A stretch of 64,000 nucleotides of DNA from Curtobacterium citreum (GTDB taxonomy: Bacteria > Actinomycetota > Actinomycetes > Actinomycetales > Microbacteriaceae). Below the pieces are notes generated by a model, which was not told the DNA's origin, ran no database searches, and was given only the letters and a program-made list of their open reading frames with translations. The position numbers and the translations under genes are program-made. Below, piece by piece: positions 1-64,000 of the stretch (the stretch's first letter is position 1; each line of letters opens with the position of its first letter). The stretch lies in the NCBI RefSeq assembly GCF_006715175.1, contig NZ_VFMQ01000001.1:3472001-3536000 (forward strand). Direction: 5' to 3'.

Positions 1-1
1 G

Positions 2-64
2 GACATGCGGGCGCGGGTCGCCGCGGCGCTGTCCGGCGAGCAGGCGGCGCGCTTCGAGCGCTGA
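2..64 (+). CDS. 3' end of an unidentified gene (partial)
   Basis: An open frame enters from the left edge and ends at a TGA at 62-64. The visible tail is about 20 residues, charged and alanine-rich, ending in ARFER. It is too short to assign to a family. An imperfect palindrome begins 10 bases after the stop and could terminate this gene and the convergent ATPase gene. Which gene this is cannot be told from the window. Confidence 0.5.
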   Translation, partial: DMRARVAAALSGEQAARFER

Positions 65-74
65 CGCGCACCGG

Positions 75-112
75 ACGGGAGGCACGGTGTGGGCCCGCCA
101 CGCGCCTCCCGT
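75..112. terminator. GGAGGCACGG-family palindrome between convergent genes
   Basis: A 38-base imperfect inverted repeat runs from ACGGGAGGCACGG to GCGCCTCCCGT around a GGGCCC centre. It lies between the stop of the partial gene and the stop of the ABC ATPase gene on the other strand. There is no T-run. The position suggests a bidirectional terminator. It belongs to the dispersed palindrome family seen at 13147, 32014, 36931 and 53060. Confidence 0.6.
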
Positions 113-142
113 GGACGACGGCGCGGGTCGCGCCCTCGAGGG

Positions 143-1213
143 CTACGCGATCGGGGCGGTCGCGACCGGGGCGCCGAGCAGCCGGAGCGCGACGGCGTCC
201 CCGGCGGTGCGGCGGTCGCCGACCTCGTGCTGGACGGTCACGACGGTGTCGTCGTCGAGCCGGACCGTGGTGCGCCGGATCGACCCGAGGAAGCTCGACG
301 CGACGACGGTGCCGGTGACCCCGTCGGACGCGAAGGCGACGTCCTCCGGCCGGACGTAGGCGAGCACCGGGCCGTCCACCGCCCCGGTGTCGAGCGCCGG
401 CACGCGGAAGCCGTACACGAACACGTCGCCGCCGCGCAGGTCCCCGCGGAGCCGGTTCGACTGCCCGACGAAGTCCGCCGTGAACGCCGAGGTCGGGGTG
501 CGGTACAGCTCCTCCGGCGTCCCGACCTGCTCGACGTCCCCGGCGTGCATCACCGCGATCCGGTCGGAGACGGCGAGCGCCTCCTCTTGGTCGTGGGTGA
601 CGAACACGGTCGTGATGCCGAGGTCGCTCTGGATGCGGCGGATCTCGTCGCGCAGGGACACCCGGACCTTGGCGTCGAGGGCGGAGAGCGGCTCGTCGAG
701 CAGCAGGACCCGGGGGCGGGTGACGAGCGCCCGGGCCAGGGCGACGCGCTGCTGCTGACCGCCGGAGAGCTGGTGCGGGTACCGGTCCGCGAACTCGCCG
801 AGGTGCACCATGTCGAGCGCGTCGACGACCTGGGCGCGACGCTCGGCAGCGGGGACCTTCCGCATCTCGAGGCCGAACGCGACGTTCTGGCGCACGGTCA
901 TGTGCGGGAACAGCGAGTACTGCTGGAACACCATCCCGATGTCGCGCTTGTTCACCGGGGTCTGCGCGACGTCGACGCCGTCGATGCGGATCGCGCCGGC
1001 GTCGATCGCCTCGAGCCCGGCGAGGGCCCGGAGCGCCGTGGTCTTGCCGCAGCCGGACGGGCCGAGGAGCGAGACGAACTCCCCCGGCTCGATGCGGAGG
1101 GACAGCCCGGCGAGGGCGCGGTGCGTGCCGTAGTGCTTCTCGACGGCCTCGAGCTCCACGGTCGCGCCCTCGGTGACGAGGGACGACGGGGCGGCGGGCG
1201 CGGTGACGGTCAT
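143..1213 (-). CDS. ABC importer ATP-binding protein (PotA/FbpC-like)
   Basis: This 356-residue protein is the cytoplasmic ATPase of an importer. Walker A GPSGCGKT is at residues 51-58, the signature LSGGQ at 149-153 and Walker B LLLDEP at 170-175. After the switch histidine comes a C-terminal TOBE-type region (about 275-345). This is the CUT1/polyamine/iron ATPase architecture. The ATG start overlaps the stop of the upstream permease gene by four bases (ATGA), so the two are translationally coupled. It is the last gene of a four-gene operon. The substrate (polyamine, iron, thiamine or phosphonate) cannot be decided from sequence. Confidence 0.93.
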   Translation of the reverse strand: MTVTAPAAPSSLVTEGATVELEAVEKHYGTHRALAGLSLRIEPGEFVSLLGPSGCGKTTALRALAGLEAIDAGAIRIDGVDVAQTPVNKRDIGMVFQQYSLFPHMTVRQNVAFGLEMRKVPAAERRAQVVDALDMVHLGEFADRYPHQLSGGQQQRVALARALVTRPRVLLLDEPLSALDAKVRVSLRDEIRRIQSDLGITTVFVTHDQEEALAVSDRIAVMHAGDVEQVGTPEELYRTPTSAFTADFVGQSNRLRGDLRGGDVFVYGFRVPALDTGAVDGPVLAYVRPEDVAFASDGVTGTVVASSFLGSIRRTTVRLDDDTVVTVQHEVGDRRTAGDAVALRLLGAPVATAPIA

Positions 1214-2085
1214 GCGGACTCCTTGGAGCGGGACCGGCGGGACGTCCCGACGCGGCCGATGAGGACGAGCAGCACGAACCCGAACAGCAGTGCGGCGAGC
1301 GAGAACACCGCGGCGACGTACGGGTCGGTCCCCTGGACGAGCAGCAGCGCGGTCTGGAAGGTCGTCCGGGACAGGAACGAGGCGAGCGTGTACTCGCCGA
1401 GGACGACGGTGATCGTGAGGAAGCACGCGGCCGTGATGCCGCGGCGGAGGTTCGGCAGCAGGATCCGCCACGTCACGGTCCACCACGAGGCACCGAGCGA
1501 GCGGGCCGCCTCGGACAGGGTGGTGACGTCGACGGCGGTCAGCGCGGTCGCGATCGGGCGGAACGCGAACGGCAGGGCCACGATCCCGATCGCGAAGGAC
1601 AGCGTCCACGCGTCCGAGCCGAGGAGCTGCGCGACCACCTGGTACACGGGGATGAACCCGACGACGAGCACGACCAGGGGCACCGTGATCGGGACGAGGC
1701 AGACGAACTCGAGCACCCGCCGCAGCCGCGGGTACCGCAGCGCCGTGACGACCTGCGCGGGCAGGAGGACGAACAGCACGATCGCCACCGTGATGACGGC
1801 GATGAGCAGGGACGCGGACAGGCCGTCGAACACCGGCTGGTAGGTGCCCGCGTTCGCCGGGTCGAGGATCGCTGCGTAGTGCGCGAGCGTCAGCGACCCG
1901 TCGGTGCCCTGCCGGAACGTGAACTGCAGGAGCGCGAGGAGCGGGACGGCGAACACGAGGCCGACCACGCCGAGCACGATCGCGGCGGTGACCCGTGACG
2001 GGGCGACGCCGAAGCGGCGGACGCGGGGCGTGCCTCCCGGCCGGGTCACCCGACCACGGGACGGACGCGTGCCGACGGCGGTCAC
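1210..2085 (-). CDS. ABC importer permease, second subunit
   Basis: A 291-residue integral membrane protein with about six hydrophobic segments and the permease coupling-loop pattern EAARSLGASWWTVTWRILLP. It resembles the PotC/FbpB class and should pair with the permease encoded just upstream. The GTG start is chosen because it overlaps the preceding stop (GTGA). A longer frame exists but would run through the upstream permease gene. The N-terminal stretch is basic and variable, and part of it (RPGGTPR, around base 2030) is encoded by a half-copy of the GGAGGCACGG repeat. It ends with an ATGA overlap into the ATPase gene. Confidence 0.9.
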   Translation of the reverse strand: MTAVGTRPSRGRVTRPGGTPRVRRFGVAPSRVTAAIVLGVVGLVFAVPLLALLQFTFRQGTDGSLTLAHYAAILDPANAGTYQPVFDGLSASLLIAVITVAIVLFVLLPAQVVTALRYPRLRRVLEFVCLVPITVPLVVLVVGFIPVYQVVAQLLGSDAWTLSFAIGIVALPFAFRPIATALTAVDVTTLSEAARSLGASWWTVTWRILLPNLRRGITAACFLTITVVLGEYTLASFLSRTTFQTALLLVQGTDPYVAAVFSLAALLFGFVLLVLIGRVGTSRRSRSKESA

Positions 2086-3104
2086 CGCTGCCACCGCGCA
2101 GCCCGTCGCTGGAGCAGCGAGTAGGCGCCCATCACGACCGCCATCACGACCACCATGCCGAGCGCGAGCACCCCGGCGACGTTCTGCAGGCCGATGATCG
2201 TCTCGCTCGTGAGCTGCGCGCGGATCGTCAGCGGGACGATGCCGCCCTGCGAGATGAGCGCCGCGGCCGTCGCGAACGACGAGAACGCGTTCGCGAACAG
2301 GAGCAGCAGCGATCCCCAGAAGGCCGGCGCGAGCACGGGCAGGGCGATGCGACGCCAGTACGTGGCGCGGGAGGCGCCGAGCGTGGCCGCGGCCTCGCCC
2401 CACTGGGCCTTGACGCCCTCGAGGGCGGGCATGAACGTGAGGACCATGAGGGGCACCTGGAAGTAGACGTACGGCAGGACGAGTCCGGGGACCGTGTACA
2501 GGAACGCGCCGTTCGCGTTGAGGTCGACGCCCGTCGCGGACACCAACCACGTGGTGACCAGGCCCTGGACGCCGATCGTGGCGATGAAGGCGAACGCGAG
2601 CATCACGCCGCCGAACTGGGCGAGGACGCTCGCGGCGGCGTCGATCATCGAACGGACCAGGCCGTCCGGGCGGAGCGCGGCGAGCGCCCAGCAGACCAGG
2701 GCCCCGATCACGGCGCCGAGCACCGCGGAGACGGCGGACAGGCCGAACGAGCCGCCGAACGCGCGGAGGACGGAGGGGTCCGCGAACGCGGCGAGGTTCG
2801 CGAGGGTGAACGCACCGTCACCCGTGAAGAACCCGCTGCTGACCGCGATGACGGCCGGCACGGCGAGGAACAGCAGGACGTAGACGGCGAAGGGGGTGAG
2901 TCCGAGCCAGGCGAGGCCGGGGCCGCGGCGGGCGCGGAGGCCCGCCGCGGTCGTCGTGGTCCTGCGGGTTCCGACGTCGGCACCGGCGGCGGGGGCGGTG
3001 CTCGTGGCGGCCGGGCCCGCGGTGACGGGGGCCGTGCCCACCGTCCCCGGTCCCGGGCCGGGCGTCCCGGTGCTGCGCGCTCCCGCCGCTGGTGCCGTGG
3101 TCAC
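2082..3104 (-). CDS. ABC importer permease, first subunit
   Basis: A 340-residue permease. The first 60 or so residues are a low-complexity Pro/Gly/Ala/Thr-rich tail presumed cytoplasmic. About six membrane segments follow, with a coupling-loop motif near EAAATLGASRATYWRRIALP. It starts with GTG four bases after the stop of the binding-protein gene, indicating tight cotranscription. It belongs to the binding-protein-dependent inner-membrane component family. The long N-terminal tail is unusual for the family and could be shorter if a downstream start is used. Confidence 0.9.
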   Translation of the reverse strand: MTTAPAAGARSTGTPGPGPGTVGTAPVTAGPAATSTAPAAGADVGTRRTTTTAAGLRARRGPGLAWLGLTPFAVYVLLFLAVPAVIAVSSGFFTGDGAFTLANLAAFADPSVLRAFGGSFGLSAVSAVLGAVIGALVCWALAALRPDGLVRSMIDAAASVLAQFGGVMLAFAFIATIGVQGLVTTWLVSATGVDLNANGAFLYTVPGLVLPYVYFQVPLMVLTFMPALEGVKAQWGEAAATLGASRATYWRRIALPVLAPAFWGSLLLLFANAFSSFATAAALISQGGIVPLTIRAQLTSETIIGLQNVAGVLALGMVVVMAVVMGAYSLLQRRAARWQR

Positions 3105-3108
3105 GGGA

Positions 3109-4251
3109 CTAGGACCCCATCGTGGCGGACCACTTGGCCGCCAGGACCTTCGCGGCCTCGGTGACCTGCGCGTCCGTCAGCTCGACGTAGTCCTTCGGCA
3201 TGCCGCCGGCCTGCTCGAGGGCGTCCTTGTCGACCTTGCCGGACCGCTCCATGGCGGCGAGGGTCGACGGGAAGGCACCGGCCTGCAGGTACAGGTTCTG
3301 TGCCTCGGGGCTGGCGATGTACTCCTGCCAGAGGCGCGCGGCCGCCGGGTGCGGGGCGTCCTTGTTGATCGCCTGCGAGTAGTACGAGCCGAGGGCCTGG
3401 CCCTCGGGGACGACCGTCTTCCAGTTCTTGTTCCCCGATGCACCGGCCGCCGGGCCCCACGCGAGGTTGTTGTACGACCACTGGACGACGACCGGGGTCT
3501 CACCCGAGGCCACCGTCGCCTGCGAGGGCAGCACGTTCTGGAAGTTGCCGGCCTGCTTGAGCTTGCCGAAGAACTCGACACCCTTGGTGATGTCGTCCGC
3601 GGAGCCGCCGTTCTCGAGCGCTGCGAGGTAGACCGCGGAGGCGGCCTGGTTCGCCTGCGTGGGGTCCCCCGCGATCGAGACCTTCCCCTTGTACTCGCTG
3701 CCGAGCAGGTCGTTCAGGTCCTTCGGCGCCTGCTTGATCTTCGAGGAGTCGTAGCCGATCGACATCAGGCCCGTGTAGTCACGGGTCCACTTGCCGTCCT
3801 TGTCCTTGAGGGTGTCGGGGATGTCCGACCAGTTCGCGACCTTGTAGTCGGTGAGCAGCCCGAGGTTCTGCTGCATCACCGCGTTGCCGAGGTCGAGCAC
3901 GTCGGGGGCGGTGGACTGGCCCTTCTGCGACTTCACGGCAGCGATCTCGTCGGCGCTCGACCCGTTGGGGTTCGCCGAGTTGATCGTGATCCCGGGGTAC
4001 TTCTTCTCGAAGCCGTCGATGATCTTGCCGTAGTTCGCCCAGGTCGGCGGGAGGGCGATGACGTTGAGCTTGCCCTCGGCCTTCGCGGCCTTGACGAGGG
4101 CGCCCATGCCGCCGGCGGACTGGGCGCTCGTCGCGGTCTTCCAGTCGGTGTCGCTCGACGTCGACGCGCTGCTCGTCGCCGAGCAGCCGGCGAGGGTGAC
4201 GACTGCGGCGGCGGCCAGGGCGAGGCCGGCCAGGGTGCGGGTGTGCTGCAC
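3109..4251 (-). CDS. ABC importer substrate-binding lipoprotein (family 1, PotD/AfuA-like)
   Basis: A 380-residue extracellular solute-binding protein. The N-terminus is a lipoprotein signal with lipobox LAGC, cysteine at residue 23. The body has the two-lobed binding-protein pattern (KLNVIALPPTWANYGKIID, later APDVLDLGNAVMQQN and VVVQWSYNN). The GTG start is preceded by AAAGG at a good distance. It heads the operon with two permeases and the ATPase. The ligand is unknown; similarity in style is to polyamine/iron/phosphonate binders rather than sugar binders. The operon promoter should lie in the divergent region 4252-4489. Confidence 0.9.
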   Translation of the reverse strand: MQHTRTLAGLALAAAAVVTLAGCSATSSASTSSDTDWKTATSAQSAGGMGALVKAAKAEGKLNVIALPPTWANYGKIIDGFEKKYPGITINSANPNGSSADEIAAVKSQKGQSTAPDVLDLGNAVMQQNLGLLTDYKVANWSDIPDTLKDKDGKWTRDYTGLMSIGYDSSKIKQAPKDLNDLLGSEYKGKVSIAGDPTQANQAASAVYLAALENGGSADDITKGVEFFGKLKQAGNFQNVLPSQATVASGETPVVVQWSYNNLAWGPAAGASGNKNWKTVVPEGQALGSYYSQAINKDAPHPAAARLWQEYIASPEAQNLYLQAGAFPSTLAAMERSGKVDKDALEQAGGMPKDYVELTDAQVTEAAKVLAAKWSATMGS

Positions 4252-4415
4252 GGGGTGCGCCTTTCGGGTGCTGTGGGGTGGGGTGCTGCGGGTGCGGTTC
4301 GGGCGGGCCGGTGGGGGCGGCACCGCGTTCTGGACGATCGTGGACGGGGCCGGTTTCCGAGCAGTGCTGCGGTGGTGAACGGTGGCGGAACAGCGGGTGC
4401 GGCTGTACGGTTTCG

Positions 4416-4442
4416 CTTGTTCGCTCGTTCCCTTGTTCGCTC
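4416..4442. repeat. Direct repeat CTTGTTCGCTC x2 in divergent promoter region
   Basis: The 11-mer CTTGTTCGCTC occurs at 4416-4426 and again at 4432-4442, a 16-base period. It lies between the divergent importer operon and the DUF1905 gene. The spacing could suit a regulator, but no repressor gene is adjacent. The rest of 4252-4489 shows no other clear feature. Confidence 0.5.
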
Positions 4443-4489
4443 CGGTGGCGCGTCCGCGCTGATGGCGCGTCCTCGGTCTGGAGGCACGG

Positions 4490-4927
4490 ATGCAGTTCAC
4501 GACGACGGTCCTGCAGGCGCGGAAGACCGCCACCGGATTGCCCGTCCCGCCGGAGGTCGTCGCAGCGCTCGGCGCCGGGGGTCGACCGGCCGTGGTGGTC
4601 ACGATCGACGGGGGCTACACCTACCGGTCGACGATCGGGGTCATGGGCGGCCAGTCGCTCGTCCCGCTGTCGGCCGAGCACCGCACCGCCGCGGGGGTGG
4701 CTGCCGGGGACACCGTCGAGGTCACGCTCGAGGTCGACACGCTCCCGCGCTCGGTCGAGGTGCCGGACGACCTGGCCTCGGCGTTCGAGGAGGCCGGCGT
4801 CCGTGCCGCCTTCGAGACCCTGTCGAACTCACGGCAGCGGGCGCTCGTCGACCCGGTCGTGCAGGCGAAGGCCCCCGAGACCCGCCAGCGCCGCATCGAC
4901 AGGGCCGTCGAGTCCCTGCGCGGCTGA
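4490..4927 (+). CDS. YdeI/OmpD-associated family protein with DUF1905 domain
   Basis: A 145-residue protein. The N-terminal half (about 1-85) matches the DUF1905 small beta-barrel pattern (MQFTTTVLQARKTATGLPVP, then a GDTVEVTLEVDT strand). The C-terminal part (about 90-145) matches the YdeI/OmdA-like helical tail (FETLSNSRQRALVDPVVQAKAPETRQRRI). Biochemical function is unknown; the family is sometimes called bacteriocin-protection. The ATG is preceded by GGAGG five bases upstream, and that Shine-Dalgarno is part of a half-copy of the GGAGGCACGG repeat. Confidence 0.85.
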   Translation: MQFTTTVLQARKTATGLPVPPEVVAALGAGGRPAVVVTIDGGYTYRSTIGVMGGQSLVPLSAEHRTAAGVAAGDTVEVTLEVDTLPRSVEVPDDLASAFEEAGVRAAFETLSNSRQRALVDPVVQAKAPETRQRRIDRAVESLRG

Positions 4928-4961
4928 GCGGGGCCGGGTGCGTGGTCGCCGGGCTGCCGCA

Positions 4962-5010
4962 CCGATCCGCGCGAGGTCGGCCGATCCGCGCGTAGGAGAC
5001 CGAATCGCTC
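4962..5010. repeat. GATCCGCGCG-family short repeats
   Basis: Two copies of CCGATCCGCGCG (starting 4962 and 4981) and a degenerate third (CGAATCGCTCGTAGG) follow the DUF1905 stop. The same motif recurs in the 7.85-8.0 kb and 14.69-14.75 kb gaps and nowhere in the genes. The rest of 4928-5099 shows nothing else. Confidence 0.7.
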
Positions 5011-5099
5011 GTAGGGTGTCGTTCGTTCCTGCCCCCTGTGCGCGGAACGTCCTCCGATGTCGGGTGCGATGGGCTCGAACGCCCGGCGGTTCTGACGGG

Positions 5100-5963
5100 T
5101 CAGCCGCCGAGTTCGACCAGCACGCGCGGGATCTCGGTGAGCAGCTCGCTCGCCAGGTAGCCGAGCGGCCCGACCTGCACGGCGAGACGGTCACCGGCAG
5201 CTGCGTGCACGTACGACGCCCATGCCGCTGCCTGCTCGGGTTCCGCCCCACGAGCCAGCAGACCGACCACCACGCCCGACAACACGTCGCCGCTGCCGCT
5301 CGTCCCGAGGCCACCGGCACCGGTGCCCTTCGCCCAGACCCGGCCGTCCGGTGCCGCGATCACGTCGGACAGCGCGACGACGGCCCCGAACCGCTCGGCG
5401 ATCGCACGGGCGTCCGCGGCGTCGTCGTCCCCGCACTCCCGGCCGAGGAGGCGCTCGGCCTCGCCGCTGTTCGGCGTCATCACGAGGCGGCCACGCAGTG
5501 GCGCGAGCTGGTCGGCGACGTCCGCTGCGACACCGAGCGCGAAGGCGTCGAGCACGACGTTCGTCTCGGGCCCCACCGCGGCGGCGATCCGCCCCACGAG
5601 GTCGCGGGCTCCGTCCGGTTCGTCGAGCCCTGGGCCGACCAGGACCGCGTCCGCGCTGCCGGCGTCGTCCTCGGCGGCGGTCAGCGCTCCGACGGCGATG
5701 TGGCCGGCGTCGTCCTCGTCGAGTGGTTGCACCCCGGACTCCGGGACTGCGACGGACACCTCGGCGGCCACGCTCGCCGCCACCGCCAGGGTGAGCCGTC
5801 CCGCTCCGACACGCAGCGCGGCGAGCGCCGAGAGCATCGCTGCCCCGGGGGTCCGAGCCGCGCCGCCGATGACCAGGACCTGGCCACGGCCGTACTTGCC
5901 CGCACCGGGCTCAGGCAGCGGCCAGTCACGCAGGGCGTTCGGGGTGATCGGCTCAGGAGACAC
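5100..5963 (-). CDS. nnrD: ADP-dependent NAD(P)H-hydrate dehydratase
   Basis: A 287-residue enzyme of the YjeF C-terminal/ribokinase-like fold. It repairs damaged NAD(P)HX back to NAD(P)H using ADP. Visible motifs are VLVIGGAARTPGAAML (about 29-44), TPNSGE (163-168) and the nucleotide-binding GTSGSGD (220-226). The N-terminal epimerase domain (NnrE), often fused, is absent here. The start overlaps the end of the phosphatase gene by 11 bases, so both are probably one transcript. The 287-residue length fits a stand-alone dehydratase. Confidence 0.92.
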   Translation of the reverse strand: MSPEPITPNALRDWPLPEPGAGKYGRGQVLVIGGAARTPGAAMLSALAALRVGAGRLTLAVAASVAAEVSVAVPESGVQPLDEDDAGHIAVGALTAAEDDAGSADAVLVGPGLDEPDGARDLVGRIAAAVGPETNVVLDAFALGVAADVADQLAPLRGRLVMTPNSGEAERLLGRECGDDDAADARAIAERFGAVVALSDVIAAPDGRVWAKGTGAGGLGTSGSGDVLSGVVVGLLARGAEPEQAAAWASYVHAAAGDRLAVQVGPLGYLASELLTEIPRVLVELGG

Positions 5964-6693
5964 GGGTGTCGTCCTTCCTCCCGCTGTGCTCGGTGACCTC
6001 GTCGTCGTCGAGGTGCCCGACGGCCGAGAACTCCTCGAGCGTCCACGGGGCCCCGGGGGAGTCCCGCCGGAGTCGTGTGAGCGAGGCGTTCGCCACGGTG
6101 TGATCGGCCGCGAACGACATCAGCGCGGGTTCGTCCAGGTCGAGACAGACGGCCACGGTGAGCATGACGACGGCGTCGTGCGCGGCGACGAGCAGTCGTT
6201 CGGGTTCGTCGAGCCGGTCGACGTCGTGCAGCAGCGAACGCAAGCGCAGCATGACGTCGATCCACGATTCGCCCCCGGATGGGCGGTGGTAGTACTTGCC
6301 GAGCCACTGGCGACGGTGTTCCTCGTCCGGGTAGCGATTGCGGACGCCCTGCGCGGTGAGCAGGTCGAGCACGCCGAGCTCTCGGTCGCGGAGCCGCTCG
6401 TCGACCCGCCGACCGGGCTCGTCCAACCCGCCGGCCTGGAGTGCGAGGTCGATCGTCTGCTGAGCGCGCAGGTACGGCGAGACCCAGAGGCGTACCGGGA
6501 CGTCGTCCACGCCGCGGTCCGCGAGCTCGCGCCCGAGAGCACGTGACTGCTCCCGCCCCAGGGGGCTCAGCGGGACGTCGGCGTCCCGGTGGCCCGCGTC
6601 GATCACGTCTGCTCCGTCGGCCTCGGCGCGGGCGGCGGCGACGTTCGCCTCCGACTCCCCGTGGCGCACGAGCCAGATCTCGCTGACAGCCAT
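5953..6693 (-). CDS. Histidine phosphatase family protein
   Basis: A 246-residue phosphoglycerate-mutase-like protein with the RHGE catalytic motif at residues 10-13 and the second histidine in AAHDAVV near residue 170. Substrate unknown. A -10-like TAGCGT lies six bases before the ATG (bases 6700-6705), and there is no Shine-Dalgarno, which suggests a leaderless message. It is followed by an overlapping nnrD, suggesting a shared transcript but not necessarily a shared pathway. Confidence 0.88.
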   Translation of the reverse strand: MAVSEIWLVRHGESEANVAAARAEADGADVIDAGHRDADVPLSPLGREQSRALGRELADRGVDDVPVRLWVSPYLRAQQTIDLALQAGGLDEPGRRVDERLRDRELGVLDLLTAQGVRNRYPDEEHRRQWLGKYYHRPSGGESWIDVMLRLRSLLHDVDRLDEPERLLVAAHDAVVMLTVAVCLDLDEPALMSFAADHTVANASLTRLRRDSPGAPWTLEEFSAVGHLDDDEVTEHSGRKDDTRVS

Positions 6694-6763
6694 GGCGTCA
6701 CGCTAGCCAGGCGCCGCTGTGCTCCCTCACCGCTCCGGGCTCACTCCGCCCACCGATGCTGCG

Positions 6764-7726
6764 TCAGGCGACACCTCGTGCGCTGCGCACCGGCCGGACC
6801 GCGCAGGGGAGGCCCGCTGCACGGAACCGTCTCGTCAGCGCGTCGAGGTCCCACAGGTCGCGCCATTCGATCCGGACGATGCGTCGGACGCCCGGCACCG
6901 TCAGCAGTGCCTCGTGTCGGCGCTTCTCGTCGATGAACACCTGGTCGGCGGTCCGGCCCGCGAGGAATCGCTCCTGCGTGTACTTCGCTCGGCCGTCCAC
7001 CTCGACGATGACGCCCTGCTCGGGGAACCAGAAGTCGACCTCGTACCGGCGCCCTCCGACGACGAAGGGTTGCTGGAGTACCGGCTTCGGCAGGCCCATC
7101 TCGCGGAACACGACCCGTGCCAGTGACTCGGCGGCCGAACCCGACCGCGGGTCGGCGAGCCCGACGGCACGAGTGGCGACGGCACGACCCGGGTCCTTCG
7201 CAGTGCCCCCGAGCGCCTGCACGATGCTCGCCCGCTCGACTCCGGCGCGCAGTGCAGCGTCGGCGACCACCACCGCCGCCCGGACGTCGCCGAGCAGGGC
7301 GATGTCCGCCACGGTCCTCGCGGCGGAGGTGAAGCGCACGCCGCCGTGCTCGACGAGGTGCGCGGACGGGACCGGTCTGGTGTGCAGGACCAGCCCCCTG
7401 GTGCCGCTCCGGTAGTGCGACTTCGGGACGGTGAGGTGCACGTCGTCCGGCCACGGACCCGGCAGGGGCAGTCCGTGCACGGCGACGGCCGAAGCATGGG
7501 AGCCGACAGCGGCGACGCTCCGTCGTCCCAGGCGGGCGAAGATGCGGGTGACGTACCGCCGGCGCGGACCGGCGGCCTCCCAGTCCGCCCCACGGACGAA
7601 CGCGTTCGGTCCGACGCGGACGAGACGGTCGGGGCCGTCGGACGCGGCCCGGCGCCGCAACGTGGCGCCGGACCGGCCAGCGTCCTGCAGCGGGCTCGCC
7701 CGGAAGATCGCGAGTGGTGTCTCCAT
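6764..7726 (-). CDS. AbiEi-like / DUF559 nuclease-fold protein, copy 1
   Basis: A 320-residue protein. The N-terminal half resembles the AbiEi-type antitoxin/regulator region (VGSHASAVAVHGLPLPGPWP, later SAARTVADIALL). The C-terminal part carries a PD-(D/E)XK-like core: E200 in a helix, D231 in YEVDFWFP, then VEVDGRAKY (E242, D244, K248) and EKRR at 267-270. This pattern is typical of DUF559/Vsr-like domains. No AbiEii nucleotidyltransferase toxin gene is adjacent. The ATG at 7726 is preferred; a longer frame starts inside the repeat region. A paralogue lies at 62928. Its upstream gap holds GATCCGCGCG repeats. The function is not established. Confidence 0.8.
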   Translation of the reverse strand: METPLAIFRASPLQDAGRSGATLRRRAASDGPDRLVRVGPNAFVRGADWEAAGPRRRYVTRIFARLGRRSVAAVGSHASAVAVHGLPLPGPWPDDVHLTVPKSHYRSGTRGLVLHTRPVPSAHLVEHGGVRFTSAARTVADIALLGDVRAAVVVADAALRAGVERASIVQALGGTAKDPGRAVATRAVGLADPRSGSAAESLARVVFREMGLPKPVLQQPFVVGGRRYEVDFWFPEQGVIVEVDGRAKYTQERFLAGRTADQVFIDEKRRHEALLTVPGVRRIVRIEWRDLWDLDALTRRFRAAGLPCAVRPVRSARGVA

Positions 7727-8064
7727 ACCGACCACGATCACGGTCTGACGACGCTCGTCGGTGAGCGACGGGGCGGGCTGTGGACGCGCCTCCAGGCCGT
7801 TGCCCGTGTGGAGGAGTGACGATCGAGCCCATCGCAACCGACCTGGGATGCCGATCCGCGCATGACAGGCAGGAACTTCTGACCTCCTTTGCGCGGATCG
7901 TCTCCCGACGAGCGGATCGGCCTCCTACGCGCGGATCGGGAGCAGAGCGGATCGGGAGCAGAGCCCACCGGGAGCAGGATCGGGAGCACCCCCACGCAAC
8001 ACGGCGCCGGGCGGGGGCACCCGACCCCGCCCGGCGCCGCGGTCCTGCGCGGCCGGCCCGCCGA
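7727..8064. other. Non-coding gap with GATCCGCGCG-family repeats
   Basis: This 338-base gap separates the start of the AbiEi-like gene from the end of the mannosidase gene. It holds CCGATCCGCGCA near 7850 and its complement TGCGCGGATCG near 7890, forming an 11-bp inverted pair. These are followed by ACGCGCGGATCGGG and the direct repeat GCGGATCGGGAGCAGA. No open frame with a convincing start is visible. The promoter of the AbiEi-like gene must lie here, but I see no clear boxes. Confidence 0.6.
7849..8000. repeat. GATCCGCGCG-family repeat cluster, inverted and tandem
   Basis: Copies read in both directions: CCGATCCGCGCA forward, then TGCGCGGATCG, GAGCGGATCGGCC, ACGCGCGGATCGGGAGCAGA, GCGGATCGGGAGCAGA and a truncated GGATCGGGAGCA. 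The forward and reverse copies could fold into a hairpin. The last three are a tandem series of about 16-20 bases. Confidence 0.7.
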
Positions 8065-11000
8065 TCAGCCCCGCCGCACCCGCAGCGTGACGATCTCGAA
8101 CGGGCGCAGCGTGAGCACGACGGGCTCCCCCGCCTCCCACGTCCCCGACCCGAGCGGCCGCTCGAGCAGGTCCACCGCCTCGACGGCGTCGACGTCGAAC
8201 CCGAACGACACCCCGACGTCCGCAGCGCGTCCGCCGGTCGCCTCGTACAGCCGCACGACGACGTCCCCGGAGCGGTCCTCGGCGAGCTTGACCGCCTCGA
8301 CGAACACCTGCGGCGACGACACCGTCACGAGCGGGTCGACGGTCGCCGACCCCGGCACCGACCGCACCGGCAGGTTGAGCCGGTAGCCGGAGTCCGCCGC
8401 GTCGAGCACCGAGGCCCCGACGCGCAGCACCGTGCGGAACACGTGGTGTCCCTGGTCGGCGTGCGGGTCCGGGAACGTCGGCGCGCGGAGCAGGGACTCG
8501 CGCACGAGCGTCGTCGTGCCGCCGTCGGCACGGGTGGAGCGGGTGATGTCGTGTCCGTACGTCGAGTCGTTCGCGACCGCGACGCCGAAGCCCGGCTCCG
8601 CGACGTGCACCCACCGGTGCGCAGACGTCTCGAACCGCGCCATGTCCCACGACGTGTTCTGGTGGGTCGGCCGGTCGATGTGCCCGAATTGGATCTCGCT
8701 CGACGCCGAGGCCGCGCGCACGTCGAGCGGGAACGCGAGCTTGAGGAGCTTCTGCCGCTCGTGCCACTCGACCTCGGTCTCGATGTGCAGCTCGGGCTGG
8801 CCCGCCACCGCCGAGTAGCGGGTGGTGATCGACGACGAGCCGAACGGCCGCGTCACCACGAGTGTGGTCCCGTCGACCTCGACGCCCGTCGCGGACAGGA
8901 CCGTCCCGTTCCGCTGGTAGGCGCGGTCGATGTCCCACGCCTCCCACTGGTTCGGGGTGTCCCGGAACACCGTGTACTGCGCGGCGATGGCGCCCGGCGC
9001 GACGGCGTCGCGTCCGGTCGCACGCTCGACGAGCGAGACGACGTGGCCGTCTGCGTCGATGGTCGCCGTGACGACGCCGGTGTCGAAGACGAAACGGTCA
9101 CCGCTCCGGACGGGAGGCACGGCCTCCGCCGCGGACGACGGGGAACCACCCAGGGCGGTCACCCCGCCCGCGGTGACGGGCGAGGCGTTGAAGCGCACGA
9201 CACCGTCAGCGCCGCCACCGGAAGCGCCGCCGGCCGTTCCGGCCTCGGTGGGAGCGTCGAGCAGCGCGCCCACGCCCGCACCGGCCCGCGCTGCGCCGAC
9301 CCCGGCGAGCGCCGTCACCCCGCCGCTCGCGAGCGCGGTCGTCGCCGTGCCGATGAGCTCCTCGAGCACCTCGGCGACCCGAACGTACTCGGCCTCGGCG
9401 TTCTCGTAGACCCAGGCGATCGAGGAACCAGGCAGGATGTCGTGGAACTGCTGCAGGAGCACGGTGTGCCAGACCGACTCGAGCTCGTCGTACGGGTACT
9501 CGGCGCCGTGCCGGACCGCGGCGGTCGCGGCCCAGAGCTCGGCCTCGCGCAGCAGGTGCTCGGAGCGGCGGTTGCCCTGCTTCGTGCGGATCTGCGACGT
9601 GTACGTGCCGCGGTGGAACTCGAGGTACATCTCGCCCGACCACACCGCGGGCTCCGGCAGCACGCGCTCGAGCTCCTCGAACACCTGCGCCGGGGTGCCG
9701 AGGTCGACCCGGGGCGAGCCGTCCAGGTCGTGCTGCCGGCGGGCCGCGGCGACCATCTCGCGCGTGGGACCACCGCCGCCGTCGCCGAAGCCGTAGAGGA
9801 GCATCGAGGTGTTCGCGACGCCCCGCTCCTTGTTCTGGCGCTCCCCGCGGTGCAGGTCCTCGGGCGAGACGTCCGAGTTGTAGGTGTCGGCCGGGGGCAA
9901 GTGCGTCAGGACGCGCGAGCCGTCGATGCCCTCCCAGTGGAACGAGGTGTGCGGGATGACGTTCGTCTCGTTCCACGAGGGCTTCTGCGTGACGAACCAC
10001 TTCGAGCCGGCGGCGCGGACGATCTGCGGAAGCGCACCCGAGTAGCCGAACGAGTCGGGCAGCCAGGCCTCGGGGGTGTCGACGCCGAACTCCTCGAGGA
10101 ACAGGCGCTTGCCGGCGACGAACTGCCGGGCGAGGGCCTCGCCGCCGGGCAGGTTCGTGTCCGACTCGACCCACATGCCGCCGACCGGGATCCACCGGCC
10201 CTCGGCGACGCGCTGCTTGATGCGCTCCCAGATCGACGGGTAACCGTCGCGGATCCAGGCGTACTGCTGCGCCGAGGAGCACGCGAACGTGAAGTCCGGG
10301 TCGCGGTCCATCAGGTCGAGCACGTTCGAGAAGGTGCGCGCGCACTTCCGGATCGTCTCGCGCACCGGCCAGAGCCAGGCGGAGTCGATGTGCGCGTGCC
10401 CGACGGCGATCGCGCGCCCGGCCGATCCCGCGGCGCCGACGGCCAGGAGCGGTGCGAGGACCTCGCGGGTGGCGGCTGCGGTGCCGGCGACGTCGTCGGG
10501 GTCGAGGGTGTCCGCCGCGCGTTCGAGTCCGCGCAGGACGTCCGCGCCGCGGGTGCCGTCCGTGGGCAGTTCGGCCATCAGGCCCCGGAGGACCCAGAAG
10601 TCCTGCTGCAGCTCCCACACGGTGTCGTCGCGTTCGACGAGCTCGAGTGCCCGCAGGCGGTAGATCGGTTCCGTTCCGGCCGTCGACCGCGATCCGAGCG
10701 GGGTCGCGCCCTGGAAGTCGTCGCCGCCGATGTCCGGGTTCGCGGCGGCTTCGACGTACAGCTCGAACGAGCCGTCCGGGCCGGGCTCGACCGGCAGGGT
10801 GTCGTTCAGCGGCTCGATGCCCTTGATCGTCGTGCCGTCCGGTCGCCACGCGAGGCCCTCGGCCTGGAAGCCCGGCTGGCGCTTCGAGAAGCCGAGGTCG
10901 ACGCGGAGCTCGACCGTCGTGCCGGGGTCGGCCCCGAAGTCCGACGGCACGGTGCCGCGGACCCGGAACCAGGTCGTCCCCCACGGCCGGCCGCCCCAGG

Positions 11001-11181
11001 CGTCACCGACGTGGAACGGCGTGTACTCGGCGGCGACGGCCTCGGCGAAGGGCACGGGCTCGTCCGGCACCTGCCAGGCCTCGATCGTGACCGGGGCCGA
11101 GCGGCGGAGCACCGCGGGGTCGATGCGGTCCCGGACGAGACGGGCGATGCGAGCTTCGACGAGCGGTTCGTCGTGGTGCAT
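8065..11181 (-). CDS. Alpha-mannosidase, glycoside hydrolase family 38
   Basis: A 1038-residue enzyme that cleaves alpha-mannosidic bonds. The catalytic domain has the zinc-binding GHAHIDSAWLW (261-271) and PDSFGYS (375-381), where Asp376 is the expected nucleophile. C-terminal beta domains follow. No signal peptide is present, so it acts in the cytoplasm on imported oligosaccharide. It is the last gene of an operon with a binding protein and two permeases, 60 bases after the second permease gene. A Gly/Ala/Thr-rich linker near residue 690 contains a 17-base match to the GGAGGCACGG repeat. The length is normal for bacterial GH38. Confidence 0.93.
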   Translation of the reverse strand: MHHDEPLVEARIARLVRDRIDPAVLRRSAPVTIEAWQVPDEPVPFAEAVAAEYTPFHVGDAWGGRPWGTTWFRVRGTVPSDFGADPGTTVELRVDLGFSKRQPGFQAEGLAWRPDGTTIKGIEPLNDTLPVEPGPDGSFELYVEAAANPDIGGDDFQGATPLGSRSTAGTEPIYRLRALELVERDDTVWELQQDFWVLRGLMAELPTDGTRGADVLRGLERAADTLDPDDVAGTAAATREVLAPLLAVGAAGSAGRAIAVGHAHIDSAWLWPVRETIRKCARTFSNVLDLMDRDPDFTFACSSAQQYAWIRDGYPSIWERIKQRVAEGRWIPVGGMWVESDTNLPGGEALARQFVAGKRLFLEEFGVDTPEAWLPDSFGYSGALPQIVRAAGSKWFVTQKPSWNETNVIPHTSFHWEGIDGSRVLTHLPPADTYNSDVSPEDLHRGERQNKERGVANTSMLLYGFGDGGGGPTREMVAAARRQHDLDGSPRVDLGTPAQVFEELERVLPEPAVWSGEMYLEFHRGTYTSQIRTKQGNRRSEHLLREAELWAATAAVRHGAEYPYDELESVWHTVLLQQFHDILPGSSIAWVYENAEAEYVRVAEVLEELIGTATTALASGGVTALAGVGAARAGAGVGALLDAPTEAGTAGGASGGGADGVVRFNASPVTAGGVTALGGSPSSAAEAVPPVRSGDRFVFDTGVVTATIDADGHVVSLVERATGRDAVAPGAIAAQYTVFRDTPNQWEAWDIDRAYQRNGTVLSATGVEVDGTTLVVTRPFGSSSITTRYSAVAGQPELHIETEVEWHERQKLLKLAFPLDVRAASASSEIQFGHIDRPTHQNTSWDMARFETSAHRWVHVAEPGFGVAVANDSTYGHDITRSTRADGGTTTLVRESLLRAPTFPDPHADQGHHVFRTVLRVGASVLDAADSGYRLNLPVRSVPGSATVDPLVTVSSPQVFVEAVKLAEDRSGDVVVRLYEATGGRAADVGVSFGFDVDAVEAVDLLERPLGSGTWEAGEPVVLTLRPFEIVTLRVRRG

Positions 11182-11241
11182 GGAGGTGGTTCCTTTCCAG
11201 CAGGGACGGTCGGGCGCGGGGCCCGGAGTGCGTGGGCGCGG

Positions 11242-12141
11242 TCAGCCCTTGATGCCGCCGGCGAGGGCGTTCGCCCCGCCGAGGCCGCGCGAGACGAGGA
11301 CGTAGAGGGCGATGACGGGCACGGAGTAGACGATCGAGAACGCGGCGAGCTGCCCGTACGCGACGGCTCCGTTCTGCCCGAAGAAGTTGAAGATGCTCAC
11401 CGCGGCGGGCACCTTGTCGGGCGAGAGCAGCAGGACGAACGGGACGAAGAAGTTCCCCCACGCCTGGATGAACACGAAGATGAACACGACGGCGATGCCC
11501 GGGCGCATGAGCGGGATGACGATCCGCCACAGCGTGGTGAACATCGAGGCGCCGTCGGTCCAGGCGGCCTCCTCGAGGGAGATCGGCACCGAGTCCATGA
11601 AGTTCTTCGCCATCCAGATCGCCATCGGCAGGCTCGTGGCGGCGAGGAAGAAGATGCAGCCCCACACGTTGTCGATCAGGTTGAGCGACACGAACAGCGC
11701 GTAGACCGGCACCATCATCGCGGTGATGGGCAGGCCGGTGCCGAACAGGATGCTGTACAGGAACGGCTTGTTGACCCGCATCTTGTAGCGGGACAGCGGG
11801 TACGCGGCGAGGATCGCGACGACGACCGTGACGACCGCGGTCCCACCGGAGAGCAGCAGGCTGTTGCCGAGCGGGATGAACGACAGCTCGGGCGTGAGCA
11901 CCTTCGTGAAGTTGTCGAGCGTGAACTGCGTCGGGAGCTTCACGGACAGCGACGCCTGCGTGTCGAACGAGGCGAGCACGAGCCACAGCAGCGGCACCGC
12001 GAAGCAGACCGCGATGACGAGCAGCACGACGTTCGACACCCAGCGCATGGTGCGGCCGCGCGGCGAGGTCATGTGCAGCGCACCGGGGGCCGTCACCGAG
12101 CGGGTGACATCGGACACGGGACGGTCGGCGGTGAGTGCCAT
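11242..12141 (-). CDS. Carbohydrate ABC permease (MalG-like)
   Basis: A 299-residue permease of the CUT1 sugar family with six membrane segments. The coupling loop reads SLEEAAWTDGASMFTTLWRI, followed by VIPLMRPGI. The ATG start is two bases from the stop of the upstream permease gene. It pairs with the MalF-like permease for uptake of a mannose-containing sugar, judged from the mannosidase gene downstream. The first 30 residues are a cytoplasmic tail. Confidence 0.92.
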   Translation of the reverse strand: MALTADRPVSDVTRSVTAPGALHMTSPRGRTMRWVSNVVLLVIAVCFAVPLLWLVLASFDTQASLSVKLPTQFTLDNFTKVLTPELSFIPLGNSLLLSGGTAVVTVVVAILAAYPLSRYKMRVNKPFLYSILFGTGLPITAMMVPVYALFVSLNLIDNVWGCIFFLAATSLPMAIWMAKNFMDSVPISLEEAAWTDGASMFTTLWRIVIPLMRPGIAVVFIFVFIQAWGNFFVPFVLLLSPDKVPAAVSIFNFFGQNGAVAYGQLAAFSIVYSVPVIALYVLVSRGLGGANALAGGIKG

Positions 12142-12143
12142 GG

Positions 12144-13094
12144 TCAGTCCACCTCCGGCTTCAGTGCCTTGATGTAGATGATCGAGAAGACCGCGCCGAC
12201 CACGAGCAGGATCGTCGCGATCGCGGTCCCGAAGCCGAGCTGCGAGAACTTGAACGCCTCCTGGTACGCCAGGATCGGCAGCGTCGACGAGTTCGTACCG
12301 GGGCCGCCGCCCGTCATCACGAAGATGAGCGTGAAGACCGACAGCGTCTGCAGCGTCGTGAGCATGAGGTTCGTCGAGATCGACCGGCGGATGACCGGCA
12401 GGGTGATGTAGACGAGTCGCTGCCAGCCGGCCGCGCCGTCCATCTCGGCGGACTCGGTGATCTCCTCGGGGACCTCCTGCACGGCGGCGGAGTAGACGAG
12501 CATCGAGAACGCGGTGCCGCGCCAGATGTTCGCGAGGATCACGGCGAGCATCGGGTACGTGTAGAGCCAGTTCGGCCCGCTGATCCCGATCGAGGCCAGG
12601 AACGTGTTGAGCGTGCCGGTGTCGTTGAAGAACGCGTACGCCGCGAACGAGGCGACGATCTCCGGCAGGACCCACGCCGCGACGACGAACGTGCCGACGA
12701 TCGCGCGGACCACCTTGTTCGCGCTGCGCATGAGGAGCGCCAGGCCGAGCCCGAGGACGTTCTGGCCCACGACCGCCGAGGCGAGCAGGAACACGATCGT
12801 CAGGACGACGGACTTCGGGAAGTCCGGGTCCTGGAAGAGCTCGACGTAGTTCTGCAGCCCGACGAACTGCTGGTTCGCGGCGCTCGCGCCGGTCAGCGCG
12901 GAGTTGGTGAAGGACCCGTAGAACGACGAGATGACGGGGCCGAGCAGGAAGATGACGAGCAGGACGACGGCCGGCAGGAGCGGGACCGCTCGGCTCGCTC
13001 TCCGCAGGGAGCGCCGCCGACGCGGCGTCGGCGGATCGGTGCGCTTCGGCGCACCGGGTGCCGACAGCGTCGGCGCGAGGGGGGTGCTGGACAC
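12144..13094 (-). CDS. Carbohydrate ABC permease (MalF-like)
   Basis: A 316-residue permease with an N-terminal basic tail and six membrane segments. The loop EITESAEMDGAAGWQRLVYI is the EAA coupling motif. The GTG start at 13094 is chosen because AAAGG lies nine bases upstream, the same leader layout as the binding-protein gene at 4251. A longer reading would extend through the palindrome at 13147. No ATPase gene is in the operon, as is usual for CUT1 systems that share a general MsiK-type ATPase. Confidence 0.9.
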   Translation of the reverse strand: MSSTPLAPTLSAPGAPKRTDPPTPRRRRSLRRASRAVPLLPAVVLLVIFLLGPVISSFYGSFTNSALTGASAANQQFVGLQNYVELFQDPDFPKSVVLTIVFLLASAVVGQNVLGLGLALLMRSANKVVRAIVGTFVVAAWVLPEIVASFAAYAFFNDTGTLNTFLASIGISGPNWLYTYPMLAVILANIWRGTAFSMLVYSAAVQEVPEEITESAEMDGAAGWQRLVYITLPVIRRSISTNLMLTTLQTLSVFTLIFVMTGGGPGTNSSTLPILAYQEAFKFSQLGFGTAIATILLVVGAVFSIIYIKALKPEVD

Positions 13095-13146
13095 GGGTGG
13101 TTGCCTTTCGGGTGCGCCAGAGGGTTCCGAAGGTGGGGAGGGGCGC

Positions 13147-13184
13147 ACTGGAGGCACGGGGCGGTGTGGCGCCGCGCCTCCAGT
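13147..13184. repeat. GGAGGCACGG-family palindrome inside an operon
   Basis: The inverted repeat ACTGGAGGCACGGGGCGG / GCCGCGCCTCCAGT lies between the stop of the binding-protein gene (13204) and the start of its permease (13094). A hairpin here could protect the binding-protein message or reduce read-through. It is part of the same family as 75, 32014, 36931 and 53060. Confidence 0.65.
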
Positions 13185-13203
13185 CCGCCGTGCGGCCGGG
13201 TGA

Positions 13204-14565
13204 CTACCCGACGTCGACGGTGTTCTTCTGGCCGACCACCTGTTCGACCGACTGGTCGTAGGCCTTGGCGGCTTCGGCGGGTGTCTGCTGCCCGGTCATG
13301 ACGGACTCCATCGCGACCTGGATGGCGTTCGAGACCTGCGAGTAGTCGCTCGTCGCGGGGCGGAAGTTGGTGTGCTGCACCAGTCCCGAGAAGAACTTGA
13401 ACGTCGGGTTGGCGCCGGTGTACTCCGGGTCCTCGGCGACGTCCTTGCGGACCGCGATCTGGCTGTTCTCGGTGTCGTACTTCAGCGAGCCGTCCTTGCT
13501 CAGGAAGGTCGAGATGAAGTCGAACGCCGCCTGCGGGTTCTTGGAGTTCTTGCCGACCGCGAGCGTCCAGCCACCGGACATCGAGTTGTAGCCGGGCTCC
13601 TGACCGTTCTGCGTCGGGAAGGCCGCCTGACCCATCACGTCGTTCCACTCCTTCCACGGAGCGGTGCCGGACTCGAGCCACGTGCCGGACTGCCACGAGC
13701 CGTCGAGGTCGATCGCGAGCTTGCCCTGCGGCAGCCACGTCTGCGCGATCGTCGTGCCGACGTTGGTGTCGAGCGCCTGCTGCGGGGTCGGGCCGAGGCC
13801 GCCCTGGTAGACGTCCTTCACGAACTTCAGGGAGTCCTCGAACTGCTTCGAGCCGACGACCCACTTCTTGTCCTTGTAGAGGGTGTTGCCGTCGCCCTCG
13901 GCGCCGTACAGGAGCATCTCGAAGCCCTGCATGGTGGACGCTTCGCCCTGCGCCTTGCCGGAGTAGATGTTGAACGGGATGACGCCCGAGTCCTTCTCCT
14001 TGATCGTCTTCGCGGCGGCGAGCACGTCGTCCCAGGTCTTGGGCTCCCACGGGACGGGCAGGCCGACCTTCTTGAAGATGTCCTTGTTGTACCAGAGCGC
14101 CCGGGTGTCGGTGCCCATCGAGACGCCGTAGATCTTGCCGTCGTCACCCTGGCCGGCCTGCTTGGCGTTGTCGTAGAACTGGTCCCAGTCCTTCCACTTC
14201 GCCACGTAGTCGTCGAGGGGCAGCAGGTAGCCGGCCTCGGCGTCGGACTTGATGAGGAAGGTGTCCTCGTACATGACGTCCGGGGCCGTCGCGGGCGCCT
14301 TGTTCATGAGCGCGAGCTTCGTGTAGTAGTCGTTGCCCTGGGCCTGGATCGGGACGAGGGTGACCTTCTTGCCCGGGTTCGCCTTCTCGTACTCGGTCTT
14401 GACCTCCTTCATCTGCGCATCGAGCTGCTGGAAGGCACCGAACTTCTGGTACGCGATCTTGATGGTGTCGCTCGAGGCAGAGCCCGAGCTGGAACAGCCC
14501 GCCAGCCCGACCGCGGCGACTGCCACGGCTGCGAGGCCGGCGATGATTCGGGTGCGGCGTTTCAT
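13204..14565 (-). CDS. Carbohydrate ABC substrate-binding lipoprotein
   Basis: A 453-residue family-1 extracellular binding protein with lipobox LAGC, cysteine at residue 24. The mature part has the sugar-binding-protein pattern (IKIAYQKFGAFQQLDAQMKE, ALWYNKDIFKKVGLPVPWEP, TWDDVLAAAKTIK). The ATG at 14565 has AAAGGAG at ideal distance; an upstream in-frame start lacks this. It heads the operon ending in the GH38 mannosidase, so the ligand is probably an alpha-mannoside. A strong promoter is visible at 14619-14647. Confidence 0.92.
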   Translation of the reverse strand: MKRRTRIIAGLAAVAVAAVGLAGCSSSGSASSDTIKIAYQKFGAFQQLDAQMKEVKTEYEKANPGKKVTLVPIQAQGNDYYTKLALMNKAPATAPDVMYEDTFLIKSDAEAGYLLPLDDYVAKWKDWDQFYDNAKQAGQGDDGKIYGVSMGTDTRALWYNKDIFKKVGLPVPWEPKTWDDVLAAAKTIKEKDSGVIPFNIYSGKAQGEASTMQGFEMLLYGAEGDGNTLYKDKKWVVGSKQFEDSLKFVKDVYQGGLGPTPQQALDTNVGTTIAQTWLPQGKLAIDLDGSWQSGTWLESGTAPWKEWNDVMGQAAFPTQNGQEPGYNSMSGGWTLAVGKNSKNPQAAFDFISTFLSKDGSLKYDTENSQIAVRKDVAEDPEYTGANPTFKFFSGLVQHTNFRPATSDYSQVSNAIQVAMESVMTGQQTPAEAAKAYDQSVEQVVGQKNTVDVG

Positions 14566-14618
14566 CGGTGCTCCTTTGCACGGGATGTCCGCGGGCTCCG
14601 TCACCCGCGCGCAGGATT

Positions 14619-14647
14619 AGTACAGCGTGTGGACTTAATCGTGTCAA
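14619..14647 (-). promoter_or_regulatory. SigA-type promoter of the mannoside operon
   Basis: On the minus strand a perfect TTGACA (14642-14647) and TGTACT (14619-14624) are separated by exactly 17 bases. The start codon of the binding-protein gene is about 54 bases downstream. An imperfect inverted repeat (GATTAAGT...ACTAATCC) covers the spacer and -10 and could be an operator. The ROK-family regulator at 18919 is a candidate repressor; this is inference. Confidence 0.7.
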
Positions 14648-14691
14648 GCACTTTTCGTCACGGCTCGGTCACGGCATGGGCGCGCGCGAGG

Positions 14692-14756
14692 TGGAGGCCG
14701 ATCCGCGCGTGGGAGGCCGATCCGCGCGTGGGAGGCCGATCCGCGCGTCGGAGGGC
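14692..14756. repeat. GGAGGCCGATCCGCGCGT tandem array
   Basis: Three nearly perfect tandem units of about 18 bases (GAGGCCGATCCGCGCGTGG), the third ending CGTCGGAGG, followed by degenerate sequence (CTCCTGCGCGCGG). It lies about 45 bases upstream of the -35 box of the mannoside operon and beyond the 3' end of the PhzF gene. Confidence 0.75.
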
Positions 14757-14833
14757 GGGTGGAACGACCTCCTGCGCGCGGAAGTGCCTCCCATTGCGCC
14801 TGCGATGGGAAGGAACGTGCACTCGGAGCCGGG

Positions 14834-15676
14834 TCAGGCGACGGGCGTGGCGCCGCCGATCACCGTGATGCCGCCGGACTCGGGCACGTCGACGAGCAGC
14901 ACGCTCGGACGCCCGACGTGTCGACCCTGCCGGATCACGACGCGGCTCCCGGGCGACACCGCGCCGATCGCACGCAGGTAGGCGCCCGTGGACGCCGCCG
15001 CGGAACCGGTCGCCGGGTCCTCGGTGATGCGGCCGGCGGGGAACAGGTTGCGTGCCTCGAACGCGAGCGGGCCGGTGCGGTGCAGGACGGTCACGGTGCC
15101 CGCCCACCCGTACTCGTGCTTCAGGGCGGCGAGCGCCGCGGGGTCGAACCGGAACTGGTGGAACAGGTCCTCGTCGGCCAGGACGACGACCGGGTGCCAG
15201 TTGCCGGCGAAGGCCTCGAGCACGGGGAAGCCCTCGGCGACGTCACCGTCGACGAGTCCGAGCACGGCGGCGAGCCGCTCCCACCGCACGGGGTCGATCG
15301 GCCGGGTGTCGGGTTCGACGCTCGTCATCGCGACCTGCACGCTGCCGTCGGGTGCGGTCGTGGCGTCGACCGCGACGTCCCCGGCAGCGGTGGAGAACAC
15401 CCGGGCTCCGGTCCCGTCGCGCTCGGCGAGCACGACGGCGGTGGCGACGGTGGCGTGCCCGCAGAACGGGACCTCGGCGGCCGGCGAGAAGTAGCGCACG
15501 CGGGCGCCGTCCGGGGTCCGCGCGACGACGAAGGCGGTCTCGGGGTACCCCACCCGCTGTGCGACGGCGAGCATCTCGTCGTCGGTCATCTCCTCGGCGT
15601 CGAGCACGATGCCCGCGGGGTTGCCGCCCCCGGGCTCGGCGGCGAAGGCGGTGTAGCGGAGGACCTCGGTGCGCAT
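14834..15676 (-). CDS. PhzF family isomerase-like protein
   Basis: A 280-residue protein of the diaminopimelate-epimerase-like fold. Visible PhzF marks are PETAFV with Glu46 (the catalytic acid position), PFCGHATVA (70-78) and DPATGSAA in the second half. Members isomerise small molecules, but only a few substrates are known. There is no other phenazine gene here, so phenazine production is not implied. TAGCGT lies six bases before the ATG and the spacer is itself GGAGG-like, so the start could be leaderless or a normal ribosome site. Confidence 0.9.
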   Translation of the reverse strand: MRTEVLRYTAFAAEPGGGNPAGIVLDAEEMTDDEMLAVAQRVGYPETAFVVARTPDGARVRYFSPAAEVPFCGHATVATAVVLAERDGTGARVFSTAAGDVAVDATTAPDGSVQVAMTSVEPDTRPIDPVRWERLAAVLGLVDGDVAEGFPVLEAFAGNWHPVVVLADEDLFHQFRFDPAALAALKHEYGWAGTVTVLHRTGPLAFEARNLFPAGRITEDPATGSAAASTGAYLRAIGAVSPGSRVVIRQGRHVGRPSVLLVDVPESGGITVIGGATPVA

Positions 15677-15769
15677 CCTCCGACGCTACCGCGCGACCCC
15701 GGCGCACCCGGACGCCGACGCCCCCGCCGTCCGGAGGGACGACGGGGCATCGACGAGCGGTCCCGCGGG

Positions 15770-18199
15770 TCAGGCCTGCGCGACGGCCGACCGGTGACGA
15801 CGACGGGCCACGAGGACACCGGTCCCGGCCGCCAGGAGCAGGAGCGCCGCAGCGATCCCACCGCCCAGCTCGGCACCGGTGAACGCGAGCGCACCCGTCG
15901 CGGGGTCGATCGTCACGGCCGTCCACCCGAGCACCGTGCCGTCGGACGCCGTGACCACGATGCGGTGCTGCCCGGCCGGGACGTCGGCGGGGACGACCAC
16001 CGTCACGGTGCCGTCCGCGGCGACGACCGGCGTCCCGAGGAGTCGAGGCTCGGAGAACAGCCAGACCGCGACACGCTCACCGGCGTACTGCGCCCCGACG
16101 GAGATCGTCGCCGAGGACCCGGCTCGGACCACCGACGGCGCCGACACCGAGCCGCGGTTCCCCTCCGTGAGCGACGAGGCGTCCGGCGCGACCGGGGCCG
16201 CCGGGGTCGTCGGGGTGGTCGGGTTGGTCGGGCCAGGGGCGGTCTGGGTCGGCGTCGGGGTTCCGTCACCCGCTCCCGGCGAAGGCGTGCCGCCGTCACC
16301 CGGAGCGGGCGTGCCGCCGTCACCAGGCGCGGGCGTCCCGCCGTCGCCCGGCTCCGTCGACGCGTCGCACGGGTACGTCCCGGTCCGCAGCGAAGACCCG
16401 TCCGTGTCGTTGTCGTCGGCGGTGAAGGTCGCCCGGGCGCCGTCCACACAGCGCCCCGAGATCGCGAAGCCCTCGTTGGCGAGCCCTCGGTCGGCGTTCG
16501 CCGGCGCCTCGTACAGCGTCGCGAGCGTGAACGCCCCGTCCTGCACGTCGAACAGCGCGGTGCGCCCGGAGCAGGCCTCGTCGCAGACGACCCAGAGCGC
16601 GTCGAGCGTGGGGTCGAACTGCACCTCGGCGACTAGGGAGAACGGCGTCGCGATCGTGGCGACGCGCTGGAACGCCCCGTCGTCCATCAGCGCGTAGGCG
16701 TAGACGCTCGCGGTGCCCTCGACCCCGACCAGGAAGAGGCCCTCGCCGTGCCTGGGGTACGAGGTGGGCGCGTAGGCCGCACCGGTGTGCTGGTCGACGA
16801 ACCCGTGTGACGTCAGCCACGCGTCCGGCACCCAGGTCACGCCCTCGAGCCCGGCGTTCGCGCCGAGACCCGGGAAGTCCGCGGCGAGGTTCCACTCGTC
16901 CGTCGCGCGCAGCACCGACTCGGAGCCGTCGGCGCTCGCGAAGCGCAGCACCGCGGGGCGGCTCACCTTCGACACGTCGTTGTCGCGCTCGGTCGACACG
17001 TAGACCGCGCCGGGGTCGTCGGCCGTGACGGTGACGCCCTCGGCGTCGGGCGTCCCGGTGCCGTCGGCGTACCGCAGGTCGACGCCGGCGGCGTTCGTCG
17101 GTGCCCAGCCGCCCCGGCCGTCCGGGGCCAGGTGGTAGAGCAGTCCGTCACCGTTCTGCACGGCCCAGAGTCGACCGTCCGCCGTCGTGGCGGAGGGTGC
17201 CCAGTCGAGGCCGCTCAGGTCTCCGGTGAAGGTGTCCTCGGCGTCCAGGACGGTCTCGTCCGGGCCGCCGGGCCACGCCTCGGCGGTCACGGACCCGGCG
17301 AAGCGGTTCGCCGCGCCCTTCGTCGGCTCGGCGGTCTCGGCGAAGGCGCCGGTGCCGTCCGGGTTCCGTCCGTACGTCGTCGCGGCGTGCGCCGTCCAGG
17401 AGTACGAGTCCACCGGGACGCCCCGGGGGTCGGACAGCCGGACGGCGTCCGCCTTGCCGAGCCCGAAGCCGAACCGGGCCTCGTCGAGCACCGTGAAGCC
17501 ACCCGGCGCGACGGTGGGGCCCGCCGGGATCGTCCACTCGTGGTCGTCCTCGCTGTCCCGGAGCACGTACCCGCCGAGGTCGACCGTGGTCGTCCCGACG
17601 TTCGTCAGCTCGACCCAGTCGCCCGGGGTGCCGTCCTGCGACTCGACCTCGTTGATGCGGACCGGCGAGGAGCAGTCGTTCGGCTTCCCCTTGGTCGACG
17701 CGGTCGTGTCGACGAGCCTGCCGGAGCCGTCCGGGCAGCTGCCGTACGTGACGGCCGCGTGCGTGCTCCACGCGTACCGCAGCGTCAGGGCGCCTGAGGG
17801 GTCGTAGAGCCGGACCGCGTCGGCACCGCCGAGCCCGAAGTCGAAGCCGGGGCGGGTGGTGGTCTCCTGGTCGACGACGAGGTACCCGCCGGCGGCGATC
17901 GTCGACCCCTGCGGCAGCACGTACGCGGCGTGCGACGAGTCGGAGTCCAGGAAGCGCCAGCCGCTCAGGTCGATCGAAGCCGACGAGGTGTTCACCAGCT
18001 CGACCCAGTCGGTGTCGTCGGCGTTGGACTCCACCTCGTTGATCGCGAGTCCGGCGACGGGGCCGGTGGCGACGCGGGCGCCGACGGTGGGGTCGTCGTC
18101 ACCGACCGCGGCGACGGCGGGGGTCGCGGTCAGCACTCCGGCGGCGAGGGCGATGCCCGTCGCGAGGCCGGCGCCGAGCCGCAGGGCAGGGGTGCGCAT
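15770..18199 (-). CDS. LAxTG cell-wall-anchored protein with two lamin-tail domains and a beta-propeller-like region
   Basis: An 809-residue secreted protein. It has a signal peptide (1-30), two lamin-tail-type domains (about 45-165 and 178-295, each with INEVES...DWVEL), and a propeller-like region (about 310-610) resembling esterase-like or SdiA-regulated folds. There follow a PAPGDGGT triple repeat, a Thr/Pro-rich wall spacer and an Ig-like segment. The C-terminus reads LAFTG (771-775), a hydrophobic span and a basic tail, fitting class E sortase anchoring. GAAGGA precedes the ATG. Function unknown; possibly surface nucleic-acid or phosphate-related, which is inference. Confidence 0.85.
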   Translation of the reverse strand: MRTPALRLGAGLATGIALAAGVLTATPAVAAVGDDDPTVGARVATGPVAGLAINEVESNADDTDWVELVNTSSASIDLSGWRFLDSDSSHAAYVLPQGSTIAAGGYLVVDQETTTRPGFDFGLGGADAVRLYDPSGALTLRYAWSTHAAVTYGSCPDGSGRLVDTTASTKGKPNDCSSPVRINEVESQDGTPGDWVELTNVGTTTVDLGGYVLRDSEDDHEWTIPAGPTVAPGGFTVLDEARFGFGLGKADAVRLSDPRGVPVDSYSWTAHAATTYGRNPDGTGAFAETAEPTKGAANRFAGSVTAEAWPGGPDETVLDAEDTFTGDLSGLDWAPSATTADGRLWAVQNGDGLLYHLAPDGRGGWAPTNAAGVDLRYADGTGTPDAEGVTVTADDPGAVYVSTERDNDVSKVSRPAVLRFASADGSESVLRATDEWNLAADFPGLGANAGLEGVTWVPDAWLTSHGFVDQHTGAAYAPTSYPRHGEGLFLVGVEGTASVYAYALMDDGAFQRVATIATPFSLVAEVQFDPTLDALWVVCDEACSGRTALFDVQDGAFTLATLYEAPANADRGLANEGFAISGRCVDGARATFTADDNDTDGSSLRTGTYPCDASTEPGDGGTPAPGDGGTPAPGDGGTPSPGAGDGTPTPTQTAPGPTNPTTPTTPAAPVAPDASSLTEGNRGSVSAPSVVRAGSSATISVGAQYAGERVAVWLFSEPRLLGTPVVAADGTVTVVVPADVPAGQHRIVVTASDGTVLGWTAVTIDPATGALAFTGAELGGGIAAALLLLAAGTGVLVARRRHRSAVAQA

Positions 18200-18379
18200 G
18201 CAGGGTCCTTCTCAGGGAGGTCGGGGGACCTGCACGACTGTTCAGCATCTCGGCGTCCGTCCGGTGGCGACCAGGTGAACGACAGGTGTCGCGCCACGGG
18301 CGGTGACCGGTGCGGCTTCTCAGGGGACGCCGACAGGATGGAGCGGACCCCGCGAGCGCGCTCGGTCGGAGAGGGAACC

Positions 18380-18808
18380 GTGACGGACGACACCACCAAC
18401 ACCGCACTGCAGTCGATGATCGACCGCGCAGGACGCATCACCGCCGAGGAGGCCGAGGCCCTCGACGTCGCCTGGAAGGCCGACGAGCAGATCGTGGTGC
18501 CGGAGGCGAGCGCGTCGCTCGCGATCCAGGGCGGCGCGGACGGCCGCATGGTGACGAACGCCGACCTGCTCGCCGCGTGGCAGCACGCGCTCGACGCCGC
18601 CGGTGCCGCCGGCCGGGTCGACGAGATCGAGGCCGCGCAGGCGGCCGGACGCGCGGTGAAGCACTCCGACGCGCACCTCCGCGACCGCGCCGGGGCCGAG
18701 GAGGCCGTCCGGTCCGCGGTCCTCGCCACCGGGGTGCGCGACCTCCTGTCGGACGACGAGTACGACACCCTGACCGCGACCTGGCGGAAGGTTCTCGGCG
18801 CCGCCTGA
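18380..18808 (+). CDS. Hypothetical protein, 142 residues
   Basis: A soluble, acidic, alanine-rich and probably all-helical protein. I do not recognise the family. The GTG at 18380 is chosen because GGAGAGGG precedes it. An ATG 42 bases upstream (18338) is in frame and would add 14 residues. It is divergent from the LAxTG protein gene and converges on the ROK gene. It ends just before a degenerate GGAGGCACGG palindrome. Confidence 0.65.
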   Translation: MTDDTTNTALQSMIDRAGRITAEEAEALDVAWKADEQIVVPEASASLAIQGGADGRMVTNADLLAAWQHALDAAGAAGRVDEIEAAQAAGRAVKHSDAHLRDRAGAEEAVRSAVLATGVRDLLSDDEYDTLTATWRKVLGAA

Positions 18809-18822
18809 CCCACACCCTGACC

Positions 18823-18866
18823 AGCGGAAGGCGCGCGCCGGACCGGCACCGTGCCTCCCGTCCGCG
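18823..18866. repeat. Degenerate GGAGGCACGG-family palindrome
   Basis: The right arm GGCACCGTGCCTCCCGTCCGC is intact. The left arm is shortened to GCGGAAGGCGCG, as if CGGG had been lost. It sits 15 bases after the hypothetical gene. A 20-base stretch (GACCGGCACCGTGCCTCCCG) is identical to one inside the exporter gene at about 25091. Confidence 0.55.
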
Positions 18867-18935
18867 TCAGCGCCGACCAGGTGTCAGCGCCGACCAGGCG
18901 TCAGCGCCGGTTCAGGCGTCAGCGCCGGATCAGCA
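18865..18935. repeat. Four tandem 17-18-base repeats overlapping the ROK stop codon
   Basis: The unit GTCAGCGCCGACCAGGC repeats four times with small changes (CGACCAGG, CGACCAGG, CGGTTCAGG, CGGATCAG). The last unit contains the stop codon of the ROK gene on the minus strand. The array may have grown from the end of that gene. Confidence 0.75.
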
Positions 18936-20169
18936 GCGCGCTCGCGCGCGGTGACAGCGCCGCGTCGAGGACCAGGCAAGCCGCGCCGACGGCCGCCACG
19001 TCCGCGCCCCGACCGCTGTCCTGCACCACCACCGGGTGCTTCGGCACCAGCAGCGGCGACCCGACGACCGCCTGCCGGGCGGCCGGCAGGGCGACGGGCG
19101 CGATCCGCGACCAGAACGGACCGCCGAACACGACCCGGTCGATGTCGAGCAGGTTCACGATGAGCACGACGGCGTTCCCCATCACGGTGCCGGCCTCGGC
19201 CGCGAGCGTCACCGCGACCGGGTCGTCGGCGTCGATCGCCTCGCCGAGCGCGGCCCACGCCCGCTGGACCGCGGCGGCGTCGTCCTCGGAGCCGGTCCCG
19301 CCGAGCGCGAGTCCGCGCTCCCGCGCGACCTGCACGAGCCGGTCGGGGGCGACGGCGGCCCCGACCTCACCCCGGGCGCCCGATCCGTCCGGGGTGCCCG
19401 CGAGGCCGCCCTGGTCGACCATGATGTGCCCGGCGTCCCCGGCGTTCGAGCCGACCCCGCGCACCGGTTCGTGGTCGACGACGAGTCCGACGCCGAAGCC
19501 CGTGCCGAAGTACACGAACGCGAAGTTCCGGGCGGACGACTCCCCCGCCAGGAACATCTCGCCGACGACCGCGGCGGTGACGTCCTTCTCGAGGAGCACC
19601 GGGAACCCGGTGGCCTCGGCGAGCGCGTCGCGCAGCGGGACGTCGCGCCACCGGGGCAGGAAGGGCGGGTCGAGCACGACGCCCGCGTCCACGTCGATGG
19701 GGCCCGGGCTCGCGATGCCGACGCCGAGCACCGCCTCGACCGCGATGCCCGCACCCGCGACCAGGCCGTCGATGGCGGTCGCGATGGTGCGGACGACCTC
19801 GTCCGGGTCCTCGGCGGACGGCGTCGAGGTCGTCGTCTCGGCGAGCACCGTGCCGGCCAGGTCGAGCAGCACGTACGTGACCACCGCCGGGTCGACGTGC
19901 ACCCCGACGGCGTACCGGCTCGAGGCCTCGAGCCGCAGGATCGTCCGCGGCTTCCCCCGCCCGGCGACGACCGTGCCGGACTCGACGATCATCCCCGCCT
20001 CGATGAGGAACCGGGTGACGTTCGAGACCGTCTGCGCGCTCAGGCCCGTGCGGGCGGCGAGCTCCACGCGGCTCAGGCCGTCCGGCGACCGGCGGACCGC
20101 GTCGAGCACGACGGTGCGGTTGAACCCGCCGATCGACGGCAGGTTCGCCCCACGCCGGTGCTCCACCAT
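18919..20169 (-). CDS. ROK family transcriptional regulator
   Basis: A 416-residue regulator. It has an N-terminal winged helix (about 15-70, LSRVELAARTGLSAQTVSNV) and a ROK sugar-kinase-like domain with GVGIASPGPID, YFGTGFGVGLV and AGDAGHIMV. The usual ROK zinc motif (CxCGxxGCxE) after the GHI segment is missing and replaced by a Gly/Ser/Ala stretch. The ATG at 20169 has TATGGT six bases upstream, suggesting a leaderless start. It is a candidate regulator of the mannoside operon 4 kb away. Confidence 0.88.
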   Translation of the reverse strand: MVEHRRGANLPSIGGFNRTVVLDAVRRSPDGLSRVELAARTGLSAQTVSNVTRFLIEAGMIVESGTVVAGRGKPRTILRLEASSRYAVGVHVDPAVVTYVLLDLAGTVLAETTTSTPSAEDPDEVVRTIATAIDGLVAGAGIAVEAVLGVGIASPGPIDVDAGVVLDPPFLPRWRDVPLRDALAEATGFPVLLEKDVTAAVVGEMFLAGESSARNFAFVYFGTGFGVGLVVDHEPVRGVGSNAGDAGHIMVDQGGLAGTPDGSGARGEVGAAVAPDRLVQVARERGLALGGTGSEDDAAAVQRAWAALGEAIDADDPVAVTLAAEAGTVMGNAVVLIVNLLDIDRVVFGGPFWSRIAPVALPAARQAVVGSPLLVPKHPVVVQDSGRGADVAAVGAACLVLDAALSPRASALLIRR

Positions 20170-20270
20170 CCCGCGACCATACCGCGCGGTCCGGACGGCG
20201 CTGCAACGGACGTGCAACGGTCGTGTCACCGTCCTGGCCCCCGGTCGGGGAGCACCGCTAGCCTGACCCC

Positions 20271-20726
20271 ATGTCCGACCTGCGCCTCGAAGAACTCTCC
20301 GCGTCCACCGCCGCCGCAGCGAACTCCCTGACGCTCAAGCCGGGGCAGGAGGAGTTCGTGCAGCCGCAGACCTACGCGGTCGCGGAGTCCGACGTGAAGC
20401 CCAGCTCCGCCTGGACCCGCGTCGTCCTCGACGGGGACCGGGTCGTCGGCGTGATCGTCGGCACCTTCGACGAGGACAACGCGGACGAGGAGCTCCGGAG
20501 CGCGATCTGGCGCGTGCACGTCGCCGGTGACGCCCAGGGCCGGGGCGTCGGACGCTTCGCGGTGCACGGCCTGGCAGACGAGGCGCGGAGCCGAGGGTTC
20601 GAACGCCTGACCGTCGTGTACGAGCCCGGCGGCGAGGTCGGTCCCGAGGCGTTCTTCCGCGCGCTCGGCTTCTCGGTCGTGCGCGAGACGCAGTACGGCG
20701 ACCACTTCGCCGCGCTGTCCCTGTAG
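20271..20726 (+). CDS. GNAT family N-acetyltransferase
   Basis: A 151-residue acetyl-CoA-dependent acetyltransferase. The acetyl-CoA loop is seen in RVHVAGDAQGRGVGRFAVHG (Q/RxxGxG/A) and a C-terminal FFRALGFSVV segment closes the fold. The substrate is unknown. TAGCCT lies six bases before the ATG and there is no Shine-Dalgarno, so the message is probably leaderless. The stop overlaps the next start by one base (TAGTG), coupling it to the alkyltransferase-like gene. Confidence 0.87.
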   Translation: MSDLRLEELSASTAAAANSLTLKPGQEEFVQPQTYAVAESDVKPSSAWTRVVLDGDRVVGVIVGTFDEDNADEELRSAIWRVHVAGDAQGRGVGRFAVHGLADEARSRGFERLTVVYEPGGEVGPEAFFRALGFSVVRETQYGDHFAALSL

Positions 20727-21061
20727 TGCCCTCCGAGCCCGACCCGACGGACTTCGGTGCCGCGGTCGCGCTGGTGGTGCGGTCGATCCCACCCGGTCGG
20801 GTGATGACCTACGGAGACGTCGCCGCTGAACTCGGGTCACGTGCACCCCGGGCGGTCGGCAAGGTGATGGCGCACGAGGGCTCGGACCTGCCGTGGTGGC
20901 GGGTGGTCCGCTCCGGCGGGCTGCCGCCGGTCCGGCACGAGACCCGCGCGTTCGAGCACTACCGGGCGGAGGGGACGCCGCTCGTGCAGGGCTCCTCGGC
21001 CTGGAGGATCGACATGCGCCGTGCGCGCTGGTCCGGCTTCTTCGAGCAGCTGCGAGATTAA
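20726..21061 (+). CDS. Alkyltransferase-like protein (MGMT fold without the active cysteine)
   Basis: A 111-residue protein of the O6-alkylguanine-DNA methyltransferase C-terminal fold. In place of the methyl-accepting PCHRV motif it reads PWWRVV, with Trp at the cysteine position. This is the mark of alkyltransferase-like proteins, which bind alkylated guanine and hand the lesion to nucleotide excision repair. The helix-turn-helix and arginine finger region (MTYGDVAAELGSRAPRAVGK) is intact. GTG start, overlapping the preceding stop by one base. Confidence 0.9.
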   Translation: MPSEPDPTDFGAAVALVVRSIPPGRVMTYGDVAAELGSRAPRAVGKVMAHEGSDLPWWRVVRSGGLPPVRHETRAFEHYRAEGTPLVQGSSAWRIDMRRARWSGFFEQLRD

Positions 21062-21115
21062 CTGCATACGACATTTCAGATGTACAACTGAGCGACCTCG
21101 TCTCGAAAGGACACC

Positions 21116-22630
21116 ATGCTCAGGAAGAACCACGTCATCGCCACGACCGCCGTCACGGTCGGTCTCCTCTGCGCCGCGGCAGCTCCGGCATCGGCAGCGA
21201 CGAACGCCTTCGGAACCGCTGCGACCGCCAGCGCGTCCGCCCGTGCCTCGTCGACGATCCCCGGCAGCTCGACCGAACTGCGCTACTTCGGCGGCGTGCC
21301 CGTGCTCGACCTCGGCGACTCGCGACTCGCCCTTGCGTCGTCGCGCTCGGTCGTCGTCTCGGGAGTCGCCTCCGCCGCCGGCACCTTCCACCTGTCGGAC
21401 GGTGACCGTGAGCTCTGCAGCGTCGCCACGCAGGGGCTGGCCTTCGTCTGCGAGATCCCGGACCTCGCGCCGGGGGAACGCGAGCTGCACGCCTTCGTCA
21501 CGACTCCCGACGGCAGCCGCACCGCCGAGGACGTCGTGCTCCTGCGCGCCCGCGTCGAGAAGCCCAACGTCACCTCCGCCACCCGCCACGGTGACGTCGC
21601 CGTGATCGAGGGCACCGCGACCCCCGGCGCGCACATCACCGTCGCGACCCCCTCCGACGACGCCACGGTGGCCGAGGCCGACGCGAACGACGGCACGTTC
21701 CGCGTGGAAGCACCGGTGCGACCGGGCAACGCCGACGAGGACGACGCCTTCCGCGTCCGCGCCACGGTCGACCTGCCCGCCGACCAGCAGGGCGACCCCG
21801 AGGACTCGCTCGGCACCAGTGCGTGGACCCAGGTCGACGTCGACGACCAGGGCGGGACCCCCGACCCCGGCACCGGCGGCCCCAGCGACGTCGTCACGCC
21901 CCCGACCGACGTCGACCCCGGCTTCACCCCGCAGCCCGGCGACGGCGGCGAGACCCCCGACCCCGGCGACGGCGGCGAGGGCGAGACCCCCGGTGACGGC
22001 GGCGAGGGCGAGACCCCTGACCCCGGCACCGGCGGCCCCAGCGACGTCGTCACGCCCCCGACCGACGTCGACCCCGGCTTCACCCCGCAGCCCGGCGACG
22101 GCGGCGAGACCCCCGACCCCGGCGACGGCGGCGAGGGCGAGACCCCCGCACCGGTCGACCCGATCCAGTGGATCATCCCGACGGATGACGGTGCTGGCTA
22201 CACCTCGCTGCAGGTCCGCGGGGAACCGGGCACCTCGGTCACGGCGACCACCCCGACGGGCGACACCGTCCGCGGCCGCCTGGACGGCTCGGGCTCCGCA
22301 CGCCTGCAGCTGCACCTGCCGTCGCAGTTCCGCTGGAGCGTGCAGGTGACGGCCGAGCACGACGGTGCCACGGCCGAGCGCACCGTCGAGGTGGGCACCG
22401 GCCCGCGCGCCGACCAGGGCACCCTGGTCGCGACCGCCGTCTCGAAGGGCTACGAATCGCAGATCTGGTTCGCGGGCGCGACCGGCTCCGTCACGATCTC
22501 CTACGACGGCCAGACGACCACCGCGTCCGGCAACGAGAGCGGCTGGGGCCGGTACGTCTACGGACCGAAGGCCGGCACCGTCGTGACGGTCACGGACGCC
22601 TCCGGAGCCTCGACGACCATCACCGTCTGA
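21116..22630 (+). CDS. Secreted repeat protein with Pro/Gly/Asp-rich linker
   Basis: A 504-residue exported protein with a signal peptide (1-27, ending ASAATN). An Ig-like region (about 75-235) contains a bacterial-Ig-type ATPGAHITV segment. A linker (about 248-345) is rich in TPDPGDGGEGE and includes a near-exact 136-base duplication. Further beta-rich domains follow (VRGEPGTSVTATTP, GATGSVTISYDG). No LPxTG/LAxTG signal or C-terminal membrane span is seen, so it is probably released or bound non-covalently. AAAGGA precedes the ATG. No family is recognised for the whole protein. Confidence 0.8.
   Translation: MLRKNHVIATTAVTVGLLCAAAAPASAATNAFGTAATASASARASSTIPGSSTELRYFGGVPVLDLGDSRLALASSRSVVVSGVASAAGTFHLSDGDRELCSVATQGLAFVCEIPDLAPGERELHAFVTTPDGSRTAEDVVLLRARVEKPNVTSATRHGDVAVIEGTATPGAHITVATPSDDATVAEADANDGTFRVEAPVRPGNADEDDAFRVRATVDLPADQQGDPEDSLGTSAWTQVDVDDQGGTPDPGTGGPSDVVTPPTDVDPGFTPQPGDGGETPDPGDGGEGETPGDGGEGETPDPGTGGPSDVVTPPTDVDPGFTPQPGDGGETPDPGDGGEGETPAPVDPIQWIIPTDDGAGYTSLQVRGEPGTSVTATTPTGDTVRGRLDGSGSARLQLHLPSQFRWSVQVTAEHDGATAERTVEVGTGPRADQGTLVATAVSKGYESQIWFAGATGSVTISYDGQTTTASGNESGWGRYVYGPKAGTVVTVTDASGASTTITV
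21857..22148. repeat. 136-base direct duplication within the linker
   Basis: Bases 21857-21992 and 22013-22148 are identical except for one C/T change near the start, at an offset of 156 bases. The near identity at synonymous positions points to recent duplication. It doubles the segment containing VVTPPTDVDPGFTPQPGDGG. Confidence 0.85.
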
Positions 22631-22660
22631 GACGACCGGACCCGCCCGGACGGCTGAACC

Positions 22661-22703
22661 GACGGCCGGCACCGCGGTCCCGCGGACCGCGGCGCCGGCC
22701 GTC
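22661..22703. terminator. Strong hairpin terminator
   Basis: A 20-base stem (GACGGCCGGCACCGCGGTCC with its complement, one mismatch) closes on a three-base loop CGC. It lies 30 bases after the secreted repeat protein gene and before the end of the convergent DUF805 gene, so it can serve both. There is no T-run. Confidence 0.8.
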
Positions 22704-22761
22704 GCCGTCGTCCGGGTGGTCCGTCGCCCCCGCACGCACGACGGACGGGACGCGGGGTCGA

Positions 22762-23187
22762 TCAGGCGTCGAAGCGGGTGCCCTCCGCCTTCGACGGCAG
22801 CAGGAACAGGACGAGCAGGACGAGCGCGCCCACGACGGGCAGCAGGAGCAGGAACTGCCAGAAGCCGGACCGGTTCGCGTCGTGCAGGCGCCGGGCGCCG
22901 AGGGCGAGCGAGCCGATCAGCGTGACGAGTCCCCACAGCACGAACAGGTACGAGCCGACCGGGTTCTCGAGCACCGGGGATCCCGGGGTGAACGCCTGCG
23001 GCACGAGCTGCAGCACCAGGCCGACCACGAACGACGTGACCCACCACCACCAGAACTCCGAGCGGGACGCCCGGCCGGTGAACACGGTGTACTTCCGCCA
23101 GAACCGCCGGACCGCCTCGGTGAAGGGTGCCCCGTAGAAGGGGTCGCGCAGGGCGACGCCGCCGGGCTGCACGCTGTCGTTGCTCAT
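22762..23187 (-). CDS. DUF805 membrane protein
   Basis: A 141-residue membrane protein matching DUF805. It shows FWRKYTVFTGRASRSEFWWW at the N-terminus, four hydrophobic segments, and the conserved GARRLHDANRSGFWQFL before the last pair. Function unknown. The ATG at 23187 is chosen; a TTG four codons upstream is also open, and the G-run TTGGGGG lies directly before the ATG. Convergent with the secreted repeat protein gene. Confidence 0.88.
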   Translation of the reverse strand: MSNDSVQPGGVALRDPFYGAPFTEAVRRFWRKYTVFTGRASRSEFWWWWVTSFVVGLVLQLVPQAFTPGSPVLENPVGSYLFVLWGLVTLIGSLALGARRLHDANRSGFWQFLLLLPVVGALVLLVLFLLPSKAEGTRFDA

Positions 23188-23224
23188 CCCCCAAGACAAC
23201 CACGTGCGTGCAGCCCGGCGGGCG

Positions 23225-25168
23225 TCACACGAGCGAGTCGCGCCAGGCCGCGTGCAGCTGGGCGAACCGGCCGGTCCCCGCGATGAGGTCCGCCGGGGTG
23301 CCGTCCTCGACGATCCGGCCGTGCTCCATCACGAGCACCCGGTGCGCGATCGCCACGGTCGACAGCCGGTGCGCGATGATCACCGCGGTCCGGTCGGCGA
23401 GCAGCGTCTCGAGCCCCTCCTGCACGAGCCGCTCGGACGGGATGTCGAGCGACGCGGTGGCCTCGTCGAGGATGAGCACCTTCGGGTCGGCGATGAACGC
23501 CCGGGCGAAGGAGAGCAGCTGGCGCTGCCCGGCCGACACCCGACCGCCGCGCTTGTTCACGTCGGTGTCGTACCCGTCCGGCAGCGCCATCACGAACTCG
23601 TGCGCGCCGACGGCCTTCGCCGCCCGCTCCACCTCGGCACGGGTCGCACCGGGCTTGCCGAGCGCGATGTTGTCCGCCACCGAGCCGGAGAACAGGTACG
23701 CCTCCTGCGTGACCATGACGATGGCGCGGCGCATGTCCTTCGGGTCGAGGTCGCGCAGGTCGACGCCGTCGAGCCGCACCGCGCCGGTGGACGGGTCGTA
23801 GAAGCGCGCCATGAGCTTGGCGAGCGTCGACTTCCCGGCACCGGTGGACCCGACGAGGGCGATGGTCTGCCCCGCCGGGATGTGCAGCGTGAACTCGGGC
23901 AGCACGACCTTGTCGGCGTTGTACGCGAACTCGACGCCGTCGAAGTCCATCCGCCCGGAAGCGTCCGGCAGCTTCGTCGGCTTCACCGGGTCCGGCACGG
24001 ACGGCTGCTCCTCGAGGACGCCGGAGATCTTCTCCATCGCCGCCGAGGCCGACTGGTACCCGTTGTAGAACATCGCCAGTTCCTCGGCCGGGTCGAAGAA
24101 CCGCTTGGCGTAGAGCGCGACGGCGAGCAGCGCACCGATCTCGAGCGACCCGCCGACGACCCGGTAGCCGCCGACGATGACGACCGCCGCGAGGCACGCG
24201 TTGCCGATGAGCACCAGTCCGGGGTCGAACGTCCCGAACAGGTTGAACACCTTCGAGTTCGCCTGCCGGTACGTCTCGACGTAGCCGCCGTACTCGTCCT
24301 TGTTCCGCGACTCCTTCCGGAACGCCTGGACGGCCCGGATGCCGGTCATCGTCTCGACGAAGTGCACGATGACCCGCGCCGAGGTCGTGCGGGTGGCCCG
24401 GAACAGCGTCTGCGACCGCTTCTGGAACCACCGGGTCAGGAACCACAGCGGCACGAGCGACACGGCGAGCACGATCCCGGACGTCGGGTCGAGCACGACG
24501 AGCGCGATCGCCGTGAACACCATGTACAACACGCCCTGGATGAGCTGGTTCAGCCCGGAGTCGAGCAGCTCGCGGATCGAGTCGAGGTCACTCGTCTGGC
24601 GGGAGATGATCCGGCCGGACGTGTACGTCTCGTGGAACTCGAGCGAGAGCCGCTGCGTGTGCAGGAACACCCGCTTCCGCAGGTCGAGCAGGATCGCCTG
24701 GCTGATCCGCGCCGCGAGCACCGTGTACCAGGCGGTGAGCACCGCGCCGACGACCGCGATCGTGACGTACAGCGCGACGACCACGAACGCCGGGGTCCAG
24801 TCGGACCGGTCGAGCACGGCGGGCAGGGCGTTGTCGATGCCCCACGCGACGAGCGCCGGGCCGGCCACCTGCCCCGCGGTCGAGACGACCACGACGACCG
24901 CGATGCCCCAGAGCCGCGCCTTCAGGGGCGCGGCGAGCGACCCGAGGAGCGCGAGCGAGCGTCGGCGCAACCGCGCGCTCTCCGCCTTCGTGAAGTCGTT
25001 GCGCTCCTCGCCGCGCACCCCGTGCACGGTGATCGACGCGGTGACGGGGGCTGCTGCCTCGGCCGCCTGCGTGCCGGTGCCGGCGTGCGCGACCGGCACC
25101 GTGCCTCCCGGCTGGGGGTCGACCACCTGCGGGGTCGCACCCTGCGTGGGATCCGTCTGCTGGCTCAT
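23225..25168 (-). CDS. ABC exporter half, canonical ATPase site subunit
   Basis: A 647-residue ABC transporter half: a disordered N-terminal tail (1-60), six membrane segments (about 80-370), then the ATPase domain. Walker A GSTGAGKS is at 440-447, signature VSAGQ at 544-548 and Walker B LILDEA at 565-570 with the catalytic Glu present. It forms a heterodimer with the gene upstream, overlapping by ATGA. The tail residues QPGGTVP (19-25) are encoded by a half GGAGGCACGG repeat. This is an MsbA/multidrug-type exporter; substrate unknown. Confidence 0.92.
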
Positions 25169-26988
25169 GCCATCGCCTCCTCTCGGGCGGGCGCATCGTC
25201 CTCGTCGAGCGAGGAGATGACGTAGCGGTAGTGCTCGTTGGTGGCCATCAGCTCCGAGTGGGTGCCGACGGCGGTGATCCGGCCGTTCTCCATGAGGGCC
25301 ACGCGGTCGGCGAGGGTCACGGTGGACGGGCGGTGGGCGACGATGAGCGACGTGGTGTCCGCGAGGACCCGGCGGAGCCCGGCCTCGACCCGCGCCTCGG
25401 TGTCGACGTCGAGCGCCGACAGCGGGTCGTCGAGCACGAGCACCGACGGCCGCGCCGCGATCGCCCGGGCCAGCGCCAGACGCTGCCGCTGGCCGCCGGA
25501 GAGCGACAGGCCCTCCTCCCCGACGCGGGTGTCGACGCCCTCCGGGAGCTCGTCGACGAAGGACGCCTGCGCGATCTCGAGGGCCTCACGCATGATCCGC
25601 TCCGCCTCGTCGCCGGACAGGTCCGGGCGACCGAGCAGCACGTTGTCACGCACGCTCGTCGAGAAGAGCGTGGCGTCCTCGAACGCGACGCCGACGTGCC
25701 GACGGAGTTCCTCCCGGGTGAGGTCGCGGATGTCGACGCCGTCGATCGTGATCGAGCCGCCGGTCACGTCGTAGAGCCGCGGCACGAGCGAGAGCAGCGT
25801 TGTCTTGCCGCACCCGGTCAGGCCGACGAGCGCCATGGTCTCGCCCGGCTGGAGCTCCAGCTGGACGCCGTTCACCAGGTCCGGGAACTGCGCCGGCGAG
25901 TCCTGGTAGCGGAAGTGCACGTCGTTGAACGACAGCGCACCGTGCGGCTCGGCGATCGTCCGCGGGTGTTCCGGGTCCTGGATCGTGTTCTCGGAGTCCA
26001 TCACCTCGAAGAACCGGTCGACCGCCGTGCGGGTGTCGAACGTCATCGAGAGCAGGAAGCCGATCGACTCGATCGGGAACCGCAGCACGGTCGCGGTCGC
26101 GAAGAACGCGAAGAGCTGCCCGACGGTGAGCTCGCCCTGCGACGCCAGCCAGATGCCGGCGAGCAGGCAGAGCGCGAAGGCGACGTCCGGCACGAGGAGC
26201 AGCCAGAGCCACAGGCCCGCGATCGCCCGGGACTTCTCGATCTCGGTACCGCGCAGCGCCTCGGCCTGCTCGGTGAACTCGTCGAGCTTCGACCGGCCGC
26301 GACCGAACGCCTTGAGCACGCGGATGCCGTGCACCGACTGCTCGACGCTCGTCGCGAGGTCGCCGACCTGGTCCTGGGAGCGGCGCGTGATGATCGAGTA
26401 GCGGCGCTCGAACAGGATCGCGGTGACCCAGATCGGCACGCACGCGACGAGGAAGACCAGGCCGAGCAGCCAGCCGAAGCTGAACAGCACGACGAAGCCG
26501 ACCACGATCGTGACGGTGTTCACGACGAGCAGCACCACGCCGAACGCCAGCCAGCGTCGGATGAGCGACAGGTCGGACACCGAGCGGGACAGCAGCTGCC
26601 CGGACTCCCAGCGGTCGTGGAACGCGACCGGTAGGTCCTGCAACTTGTTGTAGAGCGCGTTGCGCATGCTCGACTCGATCCGCGTCGAGGGGCGCATCAC
26701 CATCCGCCGACGGGCGGCGATGAAGAACGCCTCGAGCACACCGAGCGCCAGGACGGCGAGCCCGGCGGGCAGGATGAGGTTCCGGTCGCCGCTCGAGAGC
26801 GGACCGTCGACGAGCCCCTGCAGGACGTAGGGGATGGCGAGGGCCACGAGCGAGGCGCCCATCGCGACGGCCATGCCGCCGAGCAGGCGACCGCTGTGCG
26901 GTCGGACGTAGGGCCAGATGCGCGCGAGCGCGCGCAGCGTGGAGGGACGGTCGGTGGACGGGCGCGCCTGGTCTGGCGTCTTGGACAT
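25165..26988 (-). CDS. ABC exporter half, degenerate ATPase site subunit
   Basis: A 607-residue ABC exporter half with six membrane segments (about 25-310) and an ATPase domain. Walker A is GLTGCGKT and the signature is LSGGQ. Walker B reads VLVLDDP, so the catalytic Glu is replaced by Asp. Together with the downstream gene this gives one active and one degenerate ATP site, as known for heterodimeric exporters of the TM287/288 or BmrCD type. The ATG at 26988 follows GAGGA at good distance; longer reading frames upstream lack support. Confidence 0.92.
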
Positions 26989-27173
26989 GGGTTGCGTCCT
27001 CGTGCGTCGTGCCGCGTCCGCCCGGTCTGGTCGCCGCTGCCGCCGACGGGTCACGTCGGTGGGTGGCGGTCCGGCCGGGAGGCACGGTGGGCGTTGCGTG
27101 ATGGTCGTCGGCCGGGCGCGTGGTCGCGCGCCGTCGCCGTCACGTCGCGTGACGTCGACCGGGCCGGAGGGCA

Positions 27174-27197
27174 CCGGGGGACGCAGTGGTCCCCCGG
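27174..27197 (-). promoter_or_regulatory. Hairpin in the exporter leader
   Basis: CCGGGGGAC and GTCCCCCGG form a perfect 9-bp stem around a 6-base loop. It lies between the candidate leader peptide and the exporter start. There is no T-run, so it may be a weak terminator/attenuator or simply structure. Confidence 0.4.
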
Positions 27198-27264
27198 ATT
27201 CTCAGCGGGTGGTCCGTGCTCGCCGACGGCGGTCGTCTGGCACGGGGCCGTGGGAGGGGCCTGG

Positions 27265-27399
27265 CTAGACGGCGGCCGCGGCCGGGGTCCGTCGCGGCAT
27301 GCGCGCGCGGTACCGGGGTCGCGGAGCGGGAGTGGTCCCCACGAGGGACACGAGACCCGTCCGGGCAGCCGTCGCCACTGTGCCGGTCGTCGTGTCCAT
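27265..27399 (-). CDS. Candidate 44-residue leader peptide
   Basis: A short frame starting MDTTTGTVATAARTG and ending in AAAAV, basic in its second half (PRPRYRARMPRR). TGGAG precedes the ATG by six bases. It lies about 280 bases upstream of the exporter operon on the same strand, with a hairpin between. No homologue is recognised, and such frames arise by chance at this GC content, so it is only a candidate. Confidence 0.3.
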   Translation of the reverse strand: MDTTTGTVATAARTGLVSLVGTTPAPRPRYRARMPRRTPAAAAV

Positions 27400-27570
27400 C
27401 GTCACTCCAGTCGTCGTCTTCGTCACCGTTGTGTCCGCGCTGCCGCCGATCCGACGGGGATCGTCAGCACCTGTTGCGGAGCCTTGCAGACTATTCCGGG
27501 GCGGGCGTGTTGCGCAACGGATCCGAGGAAGATTCCTGTTGTTGGACGCGGTGTCGATTCCGTCCGAGCG

Positions 27571-27628
27571 CGTCGGTCGGCGTCGGTCCTCGTCGGCGTC
27601 GGTCCGCGTCGGCGTCGGTCCGCGTCGG

Positions 27629-27630
<2 letters not shown>
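27571..27630. repeat. CGTCGGCGTCGGTCCG tandem repeat at the purH end
   Basis: Two perfect 16-base units (27591-27606 and 27607-27622) are flanked by partial units (CGTCGGTCGG, CGTCGGTCCT, CGTCGGTC). The array runs into the stop codon of purH, which occupies 27629-27631. Confidence 0.75.
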
Positions 27631-29259
<1,629 letters not shown>

Positions 29260-29263
<4 letters not shown>

Positions 29264-29853
29264 GCGCTCGGGGTGCCCTTCAGGTCGGTGGTGCCGTTGG
29301 CGATGTCGAGGATCGTCTGGATGAGGAGTCGGCGTTCGACCGGCTTGATGCGGTCGTGCAGCGTCGACTCGGTGTCGCCCGGCAGCACCGGGATGCGCTC
29401 CTGGGCGAGGATCGGCCCGGTGTCGACGCCGTCGTCGACCTGGATCACGCTCGCGCCGGTCTGGTCGACCCCGGCCGCGAGCGCGTCCCGGACGCCGTGC
29501 GCCCCGGGGAACTCGGGCAGGTACGCCGGGTGGGTGTTGATGATGGCGGGGGCGAACTCCGACACGACCTGGTGCGGGAGCAGGCGCATGAGGCCGGACA
29601 GCACGAGCAGGTCGGGCGACCACGGGCGGATCTGGGCGGCCAGTTCGGCGCCCCAGTCCTGGCGCGTGGCGAAGCGGGAGAACGGGACCGTGAAGGTCGG
29701 GATGCCGAACTCCTCGCCGAGCCCCAGGCCCTCGGCGTCGCGGTCGGCCCCGATCGCGACGACGCGTGCGGGGTACTCGGCATCGGTGGTCGCCTGGAGC
29801 AGTGCCCGCAGGTTCGACCCGGTACCGGAGATCAGGACGACCAGTTCGAGCAC
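29260..29853 (-). CDS. purN: Phosphoribosylglycinamide formyltransferase
   Basis: A 197-residue folate-dependent GAR transformylase. Motifs: [13 protein letters not shown] at the N-terminus, the catalytic [16 protein letters not shown] with Asn and His, and [10 protein letters not shown] with the catalytic Asp. It is the upstream partner of purH. The GTG start is preceded by TAGGCT at seven bases and no Shine-Dalgarno, so it appears to have its own leaderless promoter in the 31-base gap after the DUF6350 gene. Confidence 0.96.
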
Positions 29854-29884
29854 GGGGACCAGCCTAGCGGCGGTGCGCGGCGGA

Positions 29885-31933
29885 CTACGCGTCGTGCTTC
29901 GGACGGCGCCACCAGGGCAGCTCGTCCTCGGCGATCTGGTCGGTCGTGTCCCAGCGCGGAGGGCGGGCCGACCGCGCAGGCTCCGCGGTGTCGGCCGATC
30001 CCGTGGCGCCCACGTCGGTGCCCGTGACGTCGGTGCCGGTCAGGTCGGTGCCGGTGTCGTCGTGCCGGCTGGCGACGAACTCCTCGGTGCTCCACGGGAA
30101 CGCGGGCTGCTGCTCGGTGCCCGGCGCGTGCGGGAGCGGTTCGTCCCCGGGGCCCCCGGGGCGGTCGGCGTCCGAACCCGTGACGCGGTCACGCAGGTCC
30201 CCGGCACGGCTCCGGACGCCGTCGGCGGCGCCCCGGAGTCGGTCGCGCAGGCTGCTCACACCGCCGCGGGACGGCACGGTCGCCCCCTGCGACGACGGAG
30301 CGGGCTCGATGCGCTCCGCCGCGACGGCGTCCGTGCGCGCCCAGGCCGGGAGCGGCACCGCGTCGGACTCCGGCTCGGGCCCCGGCGACGGCTCCCGTGA
30401 CGGAGACGGTGCCGGTGCCGGTGCCGGTGCCGGTGCCGGAGACGGAGCCGGTACCGGCGTCGGCTCGTCCGCCGGTGCCGGGTCGTCGTGGATCGGCTCG
30501 GTCGGGTGGTCGTCCGCCGCGGCACGGGTGGCGGCGTCGTGCGCCTCGTGCACCACGAACCGGTGCGACTGCGTGGACCGTCCGCCGCCGGCGTCGTCGA
30601 GGGCCGCGAGGAGCGAGCCGGCACGCGCATCGTCAGCGGCGTCGGCACCGGTCCCGTCGGTCGGGACGTCGTCGTCCGCCTCGTGCCAGCGCTCCCGGCC
30701 CCAGCCGCGCTCGGGCAGCCGGACGAGGTCGCTGCCGATCGCGAGCGCGACGACCGCGGGCACGCCGACCTCGAGGGCCGCGAACAGCCCGACGACGAGT
30801 CCGTCCGGACCCGCCTGTGCGAGACGACCCGGCCCGAACGACCCGGCGGTCAGCCCGGTGGCCACTCCGGTCAGCAGCCCGGCGACCACGCCGGTCGCCA
30901 CCCCGGCGAGCGCCCGGTGCAGCGCGGAGTCGTCGGCGCCGAGCGCCCGCACGAGCCGCGGCCGGAGCAGACCGCCGACGACGAACCCGGCCACGACGGG
31001 CACGAGCACCCAGAGCAGACCGAAGGTGTGGCCGGCCGCGGGGAGCGCGCCGAACACGGGCAGGCCCGGGATCGGGCCGAGCACGGTGCCGATCGGGGAG
31101 ACGCTCGAGCCGGTGCCGATCGCGAAGCCGGGTCCGACGAGCCACGCGGTGGCCCAGCCGACCAGGTCGGGCACGAACGCGAGCTGCCCGACGGTGAGCG
31201 CGATGCCGCCGACGACCCCCGCGTGCGAGCGCTCGTACAGGGCGATGACGTCGGCGAACGAGGCGAGCAGGACCAGCCCGACCACGAGCGCCGCGACGGC
31301 GACGACCACGGCGGTGGCGGCCGTGCCCGCGCGGAGCCCGAACCCGGCGAGCATGCGCCACCGCCCGGGGATGCGGTCGACGAGCGCGAGCACCCGACGG
31401 GCCAGGGGGTCCGCCGGCAGCCCGCGGCGCACGCGGCAGACCTCGGACGTCACGAGGGCGGGGACGGCGAACCACAGCGCGGGCAGCACGACGGCCTGCC
31501 AGACGGTGGGGTCGGTGGCCGCGGAGCGGGAGGACAGTGCGACAGCGAGCCCGAGGGCCGCGACGACCCCGGTGCCGACGAGCAGGCCCGTCGTCCGGTG
31601 CTCGGTCTCGGCGAACCGTCGTCCGGCCCGACCGCCGAGCCAGGCGGTCACGACCGCGAACCCGAGCGCCGCGAGGGTCACGTGGATGGGGGCGGCGGCG
31701 CCGTCCACCCCGGACGCGCCGGCCACCGCGGAACCGAGCCGGAAGGTCACGTCGACACCGTGGCCGACGAGCCAGACGCTGCCGGTCGCCTTCCAGAAGA
31801 CGTCCCAGTCGACCTGCAGGCCGTACTCGAAACCCCAGAGGAGCGTCAGCGGGACGAGCGCGATGCCGATGCCCACGCCGACCGTCACGATCGCCTCGAC
31901 GGCGGCCAGCAGTGCGGTTCCCAGGCGGTTCAT
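29885..31933 (-). CDS. DUF6350 polytopic membrane protein (PerM-like by position)
   Basis: A 682-residue membrane protein with about ten hydrophobic segments in the first 430 residues and a long, disordered, Pro/Asp/Thr-rich cytoplasmic tail. Its place between sucD and purN matches the mycobacterial perM neighbourhood; PerM-type proteins are linked to cell division and persistence. The tail holds a hexanucleotide run (GGTGCC about five times, near 30410-30440) coding for Ala-Pro repeats, and a TGTDxTGTDV repeat. The ATG has TACCCT seven bases upstream. Confidence 0.82.
30407..30441. repeat. GGTGCC hexanucleotide run inside the DUF6350 gene
   Basis: About five tandem GGTGCC units code for alternating Ala and Pro on the minus strand. 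As a multiple of three, changes in number would not shift the frame. Confidence 0.8.
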
Positions 31934-32013
31934 CCGGGCCAGGGTACGTGCCGCCCGGGCCGGCGCGGGCGAGCCGCGCGGTGCCGGTGGACATCCACGC
32001 GACCACGGACGCA

Positions 32014-32051
32014 ACGGGAGGCACGGTGCGGGCCCGCACCGTGCCTCCCGT
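32014..32051. terminator. Perfect 38-base GGAGGCACGG-family palindrome after sucCD
   Basis: ACGGGAGGCACGGTGCGGG is followed directly by its exact reverse complement, giving a 19-bp arm with no loop. It lies 28 bases downstream of the sucD stop and 80 bases upstream of the DUF6350 start. It is the best-preserved member of the family and is probably the sucCD terminator. Confidence 0.75.
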
Positions 32052-32079
32052 CCGTCCTGGGGTCGGGTGACCGGACCGC

Positions 32080-32967
32080 CTACGAGGCGGCGACCACCTC
32101 GCGCAGCAGCGCGGCCGTCTCGGACGGGGTCTTGCCGACCTTCACGCCCGCGGCCTCGAGGGCCTGCTTCTTCGCCTCGGCCGTGCCCGCGGAACCGGAC
32201 ACGATGGCGCCCGCGTGGCCCATCGTCTTGCCCTCGGGCGCGGTGAAGCCCGCGACGTAGCCGACGACCGGCTTCGTGACGTGCGCCTTGATGTAGTCGG
32301 CCGCACGCTCCTCGGCGTCGCCGCCGATCTCGCCGATCATGACGATCGCGGTGGTCTCCGGGTCGGCCTCGAACGCGGCGAGCGCGTCGATGTGCGTCGT
32401 CCCGATGACCGGGTCGCCGCCGATGCCGATGGCGGTCGAGAAGCCCAGGTCACGCAGCTCGTACATCATCTGGTAGGTCAGGGTGCCGGACTTCGACACG
32501 AGCCCGATCGGACCCTTGCCGGTGATCGTGGCCGGCGTGATGCCGACGAGCGACTCCCCGGGGGTGATGATGCCGGGGCAGTTCGGGCCGATGATGCGGG
32601 TCTTGCCGCCGAGGGCCTTGGCGTGCGCCCAGAACGCGGCGGAGTCCTGCACCGGGATGCCCTCGGTGATGACGACGACGAGCGGGATCTCGGCGTCGAT
32701 GGCCTCCATCACGGCGTCCTTCGCGAACGCCGGCGGGACGAACACGATCGAGACGTCGGCACCGGTGGTGTCGATGGCCTCGCGCACCGAGCCGAACACG
32801 GGCAGCTCGACGTCGCCGTGCGTGACGGTCGTGCCGGCCTTGCGGGCGTTCACGCCGCCGACGACGTTCGTGCCGGCCTTGAGCATCAGCGCGGTGTGCT
32901 TCGTGCCCTCGCCGCCGGTGATGCCCTGGACGATGACCTTCGAGTCCTTGTTGAGGAAGATCGACAT
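32080..32967 (-). CDS. sucD: Succinyl-CoA synthetase, alpha subunit
   Basis: A 295-residue subunit of the TCA-cycle ligase that interconverts succinyl-CoA and succinate with NTP formation. It has the CoA-binding Rossmann start ([20 protein letters not shown]), [12 protein letters not shown], and the phosphohistidine in [10 protein letters not shown]. It follows sucC by 14 bases. AGGAGC precedes the ATG. Length and motifs are normal. Confidence 0.97.
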
Positions 32968-32981
32968 TGCTCTGGTGCTCC

Positions 32982-34151
32982 TTACGCCGCGGCCGCGGCG
33001 AGCTCGGCGGCCTGCTCGGCCGCATCGTCCATGGTCGCGGCGACGGTGACCAGCGGGTGCGCGGCCTCCGCCAGGATCCGACGGCCCTCGTCCACGTTGT
33101 TGCCGTCCAGGCGCACGACGAGCGGCTTCGTGGCCGCGTCGCCGAGGATGCCGAGCGCGGCGACGATGCCGTTCGCGACGGCGTCGCAGGCGGTGATGCC
33201 GCCGAAGACGTTCACGAACACGCTCTTGACCTGCGGGTCGCCGAGGATGACGTCGAGGCCGTTCGCCATGACCTCGGCCGAAGCGCCGCCGCCGATGTCG
33301 AGGAAGTTGGCGGGCTTCACGCCGCCGTGGCGCTCACCGGCGTAGGCGACGACGTCGAGGGTCGACATGACGAGCCCCGCGCCGTTGCCGATCACGCCGA
33401 CCTGGCCGTCGAGCTTGACGTAGTTCAGGCCGTGGGCCTTCGCCTTGGCCTCGAGCGGGTCCTCGCTCGCGGTGTCCTCGAGCTGCGCGTGCTCCTGGTG
33501 CCGGAAGTCGGCGTTCTCGTCGAGCGAGACCTTGCCGTCGAGCGCCAGGATCTGGCCGTCGCCCGTGCGGACGAGGGGGTTGACCTCGACCAGGGTGGCG
33601 TCCTCGCCGGCGAAGACGTCGTAGAGCTTCACGAAGACGTCGGCGACCTGGTCCTGCAGCTCCGCCGGGAAGTTCGCCTGACGGGCGATGTCGAGCGCGG
33701 CTTCCTTGTTGATCCCGGTCAACGGGTTGACCTCGACCCGGGCGAGCGCCTCGGGCTTCTCGACCGCGAGCTGCTCGATCTCCATGCCGCCCTCGACGCT
33801 GACGAGGGACAGGTACGAGCGGTTCGCCCGGTCGAGCAGCACGGAGAAGTAGAACTCCTCGGCGATGTCGGCGCCCTGGGCGACCATCACCCGCTGGACG
33901 GTGTGGCCCTTGATGTCGAGGCCGAGGATCGCCTGCGCGTGCTCGTAGGCCTGGTCCGGGGTCTTCGCGACCTTGACGCCGCCGGCCTTGCCGCGGCCGC
34001 CGACCTTCACCTGGGCCTTGACGACGACCACGCCGCCGATCTTCTCGGCCGCTGCCTTCGCCTCCTCAGGGGTGTCGGCGATGATGCCCTGCAGCACAGG
34101 GACGCCGTAGGACTCGAAGAGGTCCCTGGCCTGGTACTCGAAAAGATCCAC
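32982..34151 (-). CDS. sucC: Succinyl-CoA synthetase, beta subunit
   Basis: A 389-residue ATP-grasp subunit. The N-terminus [20 protein letters not shown] and the grasp region (GRGKAGGVK) are typical, as is the C-terminal [16 protein letters not shown]. The GTG at 34151 is chosen because it gives the family's usual N-terminus and GGGAAG lies upstream. A frame starting 60 bases earlier adds unrelated basic residues. It is first in the sucCD operon and divergent from the recQ-like gene. Confidence 0.97.
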
Positions 34152-34350
34152 GCTGTTCTTCTTCCCGCACGGTTCGTGCGATCGGCATCGGTCATCGGGT
34201 CGCGCACTCAACGTCGAGGGTCGCTCGATGTCGAGACAACGGCCGCGACCACCCTACTGCCGCAGCGTGGACACCCGGTGCGCGGATCCGGATGGCCGCG
34301 ACGCGCCACGCGGGGAGGACCTCCAGCCGCCCCCGGGCACGGTGGCTCCG

Positions 34351-35982
34351 ATGGACACCGCACTCCGTACCCGCGCCGCCGACGTCTTCGGCTGGGACCT
34401 CCGTGACGCCCAGGCCACGGTCATCGACGCCGTCCTGGCCGGCCGCGACGCCCTCGCCCTGATGCCGACCGGGTCGGGGAAGTCCGCGATCTACCAGGTC
34501 GCCGGGCTCGCACTCGACGGGCTCGTCGTCGTGGTCTCCCCGCTCGTGGCCCTGCAGGAGGACCAGGTCGTCGGACTGCAGCGGCACCCGGACGCCCCGC
34601 GTGCCGTGGCCGTGAACGCGACGAAGCGGGCCGCCGAGGTCGAGGACGCGTGGGACGCGATCGCCGCCGGGGACGTCCGCTACGTGTTCCTCGCGCCGGA
34701 GCAGCTCGCGAAGGACGACGTGGTCGAGCGACTGGCCGCGGCGGGCGTGTCCTTGCTCGCCGTCGACGAGGCGCACTGCGTGTCCTCGTGGGGGCACGAC
34801 TTCCGCCCCGCGTACCTGGCCCTCGGCGAGGCTGCGGAGCGCCTCGGCCGTCCGCCGGTCCTCGCCCTCACCGCGACGGGCTCGGCCCCGGTCCGCGAGG
34901 ACGTCGTCGCGCGCCTCGGCATGCGCGACCCGCTCGTGCTGTCCGCGGGGTTCGACCGCCCGGGCATCCGCATCGAGGTCGAACGCTACGCCGACGCCGA
35001 CGAGAAGCGCGCGGCCGTGGTCGAGCAGGCCGCAGCCGCGACCGGCACCGGCATCGTCTACGTCGCGACCCGGAAGGAGACCGACGAGTACGCCGACGCC
35101 CTCCGCGCCCGCGGCAAGGACGCCCGGCCGTACCACGCGGGCATGCGGGTCCGGGACCGCGACGCTGTCCTGCACGCCTTCCACGACGGCGAGGTGGACG
35201 TGGTCGTCGCGACGAGCGCCTTCGGCATGGGCATCGACAAGCCGGACGTCCGCTTCGTGCTGCACGCCGACGTCGCCGAGTCCGTGGACGCGCACTACCA
35301 GGAGATCGGCCGTGCGGGCCGGGACGGCGCCCCGGCGACCGCGACCCTGCACTACCGCGCCGAGGACCTGGGCCTCCGCCGGTTCTTCGCGACCGGCACC
35401 CCGAAGCCCGCGTCGCTCCGCGCCGTGTTCGACGCGGTCCCCGAGGACGGGTCGATCGCCCGGTCGGCACTCGCCGACGCGTCCGGCCTGTCGACCCGGA
35501 CCGCGGGCCGTGCGGTGAACACCCTCGTCGAGGCGGGCGTGCTCGACGACGGCGCGGACGGGATCGTCCGCGCTGCCGACGCACCGCACTCGGCCGCCGA
35601 GGCCGCGAAGCGCGCGTCCACCCGCGCCGAGGAGCGCGAGCAGGTCGAGCAGTCCCGGATCGCGATGATGCGACGGTTCGCCGAGACCACCGGCTGCCGC
35701 CGCCAGTTCCTGCTCGGCTACTTCGGCGGCGAGCTCGCCGAGCCCTGCGGGAACTGCGACACCTGCACGTCGGGCAGCGCCTACGAGCAGGGGGCGCACG
35801 GCGCCGACGGTGCGCACGACGACGTCTGGCCGCCGGAGTCGGCGGTCGAGCACGCGCAGTGGGGCCACGGCACCGTCATGAGCACCGAGGACGACCGGGT
35901 TACCGTCTTCTTCGAGTCGGCCGGGTACAAGACGCTGGCCCTGGCCGACGTCGAGGAGCGGCACCTGCTCGAGCGGGTCTGA
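34351..35982 (+). CDS. RecQ-family DNA helicase, short form with C-terminal tudor-like extension
   Basis: A 543-residue 3'-5' helicase. Walker A PTGSGKS is at 39-45, the DEAH box at 139-142, and helicase motif VI in HYQEIGRAGRDG near 316-327. A zinc-binding cluster is formed by Cys450, 467, 470 and 473. There is no HRDC domain. The last 50 residues (VEHAQWGHGTVM...FFESAGYKTLAL) resemble the DUF3553/PcrA-tail fold. The ATG at 34351 is preferred; upstream residues in the longer frame look unlike the family. Confidence 0.9.
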   Translation: MDTALRTRAADVFGWDLRDAQATVIDAVLAGRDALALMPTGSGKSAIYQVAGLALDGLVVVVSPLVALQEDQVVGLQRHPDAPRAVAVNATKRAAEVEDAWDAIAAGDVRYVFLAPEQLAKDDVVERLAAAGVSLLAVDEAHCVSSWGHDFRPAYLALGEAAERLGRPPVLALTATGSAPVREDVVARLGMRDPLVLSAGFDRPGIRIEVERYADADEKRAAVVEQAAAATGTGIVYVATRKETDEYADALRARGKDARPYHAGMRVRDRDAVLHAFHDGEVDVVVATSAFGMGIDKPDVRFVLHADVAESVDAHYQEIGRAGRDGAPATATLHYRAEDLGLRRFFATGTPKPASLRAVFDAVPEDGSIARSALADASGLSTRTAGRAVNTLVEAGVLDDGADGIVRAADAPHSAAEAAKRASTRAEEREQVEQSRIAMMRRFAETTGCRRQFLLGYFGGELAEPCGNCDTCTSGSAYEQGAHGADGAHDDVWPPESAVEHAQWGHGTVMSTEDDRVTVFFESAGYKTLALADVEERHLLERV

Positions 35983-36009
35983 ACCCGGGACGCCGAGCAC
36001 AGGGGGAAG

Positions 36010-36043
36010 GCGCGGTCGCTCGACCACCCGTCGGCGACCGCGC
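36010..36043. terminator. Hairpin after the recQ-like gene
   Basis: GCGCGGTCGC (36010-36019) pairs with GCGACCGCGC (36034-36043). GGGGGA before and CTCCCCC after can lengthen the stem with a few mismatches. It lies about 28 bases after the helicase stop. Confidence 0.6.
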
Positions 36044-36218
36044 TCCACTCCCCCGAGCACGGCGAGTGTGCCCCGCGTCCGTGTCCCGGAGGTGTCCGCC
36101 GGGTGAACGCGACGCGAAGCCGGGCCCCGAGTGCGCATCCCGGACGCCCCGTCAGGCGTCCGGCGTACACAGGAGGACCACCGAACGCGCCCGATCGGGC
36201 GAACGACAAGGAGCCACC

Positions 36219-36512
36219 ATGAGCGACCCCGGCATCAGCCCCGTCGACGACTTCGACGCCCAGGAGCGCCGCGCCGACGACGTGGACCGCGAGCACGTCG
36301 GGCCGTACGAGGTCGACGAGTCCGAGGAGTCCCTGGAGACCGTCACGAACGACGCCGTCGCGGGCGAGACCGTCGAGCCGCAGGTCGGCGACGGCTCGGA
36401 CGACGGCCCCACGGGCGGCGCCCCGCGCGAGGGCTCCCCGGACCTCTGGGAGCACGACGGGGACGAGGACCGTCCTGACCTCGGCGGCGACCTCGGCACG
36501 AAGCCGCTCTGA
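36219..36512 (+). CDS. Small acidic hypothetical protein, 97 residues
   Basis: A highly acidic (Asp/Glu-rich) and probably disordered protein with no cysteine, membrane span or signal. AAGGAG stands five bases before the ATG, so translation is well supported. I recognise no family. It stands alone between the helicase gene and a small membrane-protein gene. Confidence 0.75.
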   Translation: MSDPGISPVDDFDAQERRADDVDREHVGPYEVDESEESLETVTNDAVAGETVEPQVGDGSDDGPTGGAPREGSPDLWEHDGDEDRPDLGGDLGTKPL

Positions 36513-36556
36513 CGCAGCACGGCACCGACGGAGCACGGGACGGTAGGTTGCCGCCC

Positions 36557-36925
36557 GTGCTCCGCCGTGTCCGTGCCGCCGTCCGCCGCGTCCCTGCGGT
36601 CGCGAGGCTGCTCACCCTCGCCGCGCTCCTGCTGGTGGCCGCGGGCGCGCACATGCTCGTCCGCGGGGACGGCCCGGCCACGTGGGTACCGCTCACCGTC
36701 GCCGGGATTGCGATCGCCCTCCTGACCGGCTGCCCGACCCGCACCTGGCCGCTCCCCGCCATCTGGCTCGTCGCTGCCCTGCTCGCGTCTGCTTCCGCCA
36801 CCGGCGACGCCGTCGCCGCCCGCGTCGCCGCGGCGGCGGTCGCCGGTGGCGTCGGTCTCGTCGCCGCCGTCCTCCTGGACGTGGTCCCGGTGCTGCGGGC
36901 GCGCGGGCGCGGGTCCGCGACGTGA
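36557..36925 (+). CDS. Small membrane protein, 122 residues
   Basis: A hydrophobic protein with about four membrane spans after a basic N-terminus, ending in a basic RARGRGSAT tail. Function unknown. The GTG at 36557 is preferred because TAGGTT lies seven bases upstream, fitting the leaderless pattern of this genome; a TTG at 36548 is also open. Its stop overlaps the GTG of the DUF2236 gene (GTGA), so the two are coupled. Confidence 0.75.
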   Translation: MLRRVRAAVRRVPAVARLLTLAALLLVAAGAHMLVRGDGPATWVPLTVAGIAIALLTGCPTRTWPLPAIWLVAALLASASATGDAVAARVAAAAVAGGVGLVAAVLLDVVPVLRARGRGSAT

Positions 36926-37779
36926 CCGGTGGACGGCCTGGAGGCACGGCACACGACCGGTGGCGTGCCTCCCGTCCGACACCCGGCCGGGTCGCGGACC
37001 GTGCCCTGCGGGACTGGCTGGCCGACAGCACGCCCGTCGCGGCCGGCGGCCGCGCCATCCTGCTGCAGATCGCGGACCCGGTCGTCGCAGCGGGGGTCCG
37101 ACGGCACTCGGACTTCGCGCGGCGACCGCAGCAGCGGCTCGCCCACACCCTGATGTTCGTCTCCGCCGTCGTGATCGGCACGGACGCCGACGCCGCCGTG
37201 GCGACCGCCTTCGTCGAGCACGCGCACCGGCCCGTCGCCGGCGCGGACGACGTCGAGCGCCAGCTGTGGGTCGCGGCGACGCTCTTCGACTCCGCACGTC
37301 GCGCCCACGAGCTGTTCGGCGACCCGCCCGGTCCGGACCGGGCCGAGGACGTGCTCGCGGCCTACGCGCCGATCGCGACCGCGTTGCGGGTGCCAGCAAC
37401 GGATTGGTTCCGCGACGTCGCCGACTTCGACCGGTACTGGGCCGCGACGCTGCCGACGCTCACCGTCACCGACGACGCCAGGGGCATCGTCCGGGACCTC
37501 CTCCACCCGCGCTTCGCCCCGGCGTGGGTGCGGGCCGCGATGCCGCTCGTGCGGACCGTCACGGTCGGGATGCTGCCCGATGCTCTCCGCGCCGCGTACG
37601 GGTTCCCCTGGGGGCCGCGCGAACAGCGGCGCTTCCGACGGGCCGTCCGGCTCGTCCGGGGTGTGCGCCGCATGGTGCCGGCGGCACTCCTGCGGCTCCC
37701 GGGGCCCCTGCTGCTGCGCGCGATGCACCGGACGGCCGCCCGGTACCTCGCGGTACGGCCGGACCAGTTCTTGTCCTAG
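36922..37779 (+). CDS. DUF2236 (MpaB/rubber-oxygenase-like) protein
   Basis: A 285-residue protein of the DUF2236 family, related to haem-dependent latex-clearing oxygenase and MpaB. Family marks are GGRAILLQIADPVVAAGVRRHS, RLAHTLMFVSAVVIG and HRPVAGADDVERQLWVAATL. The GTG at 36922 is the only in-frame normal start, giving a 20-residue N-terminal stretch (GGRPGGTAHDRWRASRP) read through a GGAGGCACGG palindrome. The native start may therefore have been altered. The actual substrate is unknown. Confidence 0.83.
   Translation: MTGGRPGGTAHDRWRASRPTPGRVADRALRDWLADSTPVAAGGRAILLQIADPVVAAGVRRHSDFARRPQQRLAHTLMFVSAVVIGTDADAAVATAFVEHAHRPVAGADDVERQLWVAATLFDSARRAHELFGDPPGPDRAEDVLAAYAPIATALRVPATDWFRDVADFDRYWAATLPTLTVTDDARGIVRDLLHPRFAPAWVRAAMPLVRTVTVGMLPDALRAAYGFPWGPREQRRFRRAVRLVRGVRRMVPAALLRLPGPLLLRAMHRTAARYLAVRPDQFLS
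36931..36977. repeat. GGAGGCACGG-family palindrome inside a coding region
   Basis: GGACGGCCTGGAGGCACG and CGTGCCTCCCGTCC form an imperfect inverted repeat with a short bulge. It lies just after the GTG start of the DUF2236 gene and is translated in full if that start is right. Confidence 0.65.
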
Positions 37780-37800
37780 CGACAATTACCGTGGTACGGT
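37771..37800 (+). promoter_or_regulatory. Promoter and candidate NrtR operator of the NAD salvage operon
   Basis: TTGTCC (37771-37776), an 18-base spacer and TACGGT (37795-37800) form a promoter ending six bases before the prs-like ATG. A perfect inverted repeat TTGTC-CTAGC-GACAA (37771-37785) covers the -35. A second, ACCGT-GGT-ACGGT (37788-37800), covers the -10. Both sit at the head of the operon that encodes an NrtR-type regulator, so one is probably its operator. Confidence 0.65.
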
Positions 37801-37806
37801 CGGGTC

Positions 37807-38643
37807 ATGGCAGTCGAACTCAGCACCTGGGACGCCCAGGGCACACCGACGACACCGACGTTCTCCACCATGCAGTTCCCCGCCGGTGAAGCCCACGTCA
37901 AGGTCGTGGACGACGCCGACGCGGGGGCGGCCACCGAGATCGCGACCCTGCGCGGCACCAACGGCGACGACCTCCTCATGCTCGGCATGTGGGCGGACGC
38001 GGTCCGGCAGCGCGGCAGCAGGTCCGTCGCCCTCGTCCCGTACCTGCCCGGCGCCCGCCAGGACCGCGGGCTCCCCTTCGGCGCGAAGGTCTACGCGGAC
38101 GTCCTCAACGGCTTCCACATCGACCAGGTGATCGCCTTCGACCCGCACTCCCCCGTGATCGTCGGCCTCGTCGACAACCTCACGGTGGTCACGAGCGAGC
38201 AGGTCGTCCGCGACGCCGTGCTCGACGCAAAAGGGGACGCGTACACGGGGATCATCGCGCCGGACAAGGGTGCGGTCGCCCGTGCCACCGCGGTCGCCGA
38301 GTCCTGCGGGCTGCCGCTGTACCGCGCCGAGAAGCACCGCAACCCGGACACCGGCAAGCTCGACGGCTTCACGTGCGAGCCGCTCCCGGCGGACGGCCGG
38401 TTCCTGGTCGTCGACGACATCTGCGACGGCGGCGGCACGTTCACGGGCCTCGCCGGCTCGACCGGCCTGCCGAGGGAGCGCCTGAGCCTCTGGGTCTCGC
38501 ACGGGGTGTTCTCCGGCCGGGCCCCGCAGCTCGCCGAGCACTTCGGCGAGATCGTCACGACCGACAGCTACCCGGCCCAGAACGCCGTCCCCGGTCTCCG
38601 GACCGTCCCGCTCAGCCCCTACCTCACGAAGGAGATCCGATGA
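37807..38643 (+). CDS. Ribose-phosphate pyrophosphokinase-like protein of the NAD salvage operon
   Basis: A 278-residue PRPP synthetase family protein, shorter than housekeeping Prs (about 310-320). It shows PYLPGARQDRG, FDPHSPVIVGL and the PRPP-binding FLVVDDICDGGGTF. In operons with nicotinamide phosphoribosyltransferase it is expected to supply PRPP. It overlaps the nadV start by ATGA. The ATG has TACGGT six bases upstream with no Shine-Dalgarno, so it is probably leaderless. Confidence 0.88.
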   Translation: MAVELSTWDAQGTPTTPTFSTMQFPAGEAHVKVVDDADAGAATEIATLRGTNGDDLLMLGMWADAVRQRGSRSVALVPYLPGARQDRGLPFGAKVYADVLNGFHIDQVIAFDPHSPVIVGLVDNLTVVTSEQVVRDAVLDAKGDAYTGIIAPDKGAVARATAVAESCGLPLYRAEKHRNPDTGKLDGFTCEPLPADGRFLVVDDICDGGGTFTGLAGSTGLPRERLSLWVSHGVFSGRAPQLAEHFGEIVTTDSYPAQNAVPGLRTVPLSPYLTKEIR

Positions 38644-40196
38644 CCACCACGACGACGGGCCTCGAGCCCCGCACCACCACCGCGAGCCCGATCGCCCCAC
38701 TGCTCGCCGTCGACGGCTACAAGCACTCGCACCGGCAGGTCTACCCGCAGGGCACGACCCGGATCCTGATCAACTGGACGAACCGCTCGAACGCGCACAT
38801 GCCCGAGTCGACGCACGCCGTGGTCTTCGGGCTGCAGGCCTTCGTGCAGCGGCACCTCGTCGAGGCGTGGGAGCCGTTCTTCGCCGCGGACGAGGACACC
38901 GTCGCCGACCTGTTCGAGCAGGCGCTGCAGGGCTACTTCGGCCCGAACCACATCGGGGTCGACCACGTCCGCGCCCTGCACCGCCTCGGGTACCTGCCGC
39001 TCGAGATCCGCGCACTCCCAGAGGGCACCCTCGCCCCGATCGGCGTCGCCACCCTGACGGTCGAGAACACCGTCGACGAGTTCTTCTGGCTGCCGAACTA
39101 CATCGAGACCGCACTGTCGGCGTCGATCTGGCACCCGTCCACCGTCGCGACGAAGGCGCTCGAGTACCGCGACCTCATGGAGGACTGGGCCGAGCGCACG
39201 GGCGCCGACCCGGCGAGCATCGACTTCGCCGCGCACGACTTCTCGTTCCGCGGGCAGTCGAGCATCGAGTCCGCGGCGGCCGGCGGCGCGGGGCACCTGC
39301 TCTCGTTCCTCGGCACCGACTCGATGCCCTCGCTCGACTTCATCGACCGCTACTACCCCGGCGACAACGGCTGGGTCGCGGCGAGCGTCCCCGCCACCGA
39401 GCACAGCGTGATGTGCGTCCGGGGCGCCGACGGCGAGCTCGAGACCTTCGAGCAGATCCTTGACGTCTACCCGACGGGCATCGTCTCGGCGGTGAGCGAC
39501 GGCTTCGACCTGTTCAAGGTCATCACCGAGACACTCCCGCAGCTCAAGGACCGCATCACGGCCCGCGACGGCAAGCTCGTCATCCGTCCGGACTCGGGCG
39601 ACCCGGTCGACATCGTCACCGGCACGGTGCACGGCGTCCCGCAGGACGAACTCCTCCGCGACGGCCGCAGCCACGAGGAGAAGGGCGTCGTCGAGCTCCT
39701 CGACGAGCTGTTCGGTCACACCGTCAACGCGGAGGGCTACAAGGTCCTCAACCAGCACATCGGCGTGATCTACGGCGACAGCATCACGCTCGACCGTGCG
39801 CACCGCATCTACGAGCGCCTGGCCGCCAAGGGCTACGCGAGCGACAACATCGTGCTCGGCATCGGCTCGTACACGTACCAGTACATGACCCGCGACAACC
39901 TCGGCAGCGCGGTGAAGGCGACGTGGGCGCTCGTCGACGGCCAGCCGGTCGACATCCAGAAGGACCCGAAGACCGGCAGCGGCAAGAAGAGCGCGAAGGG
40001 CCGCATCGCGCTGCACCGCGACGCGGACGGCGAGATCCGCCAGACCGACCAGGCCACGCCCGAGGACGAGGCCACGAGCCTCCTCCAGCCGGTCTGGGTC
40101 GACGGCCGCTTCCAGGTCCACCAGTCCTTCGCGGACGTCCGACAGGTGCTCCGCACCGAGCGGGCGGCCCGGGCCGCCCGCCGGGCGACGGTGTGA
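38640..40196 (+). CDS. nadV: Nicotinamide phosphoribosyltransferase
   Basis: A 518-residue NAMPT-type enzyme that joins nicotinamide and PRPP to NMN. Family features include APLLAVDGYKHSHRQVYPQG at the start, DFSFRGQSSIESAAAGGAGH, the active-site VIRPDSGDP, and LGIGSYTYQYMTRDNLGSA near the end. It lies between a PRPP synthetase gene and a Nudix regulator gene, the classical salvage arrangement. GGAG lies upstream of the ATG, which overlaps the prs-like stop. Confidence 0.95.
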   Translation: MTTTTTGLEPRTTTASPIAPLLAVDGYKHSHRQVYPQGTTRILINWTNRSNAHMPESTHAVVFGLQAFVQRHLVEAWEPFFAADEDTVADLFEQALQGYFGPNHIGVDHVRALHRLGYLPLEIRALPEGTLAPIGVATLTVENTVDEFFWLPNYIETALSASIWHPSTVATKALEYRDLMEDWAERTGADPASIDFAAHDFSFRGQSSIESAAAGGAGHLLSFLGTDSMPSLDFIDRYYPGDNGWVAASVPATEHSVMCVRGADGELETFEQILDVYPTGIVSAVSDGFDLFKVITETLPQLKDRITARDGKLVIRPDSGDPVDIVTGTVHGVPQDELLRDGRSHEEKGVVELLDELFGHTVNAEGYKVLNQHIGVIYGDSITLDRAHRIYERLAAKGYASDNIVLGIGSYTYQYMTRDNLGSAVKATWALVDGQPVDIQKDPKTGSGKKSAKGRIALHRDADGEIRQTDQATPEDEATSLLQPVWVDGRFQVHQSFADVRQVLRTERAARAARRATV

Positions 40197-40846
40197 CCGA
40201 CGCCGCCACGGTGGCCCGCGACCAACCGCTCATCGCGATCGACGTCGTCCCGGTGTCGTTCACGACGGCGGACGGTCTGCGGGTCGCCACCGCGCGGCGG
40301 GCACACGACCCGTTCGCCGGCCTGGAGGCACTCCCCGGCGTGCTCCTGGACGCTGCGGAACGCCTCGAGGACGGCGCGCGACGCGCACTGCGGACCAAGA
40401 CCGGGATCGACGCGGCTGCGGTCCGGCACCTCGCGCAGGTCGGTGCGTTCGACGGACCGTCCCGCGACCCGCGGGACACCGCCATCAGCATCGCGTTCCT
40501 GGCGGTCGTCGACCCGGGGGTGGACGCACCGCCCGCGGTCTGGCGGCGACCCGACCAGGGTGACCCGCGCCTCCCGTTCGACCACGACGCGATCGTCCGG
40601 ACGGCCGTCGACCAGGTGCGGACCCGGCTGTGGCGCGACGTCCCGCTGACGCGCGCCCTGCTCGGCGAGGTGTTCCCGACGTCCGCGGCGGCGCAGCTGC
40701 ACGCGGCGCTGCACGGCAGCGCACCAGACGCCGGCAACCTCAACCGCTCCCTGCGGACGAACCCGGCGCTCGTGCGGGCCACCGCACCCGCGACGACGGG
40801 CACGCGGGGCGGACGTCCCCCGGCGACCTGGACGTGGGCGGACTGA
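40193..40846 (+). CDS. nrtR: NrtR-type Nudix transcriptional regulator of NAD metabolism
   Basis: A 217-residue protein with an N-terminal Nudix-fold domain and a C-terminal winged helix (about 150-217). The Nudix box is degenerate: the REUxEExGU core reads RALRTKTGI, without the metal-binding glutamates. This fits an ADP-ribose-sensing regulator rather than a hydrolase. The GTG start overlaps the nadV stop, making it the third gene of the operon it probably controls. The end of the protein (GRPPATWTW) is typical of the family. Confidence 0.85.
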   Translation: MTDAATVARDQPLIAIDVVPVSFTTADGLRVATARRAHDPFAGLEALPGVLLDAAERLEDGARRALRTKTGIDAAAVRHLAQVGAFDGPSRDPRDTAISIAFLAVVDPGVDAPPAVWRRPDQGDPRLPFDHDAIVRTAVDQVRTRLWRDVPLTRALLGEVFPTSAAAQLHAALHGSAPDAGNLNRSLRTNPALVRATAPATTGTRGGRPPATWTWAD

Positions 40847-40864
40847 GCGCGGTTGGCTGGTGCC

Positions 40865-41500
40865 ATGTCCGCTTCGCTGTCCGGTGACGACTCCCTGCAC
40901 CTGCCCGAGTTCGACGCGCCGCCGTCGTCCCCGATCGACCTGGCCCGGCGGTGGCTGGACGACGCCACATCGCGCGACGTGTCCGAGCCGATGTCGATGA
41001 CCCTCGCGACGGCGGGGGCGGACGGCCGGGTGAGTGCCCGCACGGTCGACGTGAAGCGGCTGGAGGACCGCGGGCTCGTGTTCGGCACCTCGACGCTCAG
41101 CCCCAAGGGGCGGCAGCTCGCCGAGAACCCGCACGCCGCGCTCCAGGTGTACTGGCGCGAGACGATGCAGCAGCTCCGGTTCGAGGGCCGGGCGGTGCAG
41201 CTCTCCGACGACGAGTCCGACGCACTGTTCGCCGACCGCTCGCCGAAGTCCCGCGCCGCGACCGCGATCGCCGACCAGTCCGCCGTGCTCGAGCCCCGGA
41301 CCCTGCAGGACCTGATCGACGACGCGAACGTGCTCCTGTCCGAGACCGACGACGCCGTCCCGCGCCCGGAGGGGTGGGTTGCGTGGCGGCTCGAGCCCGA
41401 GGTCGTGGAGTTCTGGCACGGCAGCCGCGACCGGATGCACCGGCGGCTGCAGTACGTCCGCGCGGGCGAGGGCTGGGACGCGGTGCGGCTGCAGCCGTAG
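40865..41500 (+). CDS. Pyridoxamine 5'-phosphate oxidase family protein
   Basis: A 211-residue flavin-binding split-barrel protein. It has EPMSMTLATAGADGRVSARTV and the FMN-contact TSTLSPKGRQLAENPHAALQ, with the C-terminal PNPOx-like EGWVAWRLEPEVVEFWHG and LQYVRAGEGWDAVRLQP. It could be PdxH or a related flavoprotein; the C-terminal RLxP end supports true PNPOx-like activity. A poor Shine-Dalgarno precedes the ATG. It begins 18 bases after nrtR, so it may be read with that operon. Confidence 0.85.
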   Translation: MSASLSGDDSLHLPEFDAPPSSPIDLARRWLDDATSRDVSEPMSMTLATAGADGRVSARTVDVKRLEDRGLVFGTSTLSPKGRQLAENPHAALQVYWRETMQQLRFEGRAVQLSDDESDALFADRSPKSRAATAIADQSAVLEPRTLQDLIDDANVLLSETDDAVPRPEGWVAWRLEPEVVEFWHGSRDRMHRRLQYVRAGEGWDAVRLQP

Positions 41501-41555
41501 CGGGGGCGCTCGTGCTCTGCCTGTTGCCGTCCGCAGAGCGCGGTAGCGTCGGCGG

Positions 41556-42050
41556 ATGGGGAACGCAGGCGCAGTGACCGTCCGACCGGCCGGGGCAGGG
41601 GACGCCCGGGCGATCGCCGAGGTGCACGTGCGGGCCTGGCAGGAGGCGTACGCGCACCTGCTGCCCGCGGCGTACCTCGCCGCGCTCGACGTCGACGCCC
41701 GGGCGGCCCGCTGGGAGGGACTGGTGGTCGAGCCGGGCCTGACCGTCGTGGTCGCCGAGTGCGACGGCGCCGTCGTCGGATGGGCGTCCGCCGGCCCCGG
41801 GCGCGAGGAGCCCGCGGTGCGGGACCGAGAGCTCGAGGGCATCTACGTCCTCGCCGCCCACCACGCGACCGGCGCCGGGCAGGCGTTGCTCGACGCCGCG
41901 ATCGGTGCCGAGCCGGCGTTCCTCTGGGTCGCGGAGGGCAACCCGCGCGCCGAGGCCTTCTCCCGCCGGAACGGCTTCGAGCGGGACGGTGCCGCGAAGC
42001 ACGTGCCGATCGGACCGAGCGGCATGGACGCGGTCCGGATGGTGCGCTGA
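41556..42050 (+). CDS. GNAT family N-acetyltransferase
   Basis: A 164-residue acetyltransferase with VRPAGAGDARAIAEVHVRAW at the start and the acetyl-CoA region LEGIYVLAAHHATGAGQALL, then AEAFSRRNGFERDG. Substrate unknown. TAGCGT stands six bases before the ATG, a leaderless arrangement. It is followed by a five-unit nonamer repeat and then the end of pcrA on the other strand. Confidence 0.87.
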   Translation: MGNAGAVTVRPAGAGDARAIAEVHVRAWQEAYAHLLPAAYLAALDVDARAARWEGLVVEPGLTVVVAECDGAVVGWASAGPGREEPAVRDRELEGIYVLAAHHATGAGQALLDAAIGAEPAFLWVAEGNPRAEAFSRRNGFERDGAAKHVPIGPSGMDAVRMVR

Positions 42051-42051
42051 C

Positions 42052-42096
42052 GCGCGGTCCGCGCGGTCCGCGCGGTCCGCGCAGTCCGTGCGGTCA
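42052..42096. repeat. Five tandem GCGCGGTCC nonamers
   Basis: Three perfect units (42052-42078), then GCGCAGTCC and GTGCGGTCA. It lies right after the GNAT stop in the convergent gap with pcrA. Confidence 0.85.
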
Positions 42097-42158
42097 GCGC
42101 TCGCTTCGTCCGGACCGAGCGCCTCGGGTCGAGCTCCCCGGGGCGGTGCGCCTCGGCG

Positions 42159-44615
42159 TCAGAGCTTCTCGATGGGCGCGATCTTGATCAGGAGCTTCTT
42201 GCGCCCCGCGGAGTCGAACGCGATCTCCGCGATGCGCTTCGCGCCCTGGCCCGTGACCGCGGACACCGTGCCCTGACCGAAGTCGACGTGCGAGATCCGG
42301 TCGCCAGGGGCGAGCTCCATGTCGCCGTTGTCCCGGACCTGCCCGGACACCCGGTTCGCCCACTCCGTCTTGGGACGGGTCTTCGCCGCAGCCGCCGCAC
42401 GGTCGTACGACCCGCCGCCGAAGCCGCCACCACCGCGGTAGCCACCCCCGCCGGACGGACCGCCGCCGAGCCCACCGCCGCGCCGGGCGTTGAGGGCCCG
42501 GGGCTCGGTGCCACCGCGGCTGTTCGCCATGCCGGGCGACTGCTTCCACTCGATGAGCCCCTCGGGGATCTCCTGCAGGAAGCGAGACGGCATCGCCACG
42601 TTGACGTCGCCGAACTGCGCGCGGGTCATCGCCAGGGACAGGAAGAGGGACTTCTTGGCCCGGGTGATCCCGACGTAGAACAGTCGGCGTTCCTCGCTCG
42701 GACCACCCGGTTCGTTCGCCGACATCCGGTGCGGGAGCAGGTCTTCCTCGACGCCGGTGAGGAACACCGCGTCGTACTCCAAGCCCTTCGCCGTGTGCAG
42801 CGTCATGAGCGACACGGTGCCCGACGAGTCGTCGAGCTCGTCCGCCGCCGCGACGAGGGACACCTCGGTCAGGAAGTCGGACAGCGTGCCCTCGGGGTTG
42901 TTCTTCTGGAACTCCCGCGTCACGGCCACGAGCTCGTCGATGTTGTCGGCGCGCGCGGCGTCCTGGGCGTCGGGCGACTTCCGCAGGTTCTCGAGCAGCC
43001 CGGAGCCGTCGAGCAGCTGCGTCAGGGTGTCCACGACCGGCTGCGTCGCCGCGCGCGAGGCCACGTCGTCCAGCAGCGCCGCGAAGGACGTGATCGCGGT
43101 CCGCACCTTCGGGCCGAACCCGAGCTCGTCCGCGTGCCGCAGGGCGTCGCGCATCGAGGTCTCGTGCTCGTCGGCGTACCGCTGCAGCGCCGTCTCGGTC
43201 ACCGCACCGATGCCGCGCTTCGGCACGTTGAGGATGCGGCGGAGCGAGAGCGGGTCGGCCGGGTTGGCAACGGTGATCAGGTACGCCATCGCGTCCTTGA
43301 TCTCGGCGCGCTCGTAGAACTTGGTGCCGCCGAGCACCCGGTACGGGATCGCCGCGCGGATGAAGATCTCCTCGAGCGCACGGGTCTGCGAGTTCGTGCG
43401 GTAGAACACGGCCATGTCGCGGTAGGACGTGCCGTCGTCGTGCAGCCGCTGGATCTCGTCCGCGACGAACTGGGCCTCGTCGTGACCGGTGTAGCCCGTG
43501 AACCCGATGATCTTGTCGCCGGCGCCGACGTCGGTGAACAGGTTCTTGGCCTGCCGGTCGAAGTTGTTCGCGATGACGGCGTTCGCGGCGTCGAGGATGG
43601 TCTGTGTCGACCGGTAGTTCTGCTCGAGCAGGATGACCTTCGAGTTCGGGAAGTCCCGCTCGAACTCGACGATGTTGCGGATGTCGGCCCCGCGGAACGC
43701 GTAGATCGACTGGTCCGAGTCGCCGACGACCGTCAGGGACGCCGGGGCGATCGACCCGTCGGCCTCCCGCATGCGCTCGACGTGCTGGCCGGCGTCCTCG
43801 AGCTTGTCCACCTGCTCGACGGGCACCGGACGCGTGAGCTCACGGATGAGGGCGTACTGCGCGTGGTTCGTGTCCTGGTACTCGTCGACGAGCACGAACC
43901 GGAAGCGTCGCTGGTACAGCGCGGCGACCTCGGGGAACGCCCGGAACAGGAACACCGTCTGCCCGATGAGGTCGTCGAAGTCGAACGCGTTCGCCCGCCG
44001 CAGCTCGTTCGTGTACCGGCGGAACACCTCGGTGAACATGACCTCTTGCGGGTCGTTCGCGTTGATGTTGCGCGCGTACGTGTCGATGTCCTGCAGCTCG
44101 TTCTTGAGCTTTGAGATCTTCGACGCCGCAGCCCCGACGGTCAGCCCGAGCGAGTCCGCCTCGAGCTCCTTGATGATCCGCTTGAGGAGCGCGCGGGAGT
44201 CAGCGGAGTCGTAGATGGTGAACGACTGCGGGAACCCGAACCGCTCCGCTTCGCGACGGAGGATCCGCACGCACGCCGAGTGGAACGTCGAGATCCACAT
44301 GCCCTCGGCAGCCTGCCCGACGAGGGCCTGCACGCGCTCGCGCATCTCGGCCGCGGCCTTGTTCGTGAACGTGATCGCGAGGATCTGCGACGGCCACGCC
44401 TCGCGGTTCGCCAGGAGCAGGGCGATGCGCCGCGTGAGCACACTGGTCTTGCCGGAGCCGGCGCCCGCCACGATGAGCAGGGACTCGCCGCGGTACTCGA
44501 CGGCTTCCTTCTGCTGGGGGTTGAGACCCGCGGTGAAGGGGTCGTCGTACCCGCCGGCGCGGTGGCCCGCGTCCGGCTCGGGGGACTGGTCGAAGGGCTC
44601 GAGCACGATCGTCAT
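42159..44615 (-). CDS. pcrA: ATP-dependent DNA helicase PcrA (UvrD/Rep family)
   Basis: An 818-residue superfamily-1 helicase for repair and replication-fork maintenance. Walker A AGAGSGKTS is near 50-58, the Q-motif is in LNPQQKEAV, motif II in LVDEYQDTN and motif VI in GITRAKKSLFLSLA. After a glycine-rich linker (near 725-750) comes the PcrA C-terminal tudor-like domain HVDFGQGTVSAVTGQG. TAGACT lies nine bases before the ATG, and no Shine-Dalgarno is evident. Confidence 0.95.
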   Translation of the reverse strand: MTIVLEPFDQSPEPDAGHRAGGYDDPFTAGLNPQQKEAVEYRGESLLIVAGAGSGKTSVLTRRIALLLANREAWPSQILAITFTNKAAAEMRERVQALVGQAAEGMWISTFHSACVRILRREAERFGFPQSFTIYDSADSRALLKRIIKELEADSLGLTVGAAASKISKLKNELQDIDTYARNINANDPQEVMFTEVFRRYTNELRRANAFDFDDLIGQTVFLFRAFPEVAALYQRRFRFVLVDEYQDTNHAQYALIRELTRPVPVEQVDKLEDAGQHVERMREADGSIAPASLTVVGDSDQSIYAFRGADIRNIVEFERDFPNSKVILLEQNYRSTQTILDAANAVIANNFDRQAKNLFTDVGAGDKIIGFTGYTGHDEAQFVADEIQRLHDDGTSYRDMAVFYRTNSQTRALEEIFIRAAIPYRVLGGTKFYERAEIKDAMAYLITVANPADPLSLRRILNVPKRGIGAVTETALQRYADEHETSMRDALRHADELGFGPKVRTAITSFAALLDDVASRAATQPVVDTLTQLLDGSGLLENLRKSPDAQDAARADNIDELVAVTREFQKNNPEGTLSDFLTEVSLVAAADELDDSSGTVSLMTLHTAKGLEYDAVFLTGVEEDLLPHRMSANEPGGPSEERRLFYVGITRAKKSLFLSLAMTRAQFGDVNVAMPSRFLQEIPEGLIEWKQSPGMANSRGGTEPRALNARRGGGLGGGPSGGGGYRGGGGFGGGSYDRAAAAAKTRPKTEWANRVSGQVRDNGDMELAPGDRISHVDFGQGTVSAVTGQGAKRIAEIAFDSAGRKKLLIKIAPIEKL

Positions 44616-44741
44616 GACCGGGTCAGTCTAGGCGCGCCCTCCGACAGCCGCAGCGGGCCGCGACCACGAGCTGTGGGCCGCGGGACACAGCTCGGTCCGC
44701 GAGGAGCCGGGCGTGCCGCGCGCACGTCCAGGCTGTGGGGC

Positions 44742-45254
44742 ATGAGGACGTGGACCGTGTGGGACGCCGTGGCGCTCGTCGAGCGGAGCTGGTGCTGGAT
44801 GGTCTTCGTCACCATGCCGGTGACGATCGTCGTCGCGCTGGCCGCTTCCCTGCTGGTCGACGGCCGCCCCCTCGGACCGGAGCAGGTGGCCGCCGCCGGG
44901 CTCCTCGGCCTGATCGTCGCCGTGGCGTCGGGGGTGGTGTCGGTCGGCGGCGGGATCGTGGCACTGCCGTGCACGTGGTTGCTCGGCTGGGCGCTCACCC
45001 GGCGCGCGCTCCCCCGAGGCGTGCACGTCGTCGCACACGCCGTGCTCGCCGGTGCCCTCGGGACGCTCTGCGTCGTCGTGCCGAGCGCGTCCTGGGGCTC
45101 GCCGCTGTGGGCTCCGCTCCCGGCCTTCGCCGCGGTCGTCGGGGTCGCAGCGAGTACCGCAGCCGCGATCGCCGCGCGGCGCACTGGGCTTCCGGCCGAC
45201 ATCGAGCCCGCAGCGGAGCCCGACGTCTCAGTCCGCGCTGCCGCCGACGAGTGA
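44742..45254 (+). CDS. Membrane protein of unknown function, 170 residues
   Basis: A hydrophobic protein with about four membrane spans and a short acidic C-terminal tail. I recognise no family. The ATG follows TGTGGGG, a weak Shine-Dalgarno. It is divergent from pcrA, and its last 27 bases overlap the end of the convergent GDPD gene. Confidence 0.7.
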   Translation: MRTWTVWDAVALVERSWCWMVFVTMPVTIVVALAASLLVDGRPLGPEQVAAAGLLGLIVAVASGVVSVGGGIVALPCTWLLGWALTRRALPRGVHVVAHAVLAGALGTLCVVVPSASWGSPLWAPLPAFAAVVGVAASTAAAIAARRTGLPADIEPAAEPDVSVRAAADE

Positions 45255-46241
45255 CCGGGCCCGCACCGCGAGGTCCGGGTGGTCCGCGAACACGCCGTCG
45301 ACGCCGGTCCGCAGCACCGAGGTGAACCAGCGCTCCCAGTCCCCGTGGGCGGCGACGTCCCCGCCCCGACGGAGCGGCGCCGGCAGGAACCGGTTCTCCG
45401 GCCGCAGGGTCCAGGTGTAGACCGCGAGCCCCGCCGCGTGCGCCCGGTCGACGATCGCGCTCCGCACCGGTCGGGGGTCGTCCACGGCCGCGGTGTCGGT
45501 CCCCGCCATCAGGGTCTTCAGGTCGACGCTGATCCCGTGGAACTCCGCGGCGAAGCCGGCCAGGGCCTCGTCGGTCCGCTCGGACGCCCACGACGGAGCC
45601 ACCGACCCGTGGGCGGCGACCTCGTCCGCGGCGCTGCCACGAGCCTCCTGGAGGTACACGAGCCGGCCACCCGTCCTCCGCGCGCCGAGCTGCCGGAGCA
45701 CCGTCTTCTCGAACGACTCGACCGTCAGGCGGTCGTCGCCGCGCCAGCCGGCGGCCCCGAGTGCGTCGTCGAGCAGCTGCGCCATCGGGAGGCCGGCCTG
45801 CTCGAAGAAGGTGGCGTGCTTCACCTCGGCGACGAGCCCGACCGGCCGCGGTGCCGCGTCGAGGATGCCGAGCAGGTCCTCGAGCCGGAGCACGCCCTCC
45901 TGCCCGTCGTACGCCGCGGACGCGGGCCGCAGGGCCGGGAGGCGCTCGCGGACCCGGAGCGTGCGGAGCTCGTCCCACGTGAAGTCCTCGGTGAACCACC
46001 CGGTGACGACCTGTCCGTCGACGGTCTTCGACGTCCGCAGGTGCGCGAACTCGGGACGGTCCGCGACGTCGGTCGTGCCGGACACCTCGTTCTCGTGGCG
46101 CAGCACGAGCACGCCGTCCCGCGTCGGCACGAGGTCCGGCTCGATGGCGTCGGCACCGAGTTCGACGGCGAGCTCGTAGGCGCTCCGGGAGTGCTCGGGC
46201 CGGTGGCCGGACGCACCGCGGTGGGCGATCACACGGGTCAT
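45228..46241 (-). CDS. Glycerophosphodiester phosphodiesterase
   Basis: A 337-residue TIM-barrel enzyme that releases glycerol 3-phosphate from glycerophosphodiesters. Catalytic signs are IAHRGASGHRPEH, AIEPDLVPTRDGVLVLRHE and VAEVKH, with the C-terminal VDGVFADHPDL. The family's usual PENT after HRGASG reads PEHS, a mild variation. There is no signal peptide, so it is cytoplasmic. The product could feed GlpD (53114). TACGGT lies seven bases before the ATG (leaderless). Its end overlaps the neighbouring membrane-protein gene by 27 bases. Confidence 0.9.
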   Translation of the reverse strand: MTRVIAHRGASGHRPEHSRSAYELAVELGADAIEPDLVPTRDGVLVLRHENEVSGTTDVADRPEFAHLRTSKTVDGQVVTGWFTEDFTWDELRTLRVRERLPALRPASAAYDGQEGVLRLEDLLGILDAAPRPVGLVAEVKHATFFEQAGLPMAQLLDDALGAAGWRGDDRLTVESFEKTVLRQLGARRTGGRLVYLQEARGSAADEVAAHGSVAPSWASERTDEALAGFAAEFHGISVDLKTLMAGTDTAAVDDPRPVRSAIVDRAHAAGLAVYTWTLRPENRFLPAPLRRGGDVAAHGDWERWFTSVLRTGVDGVFADHPDLAVRARSLVGGSAD

Positions 46242-46440
46242 GCGCCGAACCGTACCGCCCCGCCGTGACCGGGCGGTGTCGCGCGACGGGACACTGCTGC
46301 GAGCCGTCGCAGGTGATCGGCGATCACTCGGCCGGCTCGGGGTGCGCTCGCAGACCACCCCCATAGTCTTCGGGTGTCGGGCCCGTCAGGACCCGCTTCC
46401 GCTCGCCGCGAATCCTCAGCCTTCCGCGGCGCAGCACCTC

Positions 46441-46478
46441 TAGGCTGAGAGGACTCGAATCTCCAAGGAAGAGGACAC
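46441..46478 (+). promoter_or_regulatory. -10 and ribosome site of the YccA-family gene
   Basis: TAGGCT at 46441-46446 is the likely -10, giving a 5' leader of about 25 bases. The leader contains AAGGAAGAGG, a good Shine-Dalgarno, before the ATG at 46480. The rest of 46242-46440 shows nothing beyond the divergent GDPD promoter. Confidence 0.5.
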
Positions 46479-46479
46479 C

Positions 46480-47364
46480 ATGGCCTTCAAGCCCGGTTTC
46501 GACCAGTCCCCCGCCTTCAACGACCAGGGGCGTGGCGCCTGGGGCGTCAGCGGCGCTGGTCAGCAGCAGGCGGGCTGGGGACAGACCCCGAAGCAGGGGC
46601 AGTACCCGCAGCAGGGCGGCATGACGCCCGAGCAGCTGCAGTACATGTACGACCGCCCGTCGGCGAACACCGTCGACACGGACCGGATGTCGTACGAGGA
46701 CACCATCGTCAAGACGCTCCTGGCGTTCGGCGTGCTCCTCGTCGGCGCGGTCGCCGGGTGGAACCTGCCCCCGATCGTCTGGATCGTCGGCGCGATCGTG
46801 GGCTTCGTGCTCGCGCTCGTGAACACCTTCAAGAAGAAGCCTTCGCCGGGACTGGTCCTGACGTACGCGTTCTTCGAGGGGCTGTTCGTCGGTGGTATCT
46901 CGAACTACTTCCAGACGGCGTTCCCGCAGGCCGACGGCATCGTTGCGCAGGCGGTCTTCGGCACCCTCGGTGTCTTCGCCGTTACGCTGCTCTTGTTCCT
47001 CTCGGGCAAGGTCCGTGCGACGCCCAAGCTGACCCGTTTCTTCCTCATCGCGATGGTCGGGTACATGGCGTTCTCGCTCGTGAACCTCGTCCTGATGTGG
47101 ACCGGTGTCACGCAGACCGCCTTCGGGCTCATGGGAACGACGATCTTCGGCATTCCGCTCGGCGTCCTGATCGGCGTGTTCGTGGTGCTCATGGCGGCGT
47201 ACTCGCTGATCCTCGACTTCGACCAGATCAAGACCGGTGTCCAGCGCGGCGCCCCGAAGATCTACGCGTGGACGGCGGCGTTCGGGCTCATCGTCACCCT
47301 GGTGTGGCTGTACCTCGAGATCCTGCGCATCCTCGCCATCATCGCGAGCAGCCAGCGCAACTAG
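46480..47364 (+). CDS. Bax inhibitor-1/YccA family membrane protein
   Basis: A 294-residue membrane protein with a 60-residue Gln/Gly-rich cytoplasmic N-terminus (MAFKPGFDQSPAFNDQG) and about seven membrane spans. The family signature includes TYAFFEGLFVGGISN and the final ILDFDQIKTGVQRGAPKIYA with its conserved acidic residues. Members are linked to membrane stress and calcium leak. It is followed by a strong terminator, so it is monocistronic. Confidence 0.92.
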   Translation: MAFKPGFDQSPAFNDQGRGAWGVSGAGQQQAGWGQTPKQGQYPQQGGMTPEQLQYMYDRPSANTVDTDRMSYEDTIVKTLLAFGVLLVGAVAGWNLPPIVWIVGAIVGFVLALVNTFKKKPSPGLVLTYAFFEGLFVGGISNYFQTAFPQADGIVAQAVFGTLGVFAVTLLLFLSGKVRATPKLTRFFLIAMVGYMAFSLVNLVLMWTGVTQTAFGLMGTTIFGIPLGVLIGVFVVLMAAYSLILDFDQIKTGVQRGAPKIYAWTAAFGLIVTLVWLYLEILRILAIIASSQRN

Positions 47365-47383
47365 CGCTCCGCTCGACCTCGAC

Positions 47384-47414
47384 CGAAGGGCCCCGGCACC
47401 GCCGGGGCCCTTCG
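47384..47414 (+). terminator. Hairpin terminator of the YccA-family gene
   Basis: CGAAGGGCCCCGGC pairs perfectly over 14 bases with GCCGGGGCCCTTCG around an ACC loop. It lies 20 bases after the stop. It is GC-rich without a long T-run, as usual here. Confidence 0.85.
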
Positions 47415-47577
47415 GCGTTCCCGGGGGCGGATTCTGCCAGCGCGGGCGCCGGGTGGCCCAGCGCGCCCCGCGAGCGTGCAAGACATGCCGCGCGCGTGTC
47501 GTCGTGTGTGCGCTTCCGGTCGCCGGCGCGCCTCGAGCGTGACAGAAGTGGCACGGTCGGCGGCCCACCCGCACGCA

Positions 47578-47612
47578 CGAGGGCCCGGCACGCAGCGCGC
47601 ACCGGGCCCTCG
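47578..47612 (-). terminator. Hairpin terminator of the guaA operon
   Basis: CGAGGGCCCGG (47578-47588) pairs with CCGGGCCCTCG (47602-47612), an 11-bp perfect stem with a 13-base loop. It lies 17 bases downstream of the guaA stop on the minus strand. Confidence 0.75.
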
Positions 47613-47628
47613 GCAGGTCAGGGAGGGG

Positions 47629-49209
47629 TCACTCCCACTCGATCGTCCCCGGCGGCTTCGACGTGACGTCGAGCACGACCCGGTTGACGTCGGGCACCTC
47701 GTTCGTGATGCGGTTCGAGATCTTCGCGAGGGTGTCGTACGGCAGGCGCGTCCAGTCCGCGGTCATGGCGTCCTCGGACGAGACCGGACGGAGCACGATC
47801 GGGTGGCCGTAGGTACGGCCGTCGCCCTGGACGCCCACGGAGCGGACGTCGGCGAGCAGGACGACCGGGCACTGCCAGATCTCCTCGTCGAGGCCGGCCG
47901 CGGTGAGTTCCTCGCGCGCGATCTTGTCCGCGGCACGGAGCAGGTCCAGCCGCTCCGCGGTGACCTCGCCCACGATGCGGATGCCGAGCCCCGGGCCGGG
48001 GAACGGCTGGCGGCCGACGATGACCTCGGGGAGCCCGAGCTCGCGACCGACCGCACGGACCTCGTCCTTGAACAGGGTGCGCAGCGGCTCGACGAGCTCG
48101 AAGGTCATGTCCTCCGGCAGCCCACCGACGTTGTGGTGCGACTTGATGTTCGCCGTGCCCGAACCGCCGCCGGACTCGACGACGTCGGGGTAGAGCGTGC
48201 CCTGCACGAGGAACTTGACCTCGCCGGCCTCGTCGTCTCCGCGCGCCTCGAGCACGAGGGCCTCGGCGGCCGCCTCGAACGTGCGGATGAACTCGCGGCC
48301 GATGATCTTGCGCTTCTGCTCCGGGTCGCTCACACCGGCCAGGGCGTCGAGGAACTGCTGCTCCGCGTCGACCGTGACGAGCCGGACACCGGTCGAGGCG
48401 ACGTAGTCCTCTTCCACCTGCTTGCGCTCGTCGGCGCGCAGGAGCCCGTGGTCGACGAAGACGCACGTGAGCTGGTCGCCGACGGCCTTGTGCACCAGGG
48501 CAGCGGCCACGGCGGAGTCGACGCCGCCGGAGAGCCCGGCGATGACCCGTGCGGAGCCGACCTGCTCCCGGATGCGGGCGACCTGCTCCTCGATGACGTT
48601 GTTCGAGTTCCAGTCGCCGGGGAGCCCGGCGGCACGGTGCAGGAAGTTCTCGAGGACGGCCTGGCCGAACGCGGAGTGCTTGACCTCGGGGTGCCACTGC
48701 ACGCCGTAGAGCTTGCGCTCGTCTGACGCGAAGGCGGCGACCGGGGTCGAGGCGCTCGACGCGAGGACCTCGAAGCCCTCCGGCGCCTTCGCCACGGAGT
48801 CGCCGTGCGACATCCACGTGACCTGGGACGCCGGCTGGTCGCCGAGCAGGACGCTGTCGGTCCCGGTCACGGTGACGTCGGTCGCGCCGTACTCGCGCTG
48901 GCCGGTCTGGGCGACCTCGCCACCGAGCGACTTCGCCATCGCCTGGAAGCCGTAGCAGATGCCGAGCACGGGGACACCGAGGTCCAGGATCTCGCCGTCG
49001 AGCGCCGGGGCGCCTTCCTCGTAGACGGACGAGGGGCCGCCGGAGAGCACGATGGCCGCCGGGTCCTTCGCCTTGACCTCGTCCGCGGTGATGGAGTGCG
49101 GGACGATCTCGCTGTAGACGTTCGCCTCGCGCACGCGTCGGGCGATCAGCTGCGCGTACTGCGCACCGAAGTCGACGACGAGGACGGGTCGCTGGTCGGT
49201 CTCGCTCAC
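47629..49209 (-). CDS. guaA: GMP synthase (glutamine-hydrolysing)
   Basis: A 526-residue enzyme converting XMP to GMP. The glutamine amidotransferase domain has the triad Cys85 (GICYG), His173 and Glu175 (QWHPE). The ATP-pyrophosphatase domain has the P-loop SGGVDS at 227-232, and the C-terminal dimerisation part ends [13 protein letters not shown]. The GTG start overlaps the stop of the DUF3817 gene (GTGA). Length is normal. Confidence 0.97.
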
Positions 49210-49652
49210 CGAGCGGCCTCCTTCTCACGCTGCTGGGCAGCGGTCAGCTCGTGGTAGGTGTCCATGGCCTTCTGCTGCATGCGGTGCTCCACCACGAAGG
49301 ACATGAACGGGATGATGCCGCCGAGGGCGATGAGCAGGAAGCGCGACGGCTTCCAGCGCATGATGCTCCAGAGGCGGAAGTCCGTGAACAGGTAGAGGAC
49401 GTACAGCCAGCCGTGCGCGATGAGGATCGCGATCGACAGGTTGAACGTGCCCGGTGCTTCGCCGGCCGTGCCGTTCGGCACGAAGAACGGCCCGTTGCCG
49501 AGCTGCATCTCGAGCTGCAGCGGCGTGTACTTGATGATCACCTCGATGACGAGGGCCAGCAGCAGCACACCGGTGATGTACGCCGAGACGCGGTACCACT
49601 TGACGGCTCCCGGGATCTTCGGGATGTCGCGGGTTCGGACGGTCAGAGCCAT
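49206..49652 (-). CDS. DUF3817 membrane protein
   Basis: A 148-residue protein with about three membrane spans, starting [20 protein letters not shown]. The [18 protein letters not shown] segment and [16 protein letters not shown] are typical of DUF3817, a family often beside guaA in actinobacteria. Function unknown. The ATG has TAGGAT seven bases upstream and no strong Shine-Dalgarno, suggesting a leaderless promoter for this gene and guaA. Confidence 0.88.
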
Positions 49653-49662
49653 GGCCTCGATC

Positions 49663-50439
49663 CTACCGGTGCGCCGGAGCGGGCTCGGTGGCCGCTGCGG
49701 CGTCCTGAGCGTCCTCCTGCTCACGTTCCCAGGCGTCCTTCACGAAGCGGTACCAGAGGAACACGGCGAAGCCGGCGAAGACGACCCACTCGATCGCGTA
49801 GAACAGGTTGAGCCAGTCGAACTGGACCTCGCGCGTCGGGGCCCGGTCGGCGATGGTGCCGAGGTCGGCCGCCTTCGCGGTGCTGCCGTCGGCGACGACG
49901 TAGCCGATGTACATCCGGTCGTCGAACGCCTTCCACGTGTTCACGAACCGTGCCGGCGCCACCGCCGAGAACTCACCCTTGGTGTACGCGTCCTGGTCGG
50001 GCGACTCGGCCGGGTAGTAGCGGCCCTCGACCGTGAGCTCGGCGCCGTCGGCTACGCGCTCCCCGCCGGCCTCGGCCGCGCGACGCTCGTCCGCCCACCC
50101 GATCACGACGGGCACGCTCGCGCCGCTCGCCGCGTCGACCAGGTGGCCGACGGTCTGGTACGTCCCGCCGCCGGAGCGGCCGGTCAGCAGCGTGGTGTCA
50201 CCGGCGACGAAGCGACCGGTGACGCTGACCTTCTGCCCGGCGATCGTCTCCGATGCGGCCTGCCCCGGCTGGGTCACGTCCTGCAGCGGCTTCTGCGTCT
50301 CGGTGGTCTCCGGCAGCGGGGTGCCGTTCGCGATGCTCCGCTCGAGCTGCCACTTGCCCAGCCCGGCGAACACCCCCGCGAGCACGAGCGCCAGCACGAG
50401 CAGCGCGATCCACTTCGGTCGTCGGGCAACGGCCCACAT
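49663..50439 (-). CDS. SURF1 family protein
   Basis: A 258-residue membrane protein with one N-terminal and one C-terminal span and an extracytoplasmic middle. FAGLGKWQLERS and the late FDWLNLFYAIEWVVFAGFAV are SURF1 marks. SURF1 proteins assist cytochrome c oxidase assembly, probably haem a insertion. It is followed 10 bases later by the DUF3817 gene. It begins five bases after the antiporter gene, so it may be in that transcript. Confidence 0.9.
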   Translation of the reverse strand: MWAVARRPKWIALLVLALVLAGVFAGLGKWQLERSIANGTPLPETTETQKPLQDVTQPGQAASETIAGQKVSVTGRFVAGDTTLLTGRSGGGTYQTVGHLVDAASGASVPVVIGWADERRAAEAGGERVADGAELTVEGRYYPAESPDQDAYTKGEFSAVAPARFVNTWKAFDDRMYIGYVVADGSTAKAADLGTIADRAPTREVQFDWLNLFYAIEWVVFAGFAVFLWYRFVKDAWEREQEDAQDAAAATEPAPAHR

Positions 50440-50444
50440 CTGTA

Positions 50445-51944
50445 TCAGTACTCCGGGTCACGCTGGCGGGCCGGGCGCTTCGGGCGCTCGGTGGGGACGT
50501 CGACCGGCGACGTGACGGGGTCGCTCGTGGCCGGGTCGGACGCTCCATTGTCGCGCTCTTCCCTACCAGCCGCCTCCACGAGGGCGAACTCCTCCGCGAA
50601 CTGCCGGTCGCGTTCGGCACGACGAGCGGCGGCGGCCGCGTCCTGGTCGGCGACGCCGGCCTCGGCCGCGGTGTCGATCGCCGCGTCGAGCGACGGCCCC
50701 GCCGGGATCCCGGCACCCGAGCCGCGGGCCCCGGAGCCGCCGAGCCGCGCGCGCAGGCGCTGGCGCAGCCGCGCCACGCGGGCGGGGCGCACCACGAGGC
50801 GGCCGATCCGGTCCGAGTTCACGGCGAGCAGCGGTCCCAGGACGGCCATGACGAGGACGTAGAGGCCCGCGAACGCGGTGATCCGCTCCTCCAGGCCGGC
50901 GGCAGCCGAGAGCGTCGCGAGGATCAGCGCGAACTCGCCACGGTTCACCAGGATGACCGCGGTGTTGATCCCCTGCTGGACGTTGAACCCGTTCATCCGG
51001 GCGACGATCTGCCCCGCGACCGCGTTGAGCACGACCGTCATGCCGATCGCGCCGAGGACGGGCCAGAGCACCTCACCGAAGGTGGACACGTCGAGGCCGA
51101 GCCCGAAGTTCACGAAGAAGAAGGCCGCGAACACGTCGCGCATCGGCAGGGCGAGCTGCTCGATGCGGTCCCGGTAGCGGGTCGCGCCGCAGAGCAGGCC
51201 GATCACGAACGCACCGATCGCGTCCGTCACGCCGAGCAGGTCGCCGATGCCGCCGAACATCACGGCGAGGCCGAAGAACAGCACGGTGAACAGCTCGTCG
51301 TCGCGGGTCGCGAAGATCTTCGACACCCACTTGCCGGCGAACCGGGCGAGCGTGAACATCACGACGAGGAACCCGAACGCGAGTCCGAGCTTGCCGACCA
51401 CGCCCCAGACGTTCGTGTCGCCGGAGAGCACCACGGAGACGATCGCCAGGTAGATGGCGATGAAGACGTCCTCGATCACGGTGACGCCGAGGATCATCGG
51501 CGTCTCGTCGTTCGCCAGGCGCCGCAGCTCGATGAGGAGCTTCGTCACGATCGCACTCGACGACGTCGCCGTCATGCCCGCGATGATCAGGGCTTCTCGG
51601 GTGCCCCAGCCGAGCGAGAACCCGAAGGCGAACCCGATGCCCATGTTGATGGCGACGTACGTGCCGCCGGAGACCAGGAGCTTCCCGGCGTTGCCGTAGA
51701 ACTCTTCCTGGTCGAACTCCAACCCCAGGTTGAAGAGCAGGAGCACGAGTCCGAACGTCGCGATCAGCTCGATCGTGTGGGACTCGACGCTCAGCCCGAT
51801 CCACGGGGTGTGCGGGCTCGCGATGAGCCCGACGACCATGTAGATCGGGATGGCGGGCAGACCGATGGTCTTGCCCAGGCGTCCGAGGACGTAGGCGATG
51901 ATGAACAGGCCGCCGATGGTCAGCAGCTCACCACCCAGGTGCAC
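50445..51944 (-). CDS. Cation:proton antiporter, CPA2 family (KhtU-like)
   Basis: A 499-residue antiporter with about twelve spans in the first 400 residues and a charged cytoplasmic tail of 100 residues. Marks are LGLEFDQEEFYG, TATSSSAIVTKLL and VNRGEFALILA. It is encoded three bases after a regulatory protein with a TrkA-C-like domain, the same pairing as KhtT-KhtU of Bacillus. A role in K+ (or NH4+) efflux is therefore likely. GTG start. No fused RCK domain is seen. Confidence 0.9.
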   Translation of the reverse strand: MHLGGELLTIGGLFIIAYVLGRLGKTIGLPAIPIYMVVGLIASPHTPWIGLSVESHTIELIATFGLVLLLFNLGLEFDQEEFYGNAGKLLVSGGTYVAINMGIGFAFGFSLGWGTREALIIAGMTATSSSAIVTKLLIELRRLANDETPMILGVTVIEDVFIAIYLAIVSVVLSGDTNVWGVVGKLGLAFGFLVVMFTLARFAGKWVSKIFATRDDELFTVLFFGLAVMFGGIGDLLGVTDAIGAFVIGLLCGATRYRDRIEQLALPMRDVFAAFFFVNFGLGLDVSTFGEVLWPVLGAIGMTVVLNAVAGQIVARMNGFNVQQGINTAVILVNRGEFALILATLSAAAGLEERITAFAGLYVLVMAVLGPLLAVNSDRIGRLVVRPARVARLRQRLRARLGGSGARGSGAGIPAGPSLDAAIDTAAEAGVADQDAAAAARRAERDRQFAEEFALVEAAGREERDNGASDPATSDPVTSPVDVPTERPKRPARQRDPEY

Positions 51945-51947
51945 CGG

Positions 51948-52478
51948 CTAGCTCCCGGGCGGCGCCTCGGCGGCCGCGGCCGCCAGCTGTCCGCTGCGGT
52001 AGAAGGAGAACGCCTTCGCGACCTTCTCGGGAGCACCCGCGACGACGATGGTGTCACCGGGGAACACGACGAAGTCGGAGGAGGGCGCGGGGTTCGCGCT
52101 GTCACCGCGGACGACCGCGACGACGGTGAGGCCGATGAAGCCGGAGTCGTGCAGGTCGCCGAGGGGCTTGCCGGCGATCGCGTCGTCGTAGTCCACGCTG
52201 AACCAGTCGATGGACAGGCCGGGGATCTCGTCGAGCTTGTCGAGGCCCTCGGTGATGCGGGTGCCGCCGAGCAGTTCGGCGAGGGTGTGCGCCTCGTCCT
52301 CGCTCAGGCGCAGCGAGACCTTCTCGGACTTGTCCGCGCCGTCCGAGACGTCGGCGAACGAGATGAGGTCGGAGTGCCCCGACCGGTGCGTGATGACCCC
52401 GCACTTGCCACCGTCGTCGGTGTAGAAGCTGTGCAGCACGCCGACTCCGGGGAGTTTGACGCGATGGACGTCGACCAT
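51948..52478 (-). CDS. Regulatory subunit with TrkA-C domain (KhtT-like)
   Basis: A 176-residue soluble protein. The N-terminal part (MVDVHRVKLPGVGVLHSFYT) is as in KhtT, and the C-terminal half is a TrkA-C (RCK-C) ligand-binding domain (FVVFPGDTIVVAGAPEKVAK). It should gate the antiporter encoded directly downstream in response to a nucleotide or pH. GGGAG precedes the ATG at seven bases; a start 12 codons further upstream is less well supported. Confidence 0.9.
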   Translation of the reverse strand: MVDVHRVKLPGVGVLHSFYTDDGGKCGVITHRSGHSDLISFADVSDGADKSEKVSLRLSEDEAHTLAELLGGTRITEGLDKLDEIPGLSIDWFSVDYDDAIAGKPLGDLHDSGFIGLTVVAVVRGDSANPAPSSDFVVFPGDTIVVAGAPEKVAKAFSFYRSGQLAAAAAEAPPGS

Positions 52479-52551
52479 GATGGCTCCCTTGGTGAGTACC
52501 CCGATGATAACCACCGGCTGGTTCCCGGCATTCCGGCCGTAGGGTGCGGGG

Positions 52552-53058
52552 ATGGGGTGGACTCGGACGGCGTGGACGCGGGTGACGGCCGTTGGTGGGA
52601 TGGTGCTCGTGATCGGGTACGCGGCACTGCTCGCGGTGCACGCCCTGGTGCTCGATCCGCTCGCCGCCGTCCCGGGTCGGTCGCTCCGCTCGATCTACGC
52701 GGGCGTCGACGCGATCGGGCTCAGCACGACCCAGGACGTCGTGGGCGTGCTCGTGAGCGCGGGCACCGGGGTTGCGATGGCGGTCGGCGTCGCGGTCGTG
52801 GGGCTCCGGCAGCGCATGCCGCTCCCGGTCGTCGCGGTCTGCCACCTCGCGCTGCTCGCGTTCGGTGCAGCGGCCGTGTTCCAGAGCGGGTTCTTCCTCG
52901 GGATGGACGTCGCCGACGCGTTCGGGGTCTCCGGCGCGGTGCACGCGTGGTCCGGGCAGGTGCTCTTCACCGTCAGCCTGGTCGCGCTGGCGGGCATCCC
53001 GGTGGTGCTCGTCGCGACGGCGGTGCGGACCGCGCGCCGGTCGCGGACCGCAGGCTGA
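52552..53058 (+). CDS. Membrane protein of unknown function, 168 residues
   Basis: About four membrane spans with short loops; the C-terminus is basic. No family is recognised with confidence. TAGGGT lies six bases before the ATG, a leaderless arrangement. It is divergent from the khtT-like gene and convergent with glpD, with a strong palindrome between the ends. Confidence 0.75.
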   Translation: MGWTRTAWTRVTAVGGMVLVIGYAALLAVHALVLDPLAAVPGRSLRSIYAGVDAIGLSTTQDVVGVLVSAGTGVAMAVGVAVVGLRQRMPLPVVAVCHLALLAFGAAAVFQSGFFLGMDVADAFGVSGAVHAWSGQVLFTVSLVALAGIPVVLVATAVRTARRSRTAG

Positions 53059-53059
53059 C

Positions 53060-53107
53060 GACGGACGGGAGGCGCGTGGCGGGCCCGCCACGTGCCTCCC
53101 GTCCGTC
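53060..53107. terminator. 48-base GGAGGCACGG-family palindrome between convergent genes
   Basis: Two 24-base arms (GACGGACGGGAGGCGCGTGGCGGG and its complement) differ at one position that would still pair as G-U in RNA. It begins two bases after the membrane-protein gene and ends seven bases before the glpD stop. It is the longest member of the family and clearly placed as a bidirectional terminator. Confidence 0.8.
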
Positions 53108-53113
53108 TCGTGC

Positions 53114-55036
53114 TTACTTCGGTTCGCTCGTCTTCTCGCCGACGACCTGCTCGTCCGACGCCTTCGCGCCCTCGGCGCCGCTCGACCGGCCGCCGCCCAC
53201 GACCACGTCGTCCTCGTCGAACCCGAACGCGATGTCCGGCGCCTCGAGCCGCACGCGGTCCGCGGACTCGTCGTCGGGCTGCAGCTGCGACTCGCGCTCC
53301 GCGGCGACGCGCTTCAGGTAGTTCGCGACCTCGTTCTCGGTCGTCTCCTGGTCCCAACCGAGCACGTCGGCCATGAGCTTCGCCGCGACCGGGGCCGCCG
53401 ACTCGCCGCGGTCCCACGCCTCGATCGAGATGCGGGTGCGGCGGGCGAGGACGTCCTCCAGGTGCAGGGCACCCTCGTGCGAGGCCGCGTAGACCACCTC
53501 GGCGCCGATGTAGTCGTCGGCCTGGGGCAGCGGCTCGCCGAGGGACGGGTCTTGCTTCACGAGCGCCAGGACCTCGGTCGCGAGCGTGCCGTACCGGTTG
53601 AGCAGGTGCTCGATGCGGACCTTGTGCAGCCCGTACGACCGGGCGGTGCGGCCGCGGCGGTTCCAGGCCGCCGGGTAGCCCTCGGCACCGACGAGCGGGA
53701 TGTCCTCGGTCGTCGACGCCGGGATCTTGCCGTCCATCGCGGCGACGGCCTCGTCGATGGCGTCCTTGCCCATCACGCGGTAGGTCGTCCACTTGCCGCC
53801 GGCCACGACGACGAGCCCGGGGACGGTGTGCGCGACGACGTGCTCGCGGCTGAGCTGCGAGGTCTGGTCGGACTCCCCCGCCAGGAGCGGCCGGAGCCCG
53901 GCGTAGACGCCCTCGACGTCCTCGCGGGTGAGCGGGACCGCGAGCACCTTGTTGACGTGCTCGAGGATGTAGTCGATGTCCGCCGCGGTGGCAGCGGGGT
54001 GCGCCTTGTCGAGGTTCCAGTCGGTGTCCGTCGTGCCGACGAGCCAGTGCCGGCCCCACGGGATGACGAACAGCACGCTCTTCTCGGTGCGCAGGATCAT
54101 GCCGGTGTTCGACTGGAAGCGGTCCCGCGGGATCACCAGGTGCACACCCTTCGACGCCCGCACCTTGAACTGCCCGCGCGTACCGATCATCGCCTGGGTG
54201 TCGTCGGTCCAGACGCCCGTGGCGTTGACGACCTGCTTCGCCCGGATGTCGAACTTCTCGCCCGTCTGGATGTCGTGCGCGTGCGCCCCGACGACCCGCT
54301 CCCCGACCTTGATGAACCCCTCGATCCGGACCCGGCTGGCCGCGAGCGCCCCGTACGAGGCGGCGGTCCGGACGAGCGACGCGACGTAGCGGGCGTCGTC
54401 GACCTGCGCGTCGTAGTAGGTCATGCCGCCGATGAAGGCGTCCTTCTTCAGGCCGGGCATGTTCCGGAGGACCTGCTTGCGGCTGAGGTGCCGGTGGTGC
54501 GGGACCCCCGGGGGACGGCCGCCGGACCAGCTGAAGACGTCGTACATCGCCATGCCGATGCCGATGTAGAAGCGTTCCCACACGCGGTGGTTGAGCGGGT
54601 ACAGGAAGCGGACCGGCTTCACCAGGTGCGGGGCGATGCGCTGCAGGAGCAGGCCGCGCTCGATCAGGGCCTCGCGGACGAGCGCGAAGTTGAGTTGCTC
54701 GAGGTAGCGGATGCCACCGTGCACGAGCTTCGACGAGCGGCTCGACGTGCCGGATCCCCAGTCGCGGGCCTCGACGATCCCGACGCTCAGCCCGCGGGTC
54801 ACCGCGTCGAGCGCGCTACCGCCACCGACGATGCCGCCGCCGACGACCAGGACGTCGAGCTCCTTCGTCTTCAGCGCCTCGATCGTCGCCGCGCGTTCGT
54901 CCGGCCCGAGCTTCGCGGTCGGGTCGAACCCGACGCCGCCGCTCGACGGCACGCCCCGCCCGGGAGCGGCGTTCGTCCCGTCCGGTCCGGGGCCCGTGCT
55001 GGTGCCGGTGCTCGTGCTGGTGGGTGCCTTCGCCAT
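53114..55036 (-). CDS. glpD: Glycerol-3-phosphate dehydrogenase/oxidase
   Basis: A 640-residue FAD enzyme oxidising glycerol 3-phosphate to DHAP at the membrane. The dinucleotide motif VVGGGIVGGGSALDAVTRG is near 64-82, followed by SSRSSKLVHGGIRYLEQL. The C-terminal helical cap (LEDVLARRTRISIEAWDRG) is present. The first 50 residues are a Ser/Thr/Gly-rich extension not usual in the family, and the last 40 are acidic. GGAGG stands six bases before the ATG. It may use G3P from the GDPD. Confidence 0.93.
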   Translation of the reverse strand: MAKAPTSTSTGTSTGPGPDGTNAAPGRGVPSSGGVGFDPTAKLGPDERAATIEALKTKELDVLVVGGGIVGGGSALDAVTRGLSVGIVEARDWGSGTSSRSSKLVHGGIRYLEQLNFALVREALIERGLLLQRIAPHLVKPVRFLYPLNHRVWERFYIGIGMAMYDVFSWSGGRPPGVPHHRHLSRKQVLRNMPGLKKDAFIGGMTYYDAQVDDARYVASLVRTAASYGALAASRVRIEGFIKVGERVVGAHAHDIQTGEKFDIRAKQVVNATGVWTDDTQAMIGTRGQFKVRASKGVHLVIPRDRFQSNTGMILRTEKSVLFVIPWGRHWLVGTTDTDWNLDKAHPAATAADIDYILEHVNKVLAVPLTREDVEGVYAGLRPLLAGESDQTSQLSREHVVAHTVPGLVVVAGGKWTTYRVMGKDAIDEAVAAMDGKIPASTTEDIPLVGAEGYPAAWNRRGRTARSYGLHKVRIEHLLNRYGTLATEVLALVKQDPSLGEPLPQADDYIGAEVVYAASHEGALHLEDVLARRTRISIEAWDRGESAAPVAAKLMADVLGWDQETTENEVANYLKRVAAERESQLQPDDESADRVRLEAPDIAFGFDEDDVVVGGGRSSGAEGAKASDEQVVGEKTSEPK

Positions 55037-55152
55037 CGTCGCCTCCGTGCGGGTCCACGCCCGGAGCCGGCCTCCGCGCGCGTGCTGCGCCGGACCAGGC
55101 CCGGCACGGTCGGCGCCGGGACGTCACCCGTGCAGGGGCACGGGAACCGCCG

Positions 55153-56274
55153 TCACTGTCGGTGGTACGGCGCCACGACCACTTCTACTCGCTGGAACTC
55201 CTTGACGTCGGAGTATCCGGTGGTGGCCATCGACCGACGCAGGGCGCCGACCAGGTTGGCGCGGCCGTCCCACGACGGGGTCGGGCCGTTCAGGACGTTC
55301 TCGAGCGGGGCTATCTGGCCGACCTCGACCCGGCGGCCGCGGGGCAGCTCGGGGTGGTGCGCCTCGGCACCCCAGTGGAAGCCGCCGCCGGGGGCCTCGG
55401 TCGCGCGGGCCAGGGCGGTGCCGAGCATGACCGCGTCGGCGCCGACCGCGATGGCCTTGACGATGTCGCCGGCCGTGTCGAGGCCGCCGTCCGCGATGAC
55501 GTGCACGTACCGGCCGCCGGACTCGTCCATGTAGTCGCGACGGGCGCCGGCGACGTCCGCGACCGCGGTGGCCATCGGCGCGTGGATGCCGAGCGCCGCA
55601 CGGGTGGTCGACGCCGCACCGCCGCCGAAGCCGACGAGGACGCCCGCGGCGCCGGTGCGCATCAGGTGCAGCGCCGACGTGTACGTCGAGGCACCGCCGA
55701 CGATCACCGGGACGTCGAGCTCGTAGATGAACTTCTTGAGGTTGAGCGGCTCCTGGTTCTGGGAGACGTGCTCGGCGGAGACCGTGGTGCCGCGGATGAC
55801 GAACAGATCGACCCCGGCGTCGACGACGGTCTGCGAGAACTCCTGCGTGCGCTGCGGGCTGAGCGACCCGGCGACCGGGACCCCGGCGGCGCGGATCTCG
55901 GCCAGGCGCGCGGTGATCAGCTCGGCCTTGACCGGCTCCGAGTAGATCTCCTGCATGCGACGGGTGACGTTGCCGTCGGTGAGGGTCTTGATCTCCTCGT
56001 AGAACGGCGTCGGGTCCTCGTAGCGGGTCCAGAGACCCTCGAGGTCGAGCACGCCGAGGATCCCGAGCTTGCCCATCTGGATGACCGTCGCCGGCGAGGA
56101 CACGGAGTCCATCGGCGCGGACAGGATCGGCGACGCGAACGTGAACGCGTCGATCGACCACTGCACGCTCACGTCGTGCGGGTCGCGGGTGCGCCGCGAG
56201 GGGACCACCGCGATGTCGTCGAACGCGTACGCCCGATGGCCGCGCTTGCCTGCACCGATCTCGACTTCAGTCAC
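55153..56274 (-). CDS. guaB3: GuaB3 family IMP dehydrogenase-related protein
   Basis: A 373-residue TIM-barrel protein without CBS domains. It starts AYAFDDIAVVPSRRTRDP and contains SAPMDSVSSPATVIQMGKLG and HVIADGGLDTAGDIVKAIA. The loop that reads GPGSICTTR in IMP dehydrogenase reads GFGGGAASTTR here, so the catalytic Cys position is Ser222. Its reaction in actinobacteria is uncertain. The GTG has TAGGCT six bases upstream, overlapping the stop of the small gene before it (leaderless). Confidence 0.92.
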   Translation of the reverse strand: MTEVEIGAGKRGHRAYAFDDIAVVPSRRTRDPHDVSVQWSIDAFTFASPILSAPMDSVSSPATVIQMGKLGILGVLDLEGLWTRYEDPTPFYEEIKTLTDGNVTRRMQEIYSEPVKAELITARLAEIRAAGVPVAGSLSPQRTQEFSQTVVDAGVDLFVIRGTTVSAEHVSQNQEPLNLKKFIYELDVPVIVGGASTYTSALHLMRTGAAGVLVGFGGGAASTTRAALGIHAPMATAVADVAGARRDYMDESGGRYVHVIADGGLDTAGDIVKAIAVGADAVMLGTALARATEAPGGGFHWGAEAHHPELPRGRRVEVGQIAPLENVLNGPTPSWDGRANLVGALRRSMATTGYSDVKEFQRVEVVVAPYHRQ

Positions 56275-56283
56275 CGGGCAAGC

Positions 56284-56499
56284 CTAGCGGGCGGTCCCGT
56301 CCCGCGGGCGGGTGCGTCGGGCCCGCCGGTTCCGCAGCACCCGCAGGACGAGCCCGAGCAGGAGCGCGAGCACGACGAGCACGACGAGGAGCACCGCGGC
56401 GACCTTCACGAGCAGGGCGGCGCCGACGAAGAGCGCGGCGAAGACCACCCAGACGAGGGCGTCGAGCACGAGGGGGCCGGAGGTGCGCACCCGCGTCAC
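56284..56499 (-). CDS. Small membrane protein, 71 residues
   Basis: Two adjacent hydrophobic segments (from LVLDALVWVVFAALFVGAAL onward) followed by a basic Arg-rich tail. Unknown function. The GTG at 56499 is the likely start; another GTG two codons in is possible. No clear Shine-Dalgarno. It sits nine bases before guaB3 on the same strand. A half GGAGGCACGG repeat (TCGTGCCTCCAGGCC) lies about 25 bases upstream. Confidence 0.6.
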   Translation of the reverse strand: MTRVRTSGPLVLDALVWVVFAALFVGAALLVKVAAVLLVVLVVLALLLGLVLRVLRNRRARRTRPRDGTAR

Positions 56500-56680
56500 G
56501 CTAGCCGAGTGGCGGGGGCGGGTCGTGCCTCCAGGCCGGTTCCGCACCACGCGCCCGGCGGGACGGCGCGTGTGACCGGACCGGTTCGTGGAACGGGGCC
56601 GCGCGGCGCGACAGCAGCCAGCGCGACCCCGTCCGGGACGGGTACCACCCCCACAGCGGTACCCGTGTGTCGACGTGACG

Positions 56681-57487
56681 CTAGCGCGCCTCGTCGACGT
56701 CCTTGGCGAGCGTCCCCAGGTAGAGCTCGATGACCTTCGGGTCGTCGGCGAGCTCCCGCCCGGTGCCCGAGTACGCGTTCCGCCCCTGGTCGAGCACGTA
56801 CCCACGATCGCAGATCTGCAGACAGCGTCGCGCGTTCTGCTCGACCATGATGATCGACACCCCGGCCTTGTTGATCCTGCGGGTGCGGATGAAGGTCTCG
56901 TCCTGGCGCACCGGCGACAGTCCCGCGGAGGGCTCGTCGAGCAGCAGCACCTTCGGGTCCATCATCAGGGCCCGCGCCATCGCGACGGACTGCCGCTCAC
57001 CACCGGACAGGGACCCCGCCCGCTGCGTACGACGCTGGCCGAGGACGGGGAACAGGTCGTAGATGACCTCGAGCCGCTCCGCGAACTTCTTCGGGCGCAG
57101 GTACAGGCCCATCTGCAGGTTCTCCTCGATGGAGAGCGAGGGGAAGACGTTGTTCGTCTGGGGGACGAAGCCGACGCCGGCCTGCACGAGCTTGTTCGCC
57201 CGGAGGTTCGTGATGTCCTCGCCCTGCAGCGTGACCGATCCCTCGCGGATGGACACGAGACCGAACAGCGCCTTGAGGAGCGTCGACTTCCCGGCGCCGT
57301 TCGGGCCGATGATGCCGATGAGCTCGCCCGGGTAGCAGTCCAGGTCGCAGCCGTTCAGGATGTTCACCCCGGGCAGGTAGCCCGCGACGAGGTTCTTCGC
57401 GCTGAGGACCGGCTCGCGGTCCAGGGTGGCCACCGGAGACGGACCGGAGGCGCGGCTCGCGTCGGCTGCGTTCGTTGCGTCGGTCAT
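56681..57487 (-). CDS. livF: Branched-chain amino acid-type ABC ATPase LivF
   Basis: A 268-residue ATPase. Walker A GPNGAGKS, signature SGGERQ and Walker B LLLDEPSAGLSP are clear, with the LivF-type PQTNNVFPSLSIEENLQMGL. The first 25 residues are a variable tail. AGGAGG precedes the ATG, which overlaps the livG stop by four bases. It is the last gene of the liv operon. The gap 56500-56680 after it shows no strong terminator. Confidence 0.93.
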   Translation of the reverse strand: MTDATNAADASRASGPSPVATLDREPVLSAKNLVAGYLPGVNILNGCDLDCYPGELIGIIGPNGAGKSTLLKALFGLVSIREGSVTLQGEDITNLRANKLVQAGVGFVPQTNNVFPSLSIEENLQMGLYLRPKKFAERLEVIYDLFPVLGQRRTQRAGSLSGGERQSVAMARALMMDPKVLLLDEPSAGLSPVRQDETFIRTRRINKAGVSIIMVEQNARRCLQICDRGYVLDQGRNAYSGTGRELADDPKVIELYLGTLAKDVDEAR

Positions 57488-58371
57488 CGGGTCGCCTCCT
57501 GCTCGTCTTCTTCCTTGACCTCTTCGGCGAGTTCCTCGTAGGTCTCCTCGTTGAGGAGCGCGTCGTCGCCCAGGTCCGTGTCGTGGTGCGCACCGAGGTA
57601 CGCGTCGATCACCGCGCGGTCGTCCATCACGGTGTCGGCCGGCCCCTCGGCGACGACCTTGCCCTCGGCCATCACGACGACCCAGTCCGAGATGTGCCGG
57701 ACCATGTGCATGTCGTGCTCCACGAACAGCACGGTCATGCCGTCGTCGCGCAGGGACTTGATGTGCCCGAGCAGCGACTGGGTCAGCGCCGGGTTCACGC
57801 CGGCCATCGGCTCGTCGAGCATGATCATCGTCGGGTCGGACATCAGCGCCCGGGCCATCTCGAGCAGCTTCCGCTGGCCGCCGGAGAGGGACCCCGCGTA
57901 GTCGTCCTTCTTCTCGAGCAGCTTGAACCGGGCGAGCAGGTCCTCGGCCTTGGCGGTGATCTCCTGCTCGCGCTTCGACCAGAGCGGCTTGACGAGGGCG
58001 GCGAAGAAGTTCTCGCCGGGCTGGTCGCGGGCGCCGAGCAGCATGTTCTGCATGACGGTGAGGCGGCTCAGCGCCTTCGTCAGCTGGAACGTGCGGACCA
58101 TGCCCTTGTTCGCGATGTGGGTCGCGCTGGTCTTCTGCAGGGTCGCGCCGTCGAACGTCGTGCGGGCGCCGGGGCTCGGCTTGTCGAACCCGGTGAGCAG
58201 GTTGAAGAAGGTCGTCTTCCCGGCACCGTTCGGGCCGATCAGCGCCGTGATGGTGCCGCGCTGCACCTCGAGGTGGTCGACGTCGACCGCGGTCATGCCG
58301 CCGAAGTGGCGGGTGACCGTGTCGACCGTGAGGATCGGGTCGGTCTTGCTGTGGGCGTACGGCTCAGACAC
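57484..58371 (-). CDS. livG: Branched-chain amino acid-type ABC ATPase LivG
   Basis: A 295-residue ATPase with Walker A GPNGAGKT, signature LSGGQRK and Walker B MLDEPMAGVNP. It has the long LivG loop after Walker A (LTGFDKPSPGARTTFDG, VRTFQLTKALSRLTVMQNML). The last 30 residues are acidic (Glu-rich). GTG start, overlapping livM by eight bases. Urea or amide importers of this family look the same, so the substrate is not fixed. Confidence 0.93.
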   Translation of the reverse strand: MSEPYAHSKTDPILTVDTVTRHFGGMTAVDVDHLEVQRGTITALIGPNGAGKTTFFNLLTGFDKPSPGARTTFDGATLQKTSATHIANKGMVRTFQLTKALSRLTVMQNMLLGARDQPGENFFAALVKPLWSKREQEITAKAEDLLARFKLLEKKDDYAGSLSGGQRKLLEMARALMSDPTMIMLDEPMAGVNPALTQSLLGHIKSLRDDGMTVLFVEHDMHMVRHISDWVVVMAEGKVVAEGPADTVMDDRAVIDAYLGAHHDTDLGDDALLNEETYEELAEEVKEEDEQEATR

Positions 58372-59350
58372 TGAACGTCAGCTCCTTCTTGTTGCCGAGG
58401 AGTCCCTGTGGACGGAACACGATGAGGAGCATGAGCGCGACGCCGACGAGCACGTAGGAGAACTGTTCGGCCTGCTGGGCGTTCATGATCGAGTCGGGGA
58501 TGAAGTCCCCCGCGAGGGTCCGGATGAACAGGCGGACCACGAAGAAGAGCACGGCCCCGAGGACCGGACCGAAGACCGTCGCCGCACCGCCGAGGATGAG
58601 CGCCGTCCAGATGAAGAAGGTCATCGACCGACCCATCGCGTCCGGCTGCACCGAACTCGGCAGGACGTAGATGACCCCGGCGAGTGCACCGAGCGCGCCA
58701 CCGAACACGAGCGCCTGCATCTTGTACGAGTAGACGTTCTTGCCGAGGGAGCGGACGGCGTCCTCGTCCTCGCGGATGGCCTTCACGACACGGCCCCACG
58801 GGCTGCGCATGAGCAGGAACAGCACCAGGGTGAACAGGGCGACGAGGCCCCAGGCCGCGATGCGGATCCACCAGCCGTTGACGCCGTTGTTCGAGTACGT
58901 GAACCACAGGATGCTCGTGGTGCCGTCGGGCAGCGGGCTGAGCGCGTTGAACGGGTCGCGGTACGCCGAGCCGGCGATGCCGTTCGAGCCGCCGGTCGTG
59001 GTGGTCAGCAGGCTCGAGCGGCCGACCATGCGGATGATCTCGGCGCCGGAGATCGTCACGATCGCCAGGTAGTCGCCGCGCAACCGCAGGGTCGGGATGC
59101 CGAGGATCACCGCGAAGACGATCGCGACGGCGAGCGCCACCAGCACGGCGACGACGAAGGGCAGGCCGTTCGTGATCGAGATCGCGAAGCCGTAGGCGCC
59201 GAGCAGCAGGAACGCCGCCTGGCCCATGTTGATCAGGCCGGTGAGGCCGAAGTGCACGTTCAGGCCGATCGCGGCCAGGGCGAACGCCGCCGTGGTGGGG
59301 GCGAGGGCCTCCTGCGTCAGCGAGCTGAGCAGGTTCAGGATGTAGTCCAT
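58364..59350 (-). CDS. livM: Branched-chain amino acid-type ABC permease LivM
   Basis: A 328-residue permease with about ten spans. FGLTGLINMGQAAFLLLGAY and LRLRGDYLAIVTISGAEIIR are the LivM signature segments, with GRVVKAIREDEDAVRSLGKN as the coupling loop. It follows livH by 12 bases and overlaps livG. Confidence 0.93.
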   Translation of the reverse strand: MDYILNLLSSLTQEALAPTTAAFALAAIGLNVHFGLTGLINMGQAAFLLLGAYGFAISITNGLPFVVAVLVALAVAIVFAVILGIPTLRLRGDYLAIVTISGAEIIRMVGRSSLLTTTTGGSNGIAGSAYRDPFNALSPLPDGTTSILWFTYSNNGVNGWWIRIAAWGLVALFTLVLFLLMRSPWGRVVKAIREDEDAVRSLGKNVYSYKMQALVFGGALGALAGVIYVLPSSVQPDAMGRSMTFFIWTALILGGAATVFGPVLGAVLFFVVRLFIRTLAGDFIPDSIMNAQQAEQFSYVLVGVALMLLIVFRPQGLLGNKKELTFSV

Positions 59351-59362
59351 GTCGCAGCTCCC

Positions 59363-60853
59363 TTAGCCGATGCGCTCGGCGCGACCGAAGATGCCCTGCG
59401 GCCGGAACAGCAGGATGAGGATGAGGATGACGAGCGCCGTGGCGTACTTGAAGTCGCCGGGGAGCACGAGGTTGGTGAGCTCGACGACGACGCCGATGAT
59501 CATCGAGCCGACGAGGGCGCCGTACGCGGTGCCGAGGCCGCCGAGCGTGACCGACGCGAACATGAGCAGGAGCAGCTGGAGACCGGTCTGCCAGTTCACG
59601 CCGTTCAGCACGAGGCCGAGCATCACGCCGGACAGGCCCGCCAGACCGGCGGCGAGCGTCCACACGAACCGGATCACCCGGTCGACGTCGATGCCGGACG
59701 CCGCGGCGAGCGCCGGGTTGTCCGAGACCGCGCGGGTGGCCCGGCCGAAGCGGGTCTTCGCGAGGAAGAGTCCGGTGCCGACGAGCACGACGAGCGCGAT
59801 CGCCATCGCGACGTAGGACTGCACCGTCAGGGTGAGTCCGGCGAACGTGACCGTCTCCGGGTTGCCCTGCTGGATGCGGACCGTCGAGGCACCGAAGAAG
59901 TACTGGAACGCGTACTGGGCGGCGATCGACAGACCGATCGTCACGATCATGAGCTGCGTCAGGCTGATCCGCTTGCGGCGCAGTGGCTTCCAGATCGCGG
60001 CGTCCTGCAGGTAGCCGGTGGCCGCGCAGAGCAGCGTGACCACGATCCCGGTCACCCAGATGTTCCACCCGAGCTGGTTCGCGAAGACGTAGGCGAGCAG
60101 ACCGCCGAGGGTCACCTGCTCGCCGTGCGAGAAGCTCGACAGGCCGGTCGTGCCGTAGATCAGCGAGAGGCCGACGGACGCGAGGGCGATGAGCAGGCCG
60201 AGCCGGATGCCGGAGGCGAGCTGCTGCCAGGCCCGGGCGAACGTCAGGCTCGACGAGTCGGTGTCGGTCGTCGCGCCCTGCTGGTCGGAGAGCTGGAAGA
60301 TCTGCCCGACGTTGGCGTTCAGCGTGGCGTTGACCTTGCGGTCGGCGTCCTCGGCGTTCGTCAGGTACTGGCCCTTCGGCAGCGATCCCTGGTCGACGCT
60401 CACCGTGTACTGACCGGCCGTCGTGACGCTCACGGACCAGCGGCCGGTGTCGTCGGTGGACGCGGTCTGCGCGAAGCCGCCGGGGCCGGACACGTCGACG
60501 TCGATGCCCTTGGCGGGCTTCCGCTCGGAGTCGAGGATGGTGCCCCGGATGCAGCCGTTGGTGGGGCTCACGGTGCAGGGCCCGGTGCTGGCCGGGGCGC
60601 TCGCTGGGGCGCTGGCCGGGCTGCTGCTGCTGGCGGTGACGCTGCCGGCGGTGACGGTGCTGGCGGTGACGCTGCTGGTGCTGCTGGTGGTGCTCGTCGC
60701 CGCCTCCGCCGCGGGCGACACTGCCCAGTCGACGGCGAAGGTGGCGAGGAAGGCGAGGAAGAGCACGGCGGCGAGGACCAGGCGACTGCGACCTGGAGCC
60801 CCGCGGCGGAGCCGGCGCATGAGCGCTGACCCCGGGGGAGTGATGGAACCCAC
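59363..60853 (-). CDS. livH: LivH permease with an N-terminal signal and extracytoplasmic Ig-like domain
   Basis: A 496-residue protein, about 200 longer than normal LivH (about 290-300). Residues 22-46 form a signal or anchor span, 50-90 a Ser/Thr/Ala-rich linker, and 93-190 a carboxypeptidase-regulatory-like beta domain (CIRGTILDSERKPAKGIDVD, DTGRWSVSVTTAGQYTVSVD). The permease starts near 210 (GLSLIYGTTGLSSFSHGE). The frame is continuous. GAGAGG lies seven bases before the GTG; an ATG 11 codons in is also possible. No binding-protein gene is in the operon. Confidence 0.9.
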   Translation of the reverse strand: MGSITPPGSALMRRLRRGAPGRSRLVLAAVLFLAFLATFAVDWAVSPAAEAATSTTSSTSSVTASTVTAGSVTASSSSPASAPASAPASTGPCTVSPTNGCIRGTILDSERKPAKGIDVDVSGPGGFAQTASTDDTGRWSVSVTTAGQYTVSVDQGSLPKGQYLTNAEDADRKVNATLNANVGQIFQLSDQQGATTDTDSSSLTFARAWQQLASGIRLGLLIALASVGLSLIYGTTGLSSFSHGEQVTLGGLLAYVFANQLGWNIWVTGIVVTLLCAATGYLQDAAIWKPLRRKRISLTQLMIVTIGLSIAAQYAFQYFFGASTVRIQQGNPETVTFAGLTLTVQSYVAMAIALVVLVGTGLFLAKTRFGRATRAVSDNPALAAASGIDVDRVIRFVWTLAAGLAGLSGVMLGLVLNGVNWQTGLQLLLLMFASVTLGGLGTAYGALVGSMIIGVVVELTNLVLPGDFKYATALVILILILLFRPQGIFGRAERIG

Positions 60854-62709
<1,856 letters not shown>

Positions 62710-62747
62710 CCCCGGCCCGGCTCAACCCGGCTCGACCGCTTCTGCAC

Positions 62748-62813
62748 GAGACGCCCCCGAACGCGCGAGACGCCCCCGAATCCGGGGGCGTCTCGTCTGT
62801 TCGGGGGCGTCTC
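62748..62813. terminator. Nested double hairpin of GAGACGCCCCCG repeats after guaB
   Basis: Outer arms GAGACGCCCCCGAAC (62748-62762) and GTTCGGGGGCGTCTC (62799-62813) are 15-bp perfect complements. Inside, GAGACGCCCCCG (62767-62778) and CGGGGGCGTCTC (62783-62794) form a 12-bp stem with a 4-base loop. Either left copy can pair with either right copy. It lies 38 bases after guaB and should terminate it. Confidence 0.85.
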
Positions 62814-62927
62814 ATCGTCACCAGGCCGTGTTGCGTCGTCCTCCACCACCCCACCTGGACGGGAGGCGCTCCACAGGTCCGTCCCGTTCGCCACCGACCG
62901 ACGTGTGGTCGCGTCAGTGTGGTCGCC

Positions 62928-63824
62928 ATGACATCGATCCCCACCTTCCGGCCCGGCCGACCGGTGGTCGTGCGCCGTCCCGCTGACCTGGCAGACCCGG
63001 TCCGGCTGTTCCACGGCGCAGCTGTCGAGCGCCGGGAGTGGGAGGCCCTGGACGCGCTCGGGCGACGGCAGTTGGTCGTGCGGTCCCGCATCGCTGCCCT
63101 GCAACGCCGCGTGGTCGCATCCCATCGGTCCGCCGGGGCACTCTGGGGGCTTCCAGAACTCGGTCGGTGGGACTCGCGGCTGCACGTCGTCGACCCGGGC
63201 ATCGCCAAGACCCACGTCGGGCGCGGCGTCGTCCGACACGCGGGTCAGATCGCCTCGGACGAGATCGCCGAGCTCTCGGGGACGCCCGTGACGTCCCTGC
63301 TGCGGACCGTGACCGACATCGCGCACACCGTTCCGCTCCGGCACGGTGTCGTCGTCCTCGACCACGTCCTGCACACCGGGCACATGGACCGTCCGGCACT
63401 GCAGCGAGCGTTCGACCAGCGCGCGGGTCGGCGCGGCAACCGCGTGGCGAGGTCTGCACTGGACCTGGCCGACGCCGCGTCGGAGTCGCCCGGTGAGTCG
63501 AGCAGCCGTGTCACCATGCGGGACCTCCGTGTCCCACCACCGATCCTGCAGCAGGAGTTCGCGACGGACGCCGGACGTTTCCGGGTCGACTTCTGGTGGC
63601 CGGACGTCGGGGTCGTCGGCGAGTTCGACGGTCGCGTCAAGTACGACGACCGGGACGTGCTGTGGGCCGAGAAGCGACGGGAGGACGCGCTGCGACGACT
63701 CCCCCAGGTGTCCGGCTTCGCGCGGTGGGGCATGCGCGAGGCAGGCGACCCCGTCCTCCTCGCCCACGTGCTCCTGGCAGCGGGCGTGCCGCTCGGACGC
63801 GGGTGGGCGGCGCGGCCCAGGTGA
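62928..63824 (+). CDS. AbiEi-like / DUF559 nuclease-fold protein, copy 2
   Basis: A 298-residue paralogue of the protein at 6764. The N-terminal part has HRSAGALWGLPELG and TSLLRTVTDIAHTVPL, as in AbiEi-like regulators. The C-terminal core repeats the nuclease pattern: E190, D221 in FRVDFWWP, GEFDGRVKY (E232, D234, K238) and EKRRE at 248-252. No AbiEii toxin gene is visible nearby. The ATG at 62928 is chosen; a GTG three codons upstream is also open. GAGACGCC repeats lie on both sides of the gene. Function unknown. Confidence 0.8.
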   Translation: MTSIPTFRPGRPVVVRRPADLADPVRLFHGAAVERREWEALDALGRRQLVVRSRIAALQRRVVASHRSAGALWGLPELGRWDSRLHVVDPGIAKTHVGRGVVRHAGQIASDEIAELSGTPVTSLLRTVTDIAHTVPLRHGVVVLDHVLHTGHMDRPALQRAFDQRAGRRGNRVARSALDLADAASESPGESSSRVTMRDLRVPPPILQQEFATDAGRFRVDFWWPDVGVVGEFDGRVKYDDRDVLWAEKRREDALRRLPQVSGFARWGMREAGDPVLLAHVLLAAGVPLGRGWAARPR

Positions 63825-63831
63825 CGCCCGG

Positions 63832-63973
63832 GAGACGCCCGGGAGACGCCCCGCGGTGCTCGAGACGCCCCCAGATGCTCGAGACGCCTGCGCCCAAGGC
63901 GGCGTCTCGGCGGGAAGGCGGCGTCTCGACGGGAAGGCGGCGTCTCGACGGGAAGGCGGCGTCTCGGAAGGAC
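63832..63973. repeat. GAGACGCC array with four 19-base tandem units
   Basis: Four GAGACGCC copies (63832, 63843, 63862, 63881) face four GGCGTCTC copies (63901, 63920, 63939, 63958). The second group is a tandem of the 19-base unit GGCGGCGTCTCGACGGGAA (63898-63973, the last incomplete). The two halves are complementary and can fold on each other. The array begins seven bases after the nuclease-like gene. Confidence 0.85.
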
Positions 63974-64000
63974 CGCTCCACAGGCTCGCAACCGTCCGGA

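Follow-up and report, generated by a model that had tools for sequence, protein, structure and literature searches.

The window analyzed here is a stretch of 64,000 nucleotides, bases 3472001-3536000 of the single 3.61-Mb contig that makes up the Curtobacterium citreum genome, and it harbors a nuclease-type gene enclosed on both sides by short repeats. This gene (62928..63824, forward strand) is an open frame of 298 amino acids from its ATG. Upstream lies a guaB-like gene (61207..62709, forward strand), which we take to encode IMP dehydrogenase and which, as a conserved neighbor, marks the chromosomal slot. The upstream repeat array (62748..62813) is found between the two genes and consists of two GAGACGCC units facing two GGCGTCTC units in a nested hairpin; the downstream array (63832..63965) consists of four GAGACGCC units facing four GGCGTCTC units. 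The pitch of the arrays is 19 nt, with 20 nt across the center and a single 11-nt step at 63832-63843. Folded as DNA, the upstream array forms one long hairpin of -40.4 kcal/mol (z -11.05), and the downstream array folds more weakly (z -2.72). The twelve copies of this type that the preliminary description had counted around the gene, four upstream and eight downstream, are confirmed, and two singletons elsewhere bring the occurrences of GAGACGCC or its complement in the window to 14. This total is at the level of chance for such an 8-mer in a GC-rich window (shuffle mean 12.97, with 41 of 100 shuffles reaching 14). What is unusual about GAGACGCC here is the clustering, the 19-nt pitch and the converging arms, not the number.

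The same description had stated that no such cluster occurs elsewhere, which is correct within the window but not genome-wide, where at least 17 further arrays are present. These were defined by a step of 18-20 nt or double this length, leaving out one site of other spacing (995329) and three pattern matches (1191928, 2458019 and 2938035). With genes called by a simple codon model, the 17 arrays examined have convergent genes as neighbors in 11 cases, tandem genes in 5 and divergent genes in 1, and none is intragenic. A whole-genome search with the reversed GAGACGCC array pattern returned no matches.

The protein encoded between the arrays appears to be bipartite. Its N-terminal half (about residues 10-182) is AbiEi-like, and in the predicted model its C-terminal half (about residues 185-289) resembles the Vsr/I-Bth0305I nucleases, so that the AbiEi-type and nuclease assignments first guessed from the sequence both hold. 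The gene product thus looks like an AbiEi-type DNA-binding half fused to a nuclease half of the Vsr/homing-endonuclease type. Among 32 aligned family members, S187, E190, D221, G235 and R251 are invariant and E232 and D234 nearly so, which makes four of these conserved positions acidic. A Foldseek search alone with the predicted model gave no match at E<=0.001, and the window protein matches no Pfam family at E<=0.01, hence neither REase_MTES_1575 (PF18741) nor DUF559 (PF04480), families that are matched at that threshold by 9 and 3, respectively, of the 32 aligned members. The gene diverges fast, with a median identity to the window protein of 59% among its relatives as against 91.7-98.5% for the adjoining guaB.

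Whether flanking repeats are a property of the protein family was the check originally proposed, and a comparison of the flanks of homologues with those of other genes speaks strongly for the link. The initial homologue search produced 105 rows from 20 genomes; after removal of 3 that represented second pieces or a fragment, 102 loci remained, to which a search for close relatives added 21 new ones. Of these 123 loci, 121 yielded a gene by tblastn (the exceptions being L141 and L146), and 117 genes have both flanks, the other four (L081, L084, L134 and L149) being cut by contig ends. The flank score compares the 350 nt upstream with the 350 nt downstream, and flanks were considered matched above a score of 19, the highest value among the first 79 controls. 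By this measure, 69 of the 117 homologues have matched flanks as against 4 of 275 controls, the latter being ORF-like intervals from 28 stretches of 20 kb rather than annotated genes (Mann-Whitney p 9.5e-23). Because the added loci were chosen as close relatives, a fairer picture is given by the 52 of 98 obtained without 19 of them (34 of 76 genes from the genus and 18 of 22 from elsewhere). A phylum-wide search that took one locus per genome found matched flanks at 14 of 29 loci, without a same-genome control for each and with two loci (L226 and L227) that are genes already counted. Matched flanks are also found at two of the four loci of named relatives, which are two Frigoribacterium, a Microbacteriaceae MAG and a Micrococcus MAG; both matched loci are from Frigoribacterium. 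The paired repeats of the 69 matched genes are inverted in 53 cases and direct in 16, and they fall into 33 repeat-family groups, 25 of them with a single member.

The matched genes are unevenly distributed. Genes from the genus occupy ten chromosomal slots that are held by at least two loci, and the proportion of scored genes with matched flanks is 22/25 at slot 0, 12/13 at slot 1, 8/11 at slot 2, 5/7 at slot 4 and 2/2 at slot 9; it is 0/25 at slots 3, 6 and 7 together, 1/7 at slot 5 and 1/4 at slot 8. The latter slots indicate that not every family member has or needs such repeats, and in the unmatched clades either the repeats have been lost or the association is confined to part of the family. 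At the threshold of 19, 48 of the 117 homologues are without matched flanks; these include near misses at 18.5 (L023, L024 and L136) and one artefact, L091, which was read past its stop and has hairpins on both sides. The window itself contains a paralogue (6803-7645, reverse strand, about 40% identity) whose flank score of 11.5 falls within the controls. In other families of the order, some relatives (L016, L150 and L017) have the gene surrounded by short arrays, for example of GTGATCATGCA or CGACGATCACGC, in place of long hairpins. Among the control ORFs, two from outside the family, in another actinobacterial genome (L294, 4643-7264), have flanks that match strongly, with scores of 59 and 40.

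The repeats vary together with the protein. Among the 69 matched genes, none of the 61 pairs of same-genome paralogues shares a repeat family, and the proportion of pairs that do so rises from 53% at 50-60% protein identity to 73% at 60-80% and 100% at over 80%; in a Mantel test of repeat sharing against protein identity, none of 2000 permutations reached the observed value. Within a slot, the repeat is shared by 1 of 154 pairs below 50% protein identity, by 49 of 85 at 50-60% and by 78 of 97 at 60% or above. Between slots the numbers are small, with 0 of 6 pairs sharing at 50-60% identity and 2 of 4 at 60% or above. The idea that the repeats are simply a property of the chromosomal slot was rejected, since the same slot with a different protein carries a different repeat. 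The association of gene and repeat is real, and the two are very probably a functional pair.

This covariation can be followed at the guaB slot, where guaB is upstream of the nuclease gene and in the same orientation at 27 of 27 loci. Clade A comprises the 18 genus genomes with a close relative of the window gene. All 18 of its loci carry GAGACGCC-type repeats on the upstream side (counted with up to 1 mismatch), and 15 of the 16 readable loci carry them on the downstream side, L086 being the sole exception. Clade B occupies the same slot with a different hairpin, AAACGCAAC, on both flanks in 7 of 7 loci, and L090 displays a third repeat type. In quick trees, the repeat type changes twice on the gene tree, which is the minimum, as against 8 times on the guaB tree, which is no fewer than with shuffled labels (mean 7.3) and of which at least 4 are forced by well supported branches; gene and repeats therefore appear to have been exchanged together. 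The edges of one such swap are visible between G022 and G023, which are 94% identical until 3 nt past the guaB stop and realign (87%) just outside the downstream repeat; between these edges, both the gene (48% protein identity) and the repeats differ. Together with the tree conflict, these edges indicate that the repeat-gene-repeat unit appears to be swapped as one at fixed chromosomal slots. In such a swap, the co-travel of the flanking repeats with the gene follows from physical linkage alone. Inversion of the gene at the guaB slot was rejected, given the constant position of guaB. At slot 2, the gene is inverted relative to its neighbors at L027, L099 and L105, compared with another clade there that carries another repeat family.

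Thirty genomes were taken as lacking the gene, and 17 of them have, by eye, a simple terminator-like hairpin after guaB. In three of these (L262, L268 and L274) the hairpin contains GAGACGCCCC, from which it follows that the repeat may derive from a terminator or may have captured one.

Copies of the repeats are also dispersed over numerous intergenic sites, chiefly in genomes that carry the cognate gene. More than 15 hits to the GAGACGCC hairpin pattern are found in all 18 genomes carrying a clade A gene versus 8 of 42 that lack it (Fisher 1.7e-9), and clade B hairpins are found in 7 of 7 genomes with a clade B gene versus 3 of 53 without (Fisher 3.1e-7), in tests of presence and absence that ignore relatedness and with hairpin hits that count nested pairs. 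The clade A repeats amount to 16-71 pattern hits per genome, and the gene is single-copy, with a single match at E<=1e-50 in each of 26 genomes. In three of the eight A-hairpin-rich genomes without a clade A gene (G007, G041 and G043), the slot is occupied by a clade B gene and B hairpin hits are few (1, 4 and 1), as if a newcomer B gene had replaced A. In two more (G046 and G021) the gene is absent and a solo A array is seen by eye at the slot; for the remaining three (G008, G030 and G055) no A relic at the slot explains the hairpins. Inspection by eye also revealed further solo A arrays in G042 and G020, clade-B-like solo hairpins in G049 and G055, a gene apparently cut by a contig end in G029 and a partial gene match only in G011. 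G026 and G028 yielded no clade B gene at E<=1e-50, yet contain 14 and 8 clade B hairpins, respectively. For another repeat family, 13 of 18 hairpin sites are common to two genomes of about 94% identity and the other 5 differ between them; these differences could be deletions via replication slippage, since palindromes are prone to deletion. Neither a target-site duplication nor a defined insertion product was found. At one intergenic site, hairpins of two different families are located in the same place in the closely related genomes G006 and G012 (L216, about 12718-12805; L191, about 1470-1609), which suggests a landing place common to different repeats. The dispersed copies are correlative evidence that the protein acts in trans.

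From these observations we infer that the protein acts on the repeats, by binding, cutting or spreading them. The reading that we favor, with a confidence somewhat above even, is that of a repeat-nuclease cassette, in which an inverted-repeat array, the gene and a second inverted-repeat array would form the unit. Because AbiEi proteins bind inverted repeats, the AbiEi-like half would recognize the cognate repeats of its own cassette, the nuclease half would nick or cut at the bound repeats, and repair or copying at the cut would then spread repeats to other intergenic sites. The gene would remain single-copy while its repeats multiply, in the fashion of REP/RAYT systems but with an unrelated enzyme. 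A broader proposal, to which we give slightly less than an even chance, is that this represents a second, independently evolved repeat-spreading system in the Actinomycetota. Here the AbiEi-Vsr nucleases would each mobilize their own inverted-repeat family, the cassettes would be exchangeable at fixed slots, and homing-like cut-and-copy would seed non-autonomous hairpins.

The most serious competitor, which we nevertheless consider unlikely, is that the repeats are only sites of binding and autoregulation, that the nuclease targets phage or plasmid DNA, and that the scattered copies arose otherwise. The repeats, however, are also present at the 3' end of the gene and at the 17 other intergenic sites examined, 11 of which have convergent neighbors and would not be expected to contain a promoter, and repeat number tracks the presence of the gene. 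This same preponderance of convergent neighbors favors a reading in which the hairpins are ordinary bidirectional terminators, carried as passengers when homologous recombination through the conserved neighbors replaces one cassette with another, as do the simple hairpins after guaB in 17 of 30 gene-less genomes, three of them with GAGACGCCCC. Such a reading would leave unexplained the matched hairpins on both sides of the gene at the frequency found in the survey, the clade-specific sequences and a dispersed copy number that follows the gene, and we judge it to be distinctly improbable.

Two further readings were rejected. Spread of the repeats as REPs, by a RAYT or an IS200/IS605-type transposase encoded elsewhere in the genome, would fit their architecture, extragenic location and palindromic nature, all of which are REP-like (PMC2817692). 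Yet the HUH Y1 tyrosine transposase domain (Y1_Tnp, PF01797) was found in none of 60 genus genomes, including that of the window, in a search that was positive for 5 of 14 control genomes, leaving this reading very little probability unless there is a HUH enzyme that the model does not cover. A chance association of two arrays with one gene might be argued from the fact that, of six family members found in this genome, one alone is located at GAGACGCC arrays, the flanks of four others having no copies. It is refuted by the homologue survey, to which the slot, clade and tree results add their weight, and two of these four paralogues, L028 and L106, carry flanking repeats of their own that are different; we attach next to no likelihood to it.

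The model case of dispersed palindromic repeats linked to a single dedicated family of enzymes is that of the REP repeats and their RAYTs. In REP, RAYT and REPIN systems, as here, a single-copy gene is flanked by palindromic repeats, which are mostly inverted in the present family, and the repeats are dispersed extragenically and co-vary with the gene, their abundance tracking it with the exceptions noted above (8/42 for clade A and 3/53 for clade B) (PMC2817692, PMC3116915). The rayt genes are likewise described as fast-evolving, a rapid divergence shared by the nuclease gene beside guaB (PMC2817692). The systems differ in copy number, the clade A hits per genome being set against the more than 100 copies given as usual for REPs (PMC2817692), and in the enzyme, which here looks like an AbiEi plus Vsr-like nuclease whereas a RAYT is a HUH Y1 transposase. 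The suggestion of a REP/RAYT-like arrangement with an unrelated enzyme is supported in part by the lack of a RAYT/IS200 transposase domain in the 60 genomes and the Vsr-like predicted model of the window protein. On the best reading, the nuclease-repeat pair works like REP/RAYT but is not a member of the RAYT group, whose defining enzyme was not found in those genomes.

Other relatives match in part. The Vsr-like homing endonucleases, such as I-Bth0305I, which are named EDxHD (PMC6083498), have the nuclease fold predicted for the window protein, but here the gene is free-standing at conserved intergenic slots, and it is the repeats that multiply while the gene remains single-copy. The AbiE type IV toxin-antitoxin systems share the AbiEi-type antitoxin likeness, limited to the N-terminal half, and the window protein differs from the AbiEi antitoxin in its extra nuclease half; the AbiEii toxin (PF08843) has no match in the same genome and matches in 13 of 60 genus genomes. 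MTES_1575_REase is a Vsr-family REase, in an account whose available part makes no mention of flanking repeats (PMC3710099), and the REase_MTES_1575 and DUF559 families are matched by some members of the alignment of the window protein but not by the window protein itself.

Among the matches listed in a search of open-access titles and the beginnings of abstracts, a scope that largely excludes subscription journals and preprints, no account of an association between such nucleases and repeats was found. The finding represents the logic of REP/RAYT with an unrelated nuclease, in a genus in which 60 genomes gave no match to a RAYT-type transposase. If true, it would provide a function for a large group of actinobacterial proteins, matched in 47 of 119 genomes from the phylum, that are at best labeled as AbiEi or DUF559-type. 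It would also explain families of intergenic hairpins, and it would offer many natural pairs of protein and site from which to learn how such nucleases read DNA.
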